Below, piece by piece: positions 1 to 64,000 of a DNA stretch of 64,000 bases. The notes below the pieces were generated by a model. The model did not search any database, had not been told where the DNA came from, and was given only the letters and a program-made list of their open reading frames with translations. The DNA is taken from assembly GCA_030052745.1 (NCBI GenBank), contig JANBVO010000007.1:496001-560000 (forward strand), given 5' to 3'. This stretch comes from Pleurostoma richardsiae. Its lineage: Eukaryota > Ascomycota > Sordariomycetes > Calosphaeriales > Pleurostomataceae. Made by a program: the position numbers and the translations under genes. Positions within the stretch are counted from its first letter, which is position 1, and each line of letters opens with the position of its first letter.

Positions 1-1073
1 GCGAGCACGTCGCCCCCGGCAGCATCCGCCACGACGCCCGCCACGAGCGCGAGCGCCAGCGTCACCCATCCCTTGGCCTCCTCGGCGCTCGCGCTCCCGG
101 GCGCCTGCCGGAACTCCACCGTGCCCCTGCCGCCGCCCTCGGGAGGGGCCAGCATCCCCGTGAAGTCCCACTTGTACACCTTACCGCGGACGAAGTCGTG
201 CTTCTTGCCGTGGGCGCGCCCGTATGGGGACGACGCGGGGAAGAGGTTCATGGCCTCGACCACGGCACGCACAGCCGCCGCGTCCTCCGCTACAGCGGTT
301 GCACTACTGGAGGTCGCGGCAGCGCTGCTGGAGCTGCCGGCGGGCGGATAGTAACCGCTGGATGACGACGACGCCGAGCTCGGCGAGTCAGCCCCAGCTC
401 TGCCGGTGGCGTACGCGACTGCGGCGTCAATACCGGTGAGACAGTCTGCTAAGGATGGGTAATGCGCCAAGGCAGGGTTGGAGCGGTTGCTCTGGCACCA
501 GTAGGCAGCTGAAGCGCGTCGACCTGCCGGGACGAGAGCGTCGAGGGCGGGTTCATAGTACAGGGCGGCCTTGGCGAGGGCCGCGAGGTCAAAGGCAGAC
601 AGCGGGAAGGGGCTCCCAGACACGTGGACATGGGTACTGCAGTGCTGGGAAGGGGCGAGGGCAAAAGACCCGCGGAGGGTGGAGAAGATGGTCTCCAGGT
701 CCGTGGCCCAGTACCAAGCTGCAGGGTAGACTGGAGAGACAAGCTCGAGGCCCCCTAAGGTAATGATGTTTAGTCAGGGGTACGCTGGAGGATACCAGAA
801 CGCAGTCGAGGCCGTGATGACAGAGGAGGAAACGAGCATACAGAGACCCTTCCCGGGCTGGCTAGGGATTGTCACCTCCTGGACAATGGACCACTCCCGA
901 TACTGCTCGGGAGATTTGTCGTTGCCTTCGTTGACGTGATTCGCTATCCCTGCTTTGGACAGCCGCTTGCTGAGTTCCTTCGCGAGGGACTTCCATGAAG
1001 AGTGAGACTTTTTGCGGCTACCGATGAGGAGCTCGATCTCAACACCGAACTGAAGTGAACTTGTGGAAGACAT
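1..1073 (-). CDS. Amidoligase-family protein (partial at 3' end)
   Basis: The gene starts at the ATG at 1073 and runs off the left edge. Exon 1 is 842-1073, the intron 755-841, and exon 2 754 down to 1; the splice restores a Trp-Gly junction in phase. Residues 9-15 read FGVEIEL, the usual start of the fungal Amidoligase_2 family. Further on are EWSIVQEVTIPSQP, then CSTHVHVS in exon 2 and VEFRQAPGS near the window edge, all conserved family blocks with the acidic and His residues expected of a glutamine-synthetase/GCS-like fold. Members are predicted ATP-dependent COOH-NH2 ligases; the substrate in fungi is unknown. A Ser-rich low-complexity insert lies around 330-400. The C-terminus is outside the window, so length cannot be judged. 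An uncut reading through the intron stops at once, which supports the splice. Confidence 0.88.
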
Positions 1074-3544
1074 TGCTGGCAGCTGACGGGAAAGAAAGCA
1101 GCCGTGAAAAATGTAGAAAAGAAACACGAGTGAAGGGGCAGGGTGGGAGCAATCCACGCGAGACGTGATGCAGCGGAAAGCTAGCTTCGAGGCAGGAATC
1201 GACTGGTGCTGAGGTCGAGACACTAGCTCTGCATCTCGGGCAGGAGGACTCCACTGCCGTGGCCCAGATCTAGACTCTTATAGCATAGCGATGGAGCCGC
1301 GAAGCTCAGCCGGTCCTTTACCCCTGAGACTAACTCAGGGGTCTGCAGACGCCGCCAACTGAGGCCGAAACGGAAGGGACGAGTAGTGGCTGTACGCGTA
1401 CCTCCCTGATCCAGCTCCGGTCCGGTCCATGGCGACTGTAAGAGACCTCATAGGGCGAGGCAGCGAGGTGATCTCTGATCGAGGGCGTCTCGCCGCGAGA
1501 CAAAGGGGCAGTGTCGTCCTGAGGACAAGTCAGAGCCAGTGAAAGGGGCCGATATAACTGAGTAAGGGGTCATATAGGAGCGGTGAAGGGCGGATCTTGT
1601 CCAGGAGAGGAAAGCGTCACGCCGTGATGAAACAGCTCGCCGAAGGAAAGCACGCCAAGAGTCATCTCTAGAGGCAGTAGTTGACCTCTACGACGAGGCT
1701 AAGCAGGGGAGAAGGTGGCAAGCGACACGCTCTAGGGGATAGCCTTCGGCGGCCAGCGGGAGGAAGAGTACCCCTGAGTACGTGAAATCGGATGGCGCCT
1801 TACCTGATTCACCGAGAAGCCTCAACAGGCCAACAAGACGAGTCGAGAAACAGGACGCCAGGGACAAGATCCAGATGGAGTAAGGAGTAATCAAAGGAGA
1901 GTCCACTCGGACGAGCGTGCCCCTGAGACCACCTTCCGGCTGTCGACTATGACAGGCAGCGATCATAACGCCTGTCTAGCCCGGGAGTGTCCCCCCTGGA
2001 CCAAAGGTCTCATATCCGTACCGGCATCCCCGTCGAGAGTAGCTGCAGCCTGGGGGCGATAGCACCCATGGTGGAGTAACGTGACCACCCATCACGAGCC
2101 GTGTGTCACACAAGCCAAACCAGGGCCCTCAGAGCCTCAATGTGGTCGAAGGAGATGTGCAACCTTGGGTAACAATGCCGTCCTAGACGTCGCTTGTTTC
2201 AACACTCTCATTCGTTGTCCGGACCAGACCGAAACACGCTGCCTGTTGGGGGCGGAGGTGGGAGCGTGGAAGGGAGCGATGTGGATGCTGAAGAAGGTGT
2301 AGTGGAGGGGATACCGAAGGATTAAGCGCCGGCGGGAGAGACAGAAAGTATGGATCACCCTGCTAGAGATAGCATAGAGCAGTTGCGATACCCTCTAAAG
2401 CCATAGCCTCTTCGCCCTAGGCCGATGTTCGGTAAGACGCCTGGTTGTTCTGTATTTAGATCGTCTGAGCAACGGGCGTGATGTGCCGGGCACATATTGG
2501 CGCCGGGCTGGGATGCTTGCAAGACAGGGAAGCACGGACGGACGATCGTGGGGCTTCGCTCTGCATGGTGATGGCAACAGCACAAGAGAGCTCCGTGCGG
2601 AAGCGGAAGCCACCGTGCTCGCGAGAAAAAGAAAGAAAATGGCTGAGAAGTAGAGCGAGACGCTCCTCGTCATGTCTCGGTAGCCATGCTATGCCGCACG
2701 GCTGGGGAGCGTTTCCTGAGCTTCTGATTTGCCAATCAGACCGGCACTTGACGGCTGATCCGGTACGGACTGCCAGGCATGTTTCGTTCCCATCAGCATT
2801 GACTTCCACTTGACTTCCGCTTGACTATTCGCTGTCTCCAAGCCATCGCTCTCTCTCTCACGCGCACCATCATCTCTGCTCCCAAATCTCTCCCTCCAAG
2901 TCCTGCAGCCGTCGGACCGACCATCACATGACGTAGGCAATCTGCAACACGTACCGGTGGGCTGGTTGAATGCAAGATCGAGTCTGCGAGAAAGCTTTTC
3001 TGCATGCGGGAACGCGTGCATCGCTGCAGTTGGGCAGCTGCGCCGAGTGACAAGATCCTGGCGCTTATTGTCAGCCTGCGCTGCTCCAGAGAGCCGGAGG
3101 CCTGCAGGATGAAGACACCAGGCCCCGAGTTCGGCGCGGCGCATGCGGGTTGACTCCGAGTCTCTCGTCCCGCACTGTCCCGCACTGTCCCGCATTCGAT
3201 GGGAGGGAGGAAGAGAAGATGCATGAAATGGGATGACGTGAAGCCGGCGGCCGCTGGATATGCGGAAGTGAGCGAGGAATTGGGGCAATTGACAAATCGC
3301 AAGCATCTCCCTGCGAGGACTGCGAGTACCTGAAGTACCTACCTTACTTACTCCAGGCATGGGCCAATCGGCGAGCAGCCGCAAGACGTAATCCAGGAAC
3401 ACCACCGTCTCCAACCAAACGCCGAGTCCCCCGTCTGTCACCATCAGCATTTCAGGGTCCTTGCGAGTTGCGAGAGACGACTCGGCGTCTGGAATCTTCG
3501 CCTTGTTGACTGATCGGGCCTCACCGATCATTAATCAGTCAATC
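1074..3544. other. Intergenic, about 2.5 kb
   Basis: I see no gene I can support here. It holds the 5' side of the amidoligase, a 10-bp tandem repeat (CGCACTGTCC twice at 3171-3190 followed by a partial copy), and a 92-codon minus-strand frame at 2395-2673 whose first 26 residues resemble a signal peptide but whose remainder looks random. A 280-codon minus frame (2689-3531) has no recognisable domain and shares the region with other equally long frames. Confidence 0.5.
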
Positions 3545-3610
3545 ATGGAGCTGCCGCTGCCCTTGATCTACTGCGTCCTGTTCGTGCTCGCCATCTACTT
3601 CTTGGCGCCC
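3545..3610 (+). other. Candidate upstream exon encoding a membrane anchor for the thioredoxin
   Basis: An ATG at 3545 opens 22 codons of strongly hydrophobic sequence (LPLIYCVLFVLAIYFLAP) and ends exactly at a GTAAGT donor in phase 0. A CTAAC branch-point-like site lies near 3841-3846 and the first AG after it is at 3864-3865. Splicing 3610 to 3866 joins the segment in frame to SLLKQPEPIA and then the thioredoxin Met at 3896. If used, it makes the thioredoxin a signal-anchored protein of about 176 residues. The alternative is that the anchor is chance sequence in the 5' leader. Confidence 0.5.
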
Positions 3611-3895
3611 GTAAGTCTCCCGCCTTCCCTTGATTCTGTGTTGCAGATGTACGGGGTACCATCAACACATAGCAGAGCCCGATCACGACATCCAGTGCTT
3701 ACCTCTCATCATCCCCTCTGTTACCCGCTATATACGGAATACAGCCTGCTTGAAAGCATCTTCTTTCCCTCTTCCCATTGCTACAGACATCTGCCTTATC
3801 CTCCCACCCAGCAGAGAACAAGGCATCCAACCCTCAAAAGCTAACCACAACCCCACCCAACCCAGAGCCTCCTCAAGCAGCCCGAGCCCATCGCC

Positions 3896-4403
3896 ATGTC
3901 CGGCCCCGTCTCCCCCATCACCTCCCTCGCGGACTTCGACGCCCTCCTCTCCGCCAACCGCCTTGTCCTCGCCGACTTCTACGCCGATTGGTGTGGGCCC
4001 TGCCGCGCCGTCGCGCCCCTCTACGGCAAGCTCGCCGAGGCCAACGCCCAGCCCGGTCGCCTCGCCTTCGCGAAAGTCAACGTCGACGCCGCCCAGGACG
4101 TCGCCCGCCGCTACGGCGTCTCCGCCATGCCCACCTTCCTGTTCTTCGCCGAGGGCGAGCGGACCGCGCTGCCGGTCCCCGGCGTCGCGGGCGGCGGCGC
4201 CCAGGTCAACGCCGAGGGCGCGGTGGCCGCCATCCGGGGCGCGGATGCGAGGGCGCTGACGGCCGTGGCGAACGCGCTGGGCGAGCTGGCGAGGAAGTCG
4301 GCGCCCGAGGGCGAGCAGAAGGTGAGCGGTGGGAGTTCCTCAATGGCTGGAGGGAGATGAAATGCCTTTGCTGAGATGCTGACTGTCTTCAAAGGCTGAT
4401 TGA
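3896..4403 (+). CDS. Thioredoxin
   Basis: This is a thioredoxin-fold disulfide reductase. The catalytic motif WCGPC lies at residues 32-36 counted from the Met at 3896, preceded by the usual LADFYAD strand. The cis-proline loop is seen as AMPTFLFF. Exon 3896-4321 is joined to 4395-4403 by a 73-bp intron (4322-4394, donor GTGAGC, branch site GCTGAC), so the protein ends GEQKAD at the TGA at 4401-4403; without the splice a different 11-residue tail is read. The product is about 144 residues, somewhat longer than classical 105-110-residue thioredoxins because of a Gly/Ala-rich insert after the cis-Pro. The start may instead be the hydrophobic exon at 3545, which would place it at a membrane. Coding GC is high, as in other constitutively expressed genes of the window. 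Confidence 0.92.
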
Positions 4404-5098
4404 TGCCCTGGTCGCCATATCTTTCAATAGGTTAAAAATCACGAGCTGGGGTGGACCGGACACGATGTTAGGACGAGATGATGGGCTTCGTGATGCGCAC
4501 GGGATAAGGATACCCGCAAAGATTATAGGCCGCGTATACAGCGTCAAGACGGCGGGATGAGGCAATGGACTCGAACGGAGCTAGGAGGCTGCATGCATGT
4601 CATAGTTTCTAGGCGACTGATGAGCCTGTCGCATCGTCCGCGGATGCGATACTACTGAGCGCCAATGTCTTCGCTGATCAGGAGCATCGGAGCTATATAA
4701 TGTGGGCGACCCAAGGACTCGATCCATTGCTCTCAGGTCTAGCAAGCAACCAGGGACAGACCGTAAATCCTTTTGAGACAGACATCTTGTACCCTACCTG
4801 CCGCACCTTTAGGACCTGCATATCACCCATCATGTTTCAGGAACTGGATTGTGAGAAGTAAACTGTCTTGTATGATAGGTATATCCGCCCCAGTCTGTCC
4901 AGCCCAACTCCACGCTTTGCGCCTGTATGAACCCGATGATCCGACCACTATCTTTGTCCCCGAGTGTCATATATACATTCACACATCCTGTATCGTCGTC
5001 AGCACCGTCCTCTATCCATCCATTTCATCTCTTCATATGTCCAACATCCCGTCTCATGAATATCGACCCGTCCCCACGTACAAGGAAGACGACCCTCG
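4404..5098. other. Intergenic between converging thioredoxin and WDR44-like genes
   Basis: This roughly 700-bp stretch lies between two 3' ends and should hold both 3' UTRs. Forward reading frames over its right half continue into the antisense of the WD40 gene and are not genes. Nothing else was seen. Confidence 0.6.
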
Positions 5099-8000
5099 TC
5101 ACTTCCCCTCCTCAACGACGGCCCCGCACCGCCCACACACGAGCCTCTGCCGCCCCGCCACCCTCCGCGCCTTGAACTCCATGCCCCCGCACCTCGCGCA
5201 CCGCATCTCCTCGCCGTCCTCCTCCCCCTCGCCCTCGCCCTCCCCGTTCTCCTCCTCCTCGCTCGTCAGCAGCTCCGAGCTGAGCTTGCTGACCACCGAC
5301 CCCGCCCGCAGGTACGGGCTGGGGTCCCGGCTGGCGTGCGACGGCAGCTGCGCGAGGAGGTGGTGGGGGTCGTCCCCGCCGCCGCCGCCTCCGCGGGATG
5401 GCGTGGACGCGCCGGAGGCGAGGGGGCTGAGGTGCGTGGAGACCATTCCAGCCGGGAGGGAACGCCGGCGGGCTGCGGCGGTCTTGGAGGTTGGTGTGGC
5501 GTCGACGGGGTTGTCGTGCGGTGTGGGCGTCAGCGCGGCGTCCGCAGGGGGCGGGCCTGTGGCGGGACCGGCGAGCGGGGAGTGGTGGAACACGGGCCCG
5601 ACAGACTTGCGATGGGCGGCCTTGATCCTCTCCCTCTCGCGGTCCTTGTCACTCTCGGTAGCAGACACAGTGTCATTACTCGTCCTAGTGTGCGTTGGGG
5701 AGCTGTTCGGCGGACTGTGCGAGGAGGGCGGGCCGCTGATGGAGTTCCGCAGCCCGGCGATGCCCTTCCACCGGTTGATGTTCCAGAAGCTGTAGCTCGC
5801 GCCAGCGGGGTCGAGCCGGAGCGTGTCCTCCTCCTCGTCAGCGGGCCGGAAGGAGAAGCTCGGCACTGGCGGCGAGGCGGGCTCCCCGGTGTCGGTCGAC
5901 TTCCGCCCCTGCTCTTTCGACTCTCGCCCCTTCGATACGCGCAGCTGCGCGGCGTCCGCCGCGGATGCGAGAGTGGGACTCGCGACGCTGGCCTGGCTGG
6001 CCACAGGGCTGGTCGGCAGGCTGACGCCGTTTCCCGCACTGCTAAGGGTCGCCCGTGTCTGGTTTGGTGACGCGCTTGCATACTGCTGCTTCCGCGCATC
6101 GGCCGCCAGGTTAGCTCTGCTCCCACTCACGGGTGTCCGCATGTTCTTGCTGGGCGATAAGCTTCGCTCGCTTCGGGTAGGCGTCCCGATTCCGCCCACT
6201 AGGGACAACGGACGCCCATTCTCGATGCCTTGTCTCCATGACAGGATCCTGTCTGAGCCTGTCAGCTGCGGCATCCCCGCGACACTGGGCTGGCCCAGCG
6301 TGATTCCTGGTGGCAGAGGAGCGCTAAGGCTTCCTCTTCTCGAGTGACCGGCGCTGCTCATGCTATTCCGCGTCAGGAGACTGCCGCTACGCCCTATGGT
6401 GAGGTTTCCGCTGGCGATTCTCCTTGAGAAGTTACTGCCAGTCTCCCAACTCTCATGCCGCCGCTTCACGAAGGCACAGTCTTGCCGAAACACCTTGATG
6501 ATGCCCTGGTAGTCGGAAGTGACGATAATGTTGCCATCATAATGCTTGCAGCGCTCCAAGTATGCTGGTGACTCCTCCGGCTTCTTGATACTCACGGTAG
6601 GCGTTGGGAGAGGCTCAGGGATCTGGCTATGGTCCGAGAGCGCCGACTGCGAAGCTGTTGCAGCCGTCTCGTCCGTCGGCAATAGTGTCACCGGCGGCGG
6701 ATTGCAGAGATCATATATCGGATCTCCGGATGCCGACAACAACTGCCGCGTTCTTGTTGGCGCAAAGAGCGCCGTTGTGACAATATCCCCGTGCGCGTCG
6801 AAGGACTCGCTTGGGTGCTTGTCCTTGGTATCGGAATCCACGCATCTGGTGCCCCAGATGAACGTCTTCCGATCTTCACTCCCACTGATGATGTACCGCC
6901 CATCGTCGCTGAAGCTTGCGCTGATTTGTGTCGCCGCATTCTCGTGTCCCTTCAACTTGACGTCAAGCATGCCACTTTTCATGCCATATATGCGGATACG
7001 AGAGTCGTTCGTTGAGATGAGGACTTTCACCTCCGGTGGGTCTTTGCTCTCTGATTCCTGACCAGGCGCGGGCAGAACCATGGTCTGGATTCCAGTAATC
7101 TTTGAGCCTTTTGAATTCTTACCCCTGGAGGACTTGGCGTGTATTTGCGAGGTGTATTTGAGACCCTCTGTCTCGTAGAACATGCAAAGGCCATTCAGCA
7201 GGCCAGCTATCGCAATTCTCCCGTCGGGCGAAAAGGCCACTGCTGTGATGAGGTCGGGCAGTTGAACGCTATAGGCGATCGTCTTGTCAGGTATGCTCCA
7301 TAGCCTCAGCGTAGTATCCAGGCTTCCGGCGAGGAAGAAGCGGTCGTCAGTCGGGTGAAATGCGACCTTGGTCACCAAATCCTTGTGCTTGAACGTGCAA
7401 AGGCACTCCTTCCGGCTCACATGCCATAGGCGGACTGTCTTGTCCATGCTCGTTGACAGCAAGAAATTGTTCTTGCTCCACGTAAGGTCCAGAATCTCCC
7501 CGCTATGGCCCGTAAACTCGCGGACAGGCTGTTCTATGAAGACCGGTGCCGACAGTCTCTCGCCCAGAACCCCATTGGCTGCCTCCTCTTCCTCGTGCAG
7601 TTTCCGGTCTTCCTGTGTCGATATAACAGCCCATACACGCACCACGGCATCCCTACCAGCCGCGGCGAGGTACTTGCCGTCCTTGCTGAATTCGGTGGCC
7701 CATATAGCACCGCCTGTCTTCTCTCTCCTCCTCCCTCCCGCGCCTGCTACCGAGACGGTAACCACCGGCGCCTTCTCCTCCTCGCCGTCAGCTGTCCTCT
7801 TCGGGTGTGTGCCGACCAGCTCCTGGGCGAGAAACATGCGGTTGAACTCCCGATCCCTCTTGTGCTGCGCCCGGATTCGTATGTACCGCGGAGGCTCTTT
7901 ATGGTGTGGGATATAGCCCCCAGAGCCAACGATGCTCGAGAAGACCCGGGCATTTGTACCGTCTGTTCGAGGTCCGCCGCTGAATTCAGAGTCCGAGTCG

Positions 8001-9289
8001 AGTATGTCATCGTCTTTGGCCTTCTTGGATGTTCGCATGCTGAGGCGGCTAAGAAAGGAGACGCCTTTCCTGTAAGGTCGCAAAGCGCGGTCAGCCAAAC
8101 ATGCACGATCTTCAAATCACAGAGCCCAGAGACTTAAGCGGTCTCAATTAGACAGTGACAGCCCCAATTGACCTTTGGGAGCAAGGGAAATGCCGTACTT
8201 CCTATCCTTTGCAACATCCCCAGTTGCGATTCCTTGTCTCGTTGTGAGGTCGGAGCTGTGCCGCGGAATGGGCTCTCCCGTGGCGGCGGGGGATTCGGGT
8301 CGGACTGGCGTCGATGTGCGAAGGCGGCTTTGTTTTGACGTCGAATGGTCGGTGTTTGTTCGCATAAATATGTGCTGATCGTCTTCAAGTTAGTCGTCAA
8401 CTTTACAATGCGAGCGTCGTACCGGTCGTATAAATGCCGTATAATGAATACGCGTATTAGGCGCTATAATGCCCCGGCATGGTTCCCGCATTTGCTAGCC
8501 GGCGGCCGCGTAACCGACCCCGACCGATTTGGGAGGAGAGTGCGAACCGGCAGGGAACGGAGCCAACAACACAACAGTAGACATACCTGCGACAACGGAT
8601 CGATAGCAACGTTATTGGGCGTGCTCACAGATGGTGAGGTTGGAGGAGGTGGCGTAGCCCTGGCTGTGCTGGGAGAGGCCCGCTGTCCGTCGTCCACATA
8701 GTCTTTTTCCTTCAACCCAGGCCCCGCAGACAGGCTATTCCGCCCGAGCTTCACGGGAGTTTTCTTCGGGAGCGATCCGAATGGGATCTGGTTGCCTGGG
8801 ACAGCGATGTAAGCACAAGCTGCTCTGGAACGGTCAATCTGGATACGAGCGCGCGATGGCCGCGAACGCAATTCAACAAAACGGCACAGAAGGGGCCGGT
8901 GCAGTGGGAGGAACGGAAGAAACAGAAAGCAGATATATGCAGCGGAAGCACGGAGTCCCCGCGGGAGAGGTCGGAGCAGCAGAGTCTTGAAGACCCAGAC
9001 GAGGGCGGCGCCAAGCGAAGGCTTATTTCTTAATGCGGACGTGCTGAGGGGAGACGTAGAGCAAAGCTGACCTACCTTGTCCGTCAGACGGAGTGGTTGG
9101 CGACCTGTTTGTACGACCGGTGCCCGAAGCAGACTGGGAATGGTCAGGGGGCAGAGAAGGGCTCTTCTCGATGAGGGGGCTCAGCTTGGGCAGACGTTTA
9201 TCAGATCCGAGATCCTTTTGGCCGTCGCCGCGTAAGCCTTGGCGAGTGTCGCCCAGGGCGACACTTATAGGGGAGGCCGTGGCAGCCAT
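5099..9289 (-). CDS. WD40 repeat protein of the WDR44 type with C-terminal zinc ribbon
   Basis: Four exons were assembled: 9076-9289, 8587-8795, 8173-8374 and 5099-8064; the phases agree and give 1,196 residues. The first three exons encode a Ser/Pro-rich, probably disordered N-terminal region. The last starts with GVSFLSRL, then YIPHHKEPPRYIRIRAQ before the first WD repeat, an arrangement typical of WDR44 and its fungal relatives. About six to seven WD repeats follow, with clear cores such as TVRLWHVS, TLRLWSIP and KTFIWGTR. After a long Ser/Pro-rich tail the protein ends with MRCARCGG and LVCGRCGA, four cysteines in two CxxC pairs that look like a zinc ribbon. Mammalian WDR44 is a Rab11 effector on recycling endosomes; a trafficking role here is inferred from family only. 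The third intron has a weak GTCAAT donor, so the join at 8173/8064 is the least certain part. Confidence 0.9.
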
Positions 9290-10933
9290 GCTTTTCCCGT
9301 CATGTGGTGCGCCCGCGTCGTGGGAGGAGCCGCATGGGCGCAGAGAGTAGCAGGACTAGTAGGAACGGTCGCCGCGAGCGAGACATGAGCGTGGGGCGCT
9401 CGGCCGGCAGATGCTAAGACGGTGCTTAGGCTCGCCCGAGGGATCGAGATGCAGCACAGGCAACTCCTGGCGGTGAGTACTTCGGGCGCCGATGGGTGCC
9501 CGTTGAGTCGAGCGTCTTGGGAGTCGCTCGCGCGCGCGGCGCGGATGGCTCGGTACTTGTGCGACGGTGGGTGCAGTTGTGCAACGGGCCCGAATTGGCT
9601 GACGCGAACGGGGAGGGATTCCTTGGCCGGCGGGCATGAATCGTTGGGGACGGTGGTCTGGCGTTGGGGGCGTGAGCTGCCTGCTTACTGGCGTTACTGG
9701 CGTGGACCTCGCGTGTGAGCTGTGCTGTCAGCGGAAGAGAATGCGAGCTCGCCCTCGGGCGAAATGCGTCGGACGGAGCTTTTGAAGACGCCGATCCGCC
9801 GGGGATTTTCTGTGTGGCGTCCCCGTCGCATCCGAGTGGGCAAGGCGAGCCCCGACGCAATGCAGAAATGCAGCCAACTCTGAACCCACTCGCGAGTCGC
9901 GCGGGCCCTTCAAATGCCGAGGTGCGGAGAGACGGTGGCATCCGAGGTACCGGAGGGGCCTACGGAGTACGGATCCAGTGCCAAAGACCTGACCTCGACT
10001 ACTGATGTGTCAAGACTGGATACGGAATTCACCGTGTCGGCTTGGCGAGAATAATAAAAGCGCAAGAGAAAAGAGGATCGGGGCCGAGGCAGCTCCACCC
10101 TTTATTAGCCGTACCGAACTGAGTCCAGCGGAGACGGAGCGACATCCTCCTCCTGTTTATGTGGTTCTAGAATTGACACGGAATCAACCTCTTAAGACTT
10201 GGAGGTTGGGAGGGCCCTCAAGATCCTCATTGCATCATCGACAGGCGCTGGCCCTAGAGGAGCGAAGCGCTTAAAAGGGCAAGGTAGATCTACCTCTCCC
10301 CGCGTTCCACATCGGGAGGGTTTCAAACCTTTCTTTAATCGACAAATGTTGCAGATCTCGAGTACTGTACGAATAGCTACAATTACCGGATGCAGGTACT
10401 TTAACGACCAATGCGTAGGAGGTACCAAGTAGCGTGGGTAGCGAGGTAGCTAAGGTGGGCTGCTGCATGCGAACAGGCGGTTTCTCCGTTCGGCGGAGAT
10501 GTCAACCCCTGGTGATCCTGTCAGACATGTCATCCCGTCTCATTGAAGGCTTTGTACCTATGCGCCTACACAGTACCTACATTAGGGAAGCTTGAGCACA
10601 ATGACGTCGGTCCAAGTTTTGTTTCACTTTGTTCCGGCTCTTGTGCGTCATATGTCATGCTGCGTGCGGACTGGACCGGTAGGGCTGCACGACACCCCAC
10701 ACTAACCTCGCCCCTAAGAGTCCGTCGCTCTCACAAGATAGGCAAGGTGTGTGATGACAAACATCGCGTGTCCCATCGTGGTGTAGTCCAGAGTCCGCTG
10801 TGCTGTAGCGATACATCGGAGCTCGGGCAGCCCGGCAAGGATTGTGATACTTGCTCCGAGATCACAACACAGTGTCCATCACGGGCGACATCGCGAGACG
10901 GAGGTACGTTGTGCCAACACTCAACCAGGAGCA
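9290..10933. other. Intergenic, about 1.6 kb upstream of the WDR44-like gene
   Basis: This interval holds the promoter side of the WDR44-like gene and the 3' side of the pelota gene. Several frames of 60-170 codons are open on both strands around 9,350-9,950, as expected of GC-rich DNA, but none shows a domain, a start context or splice sites that extend it. No gene is called. Confidence 0.5.
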
Positions 10934-12299
10934 TCATATTATCGTCGTCTCCTCTCCAGCATCTGCATGTCCTATCGCCTCCCCGTTTGCCCCTCCTTCC
11001 TCCTCCTCCTCATCATCCTCGTCTAGATCCAGTATGGGATACGTCAAGATGGCAGCAATGCCGCCTAGCGCCTCCAGCCTCTGCCCGCTCTCGTGATCGC
11101 TACTCAGCACCCTCGCCTCGCCCCCGTCCTCCTTGACCTTGTCCACCAGTGCCACGTACCTTTTCCTCGTAGCCAGGTCCATGCTCCGGAACAGGTTGTT
11201 GTTGACCAGCAGCACCCCTCCGCCCCGGCCCACCGCGCCTTCCATGACCGCCTTCTCCACCGGCTTGACACCGTACCACGCGCGCCCGTCGTCCTTGCGT
11301 AGCCGCTCGAACAGCTCGTCCACGTACCGCGTCTCCGACGCCGACTTCTTGTCCTTCATGATGGCCAGCACCTCCGGGTTCTTAAGCACCTCGTTGAGCG
11401 AATGCAGGTGCCCGCTGCTGCTGTGGGTCACCACCGCGTCGCGCGCCAGCGACGAGAGCGTCCTGTCCGCCCGCCGCGCCCCCTCCTCTTGTATGTACCG
11501 CCGGAAGTCGGTCGCCACGAAACCCGGGCTGGCGAGCAGCAAGGGCCGGCGCTCGGAGGCGAAGTCGATGGCGCGGAGGAGAGTCGACAGGGTCTTGTCG
11601 AAGAAGCGGCGCATGCCCGAGTCTTGGTCGGAGGCGGCGGAGCGCTTCTTAGGAACCGACGCCTCGACGCGCTGCTTAAGGAGCGTCTGGTAGTCGGTGA
11701 TGAGGCAGATGTTGGCAAGCCCCTCCTGCATGACGACTGCGGCCACAGCTCCGTTCTTGTCCGGGTTGATGGCATCACGCAGCGTCTCCAAGGCCACGGA
11801 GTCCCAGCCATGTTTCTTCCAAAGCGTAAACGGTCTGTTGAGCTCGAGGTCAAGGGTATGGTACTGCCCTACGCTGACGAAGGCATTCTCCGATACAACG
11901 CGACCGCTGACGTGTAGGGAGGACGAAGCGGGGTCGAAGAAGGTCGAGGTCACGCTGATAGTCAGGTCGGTGTGGACTCGCTCTGTTGACGTGCTGCCGG
12001 TCGAGGATTCCTTGGTCACCTTTCGGATGGCATGTGCGCGAAGAATGTCTTCAGTACCTATGAGGTTGTTGGCGTGCCACTAGAAGGAAAGCAACGGTTA
12101 GTCTTCAGGCCTCTTTCTGCGACGAACACGTAGCAGTCGTCGGGGGTTCCTCAAGTCGCGAGTCTCTGTGCCGCATGTCGTAACTTTAGCGACAAGCAAG
12201 AGCGCATACCATGTCTTCAGGTTCGGTGGGCAGCAGCGTCACGCTGCCCTCGCCGATCTCCTCCAGCCTCTGCGAGGTCTTCGACCCTACAAGCTGCAT
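10934..12299 (-). CDS. dom34: Pelota/Dom34 ribosome-rescue factor
   Basis: The gene has two exons, 12210-12299 and 10934-12079, separated by a 130-bp intron (12080-12209) that begins GTATGC. The product is 411 residues. Exon 1 encodes the Sm-like N-terminus (MQLVG, then GEGSVTLLPTEPEDM) and exon 2 resumes with WHANNLIGTEDILRA, the well-known pelota junction. The central domain contains LLLASPGFVATDF, and the C-terminal eRF1-like domain contains the GVKPVEKAV region and HESGQRLEALGGIAAILTYP before an acidic tail. Dom34, with the GTPase Hbs1, recognises stalled ribosomes with an empty A site and starts no-go and non-stop decay; as in eRF1 paralogues generally, no GGQ peptide-release motif is seen. 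The Met at 12019 is internal because the upstream exon supplies the missing N-terminus. Confidence 0.96.
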
Positions 12300-13191
12300 T
12301 TTGAGACGGAAGACTGAGCAAGAAAGCAATGAGGAACGTGGAAAGGCCTCTGTGAGGGATGCCCGAGGGAGGCCCGAGGGAGAAGATATCGTTATCCTTC
12401 TGATTCTTAGTGCAAGGCAACATTTAGCGGGGTCTGTTTCTTAATGCACCTGATGTCATTCGGTTCGGCGACCACCAGCTCCACTTGAAGCTTCTGGACA
12501 CATTCTCATTGGCGAACAGTGAGCTTTACACTTGACCTGCGACAATGTCAGACTCGGGTGTTTTATTGTTGGTGGACGATATCACAGGAAGCTCTCCTTC
12601 TGTTCCATCTAGTCCCGTACCACTTTGGATGTGAAGAGGGCAAATCACAGACTGGTTCTCTCAATGCGGTCGCCCGGGACTTGGTAGCCGGCCCTCGGGG
12701 CGGGGCATCCGGCGCTAGGAAGTAATCTCGGAAGTACTCCGTTAACACTATCACGTTACTCCTGGAGCATCTCTCTCTACTTTGTTGTATTGCCCAGTTG
12801 AACGTGTTGCCATTGTAGAAAGATGGTAAAGTTGACGCCAGAATACGAACTCTAAGCTCTAAAATGATGATCGGTACGGCGTCACTTCTACGGAGGCGTC
12901 GATATATCCACGACTGTCATCAGTTTTTCCATACTACGTGTAAATACCTGACAAGATCTATAGACCCATGTATAACAGCTTCACAGTGTACACGTAAGAA
13001 GAGTAGACACAAGCATCAAGACCACATCGAACTCACCAATTCAGCAGGCTGCTTATTATAGCAAGCCATTGTGTGAGCAGAGTGCCACTGAGATCAAGCG
13101 TGAGACCTGACACAATCGATAGAGGCTACTTCGAGGTACCAAAAGGTACCTCACCAACCACATATCCAATATACAAGACGAAGTCTCCATA
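12300..13191. other. Intergenic between pelota and tRNA-Val
   Basis: This holds the pelota promoter and a lower-GC stretch leading to the tRNA. A perfect 8-bp inverted repeat sits 40 bp before the tRNA and is listed separately. No protein-coding gene was found. Confidence 0.55.
13133..13152. repeat. Short perfect inverted repeat 40 bp upstream of tRNA-Val
   Basis: GAGGTACC at 13133-13140 and GGTACCTC at 13145-13152 are separated by AAAA and could form an 8-bp hairpin. GGTACC-like and TACCT-type words are frequent in intergenic DNA of this window, so a function is not implied. Confidence 0.6.
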
Positions 13192-13282
13192 GGTTCTGTG
13201 GCGTAGCTGGTTATCGCGTCAGTCTAACAAGGATGTCTTCCGTGTGCACTGAAGGTCCCCGGTTCGAGCCCGGGCGGAATCA
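13192..13282 (+). tRNA. tRNA-Val(AAC) with a 17-nt intron
   Basis: The sequence folds as a complete cloverleaf. The acceptor stem is GGTTCTG with CGGAATC (two G-U pairs), with discriminator A at 13282. The D stem is GCG/CGC, the anticodon stem TCAGT/ACTGA, the T stem CCCGG/CCGGG and the T loop TTCGAGC. The anticodon AAC lies at 13226-13228. An intron of 17 nt (13230-13246) sits one base 3' of the anticodon, the canonical place for nuclear tRNA introns removed by the tRNA splicing endonuclease. A T run after a single base (13284 onward) serves as the RNA polymerase III terminator. The 3' CCA is not encoded, as expected in eukaryotes. AAC is modified to IAC and reads GUU and GUC codons. Confidence 0.96.
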
Positions 13283-14108
13283 ATTTTTGTTATTTTTCCA
13301 GATATCAACTGGTTAGCGGGAGTCCGGAATATTGTTACGGTGTCATGGCGGCTGTCTGCTCTTGTTCCTCCATGTTTCACAGCTTCAACGTCGATTCTTA
13401 TCACTCGACGGCAGAGACTCGCTTTGGCAACCAACTCGGAGCCCCGCAGATTCGGGATCTACCTATCTTGCAAGTATCGCAGTTCCAATCCTACCTCCAG
13501 ATTACGGCACGATTATGCTTTATTGTAGAAGTATCACTCTCTCTTTCAGCAGTAGAAATCTTCTTTTTGCACTTCTGCTGGTATCGCTAGCATGCGAGGG
13601 AGGGATGCCGGGACCGACTCTCCGGCCCGGGATCAGGCGGCTCCGCCCTCGGTCCAGGAACTGGCACCCCCACTTACGCTCCAACGGGTTCTCTACCAGG
13701 CGTGTATGATGAGATATTCCCGCATTAACTCACTTTGCTGAACAGAGGGTTTACCTATGAGTGTGGCGGTATCATGACATCAGCCACTCAACATCGCGTT
13801 AAGCCTGTAACTGCCACCAATAACGGCAGAATAGGCAGGGAGGAGTGACGGCATATATATTTCAGAGCATCGCCTCCGCAACCGCCGTGCTTAAGCTATC
13901 GCCGAATCGTGGCTCCGGCAGGCGGACTTATCGGGTGGAGACCTTGTCTCCATCACTTCAATTGCTATTACCTACCCACTGTAGATAATACCCCTTAGCT
14001 ATTTCCCCTCATTCCGCCTCCTCATGCAACCTGATTGTTGAAACTCTCTCCAGCGTGTACGACGTCCTCAGCATTCAGTCATCTCATCTCCGTTCTATGA
14101 TCAGGAAG
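13283..14108. other. Intergenic between tRNA-Val and aldo-keto reductase
   Basis: It begins with the polymerase III terminator T tracts and ends with the reductase promoter and leader. A Met codon at 14097 lies four codons before the chosen start of the reductase in the same frame and could be used instead. Nothing else is evident. Confidence 0.5.
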
Positions 14109-15193
14109 ATGGCCGGCGCTCTCACTCTCCAGACTAAGATCAAGCTCAACAGCGGTCATGAGATCCCGCAGCTAGGATACGGTGTAAGCTCCGTCACATC
14201 CCTCACTTCTTCTATCATGAAAAATACTGACCTTCTCTCCGTAGCTCTGGCAGACGTGAGCTCCTGGAGCCTTAACGTATACTGTTTCGTGCAACACACT
14301 GACACAACCCGCCGGCAGGCCTGCAGACACTGCCGAGTCCGTTTGCATCGAAGCCCTGAAACTCGGCTACCGACATGTATGCCACTGCATCTGCTGTTCT
14401 TGTCCTTTCTGACCTCCTTCGCTTCATTCGCTGACATATCTTCTAGATCGATTCGGCCGCCGCATACAAGAATGAGGCAGGCTGCGGCGCCGCCATCCGC
14501 AAGGCGGCCAAGGAGCTCGGTATCCCGCGGTCGGAGATCTTCTTCACATCAAAGGTCCCATGGCGCACCATGAACTACGACACGGCCAAGGCGCAGGTCG
14601 AGACGACGCTGTCCGAGACCGGGCTCGACTACATCGACCTAATGCTGCTGCACGCGCCATACGGTGGGTCCGCCAGCCGCAAGGGTGCCTGGCGCGCTCT
14701 GGTCGAGGCAGTCGAGGCCGGCAAGGTGCGGTCCATCGGCGTGTCCAACTATGGCGTGCACCACCTCGACGAGCTGGAGAAGCACATCGCCGAGCTGGAG
14801 GCCGAGCGCGGCGGCAAGGGCAAGGGCGGCGTGCTGTCGGTCGGGCAGTGGGAGATCCACCCCTGGTGCGCGAGGGAGGACATCGCCGAGTGGTGCCGGA
14901 AGCGCAACGTCGCGGTCGAGGCGTACAGCCCGCTCGTGCGCGGCGAGCGCTGGGGCGAGGCGTCGCTCAAGTCGCTCGCGGACAAGTACGGCGTGTCGGA
15001 GGCGCAGGTCCTGGTCAGGTGGAGCCTGCAGAAGGGCTACATCCCGCTGCCCAAGAGTGTGACGCCCGAGCGCATCCGCTCCAACGCGGACGTGTACGGG
15101 TTCACGCTGACGGAGGAGGAGGTCAAGAACCTGCAGTCTACGGAGTATGCTCCTGTCTGCTGGGACCCCAATACCAGCTCGCTGGATGATTAG
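14109..15193 (+). CDS. Aldo-keto reductase
   Basis: Four exons, 14109-14183, 14245-14255, 14319-14376 and 14447-15193, give 296 residues, the normal length for the family. All introns are 61-70 bp with good donors. The second exon is only 11 nt and encodes LWQ plus part of Thr; it is needed to restore LGYGLWQTPADT, a conserved block. The catalytic tetrad sits at the textbook positions: Asp50 (IDSAAAY), Tyr55, Lys84 (FTSKVPW) and His117 (LMLLHAP). The NADPH-binding end appears as IPLPKSVTPERIRSN. Such enzymes reduce aldehydes or ketones with NADPH in the cytosol; the substrate cannot be told from sequence. An in-frame Met four codons upstream (14097) is an alternative start. A neighbouring tRNA and ribosomal protein gene suggest no pathway context. 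Confidence 0.95.
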
Positions 15194-15846
15194 GTGCCCC
15201 TCGCACGCTAATGACACTCAATTTGCTTGCTTGCGGTGCAGAGCCGGCTTCGTAGCAATTCAAAATAGCATATCCATGCGATAGCATTACTAAATAAATT
15301 ACCTTGAGACAACAGAGCTCGCTCTTTAGTCGATTGATAGAGGATTGTGCAGATCTTCAATAAATGACAGTGTTGATGAAAGCCTCGATGTCTTACCGTA
15401 TCGCAGCATCCGGCCGGCCGGCCATTCAACTGTGAACGGACCGGTGCGGGTCCGGCAATGGTGTTAGTGAACTGGACTTTTGCCGTGCAGATAGCGTTCA
15501 CTCGTTACTTGAGCGTTAAGCGCACTGGGTCTAGACCCATCTTGGTGAGCAGGGCTCGAGTCTTCCTACCGTGGGGCCGACAAATTCTCTCCACGTGACC
15601 TCCTGCACACAACTTTTCGCAAATCCACCAATTTTTTCTCCCCACCACGCTCACCACGCTCTCGCACCCCCGGTCACCATCGTCGCGCCTGCTCCTCAAG
15701 TCAATCAGACAGAGGACACTCATACCCGTTTAGTAGGTTCCCCAACCCGCCAGAATCTCGCCAGGATCGTCCCGAGAGCTGACCTCGTCTGCCCATCCTC
15801 AGTCAACAAACTTAACCTCGAACACCCCCCCACCCACACCGCCAAG
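15194..15846. other. Intergenic upstream of eS21
   Basis: The left part holds the reductase 3' UTR. The right part, from about 15600, is rich in C and T and ends in a CA-rich leader just before the ribosomal protein start, as is common for highly expressed fungal translation genes. No gene was seen. Confidence 0.55.
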
Positions 15847-16110
15847 ATGGAGAACGACAAGGGCGAGATCGTCGATGCCTACATCCCGCGCAAGTGCAGC
15901 GCCTCGAACCGCATCATCCAGGCCAAGGACCACGCCTCCGTCCAGATCGCCGTCGCCAAGGTCTCCGAGGACGGCCGCGCCATCGCCGGCGAGAACGTCA
16001 TCTATGCCCTCTGCGGCTTCGTCCGCGCCCAGGGCGAGGCCGACGACTCCCTGAACCGCCTGGCCCAGCGGGACGGCCTGCTCAAGAGCGTCTGGAGCGG
16101 TGTCCGGTAA
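15847..16110 (+). CDS. rps21: Small ribosomal subunit protein eS21
   Basis: An uninterrupted 87-residue frame starts [20 protein letters not shown] and ends in [19 protein letters not shown], matching eukaryotic eS21 along its whole length, including the [13 protein letters not shown] core. It is a component of the 40S subunit needed for late maturation of 18S rRNA. The ATG is preceded by AAG at -3 to -1 in good fungal context. Codon use is strongly biased to C or G in the third position, as expected for high expression. The residues AYIP and SNRIIQ differ slightly from the common LYVP and TNRIIK, but no frame damage is present. Confidence 0.97.
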
Positions 16111-18308
16111 ACTGGAGGAAAGGAAGGGCGGAGTCTGTCCGGTTGAGCTTGGGAGCCTAAAGGGAAGGAGGGGAGAGCATCCACGGATGGCTCGGGCGTC
16201 AATGAAGGGAAGGTTGTGAGGGAATGGAGGCACAGCACAGCTTGAGGGGCCTCCTCTTTCTCGGCATGCTGAGATGGCTGCCTGCCGTGGTTGATTCTTC
16301 CGCCAGGTGAGAACCTGAGGCGAAGAGATCCGTATCAAAATACTACCGATCATCTTCCTCCCAAATCCCATTCTTGTGCTTTGACTTCCGAAAGTCTTTG
16401 CCGGGTGTGTCAGCTTGTTTGCATATTCTCCGGAGTCTGAGCTGTGTTGAGTTTTGAAAGGGAGGGTACTCTGGTTCGGGACAGGAGCCAGTTACTCTAT
16501 GTCCATGTGTGTAGACTACAAACTTGTGTCGCCATCTCTTGTAGTGTTCACCACTTCAGCTGCCTTGGTGCTTTGCTCACAACGAGAGCAATAGCAATCA
16601 CAAGTCCAGGTTGGTATAGTCTCTTGTATGGCCGTTCGAGTCCCGCGCAACCGAAACGTCCATCAGCGTGCTGATACCCAAGCGTGTCAAGGTAGGCCAA
16701 ATACCGCCGTAAGATGGAACAATTCTCGGGGTATTAGACTCTGCCCGACATTTGGAATATGTCAGTCTCCACTCTGTCCCCTGGCAGATCGCAAGAAGTG
16801 TATATCAGTTCTCGTCTGCCAGGTGCCTACAAGGGCCCCAGCGGCGCCGAGACCAGCCAAGGTCGCCCACAGGGGCTGATTCTTGGCCGTATTTCGAATG
16901 TAGTCATCAATCACGCGTCGCTTCAAGTACGTTCAGTCAGTTTATGCTCCCCCTGCCCCCCTTCGAGAAGGTATCTCGTCTTCCCGGCACCGAGAACGAG
17001 GGCTTGGCGCCTCATAACTGCATGTACAGCACTGGCCCATCTTTTTGGAACGATGGTCATCCGGGTTTGGGGATGCGCATTTGAAGTGTCTTCCTCTTAG
17101 TATATTGTATTGAGATCGCTAAACAACTATGGATAGTGAATGCAATGGATCCGGGTTGACTGTTAGTCTACTCAGGGTGTACCTTACATATCATTCCATT
17201 CGTTCCCTTCGACATAAATCCCTCTAAACCAAGTGGAACGGTGCTAAGTGAGGGGCGTAGGACGGCTCATCGTGCTACTGAGCAAGTCTAAGAGTCAACG
17301 GGACGCAGACCTGTTTGTTGAGTAGGAGTAAGTATCAAGATTGGGAGCTGTTCAGCACGGCTGTAACTCACGAGCCTTGACGCGATGTTCCCTCTGACTT
17401 CTTGCGTTCTCCTAATATTCGTTATCAGCGATTACACAAGTCAGGGAAAAGATGTTTCTCTAGAGCAAGCTGAATTGATTCATCTAGGGCCGGAATCATA
17501 TACGCGCTTTCTTTGGTAGCCAGCTATGTTGTTGATACTGCAGATGAAAAAATAGAAATGGCGAGGCTTAGAATATGTTACGAGAAAGGCCATGAATCCG
17601 TGATCTTGATCTTGGAAAGGGGAGGCTTTGATTTACCGCCTGGTTGTTGAGGCCGATCCATGCCGCTGTTCGCGATGGTACGACCACCCACCATTCCTGA
17701 TCCCAAAGATTTCCCTGTCGTACTACACGTTCGGGCTTCACCACAGGGAAAACTAAAACGAGCCGGACAGCAATCGAGGCCGAGACACCGACATGTGTGC
17801 GCAATTCTCATGTCGGCAAGTGTCCTCCGTAGTGGTTGTAGTCAGGGGTCGTAGGATTTGAGGGGACCGTATCGGTGAGAAGGCTAAGCTTGCATAGAGT
17901 ATGATTCATATCATCTCATTCCGCATGCATGCTGGAAGCGGTGATTGTTCTGTTGTCGGCCTCCAAGCGAGTATGGTCAAGGCTTGTATAAATACTCCTG
18001 ATTGCCGTGTCTCCTTGAGAGGACTTTTCGAAAGTCGAGTAGAACTTTGTCGAAGCCTCCACATAATAACTATAGGTAAGATGGTACTCAGATATTGACC
18101 TGGATTGTTTTCCGCCCGTGTCAAAGATGACAATACGTTCCCTACGCCGACGGCGCCGACCTCAGTCTCGTAGACGAGGAAGCCCGCCTCATGAGAGAAC
18201 CACAACTATAGAGCTGACATCGTCTGAGAAACAACACGGAGCGGGAGTTGATGAAGAGTTCAAAAGTCAATGGTGGTTTCGAATTATGGACGCTAACTGT
18301 CTATTCCT
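16111..18308. other. Intergenic, about 2.2 kb
   Basis: GC content drops from about 16,400 onward compared with the flanking genes. The frames present are short and carry no domain, and I could not chain any of them with splice sites into a protein. A TTCGAGTCCC word at 16634-16643 recalls a tRNA T loop but lacks a pairing stem. I see no gene. Confidence 0.5.
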
Positions 18309-19216
18309 CTAAGCAGACTTCGACCGCATCATCTCCTTCAGCGCCGCCGTCTCTGCCTCCTGCCTCGCCAGCCGGATCCGTAAGTCATCCCGTTCCTTGG
18401 TCATTTCTTCCAGAGCATCCTCAAGCTCCTTGATCCTGTCAAGGCGCTTCTGTCGGTACTTGCGGGCTGCAATAGTGTTGCGCTGCCTCTTGAGCGCCGC
18501 GTCGGGGTCATGGTCAGGCTTGGAGCGTCTGCCTTGAGACGCCGGCGAGCCATTGGAAGCCGAGGGAAAATTGACCTGGACCTGGGCCGCCGAGGTTGGC
18601 GGGAAGAGGGGGATGGACGACGCTAGGTCGCCAAGGCTCATCAGATCCGGAGAGTGCGTGGTCAGGTCAGAAAGGGAATCTGGGGGATTTGATTAACACT
18701 GCTGCACCTTGTCGAAGAGAGAGTAAAGTGAGAAGCATACTGCTGAATGTTGGACTCTCCGTCACAGGCGGGAAAAGGGGCACGTCGTCAAGGCCCATCC
18801 ACGACTGCGTGAACCAGTCGACGGGCTCGGCTCCCGCACCACCGCTAACCGTCCCTTCCGGAATGAAGGTTGACCAGAAGTCTGACGGGAGAGTTTCCGG
18901 ATACAGGGGCGCAGGCTCTCCCGCCAAGGGATCGTCAGCCGGGCTCTCGCGCGCGCTGCGGCTGAGCGGGTCTGTAGAATGCTGCTCGGAGAACGAAGGC
19001 CGGCATTGGAACTGTAAGTCCTCAAGCGCGGTCTGATTCAGGTTGCGACGGCCTCTCCTCGAGGCCGGCGGGTGTTGTTGCTGTCTTCTGCGGGAGGTGA
19101 GCGCTTGCAGGTGCAAGTTGTGCTCACGCCGGATGTGATGTGGCGTTGGGTGGGTGATGAAAGAGAAGAGACCGAGGGCGAATCTGAGTTTGAGGCGAGG
19201 CGGGTTTTAAGGGCAT
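18309..19216 (-). CDS. GCN4-type bZIP transcription factor
   Basis: The C-terminal exon 18309-18679 encodes a basic region KRQRNTIAARKYRQKR followed by a leucine zipper (IKELEDALEEMTKERDDLRI...), of the GCN4/CPC-1 class. It joins in phase to 18741-19087 across a 61-bp intron; that exon is acidic and Pro-rich with FWSTFIPEG and DWFTQSWMGLDDVPLFPP, plausible activation segments. The frame has no Met at its 5' end, so a first exon 19128-19216 is proposed, starting at the ATG at 19216 and using a GTGAGC donor with a 40-bp intron; the phases fit and the total is 268 residues. That first intron is unusually short, so the N-terminus is provisional. Family members bind TGACTCA-like sites and control amino-acid starvation or stress responses; the precise paralogue is not clear. 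Confidence 0.85.
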
Positions 19217-21312
19217 CACGCGCTGGACCCCCAGCGATGTGAGATGATGCCCGCCAGTAGGCCGCTTCGGGTAAGGTGCGAAATGACTCATAATGATTCT
19301 GCAGATGCACAGCATCAGATCCCCCCTCCCTCCCATGAATTGCCCAATTAGAGGCCAGATCACGACCCCGTATTTGTGCTGTGGAACTCGGCCGCCCGAC
19401 CGGCCGCTCCGTGTGGGGCTATCCTCCGTCCTGCTCCGCCTCAGTCTCACAGTCTCACCGGCGGTCCTCATGCGGTGTCCCGCCCGTCCTGATAACGGTA
19501 AAGCCGAAAAGGCTTGTGTGGCATTTCGGAGGGCAGATCGGTAGCCGGTCGCACGGGGCAAAATGGAATGAGTTCATGGGTGTGATTCTTCGTATCGAAA
19601 AAATGTGTACGTTCGCTTCCTGTGAAATCGCATCACAACCCCCAGCCGAGGCAGGTTCGTCTCCTACTACGTAAAGCGACCTCAAAAGTCGTCAATTGAT
19701 CTGGCGGGAAATAGAGTCCCAAAGTGTATCCAGCAGAAGCGGCGTTGCGTAGTCTCAAAATGACATGCGCAGAACTAGGAACAGGGGGCGAGAGTGCAAG
19801 ACAGGTATGAGGTATGACTTTCGTTCCAATTGCCCCGGAAGATCCTGAACTAGTTCCTACCAACGAGATCATTTCCCTTTCTTGTCCATTCCCCATGTCG
19901 CTGGCACGACGAGCGGCCATCCATGAAGATCGCCTTTCTGGATCGAGTGTAGAGGGTTGTGGTACCCGCTCATGTCCGTCTTGTGCGGCCCGGACCGGCT
20001 CCCAGCGACTCCAGTGGGAACACGATTACCGCTTATCAGTGGGGTGTAGTCTTCGGAGGTAGCGGAGTTGGCAAACGGTACAGGAGAGGTCGGACGATGA
20101 CCATCGTTGGCATGGCTGTTGCTGGCAGACCTTTCTGCCACCGGAGAAGGCTGTGTCTTTGTGCGACCACTCTTCTTGAATCTCCGAAACATGGTTGGTT
20201 CTCAAGGCTCACGCGCGCTCTGGGTGGACAAGATGAGTCAGGAAGAATGGAACAGTGTCGAGCCCTTCCTCCGCGCGCCTCATGGCTGGGCTTTTATGTG
20301 CCAGCCAGTAGTAATGACCTTCCCAACTCGGACGTGTCACAGGCATGCGAGATAAGAGCTGTTCGTCCTATGAGAGAGGGTGCTCCTCCCCCAGCCTCAA
20401 TCCCCAAGTCTTGGCTTTGCAGCCCTCACAGTAGTACTCACTTACACCGAAGTCGCTGCGAGTCCTTCGAGCAGAATAATCATGAAGAGAGACGCATCCT
20501 GAGTCCCCTGGGAAGACCATAAGACCTGCAGTGATGAGATATCAACCAACTAAATAAAAAGTCAATAGGAGAGACTACTGATAGGGCTGTTATCCCCACC
20601 CTCTAGCCGTTGGGTTAATTCACATGCCGACAACGGCGTATCCGAGATAGCTGGCAACGCGGCAGCCGGACAAGGCGGCCGGCATATCACATTCAGTTGA
20701 ATGCGGTGGGAGACCGTCTAGTCTCAAAATAGCTGATTGTGCCGAGCCGTCAACGGGTTAGTGCCAAATGGGTTGAAGCTCGTGGAAATGATGTCCGAGA
20801 CTTATGTTATCACATCAGCTGCCCAAGCATCCTCTTCCACTGGATTCCCACCTTTAAGAGCATTCAACCCTCGCTTTGTCCCGTTTCGCGAGGTCCTCGA
20901 CCAGTTATCTCCCGCAGACAGCTGCAAGCCATTCGGAGCACCGGAAATATCCTGCAATAGCCGATGTCTCTTGCGGCTGGCTTGGTCTGCCCCAAGCTTG
21001 TCATGCATAGAGGACACGGGGGTGATTCGTCACTCTCCCAACAGCATCCCGGTCAGGAGGGCAGACAATGGATACCCACATCGAGGGTTGGGGGATGAGG
21101 CTCAAAATACCCCTCTTTCGGCCGCTGTCTTGATTCCCAGGAGAGGTCGCCGTTACTGTGTAGGAGTGTACAGTTCCGGCTACATGGGCGTTACATGACG
21201 AAGAAATGGTTGCTCTCATAGGTCTACAATCACCTTATCGTGGAAGCACTTCACTTGTAAGAGGATCGCAAAGATGGTGACAGCAGATAGATAATTCAGC
21301 TATGTCGGCACT
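19217..21312. other. Intergenic, about 2.1 kb, with one weak candidate ORF
   Basis: Apart from the bZIP promoter this stretch holds the 107-codon minus-strand frame at 19869-20192, which is listed separately. Other frames between 20,100 and 21,200 are mutual shadows with no recognisable content. Confidence 0.45.
19869..20192 (-). CDS. Possible small hypothetical protein
   Basis: A 107-codon frame begins with a basic segment (MFRRFKKSGRTKTQPSPVAE) and continues Ser/Pro-rich with SEDYTPLISGNRVPTG. The composition resembles the disordered N-terminus of a real fungal protein more than a random frame, but I recognise no domain. The last 20 residues look non-coding in character, so an unrecognised splice or decay is possible. 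No expression signal is visible and this may be a chance frame. Confidence 0.3.
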   Translation of the reverse strand: MFRRFKKSGRTKTQPSPVAERSASNSHANDGHRPTSPVPFANSATSEDYTPLISGNRVPTGVAGSRSGPHKTDMSGYHNPLHSIQKGDLHGWPLVVPATWGMDKKGK

Positions 21313-21768
21313 ATGACCATTAGCGAGTGGCTCGACGTTGCGATATCACCTATACTAAACGATATTTACCTTTTAATAGCTAAAGGAACAAGGGAGGCAC
21401 CGCATGTGCCAGCATTGCCCATCATGCCAAATATGGTCTATGACACCTATCCTTGCTACAACCTAAAAGCGGATGATCTAGAGGAGTACCTCAAGAAGCT
21501 GTTTTCCGAGCACGAGGATGACATTGAGGTTGAGGTGTGTTGGCAGAACCCGCGCTTCCGCCTCTCCCCGCCCAAGGCTGACTGAGTGTGCAGAAGACGG
21601 ATGACGAGGAGTACCGCTTGAAAATTCCACGCTCCCTTACCGATGTAAGTCATCAGGCGATACACCTAGCCAGACTACTTGGGTAACATTGACTGATGCT
21701 GGCTTGTCCTTGAGAATGAGAGGGAGGACATTTACAAGAACGTGCGAAAGCAGCCCGTCGATGCGTAG
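21313..21768 (+). CDS. Small acidic orphan protein, three exons
   Basis: Exons 21313-21534, 21594-21644 and 21715-21768 join in phase 0 at both junctions and give 108 residues. Both introns have good signals: GCTGAC before the first acceptor, a GTAAGT donor and TGACTGATG branch region in the second. The protein opens with MTISEWLDVAISPILNDIYL, has a Tyr/Pro-rich middle (PNMVYDTYPCYNLKADDL) and ends in a charged helix-like tail (PRSLTDNEREDIYKNVRKQ). I do not recognise a family. The regular splice structure and continuous acidic composition across three exons make it unlikely to be a chance frame. It lies about 800 bp upstream of, and on the same strand as, the CorA-like gene. Confidence 0.6.
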
Positions 21769-22559
21769 GGGCCGGGATGAAGCCCAGAGCAGAAGCTCTC
21801 TTCTCTCCTATGCCTCTTGATGCGAGACGAAAAGGCTGCCACGTGCTCATATCAGAGGGCTCAGTGCCCTATACGAGGAAATGGGCCTGCACTTGGGAAA
21901 GCTGGCCCTGCCCTTCTGGCGTGCTTGGCCGCACGACTGGATCAGATGTGCTGCATTAACACGGCAGCAGGAGACGTCCTTTCTGCTTATTGACTTATGA
22001 AAGATTGCTGGTATTTTATCTACTTCGCGTCCATTTTGTTGCAGATTCTGCCTTCCATCCTCTTCATGGTGCGCCTTACTGGCTGCAGAGTCCGGTCAAT
22101 GTAGCCAGTCACCACAGCCTCGGACGCCGTAGGCTTCCCGCTCCGAGGGCCTGGTCCGCCTGTACATCTTGTTCTATTACTTGATACGAATAAGCCTCGC
22201 AGACACCCTTTTGTCTATTTCAACGGCTATAATTGGCGGTATACGGGAGATTTTCTTTCAGCTGTCACGCTGGTCGCCTTGGCTCGAGATCCTTGCGCTA
22301 GTTCTCGGCAGACCTTTGGGCACAAAAGTGCCCATTCGCCCTGCTTTTTCCTCGGCGGCTCTGTGTTTTGTCACGTAGACGCCACCGGGTGCCTTTAATT
22401 TGTCTCGGCTCTTGATGTGATGCACCCTCCAAGTCCTTAAATCCGGTGCTCTCCTCGCTGGGCGTGGGCATGAAAATACCATTCATCACCGCCCATATAA
22501 CGGAAAATTCTATTTCTCAAACTCAAATTCCGACTCCCTTTTGGTGATTCGAAGACACA
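21769..22559. other. Intergenic between the small orphan and CorA-like genes
   Basis: This 790-bp stretch should carry the promoter of the CorA-like gene. I see no coding sequence or repeat in it. Confidence 0.5.
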
Positions 22560-24615
22560 ATGATTTATTCGGGGAATGCCACAATGTCTTTCGGTCAGTC
22601 TTGCCATATGGCCGGTCAGTATCCAGGTAACATCCTCCGAACACACAAGTCTCAGCATACTCTCCAAATCTACTGCAAGAGACTTGATGCGGAAAAGAAG
22701 GACATATTTGACGCCAGCCAGAGCTTGGTTTCTTTGTTTGACCTTGAAGACGGCCAAGACGGTTCGTTTACCCTATCTCTCAATTCGTTACTAGGTCCAT
22801 TCAACTCAATTTGAATAGCATATCGGTACAAGCCGCAGATGACCTCGGTGGATCAGCTGAGGGGATACATGAATGAGACTCGAATTGACCCGAAAAGCCG
22901 GTTTGTGTAAGTTCTTCAAGACTCAAAAAAATCTCGATATCAGCTAACTTTTATCAAGATTTCTGCAGACCGCAAGTTCTCGAGGCCCAATGGCTTGTTC
23001 GTATGAGCTATTGACACATATCTTGACACACCATCAAGTGATGCCTTCATTCTTAGATTTTTGCTTCGACTTACGACACAGGGAGAAGCCTCTTTCGACA
23101 ACCCTGTTTCGGCATGAGTACTATCTAGGACAGAGAAACCAACAGGCAGACTTGTCAGTTCTTGGTCGATCAGGAGTCATGTTTCAACATTCATTTAACA
23201 TTCTGGGTTTTGAGCCTGACTCTCGCTACGACTGGCCCCAGCTACGCCACCTTGCGGTGCACCATTCCTTTGACGTGAAGGAGGGTAGATCATTCTGGAT
23301 CATCATTAAAGGCAATAAGCTTGTTAGGGAACGCATTATCGCGTCAACAGAGGCCTCTCATGCAAGGAATCCGGATGCGATGAAGTCGGTAGAAGGATCC
23401 TTTAGCGCCAGCCTGAGTACTCATCTTCTACTGCTGGAATGGTGTACCGAAAATTGGGCACAGTATATTGACTCCCTCGAAGCAAAGTCTCGACGACACT
23501 CATCAGCGGTCGGAAATGTGCCCGTCGCAAAAATCACGGACGAGATGAGCAAGACACCACTTAGACGACCCACTATGGATGCTGCAGGAGTCCCTCGGCG
23601 GCGGACAGGTTTGTCGTTTGCATCCAATGCGGCAGCCCAACATCCAGGAGCTCTAGGGAGAGCTTTAACCGGTATTTCCAGGTTCAGCACAGGGTTCAGC
23701 ATATCCTTGAGATTCAATGAGAAGCATTCAAGCAACCTAGAAGTAACGGATTCAAACAGACGGCCAAGGAAGATTAGCAATGTGAACTTGGAGACGCTAT
23801 TTTCCTTCAATGAGCTTCAAGACCTGCATCGGCTCTCGGAGCGGGCGGATGATGCAATGATGGTCATAGACCAGAACAAGCGTGTTCTTGGTGAGCTGAA
23901 AGAGAATTACATGGTCATTAGCACTTCCGAGGGCTTCAGAGAGTTTGTCAATATTACTACTTGTGAGGCAGAGGTATCGGATTTTACTCGACAGGTAACT
24001 AGTTTAGAAAGGGACTTAGAGAACCACCAGTGTCGACTTAGATCAGTCCTTCAAAGGTTGAAGAAGAGCGAGGGACTGGTATGTTGTTTCCCTTGCTACT
24101 GAAGTCTATGAGCCACATGCTCACACAAAACCAGTTTAACGGGATTTTGCAATACTACAGTACACAAACGGGCCGTAACTTTGCCCGAGCCGCACAGGCG
24201 TCAGCAGACACCATGGAAGACATCGCAGTCAAGACAGAGCGGGAAACAGTTGCCATGCATGTCATCACCGGATTGACTCTGGTTTTTTTGCCGGGGACCT
24301 TTGTCTCTGTAAGAAATCCTATTCTCCTTAGACTCAACAACTCTGACAAGTCATCAGACATTCTTCAGCAGCGGTATTCTTGCCTTCGGGGATAGTAACA
24401 GGGTGAGCGACTGCAGTGCGAAAAGATCAGCACTGAAGCTATTCTTTGCCGTCTCTATCCCGCTAATGATGGTAACACTTGGTATCTGGGTATTGGTGTA
24501 TCATTACAGTAAGCATCGTCATGCCACAGATGCACGGGTGCTTGAGTCTTGTAGCGATACGAGCGCGGAGAAGCAACCTGAGATCGCTCCACTGACGAGC
24601 ACGGTGGTGGACTGA
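22560..24615 (+). CDS. Fungal CorA-like two-TM membrane protein
   Basis: Five exons, 22560-22761, 22819-22906, 22959-24078, 24135-24308 and 24358-24615, keep phase throughout and give 613 residues. The conserved part starts at SRFVFLQTASSRGPM and THHQVMPSFLDF, followed by a DVKEGRSFWIIIKGN block; this is the fungal CorA-like transporter domain found in many filamentous ascomycetes. A long helical region ends in two membrane segments, around residues 508-538 and 555-576. The loop between them carries FLPGTFVSTFFSSG, where true CorA magnesium channels have the GMN signature, so ion transport is doubtful. Function in fungi is unknown; family members are variable and often lie in accessory regions. 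The first donor (GTTCGT) is weak and the start at 22560 is the only Met in the first exon that fits. Third-position bias is much weaker than in the housekeeping genes nearby. Confidence 0.85.
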
Positions 24616-25690
24616 AACCCCGGGAATTGTGCTGTGCGTTTTTATTGCATCGTTTCCTTTGTCCACTGATTATTCTCAGCTTCTGCTCATCTTCGCAACA
24701 CTCCTCTTGTCGTTACACAAGCTAGAGTCTGAGTCGCTCGTACTTGTATTCATCCAGGCTAGGAGGTTTTGTCAGAACGGTCAAGAGCGAAAGATGATGC
24801 GAATCAGGCGAAGTCGCTCATGTCGGGTTCGGTCATATTTCTAGTTCATGAATCATTTCCACCCAGTACGTAAGATCCGAGATGGTCGGATTTTGGAGGA
24901 AGCAACCTCACCTGGCTAGATATCTCCATGGTGCTAGTATTACTTCATGTCTTCCCTGGCGTGCCTTTATCTAGCCGTAACCCTTCTGGCTAACGCGGTA
25001 GAGTAATAGAAAGGAAGGTGCATGCGATCTTTCAAGTGGGAAAAGTCACAGCAGGCAGAAATGTAAGGCTTATTTTTTTTTCCAAGTCTAGCGTGCGCCA
25101 TGGCTGATGGCTGAGCGGATTGCTGAGCCACTGTGCTTGACCGAAAACAGCGACGACGCACAGGTTAGATAGGCGAACCATGCGAACCACGCGAACCACG
25201 CGAACTAGATCATCAGAATCACGCTGGGGCTTATAAGCTCTGCCCTCGCATGACGTGTGACCTATCGTTCTTCAAATTGTGTGGATTATCAAGTCCTGAG
25301 AAGACACCACAAGTCAGGTCGAAGGAGTTTAAATCACCCAGCATCCCAGCAACTTGTTACTGTTGTCTTTAAATCTGAGAGGTCCCAGCCTTCAAGGACG
25401 AGAGTCTCTCACGCTCTCCATCCTCAGGACCTGGTGAGCTCATCTTGGGTGCTGAAGGCCCTTGCTGTTCCGGCCGCGGACATGTCTTCGATTCCGATTC
25501 ACCGACTTCCCTGGTCTCGGTCTCCACGTCTCGCGAGATCGGCACAGTCCGTTCCGTTCGATAATTAACAAGGGATTGGCTGAACCTCGTGTCACTTCGA
25601 CGGTGCTGATACTTGTAATCTCCTCGTATCCAGTCCAATAGCACACAAAGCCTCTCGCCTTGTCGGTCGAGGGAGTCCCACGATATAACC
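24616..25690. other. Intergenic between CorA-like and kinase-vWA genes
   Basis: It contains a T run at 25072-25081, a 9-bp tandem repeat at 25173-25206, and the presumptive kinase promoter. Short frames on both strands overlap and show nothing recognisable. Confidence 0.5.
25173..25206. repeat. 9-bp tandem repeat, 3.8 copies
   Basis: GCGAACCAT, GCGAACCAC, GCGAACCAC and GCGAACT follow each other without spacing, about 480 bp upstream of the kinase start. Simple slippage is the likely origin. Confidence 0.8.
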
Positions 25691-28531
25691 ATGGAGACAC
25701 CAGTGCGGCAGATCAACCACCGGCCTATTGTCGACTTCACAACATTTGTCAACGACACGAAAGCCAAGTACAAAGGAAGAAATGGTCGACGAGAACCTGC
25801 ATTCTACATCCCTCACGGGCCACTCTACGAATACTGGACTCCAGCCACGATCCGGGCTGTACTGCAGTCTTTCGAATTCATATATCCCACCGACCATATC
25901 AGGGAGTCCTATCTCCGGGTCTTCTCTACCCTCGTCTACATTAACATGGTGGAGTTCCTTGACATCTTGATCATTCATAACGTTCACGATGGTTTCTTCC
26001 CTCGGAGGTTCCTCCCCCCTGCTCTTGAGGGTCCAATTTACAAGCCCCTACTCAACGCCATCATTAAAGAACAATGGATCTTCTTTCCCCTCGTACTCGA
26101 CAAGAAACTACTCGGTACTCACCTCGACTCAGACTGTATCTTACCATTCGATACCGAAGAACAGTTAGTGGAACGTGGCACGGCGCAACTGTCGAAGGTA
26201 CACATACATCACTCATGCATAAAGCTGAGTGGATCAGTCAGCAAAGGAAGTCGACTGGTTCCGCAGCAGCCCAGGCTCTCGGAGATATCGCATAGCGGTT
26301 GCTTCGTTGTCAAAACGTACAAAGACAGCAAATACAGTCTCTATCGAAATGAAGTCAAGATCCTCACGCAGCTTCATGAGCACGAATACAGCAACGTAGT
26401 TGGATACTATGGATGCTTCGAACAGGACCACACCTACAACATCATCTTGCAATATGCAGATGGCGGGAACTTGTGGGACTTCCTCAAGGATGAGGATCCT
26501 CCCAAGACTTGGGAAGAGTTGTGGCGGTTCTGGAAGAGCTTTTCAAGCATTCTCGATGGGCTGCACGCTATCCACCAATGCGCTATGGGCAAACTGGAAA
26601 AGAGTGCTTATAGGGCGTAAGTACCGAGCTCCTGAGGACAGATGTCTTGATCAAACCATTTTACCTTGACTGCTAACATGTGGCCCTCCAGGGTCCATCA
26701 AGATATCAAGCCTCAAAACATCCTTCTGTGCCGAGGGGAATCTGATTTACTCTACGACTTCGTCCCCATGATCGCGGACTTCGGTAATGCCGATATCAAG
26801 TTCTTGGACTCCGATAAGATGGATCTGGACCGGAATTACGGGCTCTGTATCGACCGTGGAGGGAGTCAGACTTATGGTAAGCTATATCTTGCACCGACCT
26901 GCACACTCCTTTGGGCCGCGTTAACCTCTTGAAGGAGCTCCTGAGGCGAGCCACCATCGCGACTCTTTAGGCAACGGTATGAACCGCATCAGTGAAAAGG
27001 CGGACATGTTCTCGATCGGTTGTGTTATTAGCGTAGTCGCTTCTTGGATTGCCTTTGGCAGGCAAGGAATGCAGGAATCTTTCGAGCGCCGCAGCGAAGC
27101 CGTCAAGAGACTCGATAATATCGAGGATCGTGGCCACATCGGCTGCTTCCACAACGGAGTCGAAGTGCTTCCTGTCGTCAGTGAGTGGCACAAGCACATT
27201 CGGCAGCATCTACACGACTTCGACTCACTCACTCCGCGTATTCTCACCCTTGCGGAAATGCATACACTAAGACAACGGCCGGAGGAACGGTATTTTGCTA
27301 GGGAGCTTGGTGACAAGCTCATTCAGGCGCGGCAAGAGGCTGAATACGACCACCGTCGCAGATATTCCGGATCATTTCCAGTTCTCGACACGTCTCACCC
27401 GCCCATGGTTTCAGTCAAAGTCCAGTCAGGTTCCGCATCGAGCGGAATTGAGAGCAAGAAGGCTACATCTTATATCAACGGAACACCTGGCACAGCCATT
27501 GACACGTCATCCAGCACTGCCCGTTCTTCTGGTGCTTGCTGGCCACACACTCCTGCCACTAGTCTCAGACTTAGTTCCCTCCGTGATCAAGCGGCGGAGG
27601 CGCCACGTTCTGCATCTGGAATAACCGCGCTCGTGGACGAAGAGCACAGAGCCAACGGACTTTCGCCATTGCAAACCGCATCCCAGATGGCTAACACCTT
27701 GAGCATGAATAGTGGGCCGTCAATCTCTGAATTTTTACGAGCAACACTCGCACATGCACGCGACTGGATCAATGCCCAGAAGGCGGCCTCTGCACCTGAC
27801 CCAGGAGTTGATCGTGTCATACAAGAGGTGCAGGCAATCCTGGGTGACCGGGAATACCTGTTCTATGTCGACGGCTCTGCAACGATGAAATGATTCAAGG
27901 CGGATGTTGCCGAAGCCCTTTACACCCTCGCATACATTGCGAAAGGCATGGACGCGGACCATAAAGTGGAGGCCGCCTTTTTGTCCCGCCCATGCGATTT
28001 GCGTAGTAATGCAAACGCGACTCCCCTGCGTGACAAAGTACTGAGACACGAGTTCCGCGGCGAAACGGATCTCATGGAGGACAATTTCGGGAAGATTGTG
28101 GACGACGTCCTCTGGAACCGGCTTCCGCCTGACAAGACGCGGCATACCTGGCCCCCGCGCCCCTTCTCGAAGAAGAAGCCGATCAGTATATTCATCCTGA
28201 CCGACGGGAGATGGGGCAAGAACCCCGGGGTAGAAAACCCTATCAAGCGCCTGATGCGTGAGATGGAAGACCGCAAGCTATCTCGAACCTGTGTCATGTT
28301 CCAGTTCCTGCGCTTCGGCGACGATACCGAGGGCATACGGAATCTGGAGTACCTCAACAGCTTTGGAAGAGACTACGGCTTGTAAGGCTCGACTCATCTC
28401 TGACTCTTGTATAGCAACTAACTTGATCGACTAGTGATATTGTCGACACGCGTCCTATTGAAGGAAGCAGCGTGTACGAAATGTTCCGCGGCAGTATCAG
28501 CCAAAATTCAGACAACTCTGACGACATTTAG
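25691..28531 (+). pseudogene. Protein kinase fused to a vWA-like domain, with an in-frame TGA
   Basis: Exons 25691-26616, 26692-26876, 26935-28381 and 28435-28531 join in phase. Residues 1-200 form an N-terminal region of unknown function. The kinase domain follows: Lys208 in FVVKTYK, HQDIKPQN with Asp313 as catalytic base (Arg of HRD replaced by Gln), IADFGNAD and GAPEAS. A Ser-rich linker leads to a vWA-like fold whose MIDAS-type start is YVDGSATMK and whose second half has SIFILTDGRWGKNPGVENPI, QFLRFGDD and DIVDTRPI. After ATMK, at 27891-27893, the frame hits TGA; the next 194 codons continue the same domain without other damage and end at a normal TAG. As read, translation makes 689 residues and loses almost all of the vWA domain. 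A single CGA-to-TGA change is the simplest cause. No intron can bypass the stop without deleting the domain core. The kinase half is intact, so a truncated active kinase remains possible. Confidence 0.85.
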
Positions 28532-29375
28532 TCCGAAGTCTTGTCGCTACTATACGTTCAACAACCCATGTATGGGGAAACCCTCCTATGGAGGTCGGGG
28601 GCCAACGGCCTTTGCACAATGTTAGCCCTTCAATGGGCTACCGCAGGTCTGTTTTCAGACCAGCACATATGTTTCCTCACGGCAGAGATCACCCATACAC
28701 CTTCCCAATTACAGTCACTCAAGGTAGTTCTGTAACGGACATCTAGGAATATGCCATGTTTGATCCTGCGGTGAAATCACCTCCCCGCGAGTGAAAGGCC
28801 TGATCGAAAGGTATCCAACCTCGAGGGGAGTATTGGGGTATCCGTCCTGGAGAGGGGTCAGGTCCGGCGGCTTTGGTAACAAAGCCAAGGCAACAACTGG
28901 AAATTAACCACCAGAGACTGTCTTTTACGATGTCCATGAACCTTTCGCGACAAGTTCTAAGTCTTGTTCTTTCGCTTTCTCTATCTAGTTTCCCATTTCA
29001 TTTCTCTCTTCCTCTCCTAAAGTGCAGTATTTCAAGATTCCCTGGTCATTCACTGGCACCGAAACGGACTATTGTGACAGATGAATGATAAACACTGAGG
29101 CCGGAGGAACATGTGCTGGGTCTATTTTCTCGAGGTAACCTTTTCACCATTGAGAGCCGGAAGGCGAAGACTGAAACTGGCAGTTTGGGAAAGCTGGTTC
29201 GTGGCATGCATACTTGAAAGTATGGCATGCAGGAAAGTGGGAGTTCCCCCAACGAATGATGTTATGACCTTTGTGACCTCTTTCTTCTATCTTCAGGATG
29301 ACCATCTTAGTTCGACAGAAATGTTCTATCAAGGCTAGCAATATACGAACCAAGCCATTGTTTCATCTCCATTAT
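28532..29375. other. Intergenic between kinase-vWA and SDR genes
   Basis: The two flanking genes converge here, so 3' UTRs are expected. The sequence is lower in GC than the right-hand neighbour and holds no frame with recognisable content. Confidence 0.5.
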
Positions 29376-30410
29376 CTACCACTTAGTGTACCCTCCATCT
29401 ACCAGCAGGTCTGCCCCCGTCACGTAAGAGCTCGCATCCGAGAGGAGGAATATCACCGGACCTCGATAGTCATCTGGCACCGAGAGGCGCTTCAGCATGG
29501 ACTCCTCAGTCCACATCTGGTCGAAGTTGGACATGGACAGGACCCCGGCCGTCATCGGCGTCCGGATGACGCCGGGGCTGACGGAGTTGACCCTGATCGA
29601 GGGACCGTCCTCGCGGTGGCCCCATTCCGAGGCCAAGTTCCGTGTCAGCTGCTGGACGCCCGCCTTCGATGCCGCGTATGCTGCATTTGGCGTGCCCTGA
29701 AGTTCTCACTTAGAGAACTTGTCGACTGCTGCCAGCACAAACCCCCGTTACGGGACAATACTGACCTTGTTCACGATATATCCGCTCATGCTCGCAATGA
29801 AGACGAAGCTTGCAGAGAGGCTGTGCTTTTCGACGAGCCGCGCCGCAGCCTGGGCACAGACCAACGTTCCCACGAGGTTGACGTCGATGATCCGCTTGGC
29901 CGTAGCAATGGGGAAACTGATCGAGGGGCCGATAATGCCTATACCTGCACAGTTCACGAGGCCTCGCAGGGGAAACCGTGCGATCGACACGGCCTTTTCA
30001 AACGACGCGTAGGTGGTGTCCAGGTCTGATATGTCGCAGTTCCAGTAGCTCAGAGAGGTGCCGGTCTTATCCGCTGTGGCCTGCACATCGTCTGCCAGAT
30101 CATCAGTTCTCGACGAAGATAGACCACCGCGGAGTCAAACTTCACCCCAGGACACGCTCTTTGGTGACTCCTCGCGATCGATGGCGATGACGTCGGCTCC
30201 TGCTTGCAGGATAGCCTTGATTACCGACAAGCCCATCCCTCCCGTCGCACCGGTGACTATATGCATGTAAGCCCAAGCTTACAAAGCGGAGTATCAATTA
30301 TTCTCTAATTAGGTATTACCAATAATCGTCCTTGCTGAAAGCGAGAAAAGGCTCAAGGCATCGTCAGTTTGTGAGGGAGCGGTGCCGTTTGTTTCAGGGA
30401 TAGGAGCCAT
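29376..30410 (-). CDS. Short-chain dehydrogenase/reductase (classical SDR)
   Basis: Four exons, 30320-30410, 30146-30256, 29766-30091 and 29376-29696, give 282 residues. The first exon is supplied by an ATG at 30410; it ends in RTII and splices into VTGATGGMG, restoring the nucleotide-binding Gly motif at residues 32-39. NCAG is at 114-117, the catalytic Ser at 170 (SMSG), Tyr183 and Lys187 in YAASK, and the C-terminal cofactor loop VSPGVIRTPMT. The ending TGADLLVDGGYTKW is typical of the sorbose reductase/mannitol dehydrogenase-like subgroup of fungal SDRs, so a sugar or polyol substrate is a fair guess but not shown. Cofactor preference is not decided; Asp57-Arg58 follow the second strand. 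It is transcribed divergently from the transaldolase-like gene across a 669-bp promoter with two copies of a CGG-C-CCG site. Confidence 0.94.
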
Positions 30411-30739
30411 AATTAGTCGCTCTATGCTCGGACAAAGTTGCAGCTGAATCAGTGTCTAAAAATGAGCTCGGAAGAGGACCTGAACTTGAGATACATATAG
30501 GATAACTTCTTTGGGGGGGCTTGAGAAACTAAATACTCGCGACACGAAGGGAACCTCCAGCGTCACTAAATGCCCGCCAACAGCTGCCAGGCGGGGCCAC
30601 GATAACAGTGTCCCATTGCGTCCCAATTACCAAGACAGTCTCAACCCCCCCGGCCTTTCTCATGGAATGCAGGGCGGCGGCAGCTACGATGATGTGTCCG
30701 TCACTTGACGTCCACTCTCCACCCCTGAATGCGAGGCGG

Positions 30740-30751
30740 AGGCGGCCCGCC
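30740..30751. promoter_or_regulatory. Candidate Zn2Cys6 binding site, copy 1 (CGG-C-CCG)
   Basis: AGGCGGCCCGCC contains CGG and CCG as an inverted pair with one base between them, a half-site pattern used by Zn2Cys6 dimers. The same 12 bases recur 32 bp to the right, and two Zn2Cys6 regulator genes lie just downstream. GC richness makes chance occurrence possible. Confidence 0.35.
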
Positions 30752-30771
30752 CGCAGCCGCCATACGAGCCT

Positions 30772-30783
30772 AGGCGGCCCGCC
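30772..30783. promoter_or_regulatory. Candidate Zn2Cys6 binding site, copy 2 (CGG-C-CCG)
   Basis: This is the second identical AGGCGGCCCGCC copy. The 32-bp spacing is about three helical turns, so both copies would face the same side of the DNA. Confidence 0.35.
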
Positions 30784-31079
30784 TCTGGCTCCACTGCCGC
30801 CTCCTCCTCTTTAGCCTAACCCACCCGAAGGCATCGTGACCCCCTTCCGGGCCAGCCAGGTGCGGGCATTGCATGACAATCTGCATATTTTCACCTTTTA
30901 CTGTGCGGAGTCTGCGTCAAGCTCTGCTGCCTCAGATACGTGTCCTGCTCCGGTCACGGAAGGAGGAGGGGGTGTCGCGGAGCATACTTTAACCCCGGAT
31001 GGGGCACATTTTCCGGGGTAACCATCATACGAAACCTTGTACTCATAGATTCTCTGGAGGCAGAGCACAATAGATCAAT

Positions 31080-32482
31080 ATGCCGGGACGTACTCTACTC
31101 GACAGGCTCGAGAGCCTCTGCAACGTTGATGTTGACGACGCCAGCACCGACTTCATCAAGAGCCTCCAGCCCTTCACCCCGCACAACCGTATGCCAACCC
31201 CTCTAAGAGCCCAAGCCGATCAAGGAAGAAGACTAAGCACTGCATGCAGAGACCTCGAACCAAGCTATCATCACAGGCGAGCTTCTGAAGCCAACCAACG
31301 AAGGCCTCCTGAAAGACCTAGTCAAACAGTACGGTAGCAAAGGCTGGGATGAAGTCTACGACCGAGCCGTCCGTTCCAACCCCTAATCCATCAGCCCTTC
31401 CCACCAGCAATTAACAGATCTCCACGCCAGGCCGTACAAATCTGCGCCCGAAACGTCCCCCTCATCTCCGGCCGCGTCCTCATCCAGACGTCCCTCCGCT
31501 ACGCCAATGACCGCGACGCCATTATCCGCCAGTGCCGGTCCTACGCGGCGGCATTCGCCGACGCCGGCGTCCCCCGCGACCGGTTCGCCATCAAGCTGCC
31601 CTTCTCCGGCGCCGCGGCCTCGGCGGCCCTGGTGCTCAACGCCGAGGGGATCCGCACCCTGGCGACGGCGGTGTTCTCACTGGAGCAGGCGATTGCGGCG
31701 AGCCAGTCGAATTGCCTCTTCATAAGCCCGTACTACAACGGTGAGTCTGCGTTTTCACTGTGTTACAACAGTGTTGATGGAGTTGCCTGTCTGACGAGTT
31801 CGTGAACAGAGATCGCGGCGCACTTGGACCCGTCCCTTCGTCTGGTTTTTGCGGATCCTGCACTTGAGGTCCGACGGTTCCTAAAACACCTCGACGAGGG
31901 ATACATGCTAAGTGTCGAGCAGAATCCAATGTCAGCCCGCGTGGTGCATATCCTCGAGACATACGCCAAGGCTTACGCCGCAACCGGCAAGGAGCAGCCC
32001 ATAATGGTTATTGCGAGGTGAGACATAGCCATCCCGACTCCTACAAGCAGGAGAGACGCGGGATCTGAGGGCTAAACCCCCGAAACAGCCATTTCAACAC
32101 CGCCGAGGTCCTCGCCATGGCCGAGCTGGGCTGCCAGCACGTCACCATCTCCGCCGCCAACCTCGTAGCCCTCCGGGAGACCCCCGACAGCCTTCCGCCC
32201 GTCACCCGCCCGAAGCCGAAACACCCGTACGCCGAGCTCGCGACGCCCGAGCGGCTCAGGGTGCTGTCGACTGTGGACCCGCTTGCCGGCCCGGACTGGA
32301 ACGGTGTCTTGGCCACGATGGACACGGACTATGTCGCCGACGGCGGGGCGAAACTGGACGAGTTCCTCCGGACTGATCCTGTGGCCGGGAGGCGGCTCCG
32401 GGATGCGACGCAGTTCTTTCTCCAGGCGGAGGATAAGGCTAGGCAGGCGATCGAGAAGCAGATCGCGGCTGCGGGTCTATAA
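31080..32482 (+). CDS. Transaldolase-like protein
   Basis: Five exons, 31080-31188, 31250-31368, 31431-31740, 31810-32017 and 32089-32482, give 379 residues. It opens MPGRTLLDRLESLCNVDVDD, continues QTSNQAIITGELL (the counterpart of the DATTNPSLI block of classical transaldolase), GRVLIQTSLRYAND and FAIKLPFSG, with Lys131 as the likely Schiff-base lysine. MVIASHFNTAEVLAMAELGCQHVTIS splices correctly across the last intron. Transaldolase moves a dihydroxyacetone unit between sugar phosphates in the non-oxidative pentose phosphate pathway. This sequence is divergent and the context (divergent SDR, nearby Zn2Cys6 regulators) suggests a specialised paralogue rather than the housekeeping enzyme. 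The second intron uses a weak GTCCGT donor, but the alternative readings stop immediately. Confidence 0.9.
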
Positions 32483-32748
32483 AACGGCTTGTGGTGCAGT
32501 GACGCAAGTGTTGTAAGGTGCCTGAGGGTCGCAGAATGTTAAGGAGCCCTCAGAATCTCCCTCCTTATCAGTGTAGTTGTCCGGCAAAATCTGTATTGTG
32601 GACATTTTGCTTTCCTGAGACAGTGAGTAATTCGCATAGCAACTAGGTCTCCGGCGTGGAAAGAGAGAGCTAAAAATGGATGTATCGTCATTTTATTCAT
32701 CCTTCCACTAACTGCTTGAAATATCGCCATTACCACAAACGGTATTCC

Positions 32749-34943
32749 CTACTTGCCGAAGCGCTGTTTGCGCAAGATAGAGCACGTAATCTCATAGACG
32801 CACTCCACGCTGCTCTTTGGTTGAGCCCACGGCTTCAGGAGCTCGACTGTGCGGCTTTGCAGCGCCTCAATATCTTCTACAAGGTCGCACAGGGGAGGGC
32901 AGCGAGCCGCAATAGAGAGGACCAGCGAACATGAGAAGCAACTGCAGAGTACATCAGTGACCAGGGTTGCCCAAAGGTACGACGGAGTTCCAACAAGCGA
33001 CTTACTACTGCGTCGCACTATACGTGTACGGTGTCCTGTGAGACAGGAGATGGGAAGCCGTGTTAATAAACATGCGGCAGGCACGGATGCACGCCTCGCA
33101 CTTCTCAAGCACCCAGGGCGGGTTGCCAATATGCTGCTCGGGGCTTTGGGAGCTGACGTAGAGCACGAAAGGGCGATAGATGTTCTGCATGGCGGAGAAG
33201 TATCGCAGGCGCAGGAGGCAGGACTGCCTGCTGCCCACGTTCTCTCCGGAGAGGTCAGGCCTGATGGACTCGTCCAGGGACCCATACCAGGTCTCGAGCT
33301 GCCGGGTCAACTCCACACAGACCCGGAGGAGAGAGGCGTCCAGGTTGAGATGGGGCGGCGCGCCCACCGAGGTCAGATTGTCCAGGGCGCGGCCTGTGTA
33401 GGCGGTCAAGCTGTCGGCGTAGAAGATGCTGTGGTGGATGCGGTTCAGAAGGGAACGCGCGGATATCTCGGCCAGCGTGTACAGGTTCTCGGGCGTGGGA
33501 TACTTCCCGTAATTTGGAAAGGGCATCTTGTCGACCAGGAGCTCGATCCCGCTTCTTGGCTGATGGAACTCGGCGAGTACGTCGCTGGGAAGCTGCTCAG
33601 CACTGTATGCGGTGAACGACGACTACGCCTCTGACAGAGAGCCCACCTTTCGATGATAAAACACACCCAGCTTATACGGGTGATATCTTGTATCTCGGCC
33701 TCATCTGACAGTATGTCTTTGCACCTATTGGAACTCCTCAGAAACTGCAGCCACCTGCCGAGTGTGCAGGGAAAGTCTCACCGAGCGAGGATCTGCTGAA
33801 TATTCGTCGACGCCATATGGATGAACCTCCATGCCATCAATGGCTCGACCGTATACGTAAAGTAGAGTGCACAGAGCACTAGCCCCTGTGATATGAGTAT
33901 GTCGCCGCTGAAGCAAAGCGTCCAGGAGGCGAATAAGATCTTCAAGGCCTTTCGGACTAAGACATCACCTGAATGGGATTGAGTGCTGCGATCGACGGGA
34001 TCTGATGCCGTCGCACCGAGGGCGAGGATGGCGTAGAACAAGGCAGACTGGTCATCGGAACCCAGTCCTTGACTCATAACTTCTTCGTATCGAGCAAGCA
34101 GGTCATCTCGGTCGAAGAAGGGATGGAAGGGGTAAACCAATGTCAAGAAATTCTCAATATAGCGGTCCGCGACGGACTTGTCAATGGGCCCCTGTCCTTC
34201 TGGCTCCTGCTCTCTACCCACAGATGTGTTCATGGACTGCACTGCAGCTGATCGAGGCCGACTGTCCTCCACTCGGAAGACGAATTCGTCCGGATAGTCT
34301 CCAACCAACGAGCGTAGTTGGGGCAACACAAGGAGGGTACTGGTGCTGGTTTGGTGACCCAGAGGGATTGTCAGGGCAGGAGTCGTGTCCAGCTCTTCCT
34401 GGGGAGTAGACGGGTGTCTATCGTGGTGATTGAAGGCCCAGGCGGAGAACGGCACGGGGCTCTCGATGGACCTGGCAACGGACCGCGCAGCGGACCTTCC
34501 CGGACTGCGGGACACATCAGGCCCTTGGCCGGGTGAAGATACGATGTTTGACTGGCATCTCAAGGCTTCCAGCGCCGATGAATGTTCCCGGAGAAGACCC
34601 TCGATCGCTTCGAGACGCTGCAGCTGCAGCTGCGACTCAGTGCCGTCCGTCCGACCATCACCCGAGTTCCTACAAGGGACTTAGCCAACCGCTGGCAGCA
34701 ATTTTCAATGTGGAGGAGGGAGTTAGCACCTTGGCAAGGCTGGCTCGTCGTACGAGCATTCCAGCCCCTTCACAGCACACGTCCTGCATTGTGGCAGGCG
34801 ACCATCGCAGCGCCGCTTTCTTGCGCCGACTCGGGTCAGCTAAGACTCTCGGATGACGCTTCACTCGCGTATTCCACGCCGAAGACTCACCTATGGCGAC
34901 AGAAGCTACAGGCCACCGCCGCCCGCTTCGCTCCGGAGCTCAT
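32749..34943 (-). CDS. Zn2Cys6 fungal transcription factor (first of a divergent pair)
   Basis: Six exons, 34891-34943, 34730-34819, 33782-34669, 33647-33724, 33006-33584 and 32749-32941, keep phase and give 626 residues. The binuclear cluster is C12-X2-C15-X6-C22-X6-C29-X2-C32-X6-C39 (ACSFCRHRKRRCDGRLPQC and following); an intron splits it between the second and third cysteines. A short coiled-coil-like segment (LQLQRLEAIEGLLREHSSAL) follows and should mediate dimerisation. The middle homology region holds YIENFLTLVYPFHPFFDRDDL, GDILISQGLVLCALY and MAWRFIHMASTNIQQIL; DEAEIQDITRISWVCFIIE and LAEFHQPRSGIELL lie across introns. It should act in the nucleus on CGG-type sites. The C-terminal end faces the transaldolase-like gene 266 bp away, so control of the adjacent SDR and transaldolase genes is the natural hypothesis. 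Confidence 0.93.
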
Positions 34944-36473
34944 GGTTGGTGGGCGCGGAGCCGGGAAGGGAGTCTCGACTCCTCGAGGGTCGAAGGGACC
35001 GAACCATTCGTGGAACTGTGGCCGGGCTTATGTTACCGCGGCACAAGCGGCCCCGGTCCGCATTCACCTGACCGCTCTAGCCGCCGCCGCCGCCGCCTCT
35101 GCCAAGCAGTTTGTTCCATAGTGGTCTGCACGCGCTCGCACAGTGAGACTGGGCTTGCGGCCCGGGAAGCTTCGGCGTCCACTCAAGGGACGGATTCTTC
35201 TCTTTTTCGGTTGCGCCCGAGTGAGCGATGGCCACTCATCATAGTACGTCAGGCAGCGCCGGATCCACACAGACTCGGTGGGATTCGCCGCGCATCTGCT
35301 CTGGAGAAGCCGTAATTCGCAATGGCCGGCGTCCATCCAAAGCCCGTGGCCCGCGTCGATCCGCGGAGATCCTGGAGACTAATTGCGGACCTTACAGTCC
35401 GGGAGTCCAGAATCGCCACTTTCTCCAGGGTCTTCGGGGGCCTCGACCCCCGTGGGTTTACCAATGGCCGCACTATTTCTCTCCGCTAACAATTGTCCCC
35501 TCTGCCTCCCTATCGACGTCTCCGTGACGCAACGTCTAAAGAGATTTCGGGTAGCGGAGCAGCTGCCGGTCTGTCTCCCCTCCCGGACCGCCTCGGGATC
35601 GCGCACGCCCATGTCTGTTCGCGCTCGGCAGCAGCTATGATTGAAGTCCTCTCGGAGGACCCATGCCACCGCCCTCGAGGCGAGTGTCGAGACGGCGTGG
35701 CAGTGAGTGACAGCCGCTCAGCCGCCGGGCGGTGCCGTGTGAGTGCCGCGCGCCCGTCCTGCCGGAATAGCACACCCGACCGCTAAGGCGCTGTCTGCTG
35801 CCACTTTTTTAAAAGGGCTGCGTCTCTCCACGCACGCCCACGGCGGGCCTAGAAGCCCGCAAGATCGATGTCCCCTTGGTCGGCTCCGATGGTCGATCTG
35901 ATGCCAGCCGTGCCGCCCGATCCAGCAGCATGGCCGTGTACCTCTCAACCACGCTCCCTAGGGCCGGTACTTGCTGGCAGGCGGCCCTCGTTAGGGCATT
36001 GCAAGTTTCTTTCCTGCCAAAATCCACACGCGTCGGGCATTGGACCAATGGGAAGCCCCGGGACCCCCTCCGAGGCAGCGCGCACCTTCGCCAGCACGAC
36101 TCCTCCCTAAGTGTCTAGGGGGGAAATCTCGACTCTGGTCGGTGATGAGCCTTCTTCGCCACGCAAGTTCGCCTCCTGGGTGCTCGTGCTGCGCTTTCAG
36201 GCGCTCTGCAGTGGCCCAGTGGCCCCCTTTTGTACTTGTTGTGTTCTCTTGGAGACGACGATCGCAGGACTGGGCTCCTCCCTCCGAGCCACAATCCGAC
36301 TGAGGAGGCACCCAACCGCGCCAGAGACGACGCGACAAGATAAGCGCTTGAGTCTAAAAATTAGACACAGTCAGCTACCTACCAACCGAACCAAAACCAA
36401 ACCCGGTAGGAGCGCGACGCAGACGGAGCGAGACCTCAGACGTGACGCCCCGGAGGCTTGATGTGCTGCTGCC
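34944..36473. promoter_or_regulatory. Divergent promoter region between two Zn2Cys6 genes
   Basis: The two regulator genes start on either side of this 1.5-kb stretch. It includes six GCC triplets at 35080-35097 and a 6-bp inverted repeat CGGGGG/CCCCCG at 35435-35452 that places CGG and CCG in opposed orientation. Many 60-140-codon frames exist on both strands, but none has a domain or matches a splice pattern. Confidence 0.55.
35080..35097. repeat. GCC trinucleotide repeat, six copies
   Basis: Six uninterrupted GCC units lie about 140 bp upstream of the minus-strand regulator start, probably in its promoter or leader. Confidence 0.8.
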
Positions 36474-39119
36474 ATGTACTCGTTCCGCAGCATTGCCCCC
36501 TCCACCGCGGCGGCGCAGGACGGCACAGATGGCGAGGACTCGGGCGGCTCCCGGACACCTTCCGTGCCCCTGGCCAAGAAACCTCGCGCTGTCGCCCATG
36601 CGTGCAAGGTCTGCCGCCAGCGCAAGGCAAAGGTGCGTCGCCTGGGCCGCGCAGAGCGGTTCTCTCCTTCCCCCTTTTTCCTTTTGGCTCGTGATCCCAT
36701 CGTCCCTCCGGGCTGCCCTGCCGCGCCTAGCTCCGTGCCATCTAACGTCTCCCAAATCTTCAGTGTGATGGAGGTCGTCCAAAGTGTGGCCCCTGCAAGG
36801 CCAAGGGCGCGGGCTGCGGCTATGACGACGATAGCAAGCCGGGGGTCGAGTCCATGAGGGTGCGCCTCGCGGCCCTAGAAGAGGTCGTCAAGATACTTCA
36901 GGACGGCCCGATGGACGAAGCCCAGAACCTCCTTGAGAAGATGCGGCTTACGAAAGAGTTACCCGATACGTCAGGGGTCAGGGGACCAAGCCAGCCTCAG
37001 GTCGATCCAGGTACGTCGGACTATGAACCCCTGCTTTCTCTCCGTTGGTGCCTTACGGTTTTCACTACCGTTTCGGCTGCCGGTTGTCCACTGACATTCC
37101 CACCCAGTGCCGTCTGGATCACGTCGTTCGGCTCTGCCATTCCCGGACGTGGCGACCTGTCAACAGGCCGTCGATGGCTTCTTCAACTGCAGCGGAAAGC
37201 TCTTCCACGTCTTCTCCCCCAGCCAGGTCGCAGCCTGGTACGGATACGTCTTCCGTGGAGATGGGTCTAGCACCCTCGGCGGTGACGACGACGACGACGA
37301 TGACTACGACGATAAAGCAAAGGCCGCCGCCTGCTGCCTCAGTGCACTCTGCGCCGTGGGATGCCACTACATCGCAGGCGATGTACCCCTGGCCGTGCAG
37401 GAGGCGTTCTACGAAATCGCGCGGTCTCACTTCGAGGACATTATCGACGTCCAGCCCCTCAACGCCATCAAGGTGTGCACGCTGCTGGCCATGTACAACG
37501 TCATGAACAAGGCTACCGTGGCCCTGGCGTACGTCGAGATCGGCCTGAGTATGGCACGGAGGCACCATTTGCATGACCGCTCCTATAGGCACAACGTCAT
37601 CACACCCGATGCTTGGCTCGACTACCGGAGGACCTGGAGGACGTTGATGTTCATCACGAGGTAACATGGCTTTTGGTTCCGACATCGAAGAGGGCTGATG
37701 CTTAGTGTCTATCAGCTGGACCTCCTCGACTCTAGGCTACATCTCCGGAAACGACGCGCTAAGCCGTGCCATACCTGTAAGCCCATTCTCCTCGGCTACT
37801 TGCCGTCCCGTGCGCCATCTCCCCAGTTTCCCTGCTGACTCGAGAAGCTTTCAGAGATGGATGTCGACGCATCCTCAGATATCGTAGACAGTAAGCAAGA
37901 ACGTCCGGGGCCCCTCCTAGTGCCCGCAAATAGAACATCGCTAATAATCCCTGTCCTCCTGCAGCCGTCCAAGCCGAGATGACCAAGATTGTCCTGCTCA
38001 AGTCGCAGATCCTGCGTGCCCACCTAGCCTCCAAGGAGCTCACCGTCCTGGCCACCCGATCGGTCCTCGACGACCTCCAGCGGTGGCACGAGCAGGTGCC
38101 CGAGGCCCTGCGCATGCACAAGCTGTACGGGCACGGCTCCGTCGCCGACACAGTGGTCCGTCGTAGCATCTATCATGTCCATCTCCTCTATCTAGGCGCG
38201 ATCATCCTACTCTTCCGCCGCGTGGCGTGGCAGTACGTGCGCTCGCACCACCTCGGCGGCGGCGGCGACGACGAGCCCGAGGTCCCACCCAGCCCGTTTG
38301 ACGTAATGACCCTCGACCTCGCGCAGCAGGGCCTCACGGCCGCGGAGCAGTCCGCAAGGATCTTCAACCTGCTCCAGGAGGAAGACGGCATCTTCAGGAG
38401 GTGCTGGCTTGTCATGTACGTCTGCCCACCTCCTTCCCCCGCTCACACCTATTTGAGAGAACGCACACTTACCCACCCACCTCAGCTTTCAGGCCTACGC
38501 CTCCTGCGTCATAATCCTCCACGCTGTCGCACAAAAGCAGATCTTCAATCATGACCCGGCCGTCTGGGACGAGGACCTACAGCTCGCGTCCCACAGCCTC
38601 TCAGCGCTCGAGTACTGCGGCGCCGGTGACATCGTCGCAGCCCGCTTCCATGCGCGGCTACAGCCCTTCTACGACGAGCTGGTGGCATGGCGCATCGACG
38701 AGGTGGACGGCGCCGTCGACGACGAGCAGGAGGCCGCCGCCCCGCCGCCCGATCACGGCTACGGCCCCGCCTACCTTCTGCACATCCCGCCCGGCTCTAG
38801 CCCCAGGCCCGCCCGGCTCTCGCGCGCCCTGCTCGCCATCCTGTGCCGGCCCTTCAGCGGGCCGGACGCCACCGACGAGGATGACGACGTGCTGGGCTCG
38901 GACAGAGGGTTCGGCCCGCAGGACGTGGTGGGCGGGGACGGGGACGCTTACCACCCGGCGAGCCCGTTCTCCTGGAACGTCCGCGGGATGGGGCTAGAAC
39001 CGGGCCGGCTGTCGGGCGTGCTGCACGCGGACGGGGACATGGCGGCGGGCCACCGGTTCCTGGACAGCCGGCACCCCAGCGGCTGGTCGAGCGACCCCGG
39101 TATGATGCACATGCGGTGA
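36474..39119 (+). CDS. Zn2Cys6 fungal transcription factor (second of a divergent pair)
   Basis: Seven exons, 36474-36632, 36764-37010, 37108-37660, 37716-37776, 37857-37890, 37965-38415 and 38486-39119, give 712 residues. The cluster is C44-X2-C47-X6-C54-X6-C61-X2-C64-X6-C71 (HACKVCRQRKAKCDGGRPK and following), again split by an intron between cysteines two and three. RVRLAALEEVVKILQ behind it can form a coiled coil. The middle homology region holds LFHVFSPSQVAAWYGYVF, YIAGDVPLAVQEAFYEIAR and YRRTWRTLMFITSWTSSTLGYISGND. A run of aspartates (GAC repeat from 37284) interrupts it. The exon 37857-37890 is only 34 nt and its acceptor choice is the least certain. The last exon is Ser/Pro/Gly-rich. 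The targets are unknown; the protein is not closely similar to its divergent neighbour outside the cluster. Confidence 0.92.
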
Positions 39120-40935
39120 GGCCCGGTGTGGGAACCGCAGCGTCGCAGACGATTTCAGTCTGGCTGGGAGTCACCCTCAACATTGCCGCTCGTAAGCTCC
39201 AAGAAGCTTTGCAGATGACGGAACCTCAGCCTCACTGAGGACATGACCTTCACACGCGCCCATCGCCTCCTTTTGCTCCTCATCTCTCAAGCTCCGTATG
39301 ATCCCAATCATGAAGTGGTCCCTCGAAACAGCAGCAGCGCATCCATCCCAGGCTAGCTGCTGCTCGTGGGATCAGTACGCCACGACCGGCGTCCGACCAA
39401 CACCTAACTCTCGCCGGTGCCACCCTCACGGCTTCTGCCCCGCCTGGCTCCCACAACGTCGGGGCCCCCCTCGCTGTGCGACACGCCCATCGCGGGCAGC
39501 ACGTCGCCGGCGCCCTCACACCCCTTTTTCAGAGACATTCTCGCGGGCGATGCAGCAGGTGGTCGGAAGGATAGCTACCACCTTTTAAGGAGTGGCAGGC
39601 CGTTGTCGGTCAGGGGAACCGATGCTGATGACACGGGCGAGCGCTTTGCGGAGGGGCTGAGGCGGCAGGGCAGCGAAGAGGAGCAGCGGGAAGAGCGCAC
39701 ATACTAGCTTGACGTCTAGTGTGCTGATAGCAGCCGATACTGGACGGCCTGGCATAGAGATAGATGAAGTCGAGGACGATGTAGGCGAAGCACAAAGCCG
39801 TGACGAGTGCCGCTAGAGCGAGCAGGCTAAGAGGCCTATGCTCGCTTCTACTCCAAGTAGCAGTTGTCCTAGTTCAGGCTTCGATGCTTGTGGAGGATCG
39901 TAGCTGGCCATTGATTATTCACGGATTGACGAAGGAAGTTGGCCAGTCAGTGGGCAATTGCGGATTGGCCGGGGTGGGCGCCTTGGGCTCGGACTCAAAT
40001 CGAAGTCAATCAGTGATGAAGTGCTGGCTTTTACTTGCAATGTCTGGTGGAGATGTCCCCTGACGAACGTTTCCTTCCTTCGCACTTACTTGGATATGGA
40101 AGCAGCGAGGGGGGAATGCATAGCGACTGATCTTGGGAGATCCCTGACGCTTCACTTGACCTGAAAAAAAATGGTGACGTTGTTACGGCGGACACCTTGC
40201 CTTACCTTTTGAAGGGCCGCTCGCCTACATATACGCACGGCTCCCATGGTGTGGAACCGTCTGCATACATCCGAACAGTGTGGTAGAGCCATGAAGCAAG
40301 CAACAGAACCAGTCAGAAGTGCGTTGGACTTGCTCTGCTCACCGGCACCTTAGAGGGTCGTGATGCATCCAGCAGTGCATAGGACATAATACACGAGCAA
40401 ACTAGCAAACAAATATCTGTCCCGATAATAAATCGGCCATTCCAGAGTGAGGGTGATGCCCACGCCGATCGGGAAGACATCTGCCTTGCAGCAACCTTCC
40501 CCTCGCCGCGAATGGATGAAAACAGGAATAACTACAAATATATCCTTTCGCCAAATCGACTCGTTGAGAAGAAGCAGTTCGGACAAGTAGAAGACGTAGA
40601 ATGTAGAAATTGGGGTCTCAACTTGGCGAGGTCTATTAGTTGGCGCATTTCATGCTGACTCGGCAGCTTTTCCGGCGCGCCAAACAGGTCCCCTTCGAAC
40701 TTGGCTGGAACTAGCATCCCTCCCTCAAATGTGCAGCGACAACTTGCAACCCTCGATAGGCCAACTCTCTTGCTCTGCGGCAAGCCCACCTATCCGCCAT
40801 AGTCCCCAGAGTCGCCATAGCAAGAGGTCAACATAGCATCCCCGAGTACCTCGTCCCTTGCGCAAGCCGACACCCTAGGGGCTAAAGCGAACAAAAAAGA
40901 CCTTCCCAACGCCACTGCCAAACCACCCGCCCACC
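39120..40935. other. Intergenic, about 1.8 kb
   Basis: It contains the 3' region of the regulator and, toward 40,900, the leader of the DUF4604 gene. An A run is present at 40164-40171. No frame here carries a recognisable motif. Confidence 0.5.
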
Positions 40936-41508
40936 ATGTCACAAAAAATCACTTCCAAGAACCTCCAGTTCGAGTCGTCCCTCCCGCCCTTCCTCGCCCG
41001 CCTGCGCGGCCAGGCCGCCACCGACTCGGACTCGCCCGACCCGATCCTCGCGGCGCGCCGGCGGCCCACCAAGAAGCGCTCCGCCAGCGAGGACGCCGAG
41101 GACGCGCCCGTGGTGGTCGACGAGGGGGGCAACGCGGTCGCGGGCGTCAGCGTGGCGAGGGACGGTACGGTGACCGAGAAGAAGGAGGAGGAGCAGCGGT
41201 CGGGCGCGGAGACGAAGGGCGAGGAGGGCGGAGGAGACGGTGATGGTGCAGAGAGGGCGGGAGGGGGAGGGAAGGAAGAGAAGAAGGCCGCGGGGATCGG
41301 GGCGAGCAAGAAGCGCAAAGTCGGCAGGGTCGTGGGCGGCGGGGACGATGACGAGGGCGGTGACGGCGCGGATGAGAAGATCAAAGCCGGTGCAAGACCA
41401 GGAGGGAAGCTGGGGAAGAATGAGGTGGGAGAGAAGCACGGCGGCAAGCACAAGAAGAAGAAGGCCAAGAAGATACAGCTGAGCTTCGGAGATGACGACG
41501 GCGAGTGA
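40936..41508 (+). CDS. DUF4604 domain protein
   Basis: A single exon encodes 190 residues. The start MSQKITSKNLQFESSLPPFLARLRGQ is the conserved N-terminal signature of the DUF4604 family, and the C-terminus ends in a Lys-rich segment (KHKKKKAKKIQLSFGDDD) also typical of it. The middle is low complexity, alternating Glu/Gly-rich and Lys-rich stretches, so the protein is probably mostly disordered. The basic tail could serve as a nuclear localisation signal. The family is widespread in eukaryotes without a settled function. The ATG is preceded by a good CACC context. Confidence 0.9.
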   Translation: MSQKITSKNLQFESSLPPFLARLRGQAATDSDSPDPILAARRRPTKKRSASEDAEDAPVVVDEGGNAVAGVSVARDGTVTEKKEEEQRSGAETKGEEGGGDGDGAERAGGGGKEEKKAAGIGASKKRKVGRVVGGGDDDEGGDGADEKIKAGARPGGKLGKNEVGEKHGGKHKKKKAKKIQLSFGDDDGE

Positions 41509-41975
41509 AGAAAGGGAGGCGAGGAGATACATCACCATGACCACAGGCAGATCGCCGCGTCAGACGAGGACTATACCGCCGCTTCGGGCAGAGCAGACGA
41601 AGCAGGAGGCGGGCGACAGAATCCTCAACGGCAAGGCTAGTTGCACCGCGATTGCTTCTCCGGAGCTCACGCAGGACTCGAGGTCGACTCACCAGCCGCA
41701 AGCTTACCATCAACGTGCCAGGCAATGTCCGCTCTGGAGCATTAGAGTGGTGCATCAGAAGATAGCACCACAGGGACCTGAAAGGGCATTTGAGAGACTA
41801 GAGGTCACAGTTCACGGGCCATCAAGTTGCAAAGTAACATCTATACCGCCTCGACACCAAACTATTCTACACAACTTTCACAGCCCTCGTCCGATCTGTA
41901 ACGGGCTATGCTTGTGGCCCCCATCATCAGACGACGGTGACATGATCTCGCTCCTCATTAACCCCTAGCATCCAT
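41509..41975. other. Intergenic between converging DUF4604 and COX4 genes
   Basis: This should hold the two 3' UTRs. Nothing else is visible. Confidence 0.6.
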
Positions 41976-42981
41976 TTACCAGTACTGGGGCTTGACGAAG
42001 TTGGCAAAGGTCTTGGGCTCCTCGAAGCCGTGGTGGTGGTCGTGGCCGTGGGCATCCTCCGTAGCGCCGACGTACTCCATCTTGTAGACGCTGCCGCACT
42101 CGGGGCAGCGCTCAACGGGACGCTCGCGGGACATCTGATCACAGGACTCAGTCAGCTTTCTGCAGGTATTTCAAACCTAGCCATAACAACACGGTCCGAT
42201 ATGCCACAAACAGGGTGATATGGAAGCATTCACGAAGGGTAGACACGTACGCCGAGCCAGATAACGTTGTGGGAGTCGGCAGGGAAACCGGTGCAGCCAG
42301 CGTACTGCTCATCGCCAGCGGAGCGGACGACAATCGGGTTCTCCAGGGTTCCTGTTTTTCCGGGTTTTCCGCGTCAGCCCATCGCACAATTACACAGATA
42401 GAACTCCCTAGATGGCCAGACGAACCTTTCCGCGAGGCATCCAGCGGCCTCATGTCGAAGACATCGACACCCTCCATCTTGCCGAGGATCTCCAGACGCT
42501 CGTGACCGGTGGACTGCTCGAGGTCGGTGGGGACAGTGCCAGGCTTGGCACCGGGGCCGAGCAGGTCATCGTAGGTCTTGACCTCTGCAGTATAAAAGCG
42601 TATGGTTAGCTTGGTTTGTGCTCAAATCGTAGTCTGTCCGTTGTTTGTGCTGTCCTTGCTCTCCAATTGAGCTTGAACTGTCCGTTGGACGCGCCGAGGA
42701 CGGGTGGATCGGGTGCGTACCGGAGAGGGTCTTGATCTTGGTCTGCTGGCTCGAGGTCTCGGGGACGGCGTCACCTATCGGCGTCGGCATTAGCTACTGC
42801 TCAATTGCTGCAGTTGGCACCGCCATGTCATGGGCAGCAGTCGTGATGACATGACGGGTGCGCCAATTGCCGAGCTGGGGCCGGACTCACGTCGGAGCAG
42901 GGTGGTCGCAAAAGTGCGGCGGACAGCGGGAGCGACAGCTGCCCGGCGGGCGACGGCGACGGCGGAGCGTTGGAGGAACAT
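41976..42981 (-). CDS. cox4: Cytochrome c oxidase subunit 4 (yeast Cox4; mammalian subunit Vb)
   Basis: Five exons, 42891-42981, 42721-42774, 42426-42584, 42251-42351 and 41976-42134, give 187 residues. The N-terminus MFLQRSAVAVARRAAVAPAV is rich in Arg and Ala without acidic residues, a mitochondrial presequence. The mature part contains YDDLLGPGAKPGTVPTDLEQ, TLENPIVVRSAGDEQYAGC, GFPADSHNVIW and ERCPECGSVYKMEY; the Cys, His and the CxxC pair are the zinc ligands of the family. It is a nuclear-encoded subunit on the matrix side of complex IV, needed for its assembly. All four introns have standard GT and AG ends and the phases match. A His-rich stretch (HGHDHHH) lies near the C-terminus, as in other filamentous fungi. 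Confidence 0.97.
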
Positions 42982-43835
42982 GGCGATGGTCAATTGGGGG
43001 GAGCGGAGATGTTGGTGATGGACGGTTTGAGGTCGAAGGCCGAGGATGGAGAGAGTCGGGAAGGTTTGGTGGAAATGGCCTGATTCTGATTTGCTTTGCT
43101 TGACGGTTGTCGTTGGCAAGGTCCTTGCCTGATCCGGCATGGTCGCTCCTGCGGGGTCATATGCATTATCACGTGGACGCTTGCTGAGGTCATCAACACT
43201 TTGGAGACGACTTCACTTCACAGGCTATACACACTCTCTATCTCCCCTTTGTTCGATAGGCAACGGGCAATAGCGATTTCTTTAAATAACTCCAGCATGC
43301 AAGTTGTGATGGGCCCGTAGGAACTCCCTCGATCCGAACCACAAAGCCCTCTCAATCTCCCCAAATTTGAAGCTTCTAGCGACCACGAGGATGCAAACCA
43401 GGCATCTAGCAACTTCATCATGAAAGTCTCATGTCCTCCAGACCAAATCGACGACGACTGCTGGGTTCGGTGTCAATTGAACTTCATGATGAAACTTTCT
43501 GCACGTGTTAGTTTCGGAGGCTGTTAGTTTGCGTGATTCGAACATACCGTTCATGAGTTCTCGGTTTCAGGCGTCGAAAATTGCCTGGTCTTGATAGCAT
43601 CCCTTGGCGTTGTTGACGTGGGAGCTCGTTACTTGCACAGAATAGCTCATAAAACCAGAATAGTAGAAGCCATGAGAGAAAACTGATCACAGGTGTTGAA
43701 AACTGTGATTAGCTTGGAGGCCCGAGGGGAGAAGACAGAGAGAGGGTGCCGGCGAAACAAAGAGAACGCCTCATCGTCTCGATCCGGAAGGATCAGACAA
43801 TCTGCGGCAGGCACTCCGTTATCCCACGGGCACCT
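42982..43835. other. Intergenic upstream of COX4
   Basis: This is the COX4 promoter side and the 3' side of the hypothetical gene at 43836-44378. I see no coding sequence. Confidence 0.5.
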
Positions 43836-44378
43836 CTACTTCTTCTCCTGGTCCTTGTCCTGGTCCTTTCCCCGGTCCCTGCTCTGGTGCAGGCTCGGGT
43901 GTTGATCTATGAACCTCTCAACCAAGCGCCGCCAGTCTCTCATGCGCTCTTCCCTTTGGGCATCAATCATCACCCTGGCAATGGCCTGCCGCATCTGGCG
44001 AGGGAGATTGCTAGTACGGTGCCAAAAGATGACATAATAGTAGGTGAACGTAGCAATAGGCGGACACCCTTGAGGTGAACCAGGGCCAGCCTGGGCTAGA
44101 ACCTGCTGGGAGTCGGTGGCTTCCGGCTGCTGTTCGTGCACGGCAACGGCTCTATCCGAGTCATCAGCTTCCGCTTGACGCAGCGACTGCTCAACCTGAC
44201 TCTCGTCGTCTCCAGTGCGAGCTGCCGTCTGCTCATTGGAGTCACCCGGATCGGGCAGGCCCGGGCTAGCGTTGGAGCCAGCATCTCCCTGCTGATCACC
44301 CGAAGGCTTTACCGAGCTTTCGGTGACTCCAGAGTCTCCGGGAGAAGAGATGGAGTTACCGTTCTTCTGGTCCGCCAT
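43836..44378 (-). CDS. Hypothetical protein, disordered N-terminus
   Basis: An intact 180-codon frame starts MADQKNGNSISSPGDSG and is Ser/Asp/Gln-rich and probably disordered over its first 105 residues. A compact segment follows (PPIATFTYYYVIFWHRTSNL), then an amphipathic, Arg-rich helix (RQMRQAIARVMIDAQREERM...) and a charged tail with Asp/Lys repeats. The sequence is not hydrophobic enough to be a clear transmembrane protein. I do not recognise a family. The composition is coherent over the whole length, and the opposite strand lacks a comparable frame, which favours a real gene. Confidence 0.6.
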   Translation of the reverse strand: MADQKNGNSISSPGDSGVTESSVKPSGDQQGDAGSNASPGLPDPGDSNEQTAARTGDDESQVEQSLRQAEADDSDRAVAVHEQQPEATDSQQVLAQAGPGSPQGCPPIATFTYYYVIFWHRTSNLPRQMRQAIARVMIDAQREERMRDWRRLVERFIDQHPSLHQSRDRGKDQDKDQEKK

Positions 44379-45512
44379 GCCGATAGGATTCTGCGCTAAC
44401 CTACATATATAATTGCGTCAGATGAGGTAAACAAAAGAGAAACGCCGAAAGAAATATGTATAAAGAGAAATTGGCACAGAAACGCACACGAACCTGATAG
44501 TAACGCTGAATTACCGGGTTTTTAGCCTTGAAAGCCGAAGTTCGCTTTGTCGTAGGCTGTCAGGGCAGTCGCGCGCTTTTACTCGGCCTTCGTTAATTCG
44601 ACGCTTGCGTCGATGTCGAGTTTTTCGGAAACGTAGTACTTAGTAGATATTCGTCTAAAACCGACGAGGGAAATTTAACGAGGATTTGGTTCGGTAAGTA
44701 GAATTTGTTCAGTAACGAACGTATTCGGCAGATGTAGAGGAGACAGAGAGGTTGACGAAGGTAGGTAGGTGGGCGCGGTTGTTTACGCTACATGTCACGA
44801 GGGTCGTCATGAAGCTCGTCGTCGCGAACCTAAGGCCGAAAAGAGGTCCAAAAACAAGTGAGAGAAAATTCAAAACTAAAATACTTGAAGTAAAGTACCT
44901 ACATTAAATTTACGTTAATCAACCTACCTATACCTTACAATTCACCTTGCCCGCAAGTGCCGCTCTCCCTCACTTCCATCCCGAACCCACTGCGCCGTCA
45001 CTACATTTTGAGATCATCATCGATGTATATCCCGGTTTTCCTACAATTCTTAATGTATTTAGAATAGTTACGATACCGGCTAAGTATATCTCGATAGGAC
45101 TAAACTGTATAACACAACCGTAATTAGAGTCCTTTGCCAAGCTCTAGCAGTACAAAGGGCATTGGAACCCAGGACACGAAGTAGATGCCTTTGCAAGCTA
45201 GCCAACGAGTCCGACCCTCTTTGTCATCATTGAGGAGCATACCGAATGCAGAACGGGAAAACGTTGACCCAACGCCATCATGGCATCAGCACGTGTCCCG
45301 CTGCTTAGTTGCAAACCGAGCGGGAACTCCTTTGTTACAGCAAGGAAACTCTTGTCCGTGTCGTCTCGACGTGTAAGCTTCGTTCAAACGGCACAACTTC
45401 AGGGGTACCATATGGACGAGATTTGCAAGAGTAGGTGTCTAAGTTAAGCATTACCTCCCAGGTATTGAGCGTGTGCTCTTAGGGTCCTGCAGACTGTATC
45501 CCTCCGGCGCTA
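44379..45512. other. AT-rich intergenic stretch with TpA excess, possible RIP-decayed relic
   Basis: From about 44,400 to 45,180 the composition changes abruptly: A+T is high, TA dinucleotides are frequent, CA and TG appear scarce, and CG pairs persist. This is the pattern left by repeat-induced point mutation in ascomycetes. No open frame of note and no clear terminal repeat was found, so the element type cannot be named. The edges lie close to the start of the hypothetical gene on the left. Confidence 0.4.
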
Positions 45513-46800
45513 CTAGTGGTTACCTTCCGCATTTCCTATTCCCGTGAATACTATGTCCTGCCCGTAATCCTTACCAAAGGTATAGTCTATGTTCCCCAGA
45601 TTCAGCTGGTCCATTAAGCCAGGATAGAGACCTTCAATGTCAGACCCCTCCCACGGGTGCACAATGCCTGGATATGACGGATCTAACCACAGATCATCCA
45701 GCACGCCAGCCCCCGGCATTATTTTCATAGATTCCAGAGGATCACTCTTTGAAGCGGTCCCGAAACTCACAAGACTGCCTGTGGTCGACTCGTCCGTGGT
45801 GGGGACGCGCTGAGGTGGCGGCATCGGACTCGACTCCGCAAGACATGGTAGCTCCAGCGGAAGCGGATCAATAGGATTAAGCATCCCCGCCGCAGACATG
45901 CTGGGGAATGCGGAAGGAAGCGCAAAGTTGGCTATCGGGCTGGTCATTGTCGACTGGGCACCGACCGTCGACCACTGATCCGGAGACGAAGGCGAGTCGG
46001 CGTTTGAAGATTGCGTGTATTGCTGGAGGGCCTCGTCTATACACTTTGATATGACGCTTCTGAGGCCGTCGAGTTCCTGCTTGACGGAGGATATGACCAT
46101 TATGTCCCTTTGTATAGCACTGCATATGGATTCCGGGAGCTGGTCCTGGAGGAATCGATGCACGCTGGCGACAATGTCCGCGCTGGCTTGCGAAGAAGCC
46201 GACGATAGGTCGAGACTCACATCTGCAGTTTGGAAGCGTCAATAACGGAGCGTGGAACAACTCCGAGTAAAAGTTCTACTCACATGGTGACTGCGGCCTT
46301 GACCGACCTGGGAACAGAATGGTCCATATATCATACCACTTTTCCTCATCATCCATACTGGCTGGCCTCTTGCGACTCTTGATCTCGTTCATCGCCATGT
46401 CGTCCATCCCCTGGGTGATGGGATCCTGCACCTTGATCTCCACCCGCTGGCACGGCTCATCCTGCCGCCTATGCGCCAGCAAGTCTCTATCGTGCTCGAA
46501 GCTCTTCTGGCACCGGTCGCAGGATATCCGCCGCTGGTAGTGGCGCCGATACAGGTGCTCCTTGAGCCGCGAGATCTCGCTCCAGCCGCGGCCCGCGCAG
46601 GTGCTGTTTGACTTGAAGCTCCCGGGGGAGGCGACGAAGAACGGGCAGGCAAACCGCCGCGTTTGCCCCTGACACGGCCTTGCAGGATCGTCTGTCCGCG
46701 GACGCCTGCTCTCTCTTGCGTAGCCATCAACTCTCTCGTCAACGCTTCCCCTTTTCTGTGGCCGTCTTTTATCTAATACAATCGGAGATAGTTGGGTCAT
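45513..46800 (-). CDS. Fungal C2H2-like zinc-finger regulator
   Basis: Two exons, 46284-46800 and 45513-46222, joined across a 61-bp intron, give 408 residues. The ATG at 46800 was chosen because the frame upstream has only a TTG. The N-terminal part holds RRFACPFF, GWSEISRLKEHLYRRHYQ, CDRCQKSF and DLLAHRRQDEPC, a fungal-type divergent C2H2 arrangement in which the second finger ends in Cys. KSRKRPASMDDEEKWYDIWTILFPG follows and joins to SPYVSLDLSSA, a conserved block of this large family. The second half has a helical segment (ADIVASVHRFLQDQL...) and a Pro/Ser-rich acidic C-terminus. Family members are presumed nuclear regulators but few are characterised. Confidence 0.88.
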
Positions 46801-49643
46801 GTCCAAAACCACCAAAGGACTCGATGCTTCCTTTGGTATTAGCAAAAGTCCTAGCTGCCGAGAGCGACAACAACAACAACAGATATCTCGATCTCAAATC
46901 AGCTGGGCACTTTTGCCGCCTCGAGATCAGAAACGCCCCTTTCAGTGGTCGGATGGCACCTGCGTAGATCCGGCGTAGCCTCTGTGCGCCGATCGCCGTC
47001 TCGGTGTGCGATCTCCTGAGTTCGCCCGGCTAGCTCCGATGTGCCTTCGGCAATGCAAATGCAGGTTGAATTGACAGCTGCGATACAGCGGAAGATACGC
47101 AGGCGAAGTGGAAAAAGTAGTGTACCAAAGGTTCAGCTGAGATGTCTAGGACTTTGGAAGTAGAAAAAGGCAGCCTCGTTAGGCATTTTTACACTTTGCT
47201 TAGGGGGGCCGGGGTGATTATCAGGCAGACCAAAAGGCAGAAATCTGGGCAGTGCTGATTGTGGTGGCTGCGCCCCCCTTACCGCTGGTCACACCCTGCC
47301 CCTCCCCCGTTACAGTTGGATCGAATGACGTCCGTTAGGGTGTCAGGCATGAAGGCTGTAGCGCCTTGTTATTCAGGTAAAACAAGCATTGTAATTTATG
47401 CTGCAGGCCTCTTGTTTGCTCGGGAGGCCTGCCACGAATGGCATTGTGGTTATCGACTATCCGAGGTGAAACCATCCCTGGATACAAGCCCAATTCCTGC
47501 CGTTTGCCCGTTGACCTTTTTGTCTCCGCAGGAATAGGCGACTCGCCTGTTTCCCTTGCCAGTATCCATCAGTTTCACTTACCTGCGGGAACGCCAACGC
47601 CTCGCCACGTCCCTCGTTCCGCCAGTCGCAAGGATCGTCCCGGCCGCGGCGCAGGATCCTTTATGGCCTTTAACTGCGGCATGGCTGGCACCGCCGCGCG
47701 TCAGGCGGCGCTCCCAGTCCAGGACACCTGAGGCCACAGCTGCTGACGGCCAATCAACCGATATGGCCATTGCACGCCTCAGCTCTGGCATACGGAGGCC
47801 TCCTCGCAGGATCGCACCCCTGAAGGCGTCGTCACCTCGCTCAGCCACGAGGGGAACACCTTAAAGACAGCTGGCTTCCCTCCTCTGACGTAGAGGTCGT
47901 CGGTGGCGAACTCGTCGTCGTCTCGCTCGCGGGATTGCTGCTTCCCTCCAGTGAGAAGTCCTAGGAAACCTCCTTGGCACACTTCGTCTTGGTCACAACG
48001 GGCCCGATCCGGGGTCACTGCCAGACGAGAAGACAATTGTCACTGTTGTGAGCAGCCGCTGGCGACAGGTAGGAATCGTGTCGAGACTTGCTGTCTCGTC
48101 GACTGAAGAATCTCACCTTCTAACCCTTGCTGCTTTGACAAGTCAGACGAGCGCTAGCACTGGCTGGCTTACTGCGTAACTTGCTGAAGGTGTCTTCCTG
48201 TGTCCCATCCGCAGCTCGGTGAGACTGAGCTCGTCGTCATTCCCCTTGGCGTTGCTAGCCGAGCGTCCTTGTGCTTCCCTTCAATGCGATTGGATGCAAA
48301 GGCTCAACGGCCACCTTTTCCACTCCCAGAAGCCTCTAGGACCAGCTAGAACTGCTCCAAGGATTTCCTGAGGCACTCACCTGCGGTCACTCACCTTCAA
48401 CACATAGAGAGCACCCCACCCACCACCCCAGACAGGTTGGGAGGTGCACAGGAGCCCTTGACAAAACCTTTCGCCACACCCCGCTCGATTCTTCTCTCCT
48501 TCTTTCCTCTTCATCCAGCTTGGTATTCCCTCTCCTCAAGGCAAACGTCGACAACCTGCGAAGGGTATCTCCTCGAAGTTATCATCTTGTCGTCGGTCTT
48601 CCCATTGTCTCTGTCTTCCCAACCCATAGTCATCCCCAGGTACTGACTCGACACGACCGCCAGATCCTCAGCCCAAGAGCGTTCGCGTCAAACTTCCTGT
48701 ACGGCTTCGGTCGCCGTCGTCTCTGTATCCGCACCTACACTCAGCAACATCACGACTCCAGTTGCACCGTCCACAGATAATCGTCTCGAGGTACGCAGTG
48801 AAAGGCTTCTTATCGTCTGGAAACCCCGTCCATTCCCGTGCTCGTTGAATGCCAAACCCATGATGCTTGCCTCGGAGGCTTCTCTCTGCGAAGCTGTGAC
48901 TGTGGGCGCCGAAACTTGCTCATACCAGTGTGAGAGCAATGATGACGTGTCTGGGAGCTTCCCAAGCGGCCCAGACTCCTCGATACAGAGAGACGAGAGC
49001 AGAGCGGTAGCCATCGCCTTTCCGCCCTTCCCCCCTCCATGCCTTTCTAGCAGTTACGCGAGTGGGGAGTCGTGCAAGTGCCGCGCCCCAGCACAGCCAC
49101 AGCGACGCATTGTCCTCTCAGACAAGGCATATCACCACTCAGAGTGTCTCCCTCCTTGCTCCCCTCCCGCGTCTTCCTCGAGCTCCGAGTCGGGTACTGC
49201 TGCCTCAGGATTCAAGACTTCCATGGCATCAAGCACGTGCACTCAACCCCAAGCACGTTGTGACAGCGTCATGCAGCTGCGTAGACCATCACTAACTTCA
49301 GACATCAAGACGCACGATCTTCTTGTAGCCGACTTCCAGTATCTTCCACCTAGACAGAACAGGTGATTGTCGACGATCAAGGACGGCGTGTTGTCCAACG
49401 TCTTTCCACCGTAACCCACTGTCGGTCGTGGCCGGCAACATGGGCATCCCAGGCGTGAGTGACAATTCCGACTCCACCTCGCACGGGAGACAGTCGATGG
49501 CGACATCCTCTTAAGCGGCTGTCCATCTCAATGAAGACTCGATCCGGCCAAAACTGACAGGAGTATAGTCCCTTCCCAGTAAGGGGCAGTGGGTTGTTCG
49601 CTCTCTTCGCACAAACTCAAGAATTGACAAGCCGGCGTTTGTC
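46801..49643. other. Intergenic, about 2.8 kb, pyrimidine-rich on its right side
   Basis: The left part is the promoter side of the C2H2-like gene. From about 48,430 to 49,600 the plus strand is rich in C and T and reads like a long 5' leader of the membrane protein at 49644, possibly with introns. Frames at 47,779-48,036 (-) and 48,845-49,366 (+) are open but I could not connect them to a family or to convincing splice sites. Confidence 0.45.
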
Positions 49644-50887
49644 ATGCCTATCACCGTATCAAGCCCTTTGGTCGTTGAGATGCGGAGAACCTCTGCCTCT
49701 TCTGCCGTCCACATGCCTTCTGCTCGTCTCCGCCGGACCCTGGTCAAAGTTACTGCTCGCCGGCGAACACGGCCCCCATTCGCCTTCCCGCTCATGATCA
49801 TGGCGTTCCAATCTGCTTGGGCGATGCCAACAGTGAGTTCAGCTGTGGTTGTCCTGTCGCGGATCGATACTAACTCGACGAAGTCTACTGTCGAGACTTC
49901 AGCCGTTGTTATCGGGATGAACGCAACCGCTGCTTTCAACGGTTCCGACATATCAACCAATAATGCATCAGGTATGCGTATCCAGATGCTCTCAGCAGAG
50001 GTCTCTATTAACGACTTTCAGATCCTCGGGCTTCGACCGAACTGGGCATCCATCACAGCACTGGAGCTGTCATTGGAGTGGCGGCCGCCGTCTTCGTCGG
50101 CTTATTCATCGTTGCCGGGACCCTTGCAGGTCACTTCTTCCAATGGAACCGCCATGTGACATCGGATCAACAAGTCGTCCCCTCGTTTGCAGGTTCTGGT
50201 ACTGTAGCACCCACAGATGTAGTGCCGAATCGCGTCCGGACTCCCCCTCCCCCTTATGCCGCCCGCCCGGACGATGGCGAGAGAACATTAGCGGGAACCA
50301 CAGTAGCGTTTGCAGGATCGCTTAGTCAAGATGGCCGCACCACCCTGGGCCCAATCGGATCTGTCCAGGGCGACATGCAGAATAATGACGAGGAGGGCAT
50401 CCAGCTGGCCGACTTGACCCACGTCGCTGACGGAGATTTTCATCAAGCTGGCGCTCAGTTCAACGGTATTCCCGAGCCCCCTTCATACCAGGAGATTGTC
50501 GCAGACTTCCTTGAAGGTTTCGAGTCAGCTTTTGTAAATGGATACTCATCCGCCAACTCGGCTTCCCCAGAATATAGCAGCCCTCAGCCAAATGCCACAA
50601 TCACCAGCGGATCTGACTCTGAGAGTGACTCAACCGCCATCCCAGTGGAAGAGCTTCGCGCGGTCATCCGGCGAGCCAGCGAACGATTTCAGAATGATGG
50701 CCTTGCCGATGATCCAGCCCTAGGCCAGCCATTGACGGCAATGATCCTTGGTTCCGCATCCTTCAGCTCCCAAGCCACCTTTCCAGTGAGCCCCACTGGT
50801 CACAGCAGCAGCAGGGTTGGCCCTCCAGGTTCCACAGACAGTGAGGCAGACAGCAACGAAACCCCGCAGGCGGGAAGGACCATCTAG
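49644..50887 (+). CDS. Single-pass membrane protein with two PPxY motifs
   Basis: Exons 49644-49971 and 50022-50887 join in phase over a 50-bp intron and give 397 residues from the first Met. A Met at 49713 is an attractive alternative, since it is followed by an Arg-rich segment and a hydrophobic stretch ending AFQSAWA that could be a signal peptide. The region before the membrane has four N-glycosylation sequons in a short span (NST, NAT, NGS, NAS). The transmembrane helix runs at about 124-147 (GAVIGVAAAVFVGLFIVAGT), and Trp/Arg follow it, so the long C-terminal part should be cytosolic. That tail carries PPPPY (185-188) and PPSY (262-265), the type of motif bound by WW domains of Rsp5/Nedd4 ubiquitin ligases. 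The layout resembles fungal Mid2/Wsc-type sensors. The N-terminus is not secure and upstream exons are possible. Confidence 0.7.
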
Positions 50888-52343
50888 AAGACGGCTTCCC
50901 GTGCGCGGGAAACCTCTTCAGATTCTCAATTTCATGTCGATATGTGTGATGCTGGCTGGTGCCGGCAAGGTGCAGGGTGATGAGGATGATTTGTGTTGCT
51001 GCATGTTATTTCGGGCACTGATGAGTAATGGAGAAGATAGACGCCGGTGGTGATGGTGCTGGTGCGGGTGATGATGATGTTGAGACAGAGACGCGCTCGT
51101 CAGGTTGCGATCTCTCGAGCGTCCTGTTCCAAATGTATGCGTTGAGCCTTCGAGGCGATTCAATGACAACATCTTTGTCCTTTATGCCATCAAGAGGCTC
51201 GCTCTCACCGTGGTTGCCTCGCGTGAGCCTTGTTGACCGTGATATATGTGCTGCGGTGGCCTTGCAAAAGAAGGCGACATGCCGGGCGATGGCTGCGCTG
51301 TGTCGTCGCGCTGCCCCCGTATATCAGTCACGTGAAATGATCCGATTGGTTCCTCGCATGGCGTTGATCGCACGCGCGTTTTCAGCTGCGAAGACGACGA
51401 ACCGACCAGACCAACGAAAGAACTTCGCTCGGTGCGGGCGCTGCGGGGGACGGGACGATCAGGGGGAACCCCGTTGTTTTATGCCTGCATCATCCTAGCG
51501 AAGCCTTGTGGGATTCGCAGTCACTGGCTGTTTTACGAAGCGCGGCTGCGTCGCATCGTGGGCCCTACCCTACCTTGTGCTATTTTCAGCCTGCATGCTG
51601 TGCCTGGTGACGTCTGCCAATGATGCGCCGTCCCGGGGCTGTGGAAGTCCGGATGGTCAGCCCTTGCTACCTTCCTGCCTTCCTCCCGCCCTGCGGGTTG
51701 GTGGACGATCTGACGTGACGCTAGGGCTGACTGGCACTGGGCAGGAGGTTGTCGATGACTTCACAGGATCTGCCTGTGGCAGGTCGTCTGCTCTCCTCAC
51801 GCCGCCACTTACCGTCTCCTCGGGCCTCGAGGGACGCTCGACTTTATATTGAAACGTCATGGGTGCCACACCTTGGACTGACCGAGAAGTCTTCGCATCA
51901 CCTTTTGTAGGGCTGGACTACAGCCCGGTGTCACCTGCAGATGGCCCAACGTCCGACGCCCTGCAGATGGGTATAGTCAGTATCTGGTATCCGGACAGTC
52001 ATCCCTGGGAAACCCCCCCCCTCCACCCGTGACTCTACCAGCATGACACCGCGGCGGAGTACCAGGCACCAGGAAAGTTGACATTGTGCACTTTGACAAA
52101 CGTGGTCCCATAGGAATTGTGAAGACCTCGTCAACGAGACGCGTAGACTGAAGGCAACATGCTTCGCGATCACCAGGCTCCCACGTCTTAACCAGGGACA
52201 GCCATGCTTTATCTGCCACTTCATACACGTCTTCATGTAGGCAACCCTCTCCGCCTATGACCCAGGCAGGGCAGCAACACCCCTTTAACCAAAACCCAGG
52301 CAGACCACGTACACACACCGATGACTCCGGCACCCAAGGCTCA
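50888..52343. other. Intergenic between converging membrane-protein and thioesterase genes
   Basis: Both neighbouring genes end here. GGTGAT/GATGAT repeats occur around 51,040-51,080. No gene could be supported. Confidence 0.5.
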
Positions 52344-53683
52344 TCAGAGCCTTCCCTTCCCCTCCTGCACCCGACACACCCCATCCTGCATCCCCGTCGC
52401 GACGTGCACGCCCTCGGGGCTCCAGATCTTATTCAGCAGCGTCGTCCTGCCCGCCGCCGCACGCGGGTAGGCCACCTCCTGGATCCACCACCCCTCGCCC
52501 GCCATCACCGCCTCCTCCGCGTTGACGTGCACCACAATGCTGTACGCCAGGCTCGCCGCGCGCCCCAGCGCGAGCCCGAACCCCAGGTGGTTGGCGATCA
52601 TGAGCAGCGAGTTGCGATCCGACTCGAACGCGTGCACGAGGACGTGCCGGTTCGCGGCGTTCTCCCCCTCGGGCGCCTCCGCCGGGAGCGGGAGCGGCCG
52701 CAGCAGGCGGTAGAGGATCAGCTCCCGCCGGTCGGCGACGCCGCGGCCCGCGTTCCACGCCGAGAGGTCGACCTTGCGCATGTCGACGGTGGGGAAGGTG
52801 CCCACGGGGTGGGCGCCGCCGAGGACCTGCCGGACGGACTCGAGGTCGAGCGGCGGCGCGGGCGGCCACGCGTCCGGCGGGCGGGAGGAAAGCACCTCGG
52901 CGAAGCGGCGCTGCGGCGGGACGTCCTGGGTGTTGGCGCCGCCGGAGTGCGGCTCGGGCAGCTTGAGGGAGATCAGGGCGGTGAAGCACGGGGTTGAGTC
53001 GAGGGGTGAGGAGGAGGCGTCGGCGAGGGTGTAATGGTCGCCGGAGGCACTGGGGGATGTGGGCTGACGAGCATTGACGAGGTAGGTGCAGAAGGAGCGT
53101 CCCGTAGAGACTGGCGCAACCTCGTAGATGAAGGGCCGATCAGACTGGCCTGGTGTGTTCCAAGTGCCGTGTATCGTCTGCCATAAGTATTAGCTTGGGT
53201 CGCACGGATGTAGAGCCAGCGTGAAGCAGTCGACAATCAGGGATAGAACCCGGTGAGGGCCAATTACCCGTCTCTGATAGCTGCCACAGGACACTGTCTC
53301 ATGGAGAAAATACCCACATGCAAACCCAGCCTTCCATCAGCATTGCTCACCCCTCTCTGTTTCTCATCCTCCTCGACAACTTTGCAGGCTGCCAGTGCCG
53401 ACTGCGCATAGACGTGGCCTCCGTAAGCAGCCATGGGTCGATTCGCTATAGCGGGCCTCTCATCAACGGTCTCAGGTTGATCCTCGACGGCCGGTAGAAG
53501 GAGACGCTTCAAGTCCGATCCGGGGAGCCATGCGGCCCGAGTGCTCATGAACCTGCTGACGGCCGTGGGAGCCCGGGTCTCGCTCGCCGCCGGTACGGAG
53601 ACCAGCTCCATGTTCTCGTGGAAGGCGAGACGGGACTTCGCGAGCTCATCGTCCATCTTAGGCTTGACCTGGATATAAGCCAT
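52344..53683 (-). CDS. Acyl-CoA thioesterase II (TesB/ACOT8 family)
   Basis: Two exons, 53318-53683 and 52344-53177, separated by a 140-bp intron, give 399 residues. The first hotdog domain contains PMAAYGGHVYAQSALAA and, across the intron, GLHTIHGTWNTPGQSDRPFIYEV followed by VSTGRSFCTYLVNARQ. The second contains HVLVHAFESDRNSLLMIANHLG, where Asp and the nearby Asn are expected in the active site, and ends with GEGWWIQEVAYPRAAAGRTTLL. The enzyme hydrolyses acyl-CoA to fatty acid and CoA; many relatives are peroxisomal. The C-terminus here is GRL, not a canonical SKL-type signal, so localisation is open. The second exon has very strong third-position GC bias. Confidence 0.94.
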
Positions 53684-56600
53684 GTACTATATTGGCTGTC
53701 CTGCCTGCCTGTTCCCGCTTGCAAAGGTCTTGTGCGCTGTCCCTTCCCGTCGATTATTAATTCAGACCGAAGACACTCATCGCTAGCAGAAATACAGGAG
53801 GAGGGAGATCCGGGACGCATTCAACCTTTACCGCCGACCATCTTGAGTCCTCCGCAGCAGCATCCTAACTAAACATGCTTAGCGGTAGGCGGGAGCTTCA
53901 TCGAGCTGCCGTCCGACGCGGGGCAGCCGTACCCGAGGTGCCGAGGTCCAGCCCACGTGATGGAAAGAGCAAGGAGGATAGATCACTGATGTCATTCAAT
54001 GAACGCGCGTGGATGCCAGAGCGCTGAAAATGCATCATTCAAATATGCTGAATATTCAAGGTGAAATGAACAAAGTTTCATGAGAGAAGTGCGATGATAC
54101 GGCTGTCTCATCCTAGTGCAGTGTGAGCTAGAGTGGTTGTGTCACGGTAAGCAGTGGCCCAAGGTGCACCGCACCGTAGTTTCCACCTCGAGTCCCGCTT
54201 CGTTTATTCAGATGCACGGCCTGACGCGCATACAAGACAGAGTATAGGGAGGACCCGTCCAGCCCCCGTACTGAGCAAGGGCAGTATGCAAAGAGAGAGT
54301 CTGCCCGTTCTCATTTTAAGTACACATGCACAACCTGATCCGCAGCTACGCCCACCAAGTCTATAGCGACGACACCTAGTCTCGATTTTGTCTGTCTTTT
54401 GGCATCTTCTGAGCAGCTCATGGTCTGGTTCGCATTGCAGCATGAACGACGGCACATAGGAGCTAGAATTCAACTCGGTGCCTTTCCTAGCTGTGTCGTT
54501 CAGAAGAACGGGTCGCCGTCTTTTGACCTGTTTAGAGCATCCGTCATGGCGGATATTTAGGCTGTCGCTTATGTCTCGCCGCATTTCCTTATTACCGAGG
54601 AAACATATCTGGGAACTGAAAGGTGCCATTCCTGCTCTCCTTCATCGCCACTTGCAGCATCTGTCACTGGCCAGAGTTATCTCGAATTCTCCTACACTCT
54701 CTGTCATGGTCATGCTCAGGACATGGTACCGAGGAACCAGTACCTGCGGCCGGATTCGGAGCTCTTGCGGGAGGCTCCACTCCCGGCCCGTAGCGTTTCC
54801 CGGCCCGCCGCATGGACCGGTCGGCAGATAGGGAGGTTACCTACTATGCATCACTCTACTGTGGACTTGGCGACAGTCTTTCGAGTTCCGTACTCTAGAT
54901 CAGTACGCAGCAAGTGCGCATTGAAGCGTGCAGGATTGTTTCAAAAGAGTAAACCTGAGAGATTATGTCCATCGGTTAGCATCGAGCCACAGCCGATTGA
55001 TAGTGGCAATTTGCGGCGCAGTCTTAGAATAAGATAGAGTAGTTAACTTGAAGTGTTCCTGAATATGGCAGCCGGCCATTGCCGCCGGATGTATCTACTG
55101 ATCGGCACCGGTGCCCGGCGAGATCCCTTAATGATCTGCAGCGAAACCCCGGCACAGAGCCTCAGGGGTAGAAGGGGAAGACACCAACGCACAGAAGAAA
55201 CATCGCGGGATTTTCTGTTCTGACACAGGCGAGTAGAGAATTCTGAGAGTTTGCAATAAGTTACTATGTAGGGGCCGCCGCTCATAGCATCCAATAGCAT
55301 CTTCTCTCTGTGGCAAAAGGCATACCGGCGTTTCCGGGCATTAGGCGCCAAGCATCGAACGATCTGCTATCGAGAGAAGAGAGAATATTTTGCGTGAGCC
55401 ATTCTCCACCTGCAGCTTTGCCCGCTTCGGTAGGTAATTAGCACTCTGGAGAGTAGCTAGCCCACCTGCCCACTCAACCAACTCCTCTCAGCCCATCATA
55501 ACACCGTTCCCAGACCGAGGAGTGCTGAGCCACATGAGCTATCAGCTCAAAACACGACTCCACAGAGCTACACTAGGCGAGAAGGCACAGGCGAATTGCC
55601 CCGGCTATCGGGGACATGAAGCTGCAATGACGATGTGACAGGTGAGACATCGTCACCACCTGACAATTCCGGCTTGGTGCCTTCAGCCATCCCTTCTTCT
55701 AGGCTTCTAGAAGGGAGAAGAAGGAGTAACAGATGGGTGGAAAAGAGGGGCAGAGCAGCCGAGGAGGGACGCGCAATTGGACACTTGCAGCACCCAAGAG
55801 CGCCTCCTCGTTGGGCCGGAACTGGGGTCATCTGCACCCTGCTGCTGCGGCGTCCCGGTCATCTGGGATGCGCCCTTCGTGATGGTGGTGCTGGTGCAGG
55901 AAGTACCGGTACGGAAGGCGTAGTGGTTGGTACCTTGGCTGCTTAGAACGGCGTCCTCTTCGTCGTGAGGGCTGCAGGGAAGCGAGCAGAGCTTGATTGG
56001 CCGCAAAATCTTTCTCCTTCGAGCAGAACGTTTCCTCGACCGGCCATTTTCTGCCCTCCGCGTGACCACTCCGTGATCGAATGAGGATTGGAGGGGCGTT
56101 AACACGGCGGCGTTATGAGATGTGCCCTGGCTCCTCATTTCTGCCGTCTCAGCATTGGCGCCTTCATCTCCCGCAGTAATGGGCGGGCGTGATATACGTC
56201 CAAAATCGAAACACGAGGGTGTCTTCTTTCCCCATTCTGCTTCGTCGTCGTCAACACATGTGTTCTCGAGGCGATGTGGAGACTGCAGCAAATATGCCTA
56301 CTCTCGGGCAGAGCCTAGTGTACGGAGCAACCCGTAGACGCCGCGTAGAAGGCCCACTGCCCGGTCGATCATGCTCAGGGCTGAAAGCCAGCGGCCCCAA
56401 AGGCGGTCCGACCTAAGCAGGTGTTTCGACGTGTGCGGAATACTACCGTACATGCTCTGGAGTTCTGAACTCTCTATAGAGTAAAACAACAGCGGCTACC
56501 GTCGCTCTTACCTGGTATGCACGGATGGATGTATGTACTCCAAAGCATGTAACGGTACCTTCACAGCCAAGCTTTGCAGGCCGAACTACATGACATCCTA

Positions 56601-58892
56601 GGGAACTGGCGCCATTTATCCAAACAGACCTGACCGTCCTCCGTCGGCAGCAGGCTAAGTTTCGAGAGTCTAGTGCCTCCCAAGGGAACAGGGCAGAGCA
56701 ATTAAGGGGAAAACCTGAGAGTTTGGCCTTTTGAGCTGCTAAGCCGAGAGACATGACAGGCCAGAAAGAGGAAAAGGCCGCACAGCACCTCTTCTATTGT
56801 ACCAGGGGCTCCTGGAGCTGATGCTGTCCCAAGTGGAGAAATTTCCGGGGAAGGAAGCACACCTCACCTGCAGATCCAGGCAAAAGGAGGGGCTGATGCA
56901 GGCCGGAACAGGGGTTCGCTGTGGTCTGTCCTTTTCCCTTTTTGCCTCATCCAAGCGAAGGGATCGAGGGGGGTGATCAAGGAGGAGACAGACAGGAGAA
57001 AAGAAAGTGACGGGAGACGATCAAGGGTCCCCTCTAGTCCCCCTCCTCAAGCCCCTCCTCGATCCTGAGCAGTCAAATTGGCTCGAGGCCGACAGTTCTC
57101 GTGGCCACTTCTGCAACAGCACAGCAGCACAAGCTGCGCATTAGTCGCTCTCTAGTCGAGTTGTCATGGTACGTTCCATGTGCTGACTGTACTCCTCCTG
57201 GCCCCCCCGGTCCTCGTCCAGGTACTCGAGTACCTCCGCGCTCTGGCGGTGACATCCGATATCCGGATGTCGCCCGCTCCTCCATATCCAAAAAAGTACC
57301 TTCTCTAATACTTGCACCCATTGCTTGCCTGTCTGCTTGCCGGCCATCGTCTCTCCATCAGCTCCTCCGCTCCCGTCGCAATCGTGCACATTCTCTCCCG
57401 ACAGCTCCGTCTGGATGCGACGGTACCTTCATTAACCGTCATTTATACGGCAGCGCTCGATACAACCTCACATGACGCATGCGACGCTGGTGGTTACCTG
57501 GTTGTGAGAAGACAGCAGCGGACACCGTCTCTTCCTCCTCACTCACGCGTCTGATTCCGACACTGGCGCTCGTCTGATTCTGTCTGTCTCGCCTCACACT
57601 CTCTTCTGTCACCTCTCAACGTCTCCACGGCTGAACCTGGTCGTGTTTCCCGGCATCTCTCCCCATTGTTTCGGCAGGCATGTCTCCTCCATACACATCG
57701 TCCAGTCACAGACTGCATCACGAGTCGCAGGCGTGATCTACACCTGTACGACAACGACGACTGGTCTCGACACTTGCCTTGGGTTCTCCAAAAGTCCCCC
57801 AGGCCCAGGTATCTCGCGGTACCGCTACCCTTGTCGGGTCTGGTTGCCCCCATACGTTGTCTGACACCACCATTTCTCCGCCTCCGCAAATCCACCCCGG
57901 GCCACTCAGGGCGCATTGCTTCTTCCCCGACTTTTTGTATCACCTACTCTACCGCGTCGTACTCCCTGTAGCCTCTGTCAGGCTTCAACTGATCCGGATC
58001 AAGGCTGCCCGTCCGTCCATCTCCCGGCCTGTCCCTGGCAGCCAAGCGTTCAACAACATTTCCTCTTACCTAACTCCACACGACTTCGTTGGCCAACTCC
58101 TCGCCTCAGTCCTCTGCCTGACCTTCAGGTCTTTCACGGCCCAGCCTGGATCGAGTTTAGTCGTGTTGCACATCCAGCTACACAGCCCTTGTCCGTCGGC
58201 CTGGATCTGACTGCCGGCGAGCTGGTCACTTCCCCTCTCCGTTTACTCCCGCCCTCTTCAGGTTCCTGGGGGCCATTTCTATCCTCTCCCTCACAAACTG
58301 GATTAAAACGTCCTGCAACACCCACGCATTCAGGCCAGATAGTTTTCCCATTTCGGCCGTCCCCCGAATCCACCCCTTCTCCGCTTGCTAGGTTCTGTCC
58401 TGTCATCTTGCCCTAGCTGTCTTCCTGTCAGGAATTCGTTGGATCATCCTGGGACCATCACCCCTGGAACTGAGGCTCAAACTACAGAGCGCAGTCCCAA
58501 AACAGCAAATCTCTGACGGAGTATTCGAATTCTTTGCTCTTAAGCCATCCCTTCAGATCTGGCTTGCGGTTTATTCGAGTATAGCTCTCAAGACAGAAGG
58601 AGAAACGAGATGACAAACGATCGATCATAACAGTGATCTCGCTCCTGGGGTTCCACGGATAACTCTCGTGCACAATTCCTGGAGAGTGATTCTCCCTGGA
58701 AATCGTCTGAACGAGGGGAAAGAGGAGTCAGTACGAGCTGGCATGGACGGGAAGGAAGCCCATTAAAGTTGACCGAGGACTTGGGACGCTGTAGGGCTGG
58801 TGTCCTCATCATCAAACAAGCCCTAGGCTTAACCTTACTCGCGAAGTTAAACTGAGGATCGGTCTCACGCCAAGACATTTTGACCTTGACAT
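53684..58892. other. Gene-poor stretch of 5.2 kb with pyrimidine-rich right half
   Basis: No gene with a recognisable domain was found. The longest frame is 194 codons on the minus strand at 55707-56291; it is Ser/Thr-rich and charged without known motifs. From about 57,150 to 58,450 the plus strand is strongly C/T-rich with many GT and AG candidates, like the long leaders seen in front of regulated fungal genes, and it leads to the gene at 58893. A non-coding transcript is possible but cannot be shown from sequence. Confidence 0.45.
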
Positions 58893-60353
58893 ATGGAGAC
58901 GATGGTGGTATCCCTCGACTCGCTAGGACAGGATTCTTTTCGCAAGCCCCTCGGACCATGGCGCTGCCAGGACGACACCCTAGAAGGCGGCGAAGTGGAC
59001 ATCACCGCAGCGGCGCTCCTGCCAGCTATTGAGACTTTGAAGGATCAGATTTCGTCGAGGAAGGTGTTCTTGGTTGCGAAGACTGCCGCAAAGAGCCTGC
59101 CCTCAGCATTGACGAGTTCGATGTCACCACCCAAACAGATCTCGCAACCTGGCAACGGTCATTCGTCACCGAAGGAGTCCAGTGCACGATCAATCCCCAC
59201 AACACCGTCAAGTACTCACGCGAGCACATCCAACTATGCCCCGTCTTCGCCTTCACCACTCTCCTCACTTTCTCTTACCCAGGGGCTGCTTGACAGCGAA
59301 GACGAATTCTCCTTCGCGACTTCCTCTGAAGAATCCACACCTCCTCGGCCCTCCCTCAAACGCCGCCGGCCCCTGACCGACGTCGATGGACCTAATAGCT
59401 CCTCGTTCGGCTGCAAGAAGCGGCGGCTCCGTCTAGAGTTAATCACATCCCGCCTGTCGCAACCGTTCTCTCTCCCCGCTTCGCACATCCTCAACCGCGA
59501 GGCCGTCGCCGTCGGTGATAAGCGGTTCCTCAAGCTCGCCGCCATCGTCGCGGCCCGCAAATTGACGGCGGGGTTCGCGTCTCTGAGCATAGCCTCGTCC
59601 TCGCAGAGCGGCGCACCCCACCCTACCCAGCACCACCCGGTCCAGTCGGACATGCTCCGTCGTGCGGCAGTCCTCAATCGCTTCCGGCTCCACGTCCGTG
59701 AGGCCGCAGAACAACGCGGGGACACCTCTGTCGTCGAGGTCGCCGCCAGCGCCGCCCTTCTGGCCCACAGCAATACTGGTTTACATGGCCTAGGCTTCGT
59801 CGCCAATGCGAGGATGCCGAACATCCCGTCCCCCGGCGAGCAAGCATCTGTCTCTACCGTCCCGCCGGCGACCCCGGCGTTACGGCTCCTCCCGCCAGCC
59901 TTGGTCCACCCCCCTTATCCACATCCGCTGTCCCGAGCCGCAGCAGTTGCCCGCGCGTCGCCTCCTTCCTCGCCGAGCAAGGGACCAGCGCGGGCTGGCG
60001 CGGACCAGGCTTCGCAGAGACCGTCTCTTAGTCCTAACCTGCGACCAGTTCGCTCTCCCGAGCTACGTGCCAGTCGTGGACAGGGTCAACTCAGACGGAG
60101 CCTATCAGAGCTGGATAACGAAGAAGAGGAGGGCATGTCCTTCCCGACGAGCGAGCACGAGAGCCGCTACGAGGCCACTGACGAGCCGGACGACGTGTAC
60201 GCGGACTTCAGCGTCATCTTTGGCGGCGGTGCTGGCGATGGGGAATCCAGTGATGAGGATGAGTTCTATGGGGGTTATGCTGGTGGCGCCGACACTGAGG
60301 GTTTAGACGACGTCTTGGATGACCTTGACGGGATACCGCCCAATGCGAGGTGA
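58893..60353 (+). CDS. Conserved-looking fungal protein with basic and acidic segments
   Basis: As an unspliced frame this encodes 486 residues. The central part is the most protein-like: LLDSEDEFSFATSSEESTPPRPSLKRRRP, KKRRLRLELITSRLSQPFSLPASHI and GDKRFLKLAAIVAARKL. The motif LITSRLSQPFS-PA-HI with a basic block before it recurs, to my knowledge, in a family of uncharacterised ascomycete proteins. The C-terminus is acidic (DNEEEEEG, SSDEDEFYGG, DDVLDDLDG). Basic clusters suggest a nuclear protein. The first 130 codons are uncertain: between about 59,040 and 59,290 another plus-strand frame (TTT GAA GGA ...) reads better as protein and could be the true exon, spliced to the main frame at the AG at 59280-59281. 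A long C/T-rich leader precedes the start. Confidence 0.7.
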   Translation: METMVVSLDSLGQDSFRKPLGPWRCQDDTLEGGEVDITAAALLPAIETLKDQISSRKVFLVAKTAAKSLPSALTSSMSPPKQISQPGNGHSSPKESSARSIPTTPSSTHASTSNYAPSSPSPLSSLSLTQGLLDSEDEFSFATSSEESTPPRPSLKRRRPLTDVDGPNSSSFGCKKRRLRLELITSRLSQPFSLPASHILNREAVAVGDKRFLKLAAIVAARKLTAGFASLSIASSSQSGAPHPTQHHPVQSDMLRRAAVLNRFRLHVREAAEQRGDTSVVEVAASAALLAHSNTGLHGLGFVANARMPNIPSPGEQASVSTVPPATPALRLLPPALVHPPYPHPLSRAAAVARASPPSSPSKGPARAGADQASQRPSLSPNLRPVRSPELRASRGQGQLRRSLSELDNEEEEGMSFPTSEHESRYEATDEPDDVYADFSVIFGGGAGDGESSDEDEFYGGYAGGADTEGLDDVLDDLDGIPPNAR

Positions 60354-60965
60354 TATTTGTGATCTTGATGTCCCTCTCTATTTAAGTTGCGCCTCTCCTG
60401 TTGAGGGACAGCGAAGGGGACGTCAAGTCGCACTCACACGAGGGAGCGACAGAGGAAGCATCCATTGGAGGAAGACATGGCGGGCTGCATATGCATCGGG
60501 TAGCCGCTTCCTGCGTTCCCGCATCAAGCAAATCATAACATCGTACGGCGTTTAAGCATTCTGTATCTGGAGGGAGGAACTACGCCATCTGGGATAGGAC
60601 GCATTTAGCATAGGACGGTTCTTGTGATATCCTAAAATTTACCGTATCATCAAAACACCGCTTCGATCGTGTTGGAATACATGACAGGACCGCTTCTATA
60701 CACACGTTCTGTTATACAGAAAGGTAGACGCTCATCAAGGGACAGCTGACAACGTTCTGTGATAGTAGAAGTTTCCTCAAGAGGGTGTGCTTTTTATTAT
60801 AAGCTTCCTTACCTACCTTTGAGGCTGCCTATACACACGCGCTTGCTGGCGTTATTTCTGAAGAGAGCAACGTGCACCTAGATCTCATGCACAGTACAGT
60901 TACCCCGAGTTGCTGCAAAATGCTACTATAGCGAAAAGGCTCTTCAGTCCTCCGCAAACCCAGGC
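60354..60965. other. Intergenic between two converging genes
   Basis: This 612-bp stretch holds the 3' ends of the conserved hypothetical and the PhzF-like gene and is AT-rich around 60,640-60,800. I see no gene. Confidence 0.55.
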
Positions 60966-61988
60966 CTACTGCTGCAGCTCCCCCTTCATAACGACCACCG
61001 CCTCGCCCCCGAGGAACACCTCCGTCACCTTCCTGCTTTCCCCCTCTCCCTCCGCCGCGACCTCAACCTCGATGTCGCTCTTCCTCCCCATCTCCACGCC
61101 CTGCGTGATCTCCACTCCCAGCCTACCCTTCGCCCCCTGGCCCTTCAGGGCAAGATACGACGACAGCGTGCACGCCGCGCTCCCCGTAGCCGGGTCCTCG
61201 AACGAGAGCTCCACCATCCTGCTCCGCAGCCTCACCTTCCCCGCCTGGCCCCCGCCCTCGCTCTCGCCCTCCGCGGCAGGCGCGTAGTAGTACCTCGCCA
61301 CGAAGCTCTCCGCCCACGGGCCCTCGTCCAGCAGCTTCGTCCCCAGCGCGCCAAAGTCCAGCCGCCTCGCCGCACTCACGCCCGCCAGGTCCGCCGCGCC
61401 CGGCAGCCGCACCAGCGCGAAGGTCATGCCCCGCACGATGGACACCAGCGGGGCGTCCAGCTCCGCCTCGGCGAGCGCGGGGTCGGCGCTCAGCGCTGGA
61501 CGCACCAGGCCCGCGAAGGCGGCCGGGTCCGCGGCCTCGACGTCCCGGAGGGTGCGCGCGTGCACGTGGACGTCGTGCGGGATGGTGGCGCGCACGGCGC
61601 CGGTGCCGCCGGCGCCGCCCACGGCCTCGATGCAGATGGGCCCGGCCTTGGTCTGCAGGGTTGTGACGTGGGCCCAGCGGAGATGGCGGAGGACGAAGAA
61701 GGCGGTGCCGATGGTGGGGTGGCCCGCGAATGGGAGCTCGGACTCGATGGTGAAGATGTCGAGGCGACGGGCCGGGAGGGAGGCGTCCGGCGCGGAGAGG
61801 GTCTCGCCGGGGGCGAGATGCAGGAAGACGGTCTCCGAGAGGTTGAACTCGCGGGCGATGCGCTGCTTGGAGCCCTGGGTGAGGGTGGAGGTCTGAGAGG
61901 CGGGGACGACGACCAGGCCTAGGGGGTTGCCCAGGAAAGGGGTCGAGGTGAAGACGTCGAGGGTGTAAAAGTAGAGTGGGCTGGCCAT
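60966..61988 (-). CDS. PhzF-family isomerase/epimerase-like protein
   Basis: A single exon encodes 340 residues. The start MASPLYFYTLDVFTSTPFLGNPLGLV and the order of motifs match the PhzF family: NLSETVF with the catalytic-type Glu52, SELPFAGHPTIGTAF, and SFEDPATGSAACTLSSYLA in the second half. The two halves are homologous and form a pseudo-symmetric fold with the active site between them. PhzF of Pseudomonas isomerises a phenazine precursor; fungal and other relatives act on unknown substrates and phenazine synthesis is not implied. No introns are needed, and length is normal. A Glu/Gly-rich insert at around 232-240 is peculiar to this copy. It is divergent from nothing close and no phenazine-like genes are nearby. 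Confidence 0.94.
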   Translation of the reverse strand: MASPLYFYTLDVFTSTPFLGNPLGLVVVPASQTSTLTQGSKQRIAREFNLSETVFLHLAPGETLSAPDASLPARRLDIFTIESELPFAGHPTIGTAFFVLRHLRWAHVTTLQTKAGPICIEAVGGAGGTGAVRATIPHDVHVHARTLRDVEAADPAAFAGLVRPALSADPALAEAELDAPLVSIVRGMTFALVRLPGAADLAGVSAARRLDFGALGTKLLDEGPWAESFVARYYYAPAAEGESEGGGQAGKVRLRSRMVELSFEDPATGSAACTLSSYLALKGQGAKGRLGVEITQGVEMGRKSDIEVEVAAEGEGESRKVTEVFLGGEAVVVMKGELQQ

Positions 61989-62732
61989 CTTGGCGGTTGA
62001 GCGAGTGGATGGGCGCTCTGATGGTGAACGGAAAGGGGATTGGTGAGAATTGAGACCAGCACTTGCGAGGAGATACAGGCGGTTCTGACCTCTATATACA
62101 GGTGAAGTTGACGTTGAGTGAAGGATGTAACCAACTCCACCTACCTACGTACACCACGGTGGGCAGTCACAGTAGTTGACTCATGCAGGATGTTTTAGTG
62201 TCTGCTACCCGTTGAAGAGCTAACGACATGCACGATTATATAACCAAATCGTCGAGCAGGTCAAAAGTCCAATTGGCAAAGAGTCTGCGAGGTTGCGCAT
62301 TGTGACTCCAACTTCCTATACAGGCAAGGGGCAGTCGGGAGTATAGCGGAGGGATGATGCGTTCTCTCGACGGTGCATTGCGTTGCCATATCCAATCTCT
62401 TGCGGCTTCTAGTTTCTCTCTCCTGGCTAGTTCGATTACTGATCGCAGTGACTCAACTCCAGTTACGGTAGGCAAGTTCCACTTCCAGCATTGCGAAACT
62501 GCACATGGCGGTAAAGATTCGCCGAAGAAAATGGTGTGACCAAGGACTTGGCCGCCCTTCGCCTGCTCCAGAGCTGCAGTGAACAGCCCAGATTCTCTCG
62601 CAACTTGGTGCTGAAGTCTCGGGGCTTGGGACTTGATCTACCTATATCAACCCTGCCGATGCAGACAGCCTCTCCGTCTCATCTTATAAGACAAAGCCCA
62701 GTCACGTTCAAGCCTGGTTCTGGTTTCGCGCA
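61989..62732. other. Intergenic upstream of the PhzF-like gene
   Basis: It contains a TATATA element about 105 bp before the PhzF-like start and the 3' side of the decarboxylase gene. No coding sequence is evident. Confidence 0.5.
62094..62099 (-). promoter_or_regulatory. TATA-like element of the PhzF-like gene
   Basis: The sequence TATATA lies about 105 bp upstream of the start codon at 61988, a plausible distance for a TATA box with a short leader. AT content of the surroundings is moderate. Confidence 0.35.
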
Positions 62733-63361
62733 TCAAGACGCGGTTGCATTCAGAAGCTTCTGCGCCCGGTCTTTCGCGATATCACACATAGCCTGCAGTC
62801 TAGATGTCAGCCGACAGCGTTCCCAAGAGAGACTTGCGAACGATAAAGCCGCACATTTATAGCCTCCTTCTCCTCCAGTGCCATGTCCCCCCTGTCGATC
62901 CTGCTGCGCATGTTCTCCATGATCACATCCCGCGACCGACCATTGACGAACACGACGTATCTTAGCCCGGGGAACTTAGCCTCGTACTCTGCGTTTAGTG
63001 CCGCCAGCTTCGCCGCCTCCGTCTCGCCGCCGCTCCGCAGCTGCGCCTGCTCGGCGGCGCTCTGCACGCTGTCGACCTTCTTCTCGCCCAACCGTGGGTG
63101 GGAGCCGAGGATGTTCAGGAGGGGCCGGCACGCGGCCGGGTCCGGGTGCACCTCCTGCGCAATGGCGAGCAGCTGGTCGCGGAGTGTGTCGATCAGCTCC
63201 GGATAGGATGCGAAAGTGATGGCACGCAATGTTGGGACGGCGAGCGCATGTAGGTCGGGGCTGGGCTCAAACAGGAGGTCGAGGACCGCGGTCAGCGTCG
63301 GCTCTGGGAGGGCGGAGAGCGTGCCCGGGTCGGGGAGGCTGGAGGGGGTATTTGTAGCCAT
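62733..63361 (-). CDS. OHCU decarboxylase (uricase pathway)
   Basis: Two exons, 62855-63361 and 62733-62792, joined over a 62-bp intron with a GCTGAC branch site, give 188 residues. Recognisable blocks are LLNILGSHPRLGEKK with the catalytic His, VDSVQSAAEQAQL, and LNAEYEAKFPGLRYVVFVNGRSR. The second exon adds AMCDIAKDRAQKLL, the expected C-terminal helix, which the unspliced frame lacks. The enzyme decarboxylates 2-oxo-4-hydroxy-4-carboxy-5-ureidoimidazoline to S-allantoin, the last step of urate oxidation. Many homologues are peroxisomal; the C-terminus here (ATAS) is not a canonical signal. The ATG at 63361 is used because the frame upstream has only a TTG. Confidence 0.94.
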
Positions 63362-63766
63362 TGAGGATGATTGACTCAGAATATCGGAGTACAAGCTGGA
63401 ACGGTGGCTGGTGAATATAGGAATCTCCTATATGGAGCTCTAGCTGTAGCAAGCTAGAGGTTGAGGGAAAGGTTAGAGAGCCTCGTTCTGTTTATCTTCA
63501 ATCGATGAGCCGGAGCTGGCCTGCATGGCGGGGCACTGCGTGGGGGAGCTGCGTTTCGTCATGGTGGAATCCGGCGAAGTCCCTGCCAGCTGGCGACGGC
63601 TGCTAAAACTCGTATCTTATCGGGACGTGACTTGGCGATCGATGGTCCGTGCACGCTTTTCGTGAGGCTACGAAAAGTTGCCCAGGGCTGCAGGCTTAGT
63701 GTTTTGTTGCATCAACCCTTGTGCCTGAGACTCAATTGCCAGCAGTGCAGCAACCCGCAATTCACG
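63362..63766. promoter_or_regulatory. Divergent promoter between OHCU decarboxylase and Prp19
   Basis: The 405 bp between two head-to-head start codons must hold both promoters. No specific element was identified. Confidence 0.5.
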
Positions 63767-64000
63767 ATGTTGTGCGCAAGTATGTTAAATGTTTCCTTCT
63801 CGACCAAATGGTGCTAATCGATGGTATAGTCTCAGGAGAGGTCCCCGAGGAGCCTGTTGTCTCCAAGAAGACAGGTTTGTACCTCCGCGCTTTTACTCTG
63901 CTCTCGACCGTCGCAATACTCACCAGCCGCGCAGGCACTGTCTTTGAGAAGAGACTGGTCGAAAAATTTGTAGAGGAGAGTGGCAAGGATCCAGTGACTG
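63767..64000 (+). CDS. prp19: Pre-mRNA-processing factor 19, U-box N-terminus (partial)
   Basis: The first three exons are 63767-63779, 63830-63874 and 63935 to the window end. The very short first exon (13 nt) encodes MLCA and one base; with the next exons it reads MLCAISGEVPEEPVVSKK then TGTVFEKRLVEKFVEESGKDPVT, the start of Prp19 and its U-box. Both introns are 50-60 bp with good branch sites, and the acceptors restore phase. Prp19 is an E3 ubiquitin ligase and scaffold of the spliceosomal NineTeen complex; its coiled coil and WD40 domain lie beyond the window. Confidence 0.95.

Follow-up and report, generated by a model that had tools for sequence, protein, structure and literature searches.

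An in-frame TGA in a fungal kinase gene is probably a recent nonsense substitution in an otherwise intact frame

In the window, the 64,000-nucleotide stretch of DNA that was analysed (C104:496001-560000 of a 39.4-Mb genome in 136 contigs), a kinase gene on the forward strand is interrupted by an in-frame TGA at 27891-27893, which probably arose recently by a one-base nonsense substitution in a nuclear gene that is intact elsewhere, making the allele null or an incipient pseudogene. Most likely this is an ordinary gene that was disabled not long ago, and not a novel mode of decoding stop codons. The best reading of the gene itself, judged from its motifs and its relatives in the same genome, is that it belongs to a small divergent family of kinase–vWA-like proteins. 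Specifically, the TGA follows a 689-codon frame that starts at ATG 25691 and is assembled from three spliced exons (25691-26616, 26692-26876 and 26935-27893), its last residues being YVDGSATMK. Beyond the TGA, 194 sense codons stay open through a canonical intron at 28382-28434 to a TAG at 28529-28531. The parts of the gene are as follows.

25691-26616, plus strand: exon 1, N-terminal region and kinase N-lobe, stopping before the catalytic loop (spliced frame; Pfam PF00069)
26617-26691, plus strand: intron 1, 75 nt, GTAAGT...CCAG (spliced frame, intron scoring)
26692-26876, plus strand: exon 2, catalytic loop HQDIKPQN and ADFG motif (spliced frame, motifs from sequence)
26877-26934, plus strand: intron 2, 58 nt, GTAAGC...GAAG (spliced frame, intron scoring)
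26935-27890, plus strand: exon 3 before the stop, kinase C-lobe (YGAPEA), linker and start of the vWA-like segment (FYVDGSATMK) (matches to the C93 and C67 paralogues)
27891-27893, plus strand: in-frame TGA (sequence)
27894-28381, plus strand: exon 3 after the stop, remaining vWA-like segment in open frame (C67 match, coding bias)
28382-28434, plus strand: intron 3, 53 nt, GTAAGG...CTAG (spliced frame; intron-like gap at a like place in C67)
28435-28531, plus strand: exon 4, DIVDTRPI C-terminus, with the TAG end at 28529-28531 (spliced frame; aligns to C67)

The spliced frame bears out the first-pass annotation of this DNA on the position of the TGA in frame, with T as the next base, and on the 194 intact codons behind it, including TDGRWGK, QFLRFGDD, a correctly spliced DIVDTRPI and the terminal TAG. 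The post-stop tail runs from 27894 to 28381 in exon 3 and then through exon 4, ending DIVDTRPI...SDDI. No lesion other than the TGA was found in the spliced frame, the site has no base run longer than three, and the bases after the stop are TTC (TGATTC). The stop also sits within the loop of a 4-bp inverted repeat (27886-27897, TGAA-ATGA-TTCA), probably by chance. In exon 1, a GTACAC donor-like site in phase 0 lies at 26198-26284, near an apparent GTACGT intron of C93, and in-frame acceptors at 26266, 26269 and 26284 leave the frame open; the exon 1 model may lack an intron. As for the neighbourhood, long open frames lie directly upstream on the same strand (22948-24615; two pieces have no Pfam match at E 0.01), a short-chain dehydrogenase (PF00106; 29751-30134, minus strand) follows the kinase gene, and the window also contains a fungal transcription-factor domain (PF04082). 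Together with the short GT-AG introns, that domain suggests a filamentous fungus. Among solved lyases, a 182-aa isocitrate lyase fragment comes nearest to 5e9h, followed by 5e9f/5e9g and then by 1dqu; the first three being Sordariomycete proteins, this gives a slight hint of the class.

Exon 1 alone matches Pkinase (PF00069) at 34.6 bits, above the Pfam cut-off of 31.7. Additionally, FVVK, HQDIKPQN, ADFG and YGAPE all lie in the spliced frame and make up a set of Pkinase catalytic motifs, which we take to be the Lys of VAIK, HxD...N, DFG and APE, respectively; a clear glycine loop was not seen in the window kinase. In the C-terminal segment the evidence is of another kind. vWA domains carry a MIDAS motif of the form DxSxS and a TDG-type motif, and the stretches compared with them read DGSAT and LTDGRWG in the window gene, ETSIK and FTDGRWG in C67, and DNGSS and LTDGVW in C93. 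The vWA model PF00092 gave no Pfam match for the window segment or for C93, and it scored C67 at 12.4 bits (E 0.18), below its cut-off of 23.8. Of the kinase–vWA fusion proposed earlier, the kinase half thus stands at Pfam level, whereas the vWA label is unconfirmed by Pfam and reflects motif likeness, so that vWA-like is a reasonable guess for this segment. No NCBIfam model exceeded its cut-off, searches of solved structures returned nothing credible (seven sequences, best E 0.81, and in another search one, E 0.92), and a narrow literature search that required all terms together found no paper on fungal kinase–vWA proteins.

The comparison that bears most directly on the TGA comes from the window's own genome, which was the fungal genome compared. 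The post-stop piece of exon 3 (163 aa) finds one paralogue, C67:389162-389656 (41% identity, E 3.3e-19), and the pre-stop piece matches both C67:390281-390475 (42%, E 5.7e-8) and C93:726847-727212 (35%, E 8.2e-11). With C67 as the query, a single match with one TGA inside spans the stop (E 7.8e-25). By these matches the open tail exceeds what chance would give. In line with this, when the window segment, with X in place of the stop, is aligned to C67, there are no gaps around the TGA and the pre- and post-stop pieces are in order. Because C67 aligns across the TGA without a nearby gap, the lesion would be a substitution, an indel or a missed intron being much less likely on this alignment. The stop column holds Ala in C67 and Tyr in C93, the latter aligned by motifs and position at 23% identity, which suggests a variable residue. 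The proposed origin of the TGA from an Arg codon (CGA) is unsupported: Arg is present in neither paralogue, the C93 residue being weakly aligned, and the ancestral codon is not inferable from these paralogues.

The two relatives differ in what they retain. The C67 locus lies on the minus strand at about 389000-390475 (within C67:387000-394000) and comprises a vWA-like segment and a late-kinase match; its match sets in only towards the end of the kinase, from residue 440 of the window protein onward, and a tblastn search of the 3.5 kb upstream, as far as 394000, found no earlier kinase part or N-lobe with E up to 1. C67 may be a family member that has no kinase. Its DIVDT block lies behind an intron-like interruption, at a place like that of intron 3 in the window. 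C93, which bears kinase matches with a segment aligned to the vWA-like one behind them, looks like a complete family member; on inspection by eye, a GTAAGT...GACAG stretch precedes its DLIDT block. Given an E of only 0.70 for the post-stop piece against C93, and a C93 segment that as query finds only itself in its own genome, C93 can hardly support the C-terminal comparison. Directly before its vWA-like segment C93 has an apparent 54-nt intron (L008:3245-3298) that holds an in-frame TGA at 3281-3283, again by eye, and a six-frame reading of C93 would mistake it for a premature stop; at the place of this intron no such donor is present in the window gene. The orthologue search covered a collection of bacterial and archaeal genomes, where none of 67 pattern matches was confirmed as a relative, and viral contigs, where none of 14 was.

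The tail behind the stop is still coding-like in the correct frame. The codon log-likelihood in the true frame is +0.08 before the stop and +0.16 after it, with the other frames negative, in a table trained on the pre-stop part, the paralogues and three other open frames, the post-stop part being left out; GC at the three codon positions is 0.56/0.41/0.57 in the pre-stop part and 0.55/0.40/0.69 in the tail. Under neutrality, with assumed indel (frameshift) to substitution ratios of 0.03-0.15, the probability that the 582-nt tail has escaped a second lesion drops to 0.5 once divergence reaches about 0.7-2%, and is 0.05 by about 3-9%. Because the tail is intact and coding-like and no second lesion is present, either the stop arose recently or selection still acts on the tail. 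The recent loss put forward in the first-pass annotation is supported by these two features, and its preference for mutation over readthrough agrees with the absent UGA-CU context.

If the stop is used, translation would terminate at codon 690 and yield a 689-aa kinase without its C-terminal module, as had been suggested; the spliced frame does give 689 residues with the kinase motifs. A stop well before the last exon junction, or a long untranslated stretch behind it, directs a transcript to nonsense-mediated decay. Here the TGA lies 488 nt upstream of the last exon junction with a long untranslated stretch behind, for which reason decay would be expected and would probably clear most transcripts. 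A disabling lesion in an intron-bearing gene with no near-identical second copy found is what a unitary pseudogene or null allele presents. Beyond annotation such a lesion matters little, a gene predictor being apt to truncate the model or to invent an intron.

A consensus or sequencing error at the TGA, the real gene being intact, is an unlikely explanation, albeit one with which the otherwise undamaged frame agrees and which in one assembly is indistinguishable from mutation. However, the site lies outside any long base run, and finished consensus sequence seldom contains substitution errors. It is very unlikely that the truncated kinase is the selected form, in a family that splits its modules and in which a kinase without the C-terminal module is functional here. 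The separate occurrence of the modules, with a vWA-like part in C67 and no kinase N-lobe to be recognised within 3.5 kb upstream of it, and the intact motifs of the window kinase would fit such a form, but an old stop should have left a decayed 194-codon tail, and the tail is intact; moreover, by the decay rule above, the tail makes the mRNA an expected target.

A bolder possibility is that the UGA is a kept switch, the truncated kinase being the default and the full kinase–vWA-like protein being made only under UGA suppression. We consider this highly improbable. The route could be stage-specific editing or regulated readthrough outside the known contexts, and the modules of the family are also found apart, in C67. 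Were the stop kept in other species, that would argue against a recent loss and point to UGA suppression in a fungal signalling gene, a case absent from the stop-edit counts of PMC4817773.

Ribosomal readthrough, which would bypass the stop and give two isoforms, is extremely unlikely. According to the available part of PMC4207609, UGA is the leakiest of the stops, and fungi read through it efficiently where CU comes next; the frame past the stop in the window gene is intact. Yet the TGA is followed by TTC, and the UGA-CU(A) context is absent, as the first-pass annotation had noted of the CTA context; additionally, the extension here is a whole domain and not a targeting tail.

Removal of the stop by sexual-stage A-to-I editing of the mRNA, on the model of PUK1 in Fusarium graminearum, is extremely unlikely for this site. 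Correction of premature stops is known in filamentous ascomycetes, including in a pseudokinase gene, and in the accessible text of PMC11156358 the preferred sites have U at -1 (more than 70% of sites, so that it is not universal) and a purine at +1 and +3, and lie in hairpin loops. A27893 has G at -1, T at +1 and C at +3, where U, A/G and A/G are preferred. For F. graminearum, PMC4817773 counts UAG in 323 and UAA in 180 of the 503 genes whose stop codons are edited, and since these add up to all 503 no UGA is among them. Corrected premature stops are described in PMC11156358 as UAG to UGG, and the available portions of a hyphal editing study (PMC11169179) concern UAG stops, with which those of a review (PMC7306014) agree; in the window the stop is UGA with G at -1. 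A27893 does fall in a predicted hairpin loop at all five flank sizes, but this is weak evidence, because 116 of the 320 adenines of the exon are alike at ±30 nt (152 at ±20 and 86 at ±40 nt) and the local fold has average stability against shuffles (z -0.18). Taken together, little in the sequence favours editing of this TGA.

An unrecognised intron that removes the TGA is extremely unlikely. Donors at 27700 or later were paired with acceptors located short of 28120 to give GT/GC...AG introns 40-220 nt long; 48 pairs remove the TGA and leave the frame open, and among the best 40 of these 48 the donors match at most three of six consensus bases. On a simple score, GT-AG introns over the TGA reach at most 3.5 if the frame is to be kept, and 4.5 if every phase is allowed. 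For comparison, 44 stops within 34 stop-bearing matches, among at least 141 Pkinase matches in the same genome, score 5.5-9.5; this set comes from 125 scored of 205 candidates, hence the lower bound, and the window gene stands outside it. Because introns are read through in these matches, they give no true premature-stop rate. Among isocitrate lyase matches in the same genome, likewise counted as raw matches, four of nine have in-frame stops and one of these has five. The intron score discriminates weakly: of 360 positions drawn at random from three long open frames, 226 score 5.5 or above and 76 score 3.5 or below. For that reason we reject the intron mainly on the ungapped C67 alignment, residues of which it would delete. 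The apparent C93 intron just upstream of the like segment, with its in-frame TGA, is the one observation, made by eye, that leans the other way. No credible intron removing the TGA, the outcome that the first-pass annotation named as decisive against its reading, thus emerged from enumeration and scoring.

Other origins were rejected or not favoured. A frameshift pair or indel is rejected on the lack of a gap near the stop in the C67 alignment, a retrocopy on the presence of introns, and a separate downstream gene is not favoured, the pre-stop part already aligning to the start of the same C67 segment. RIP is unlikely because no near-identical DNA copy was found; the 801 bases at 27600-28400 match only themselves in the own genome, among the matches listed.

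Among known systems, the window gene shares with PUK1-type edited premature stops, as described in the available text of PMC4817773 and PMC11156358, a stop inside an open reading frame of a kinase-family gene in a fungus. It differs in having UGA rather than UAG and G rather than U at -1, and it is known here from genomic sequence alone. With the UGA-CU readthrough genes of fungi, in so far as the accessible part of PMC4207609 describes them, it has in common a UGA stop and an open extension, but here UU follows the UGA instead of CU and the extension is a whole domain.

Nonsense-mutated genes and unitary pseudogenes are a further known class, typified by a single in-frame stop, retained introns and an otherwise intact frame, all of which the window gene shows. 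Additionally, as in unitary pseudogenes, no near-identical second copy was found here, and no feature that sets the window gene apart from them was observed.
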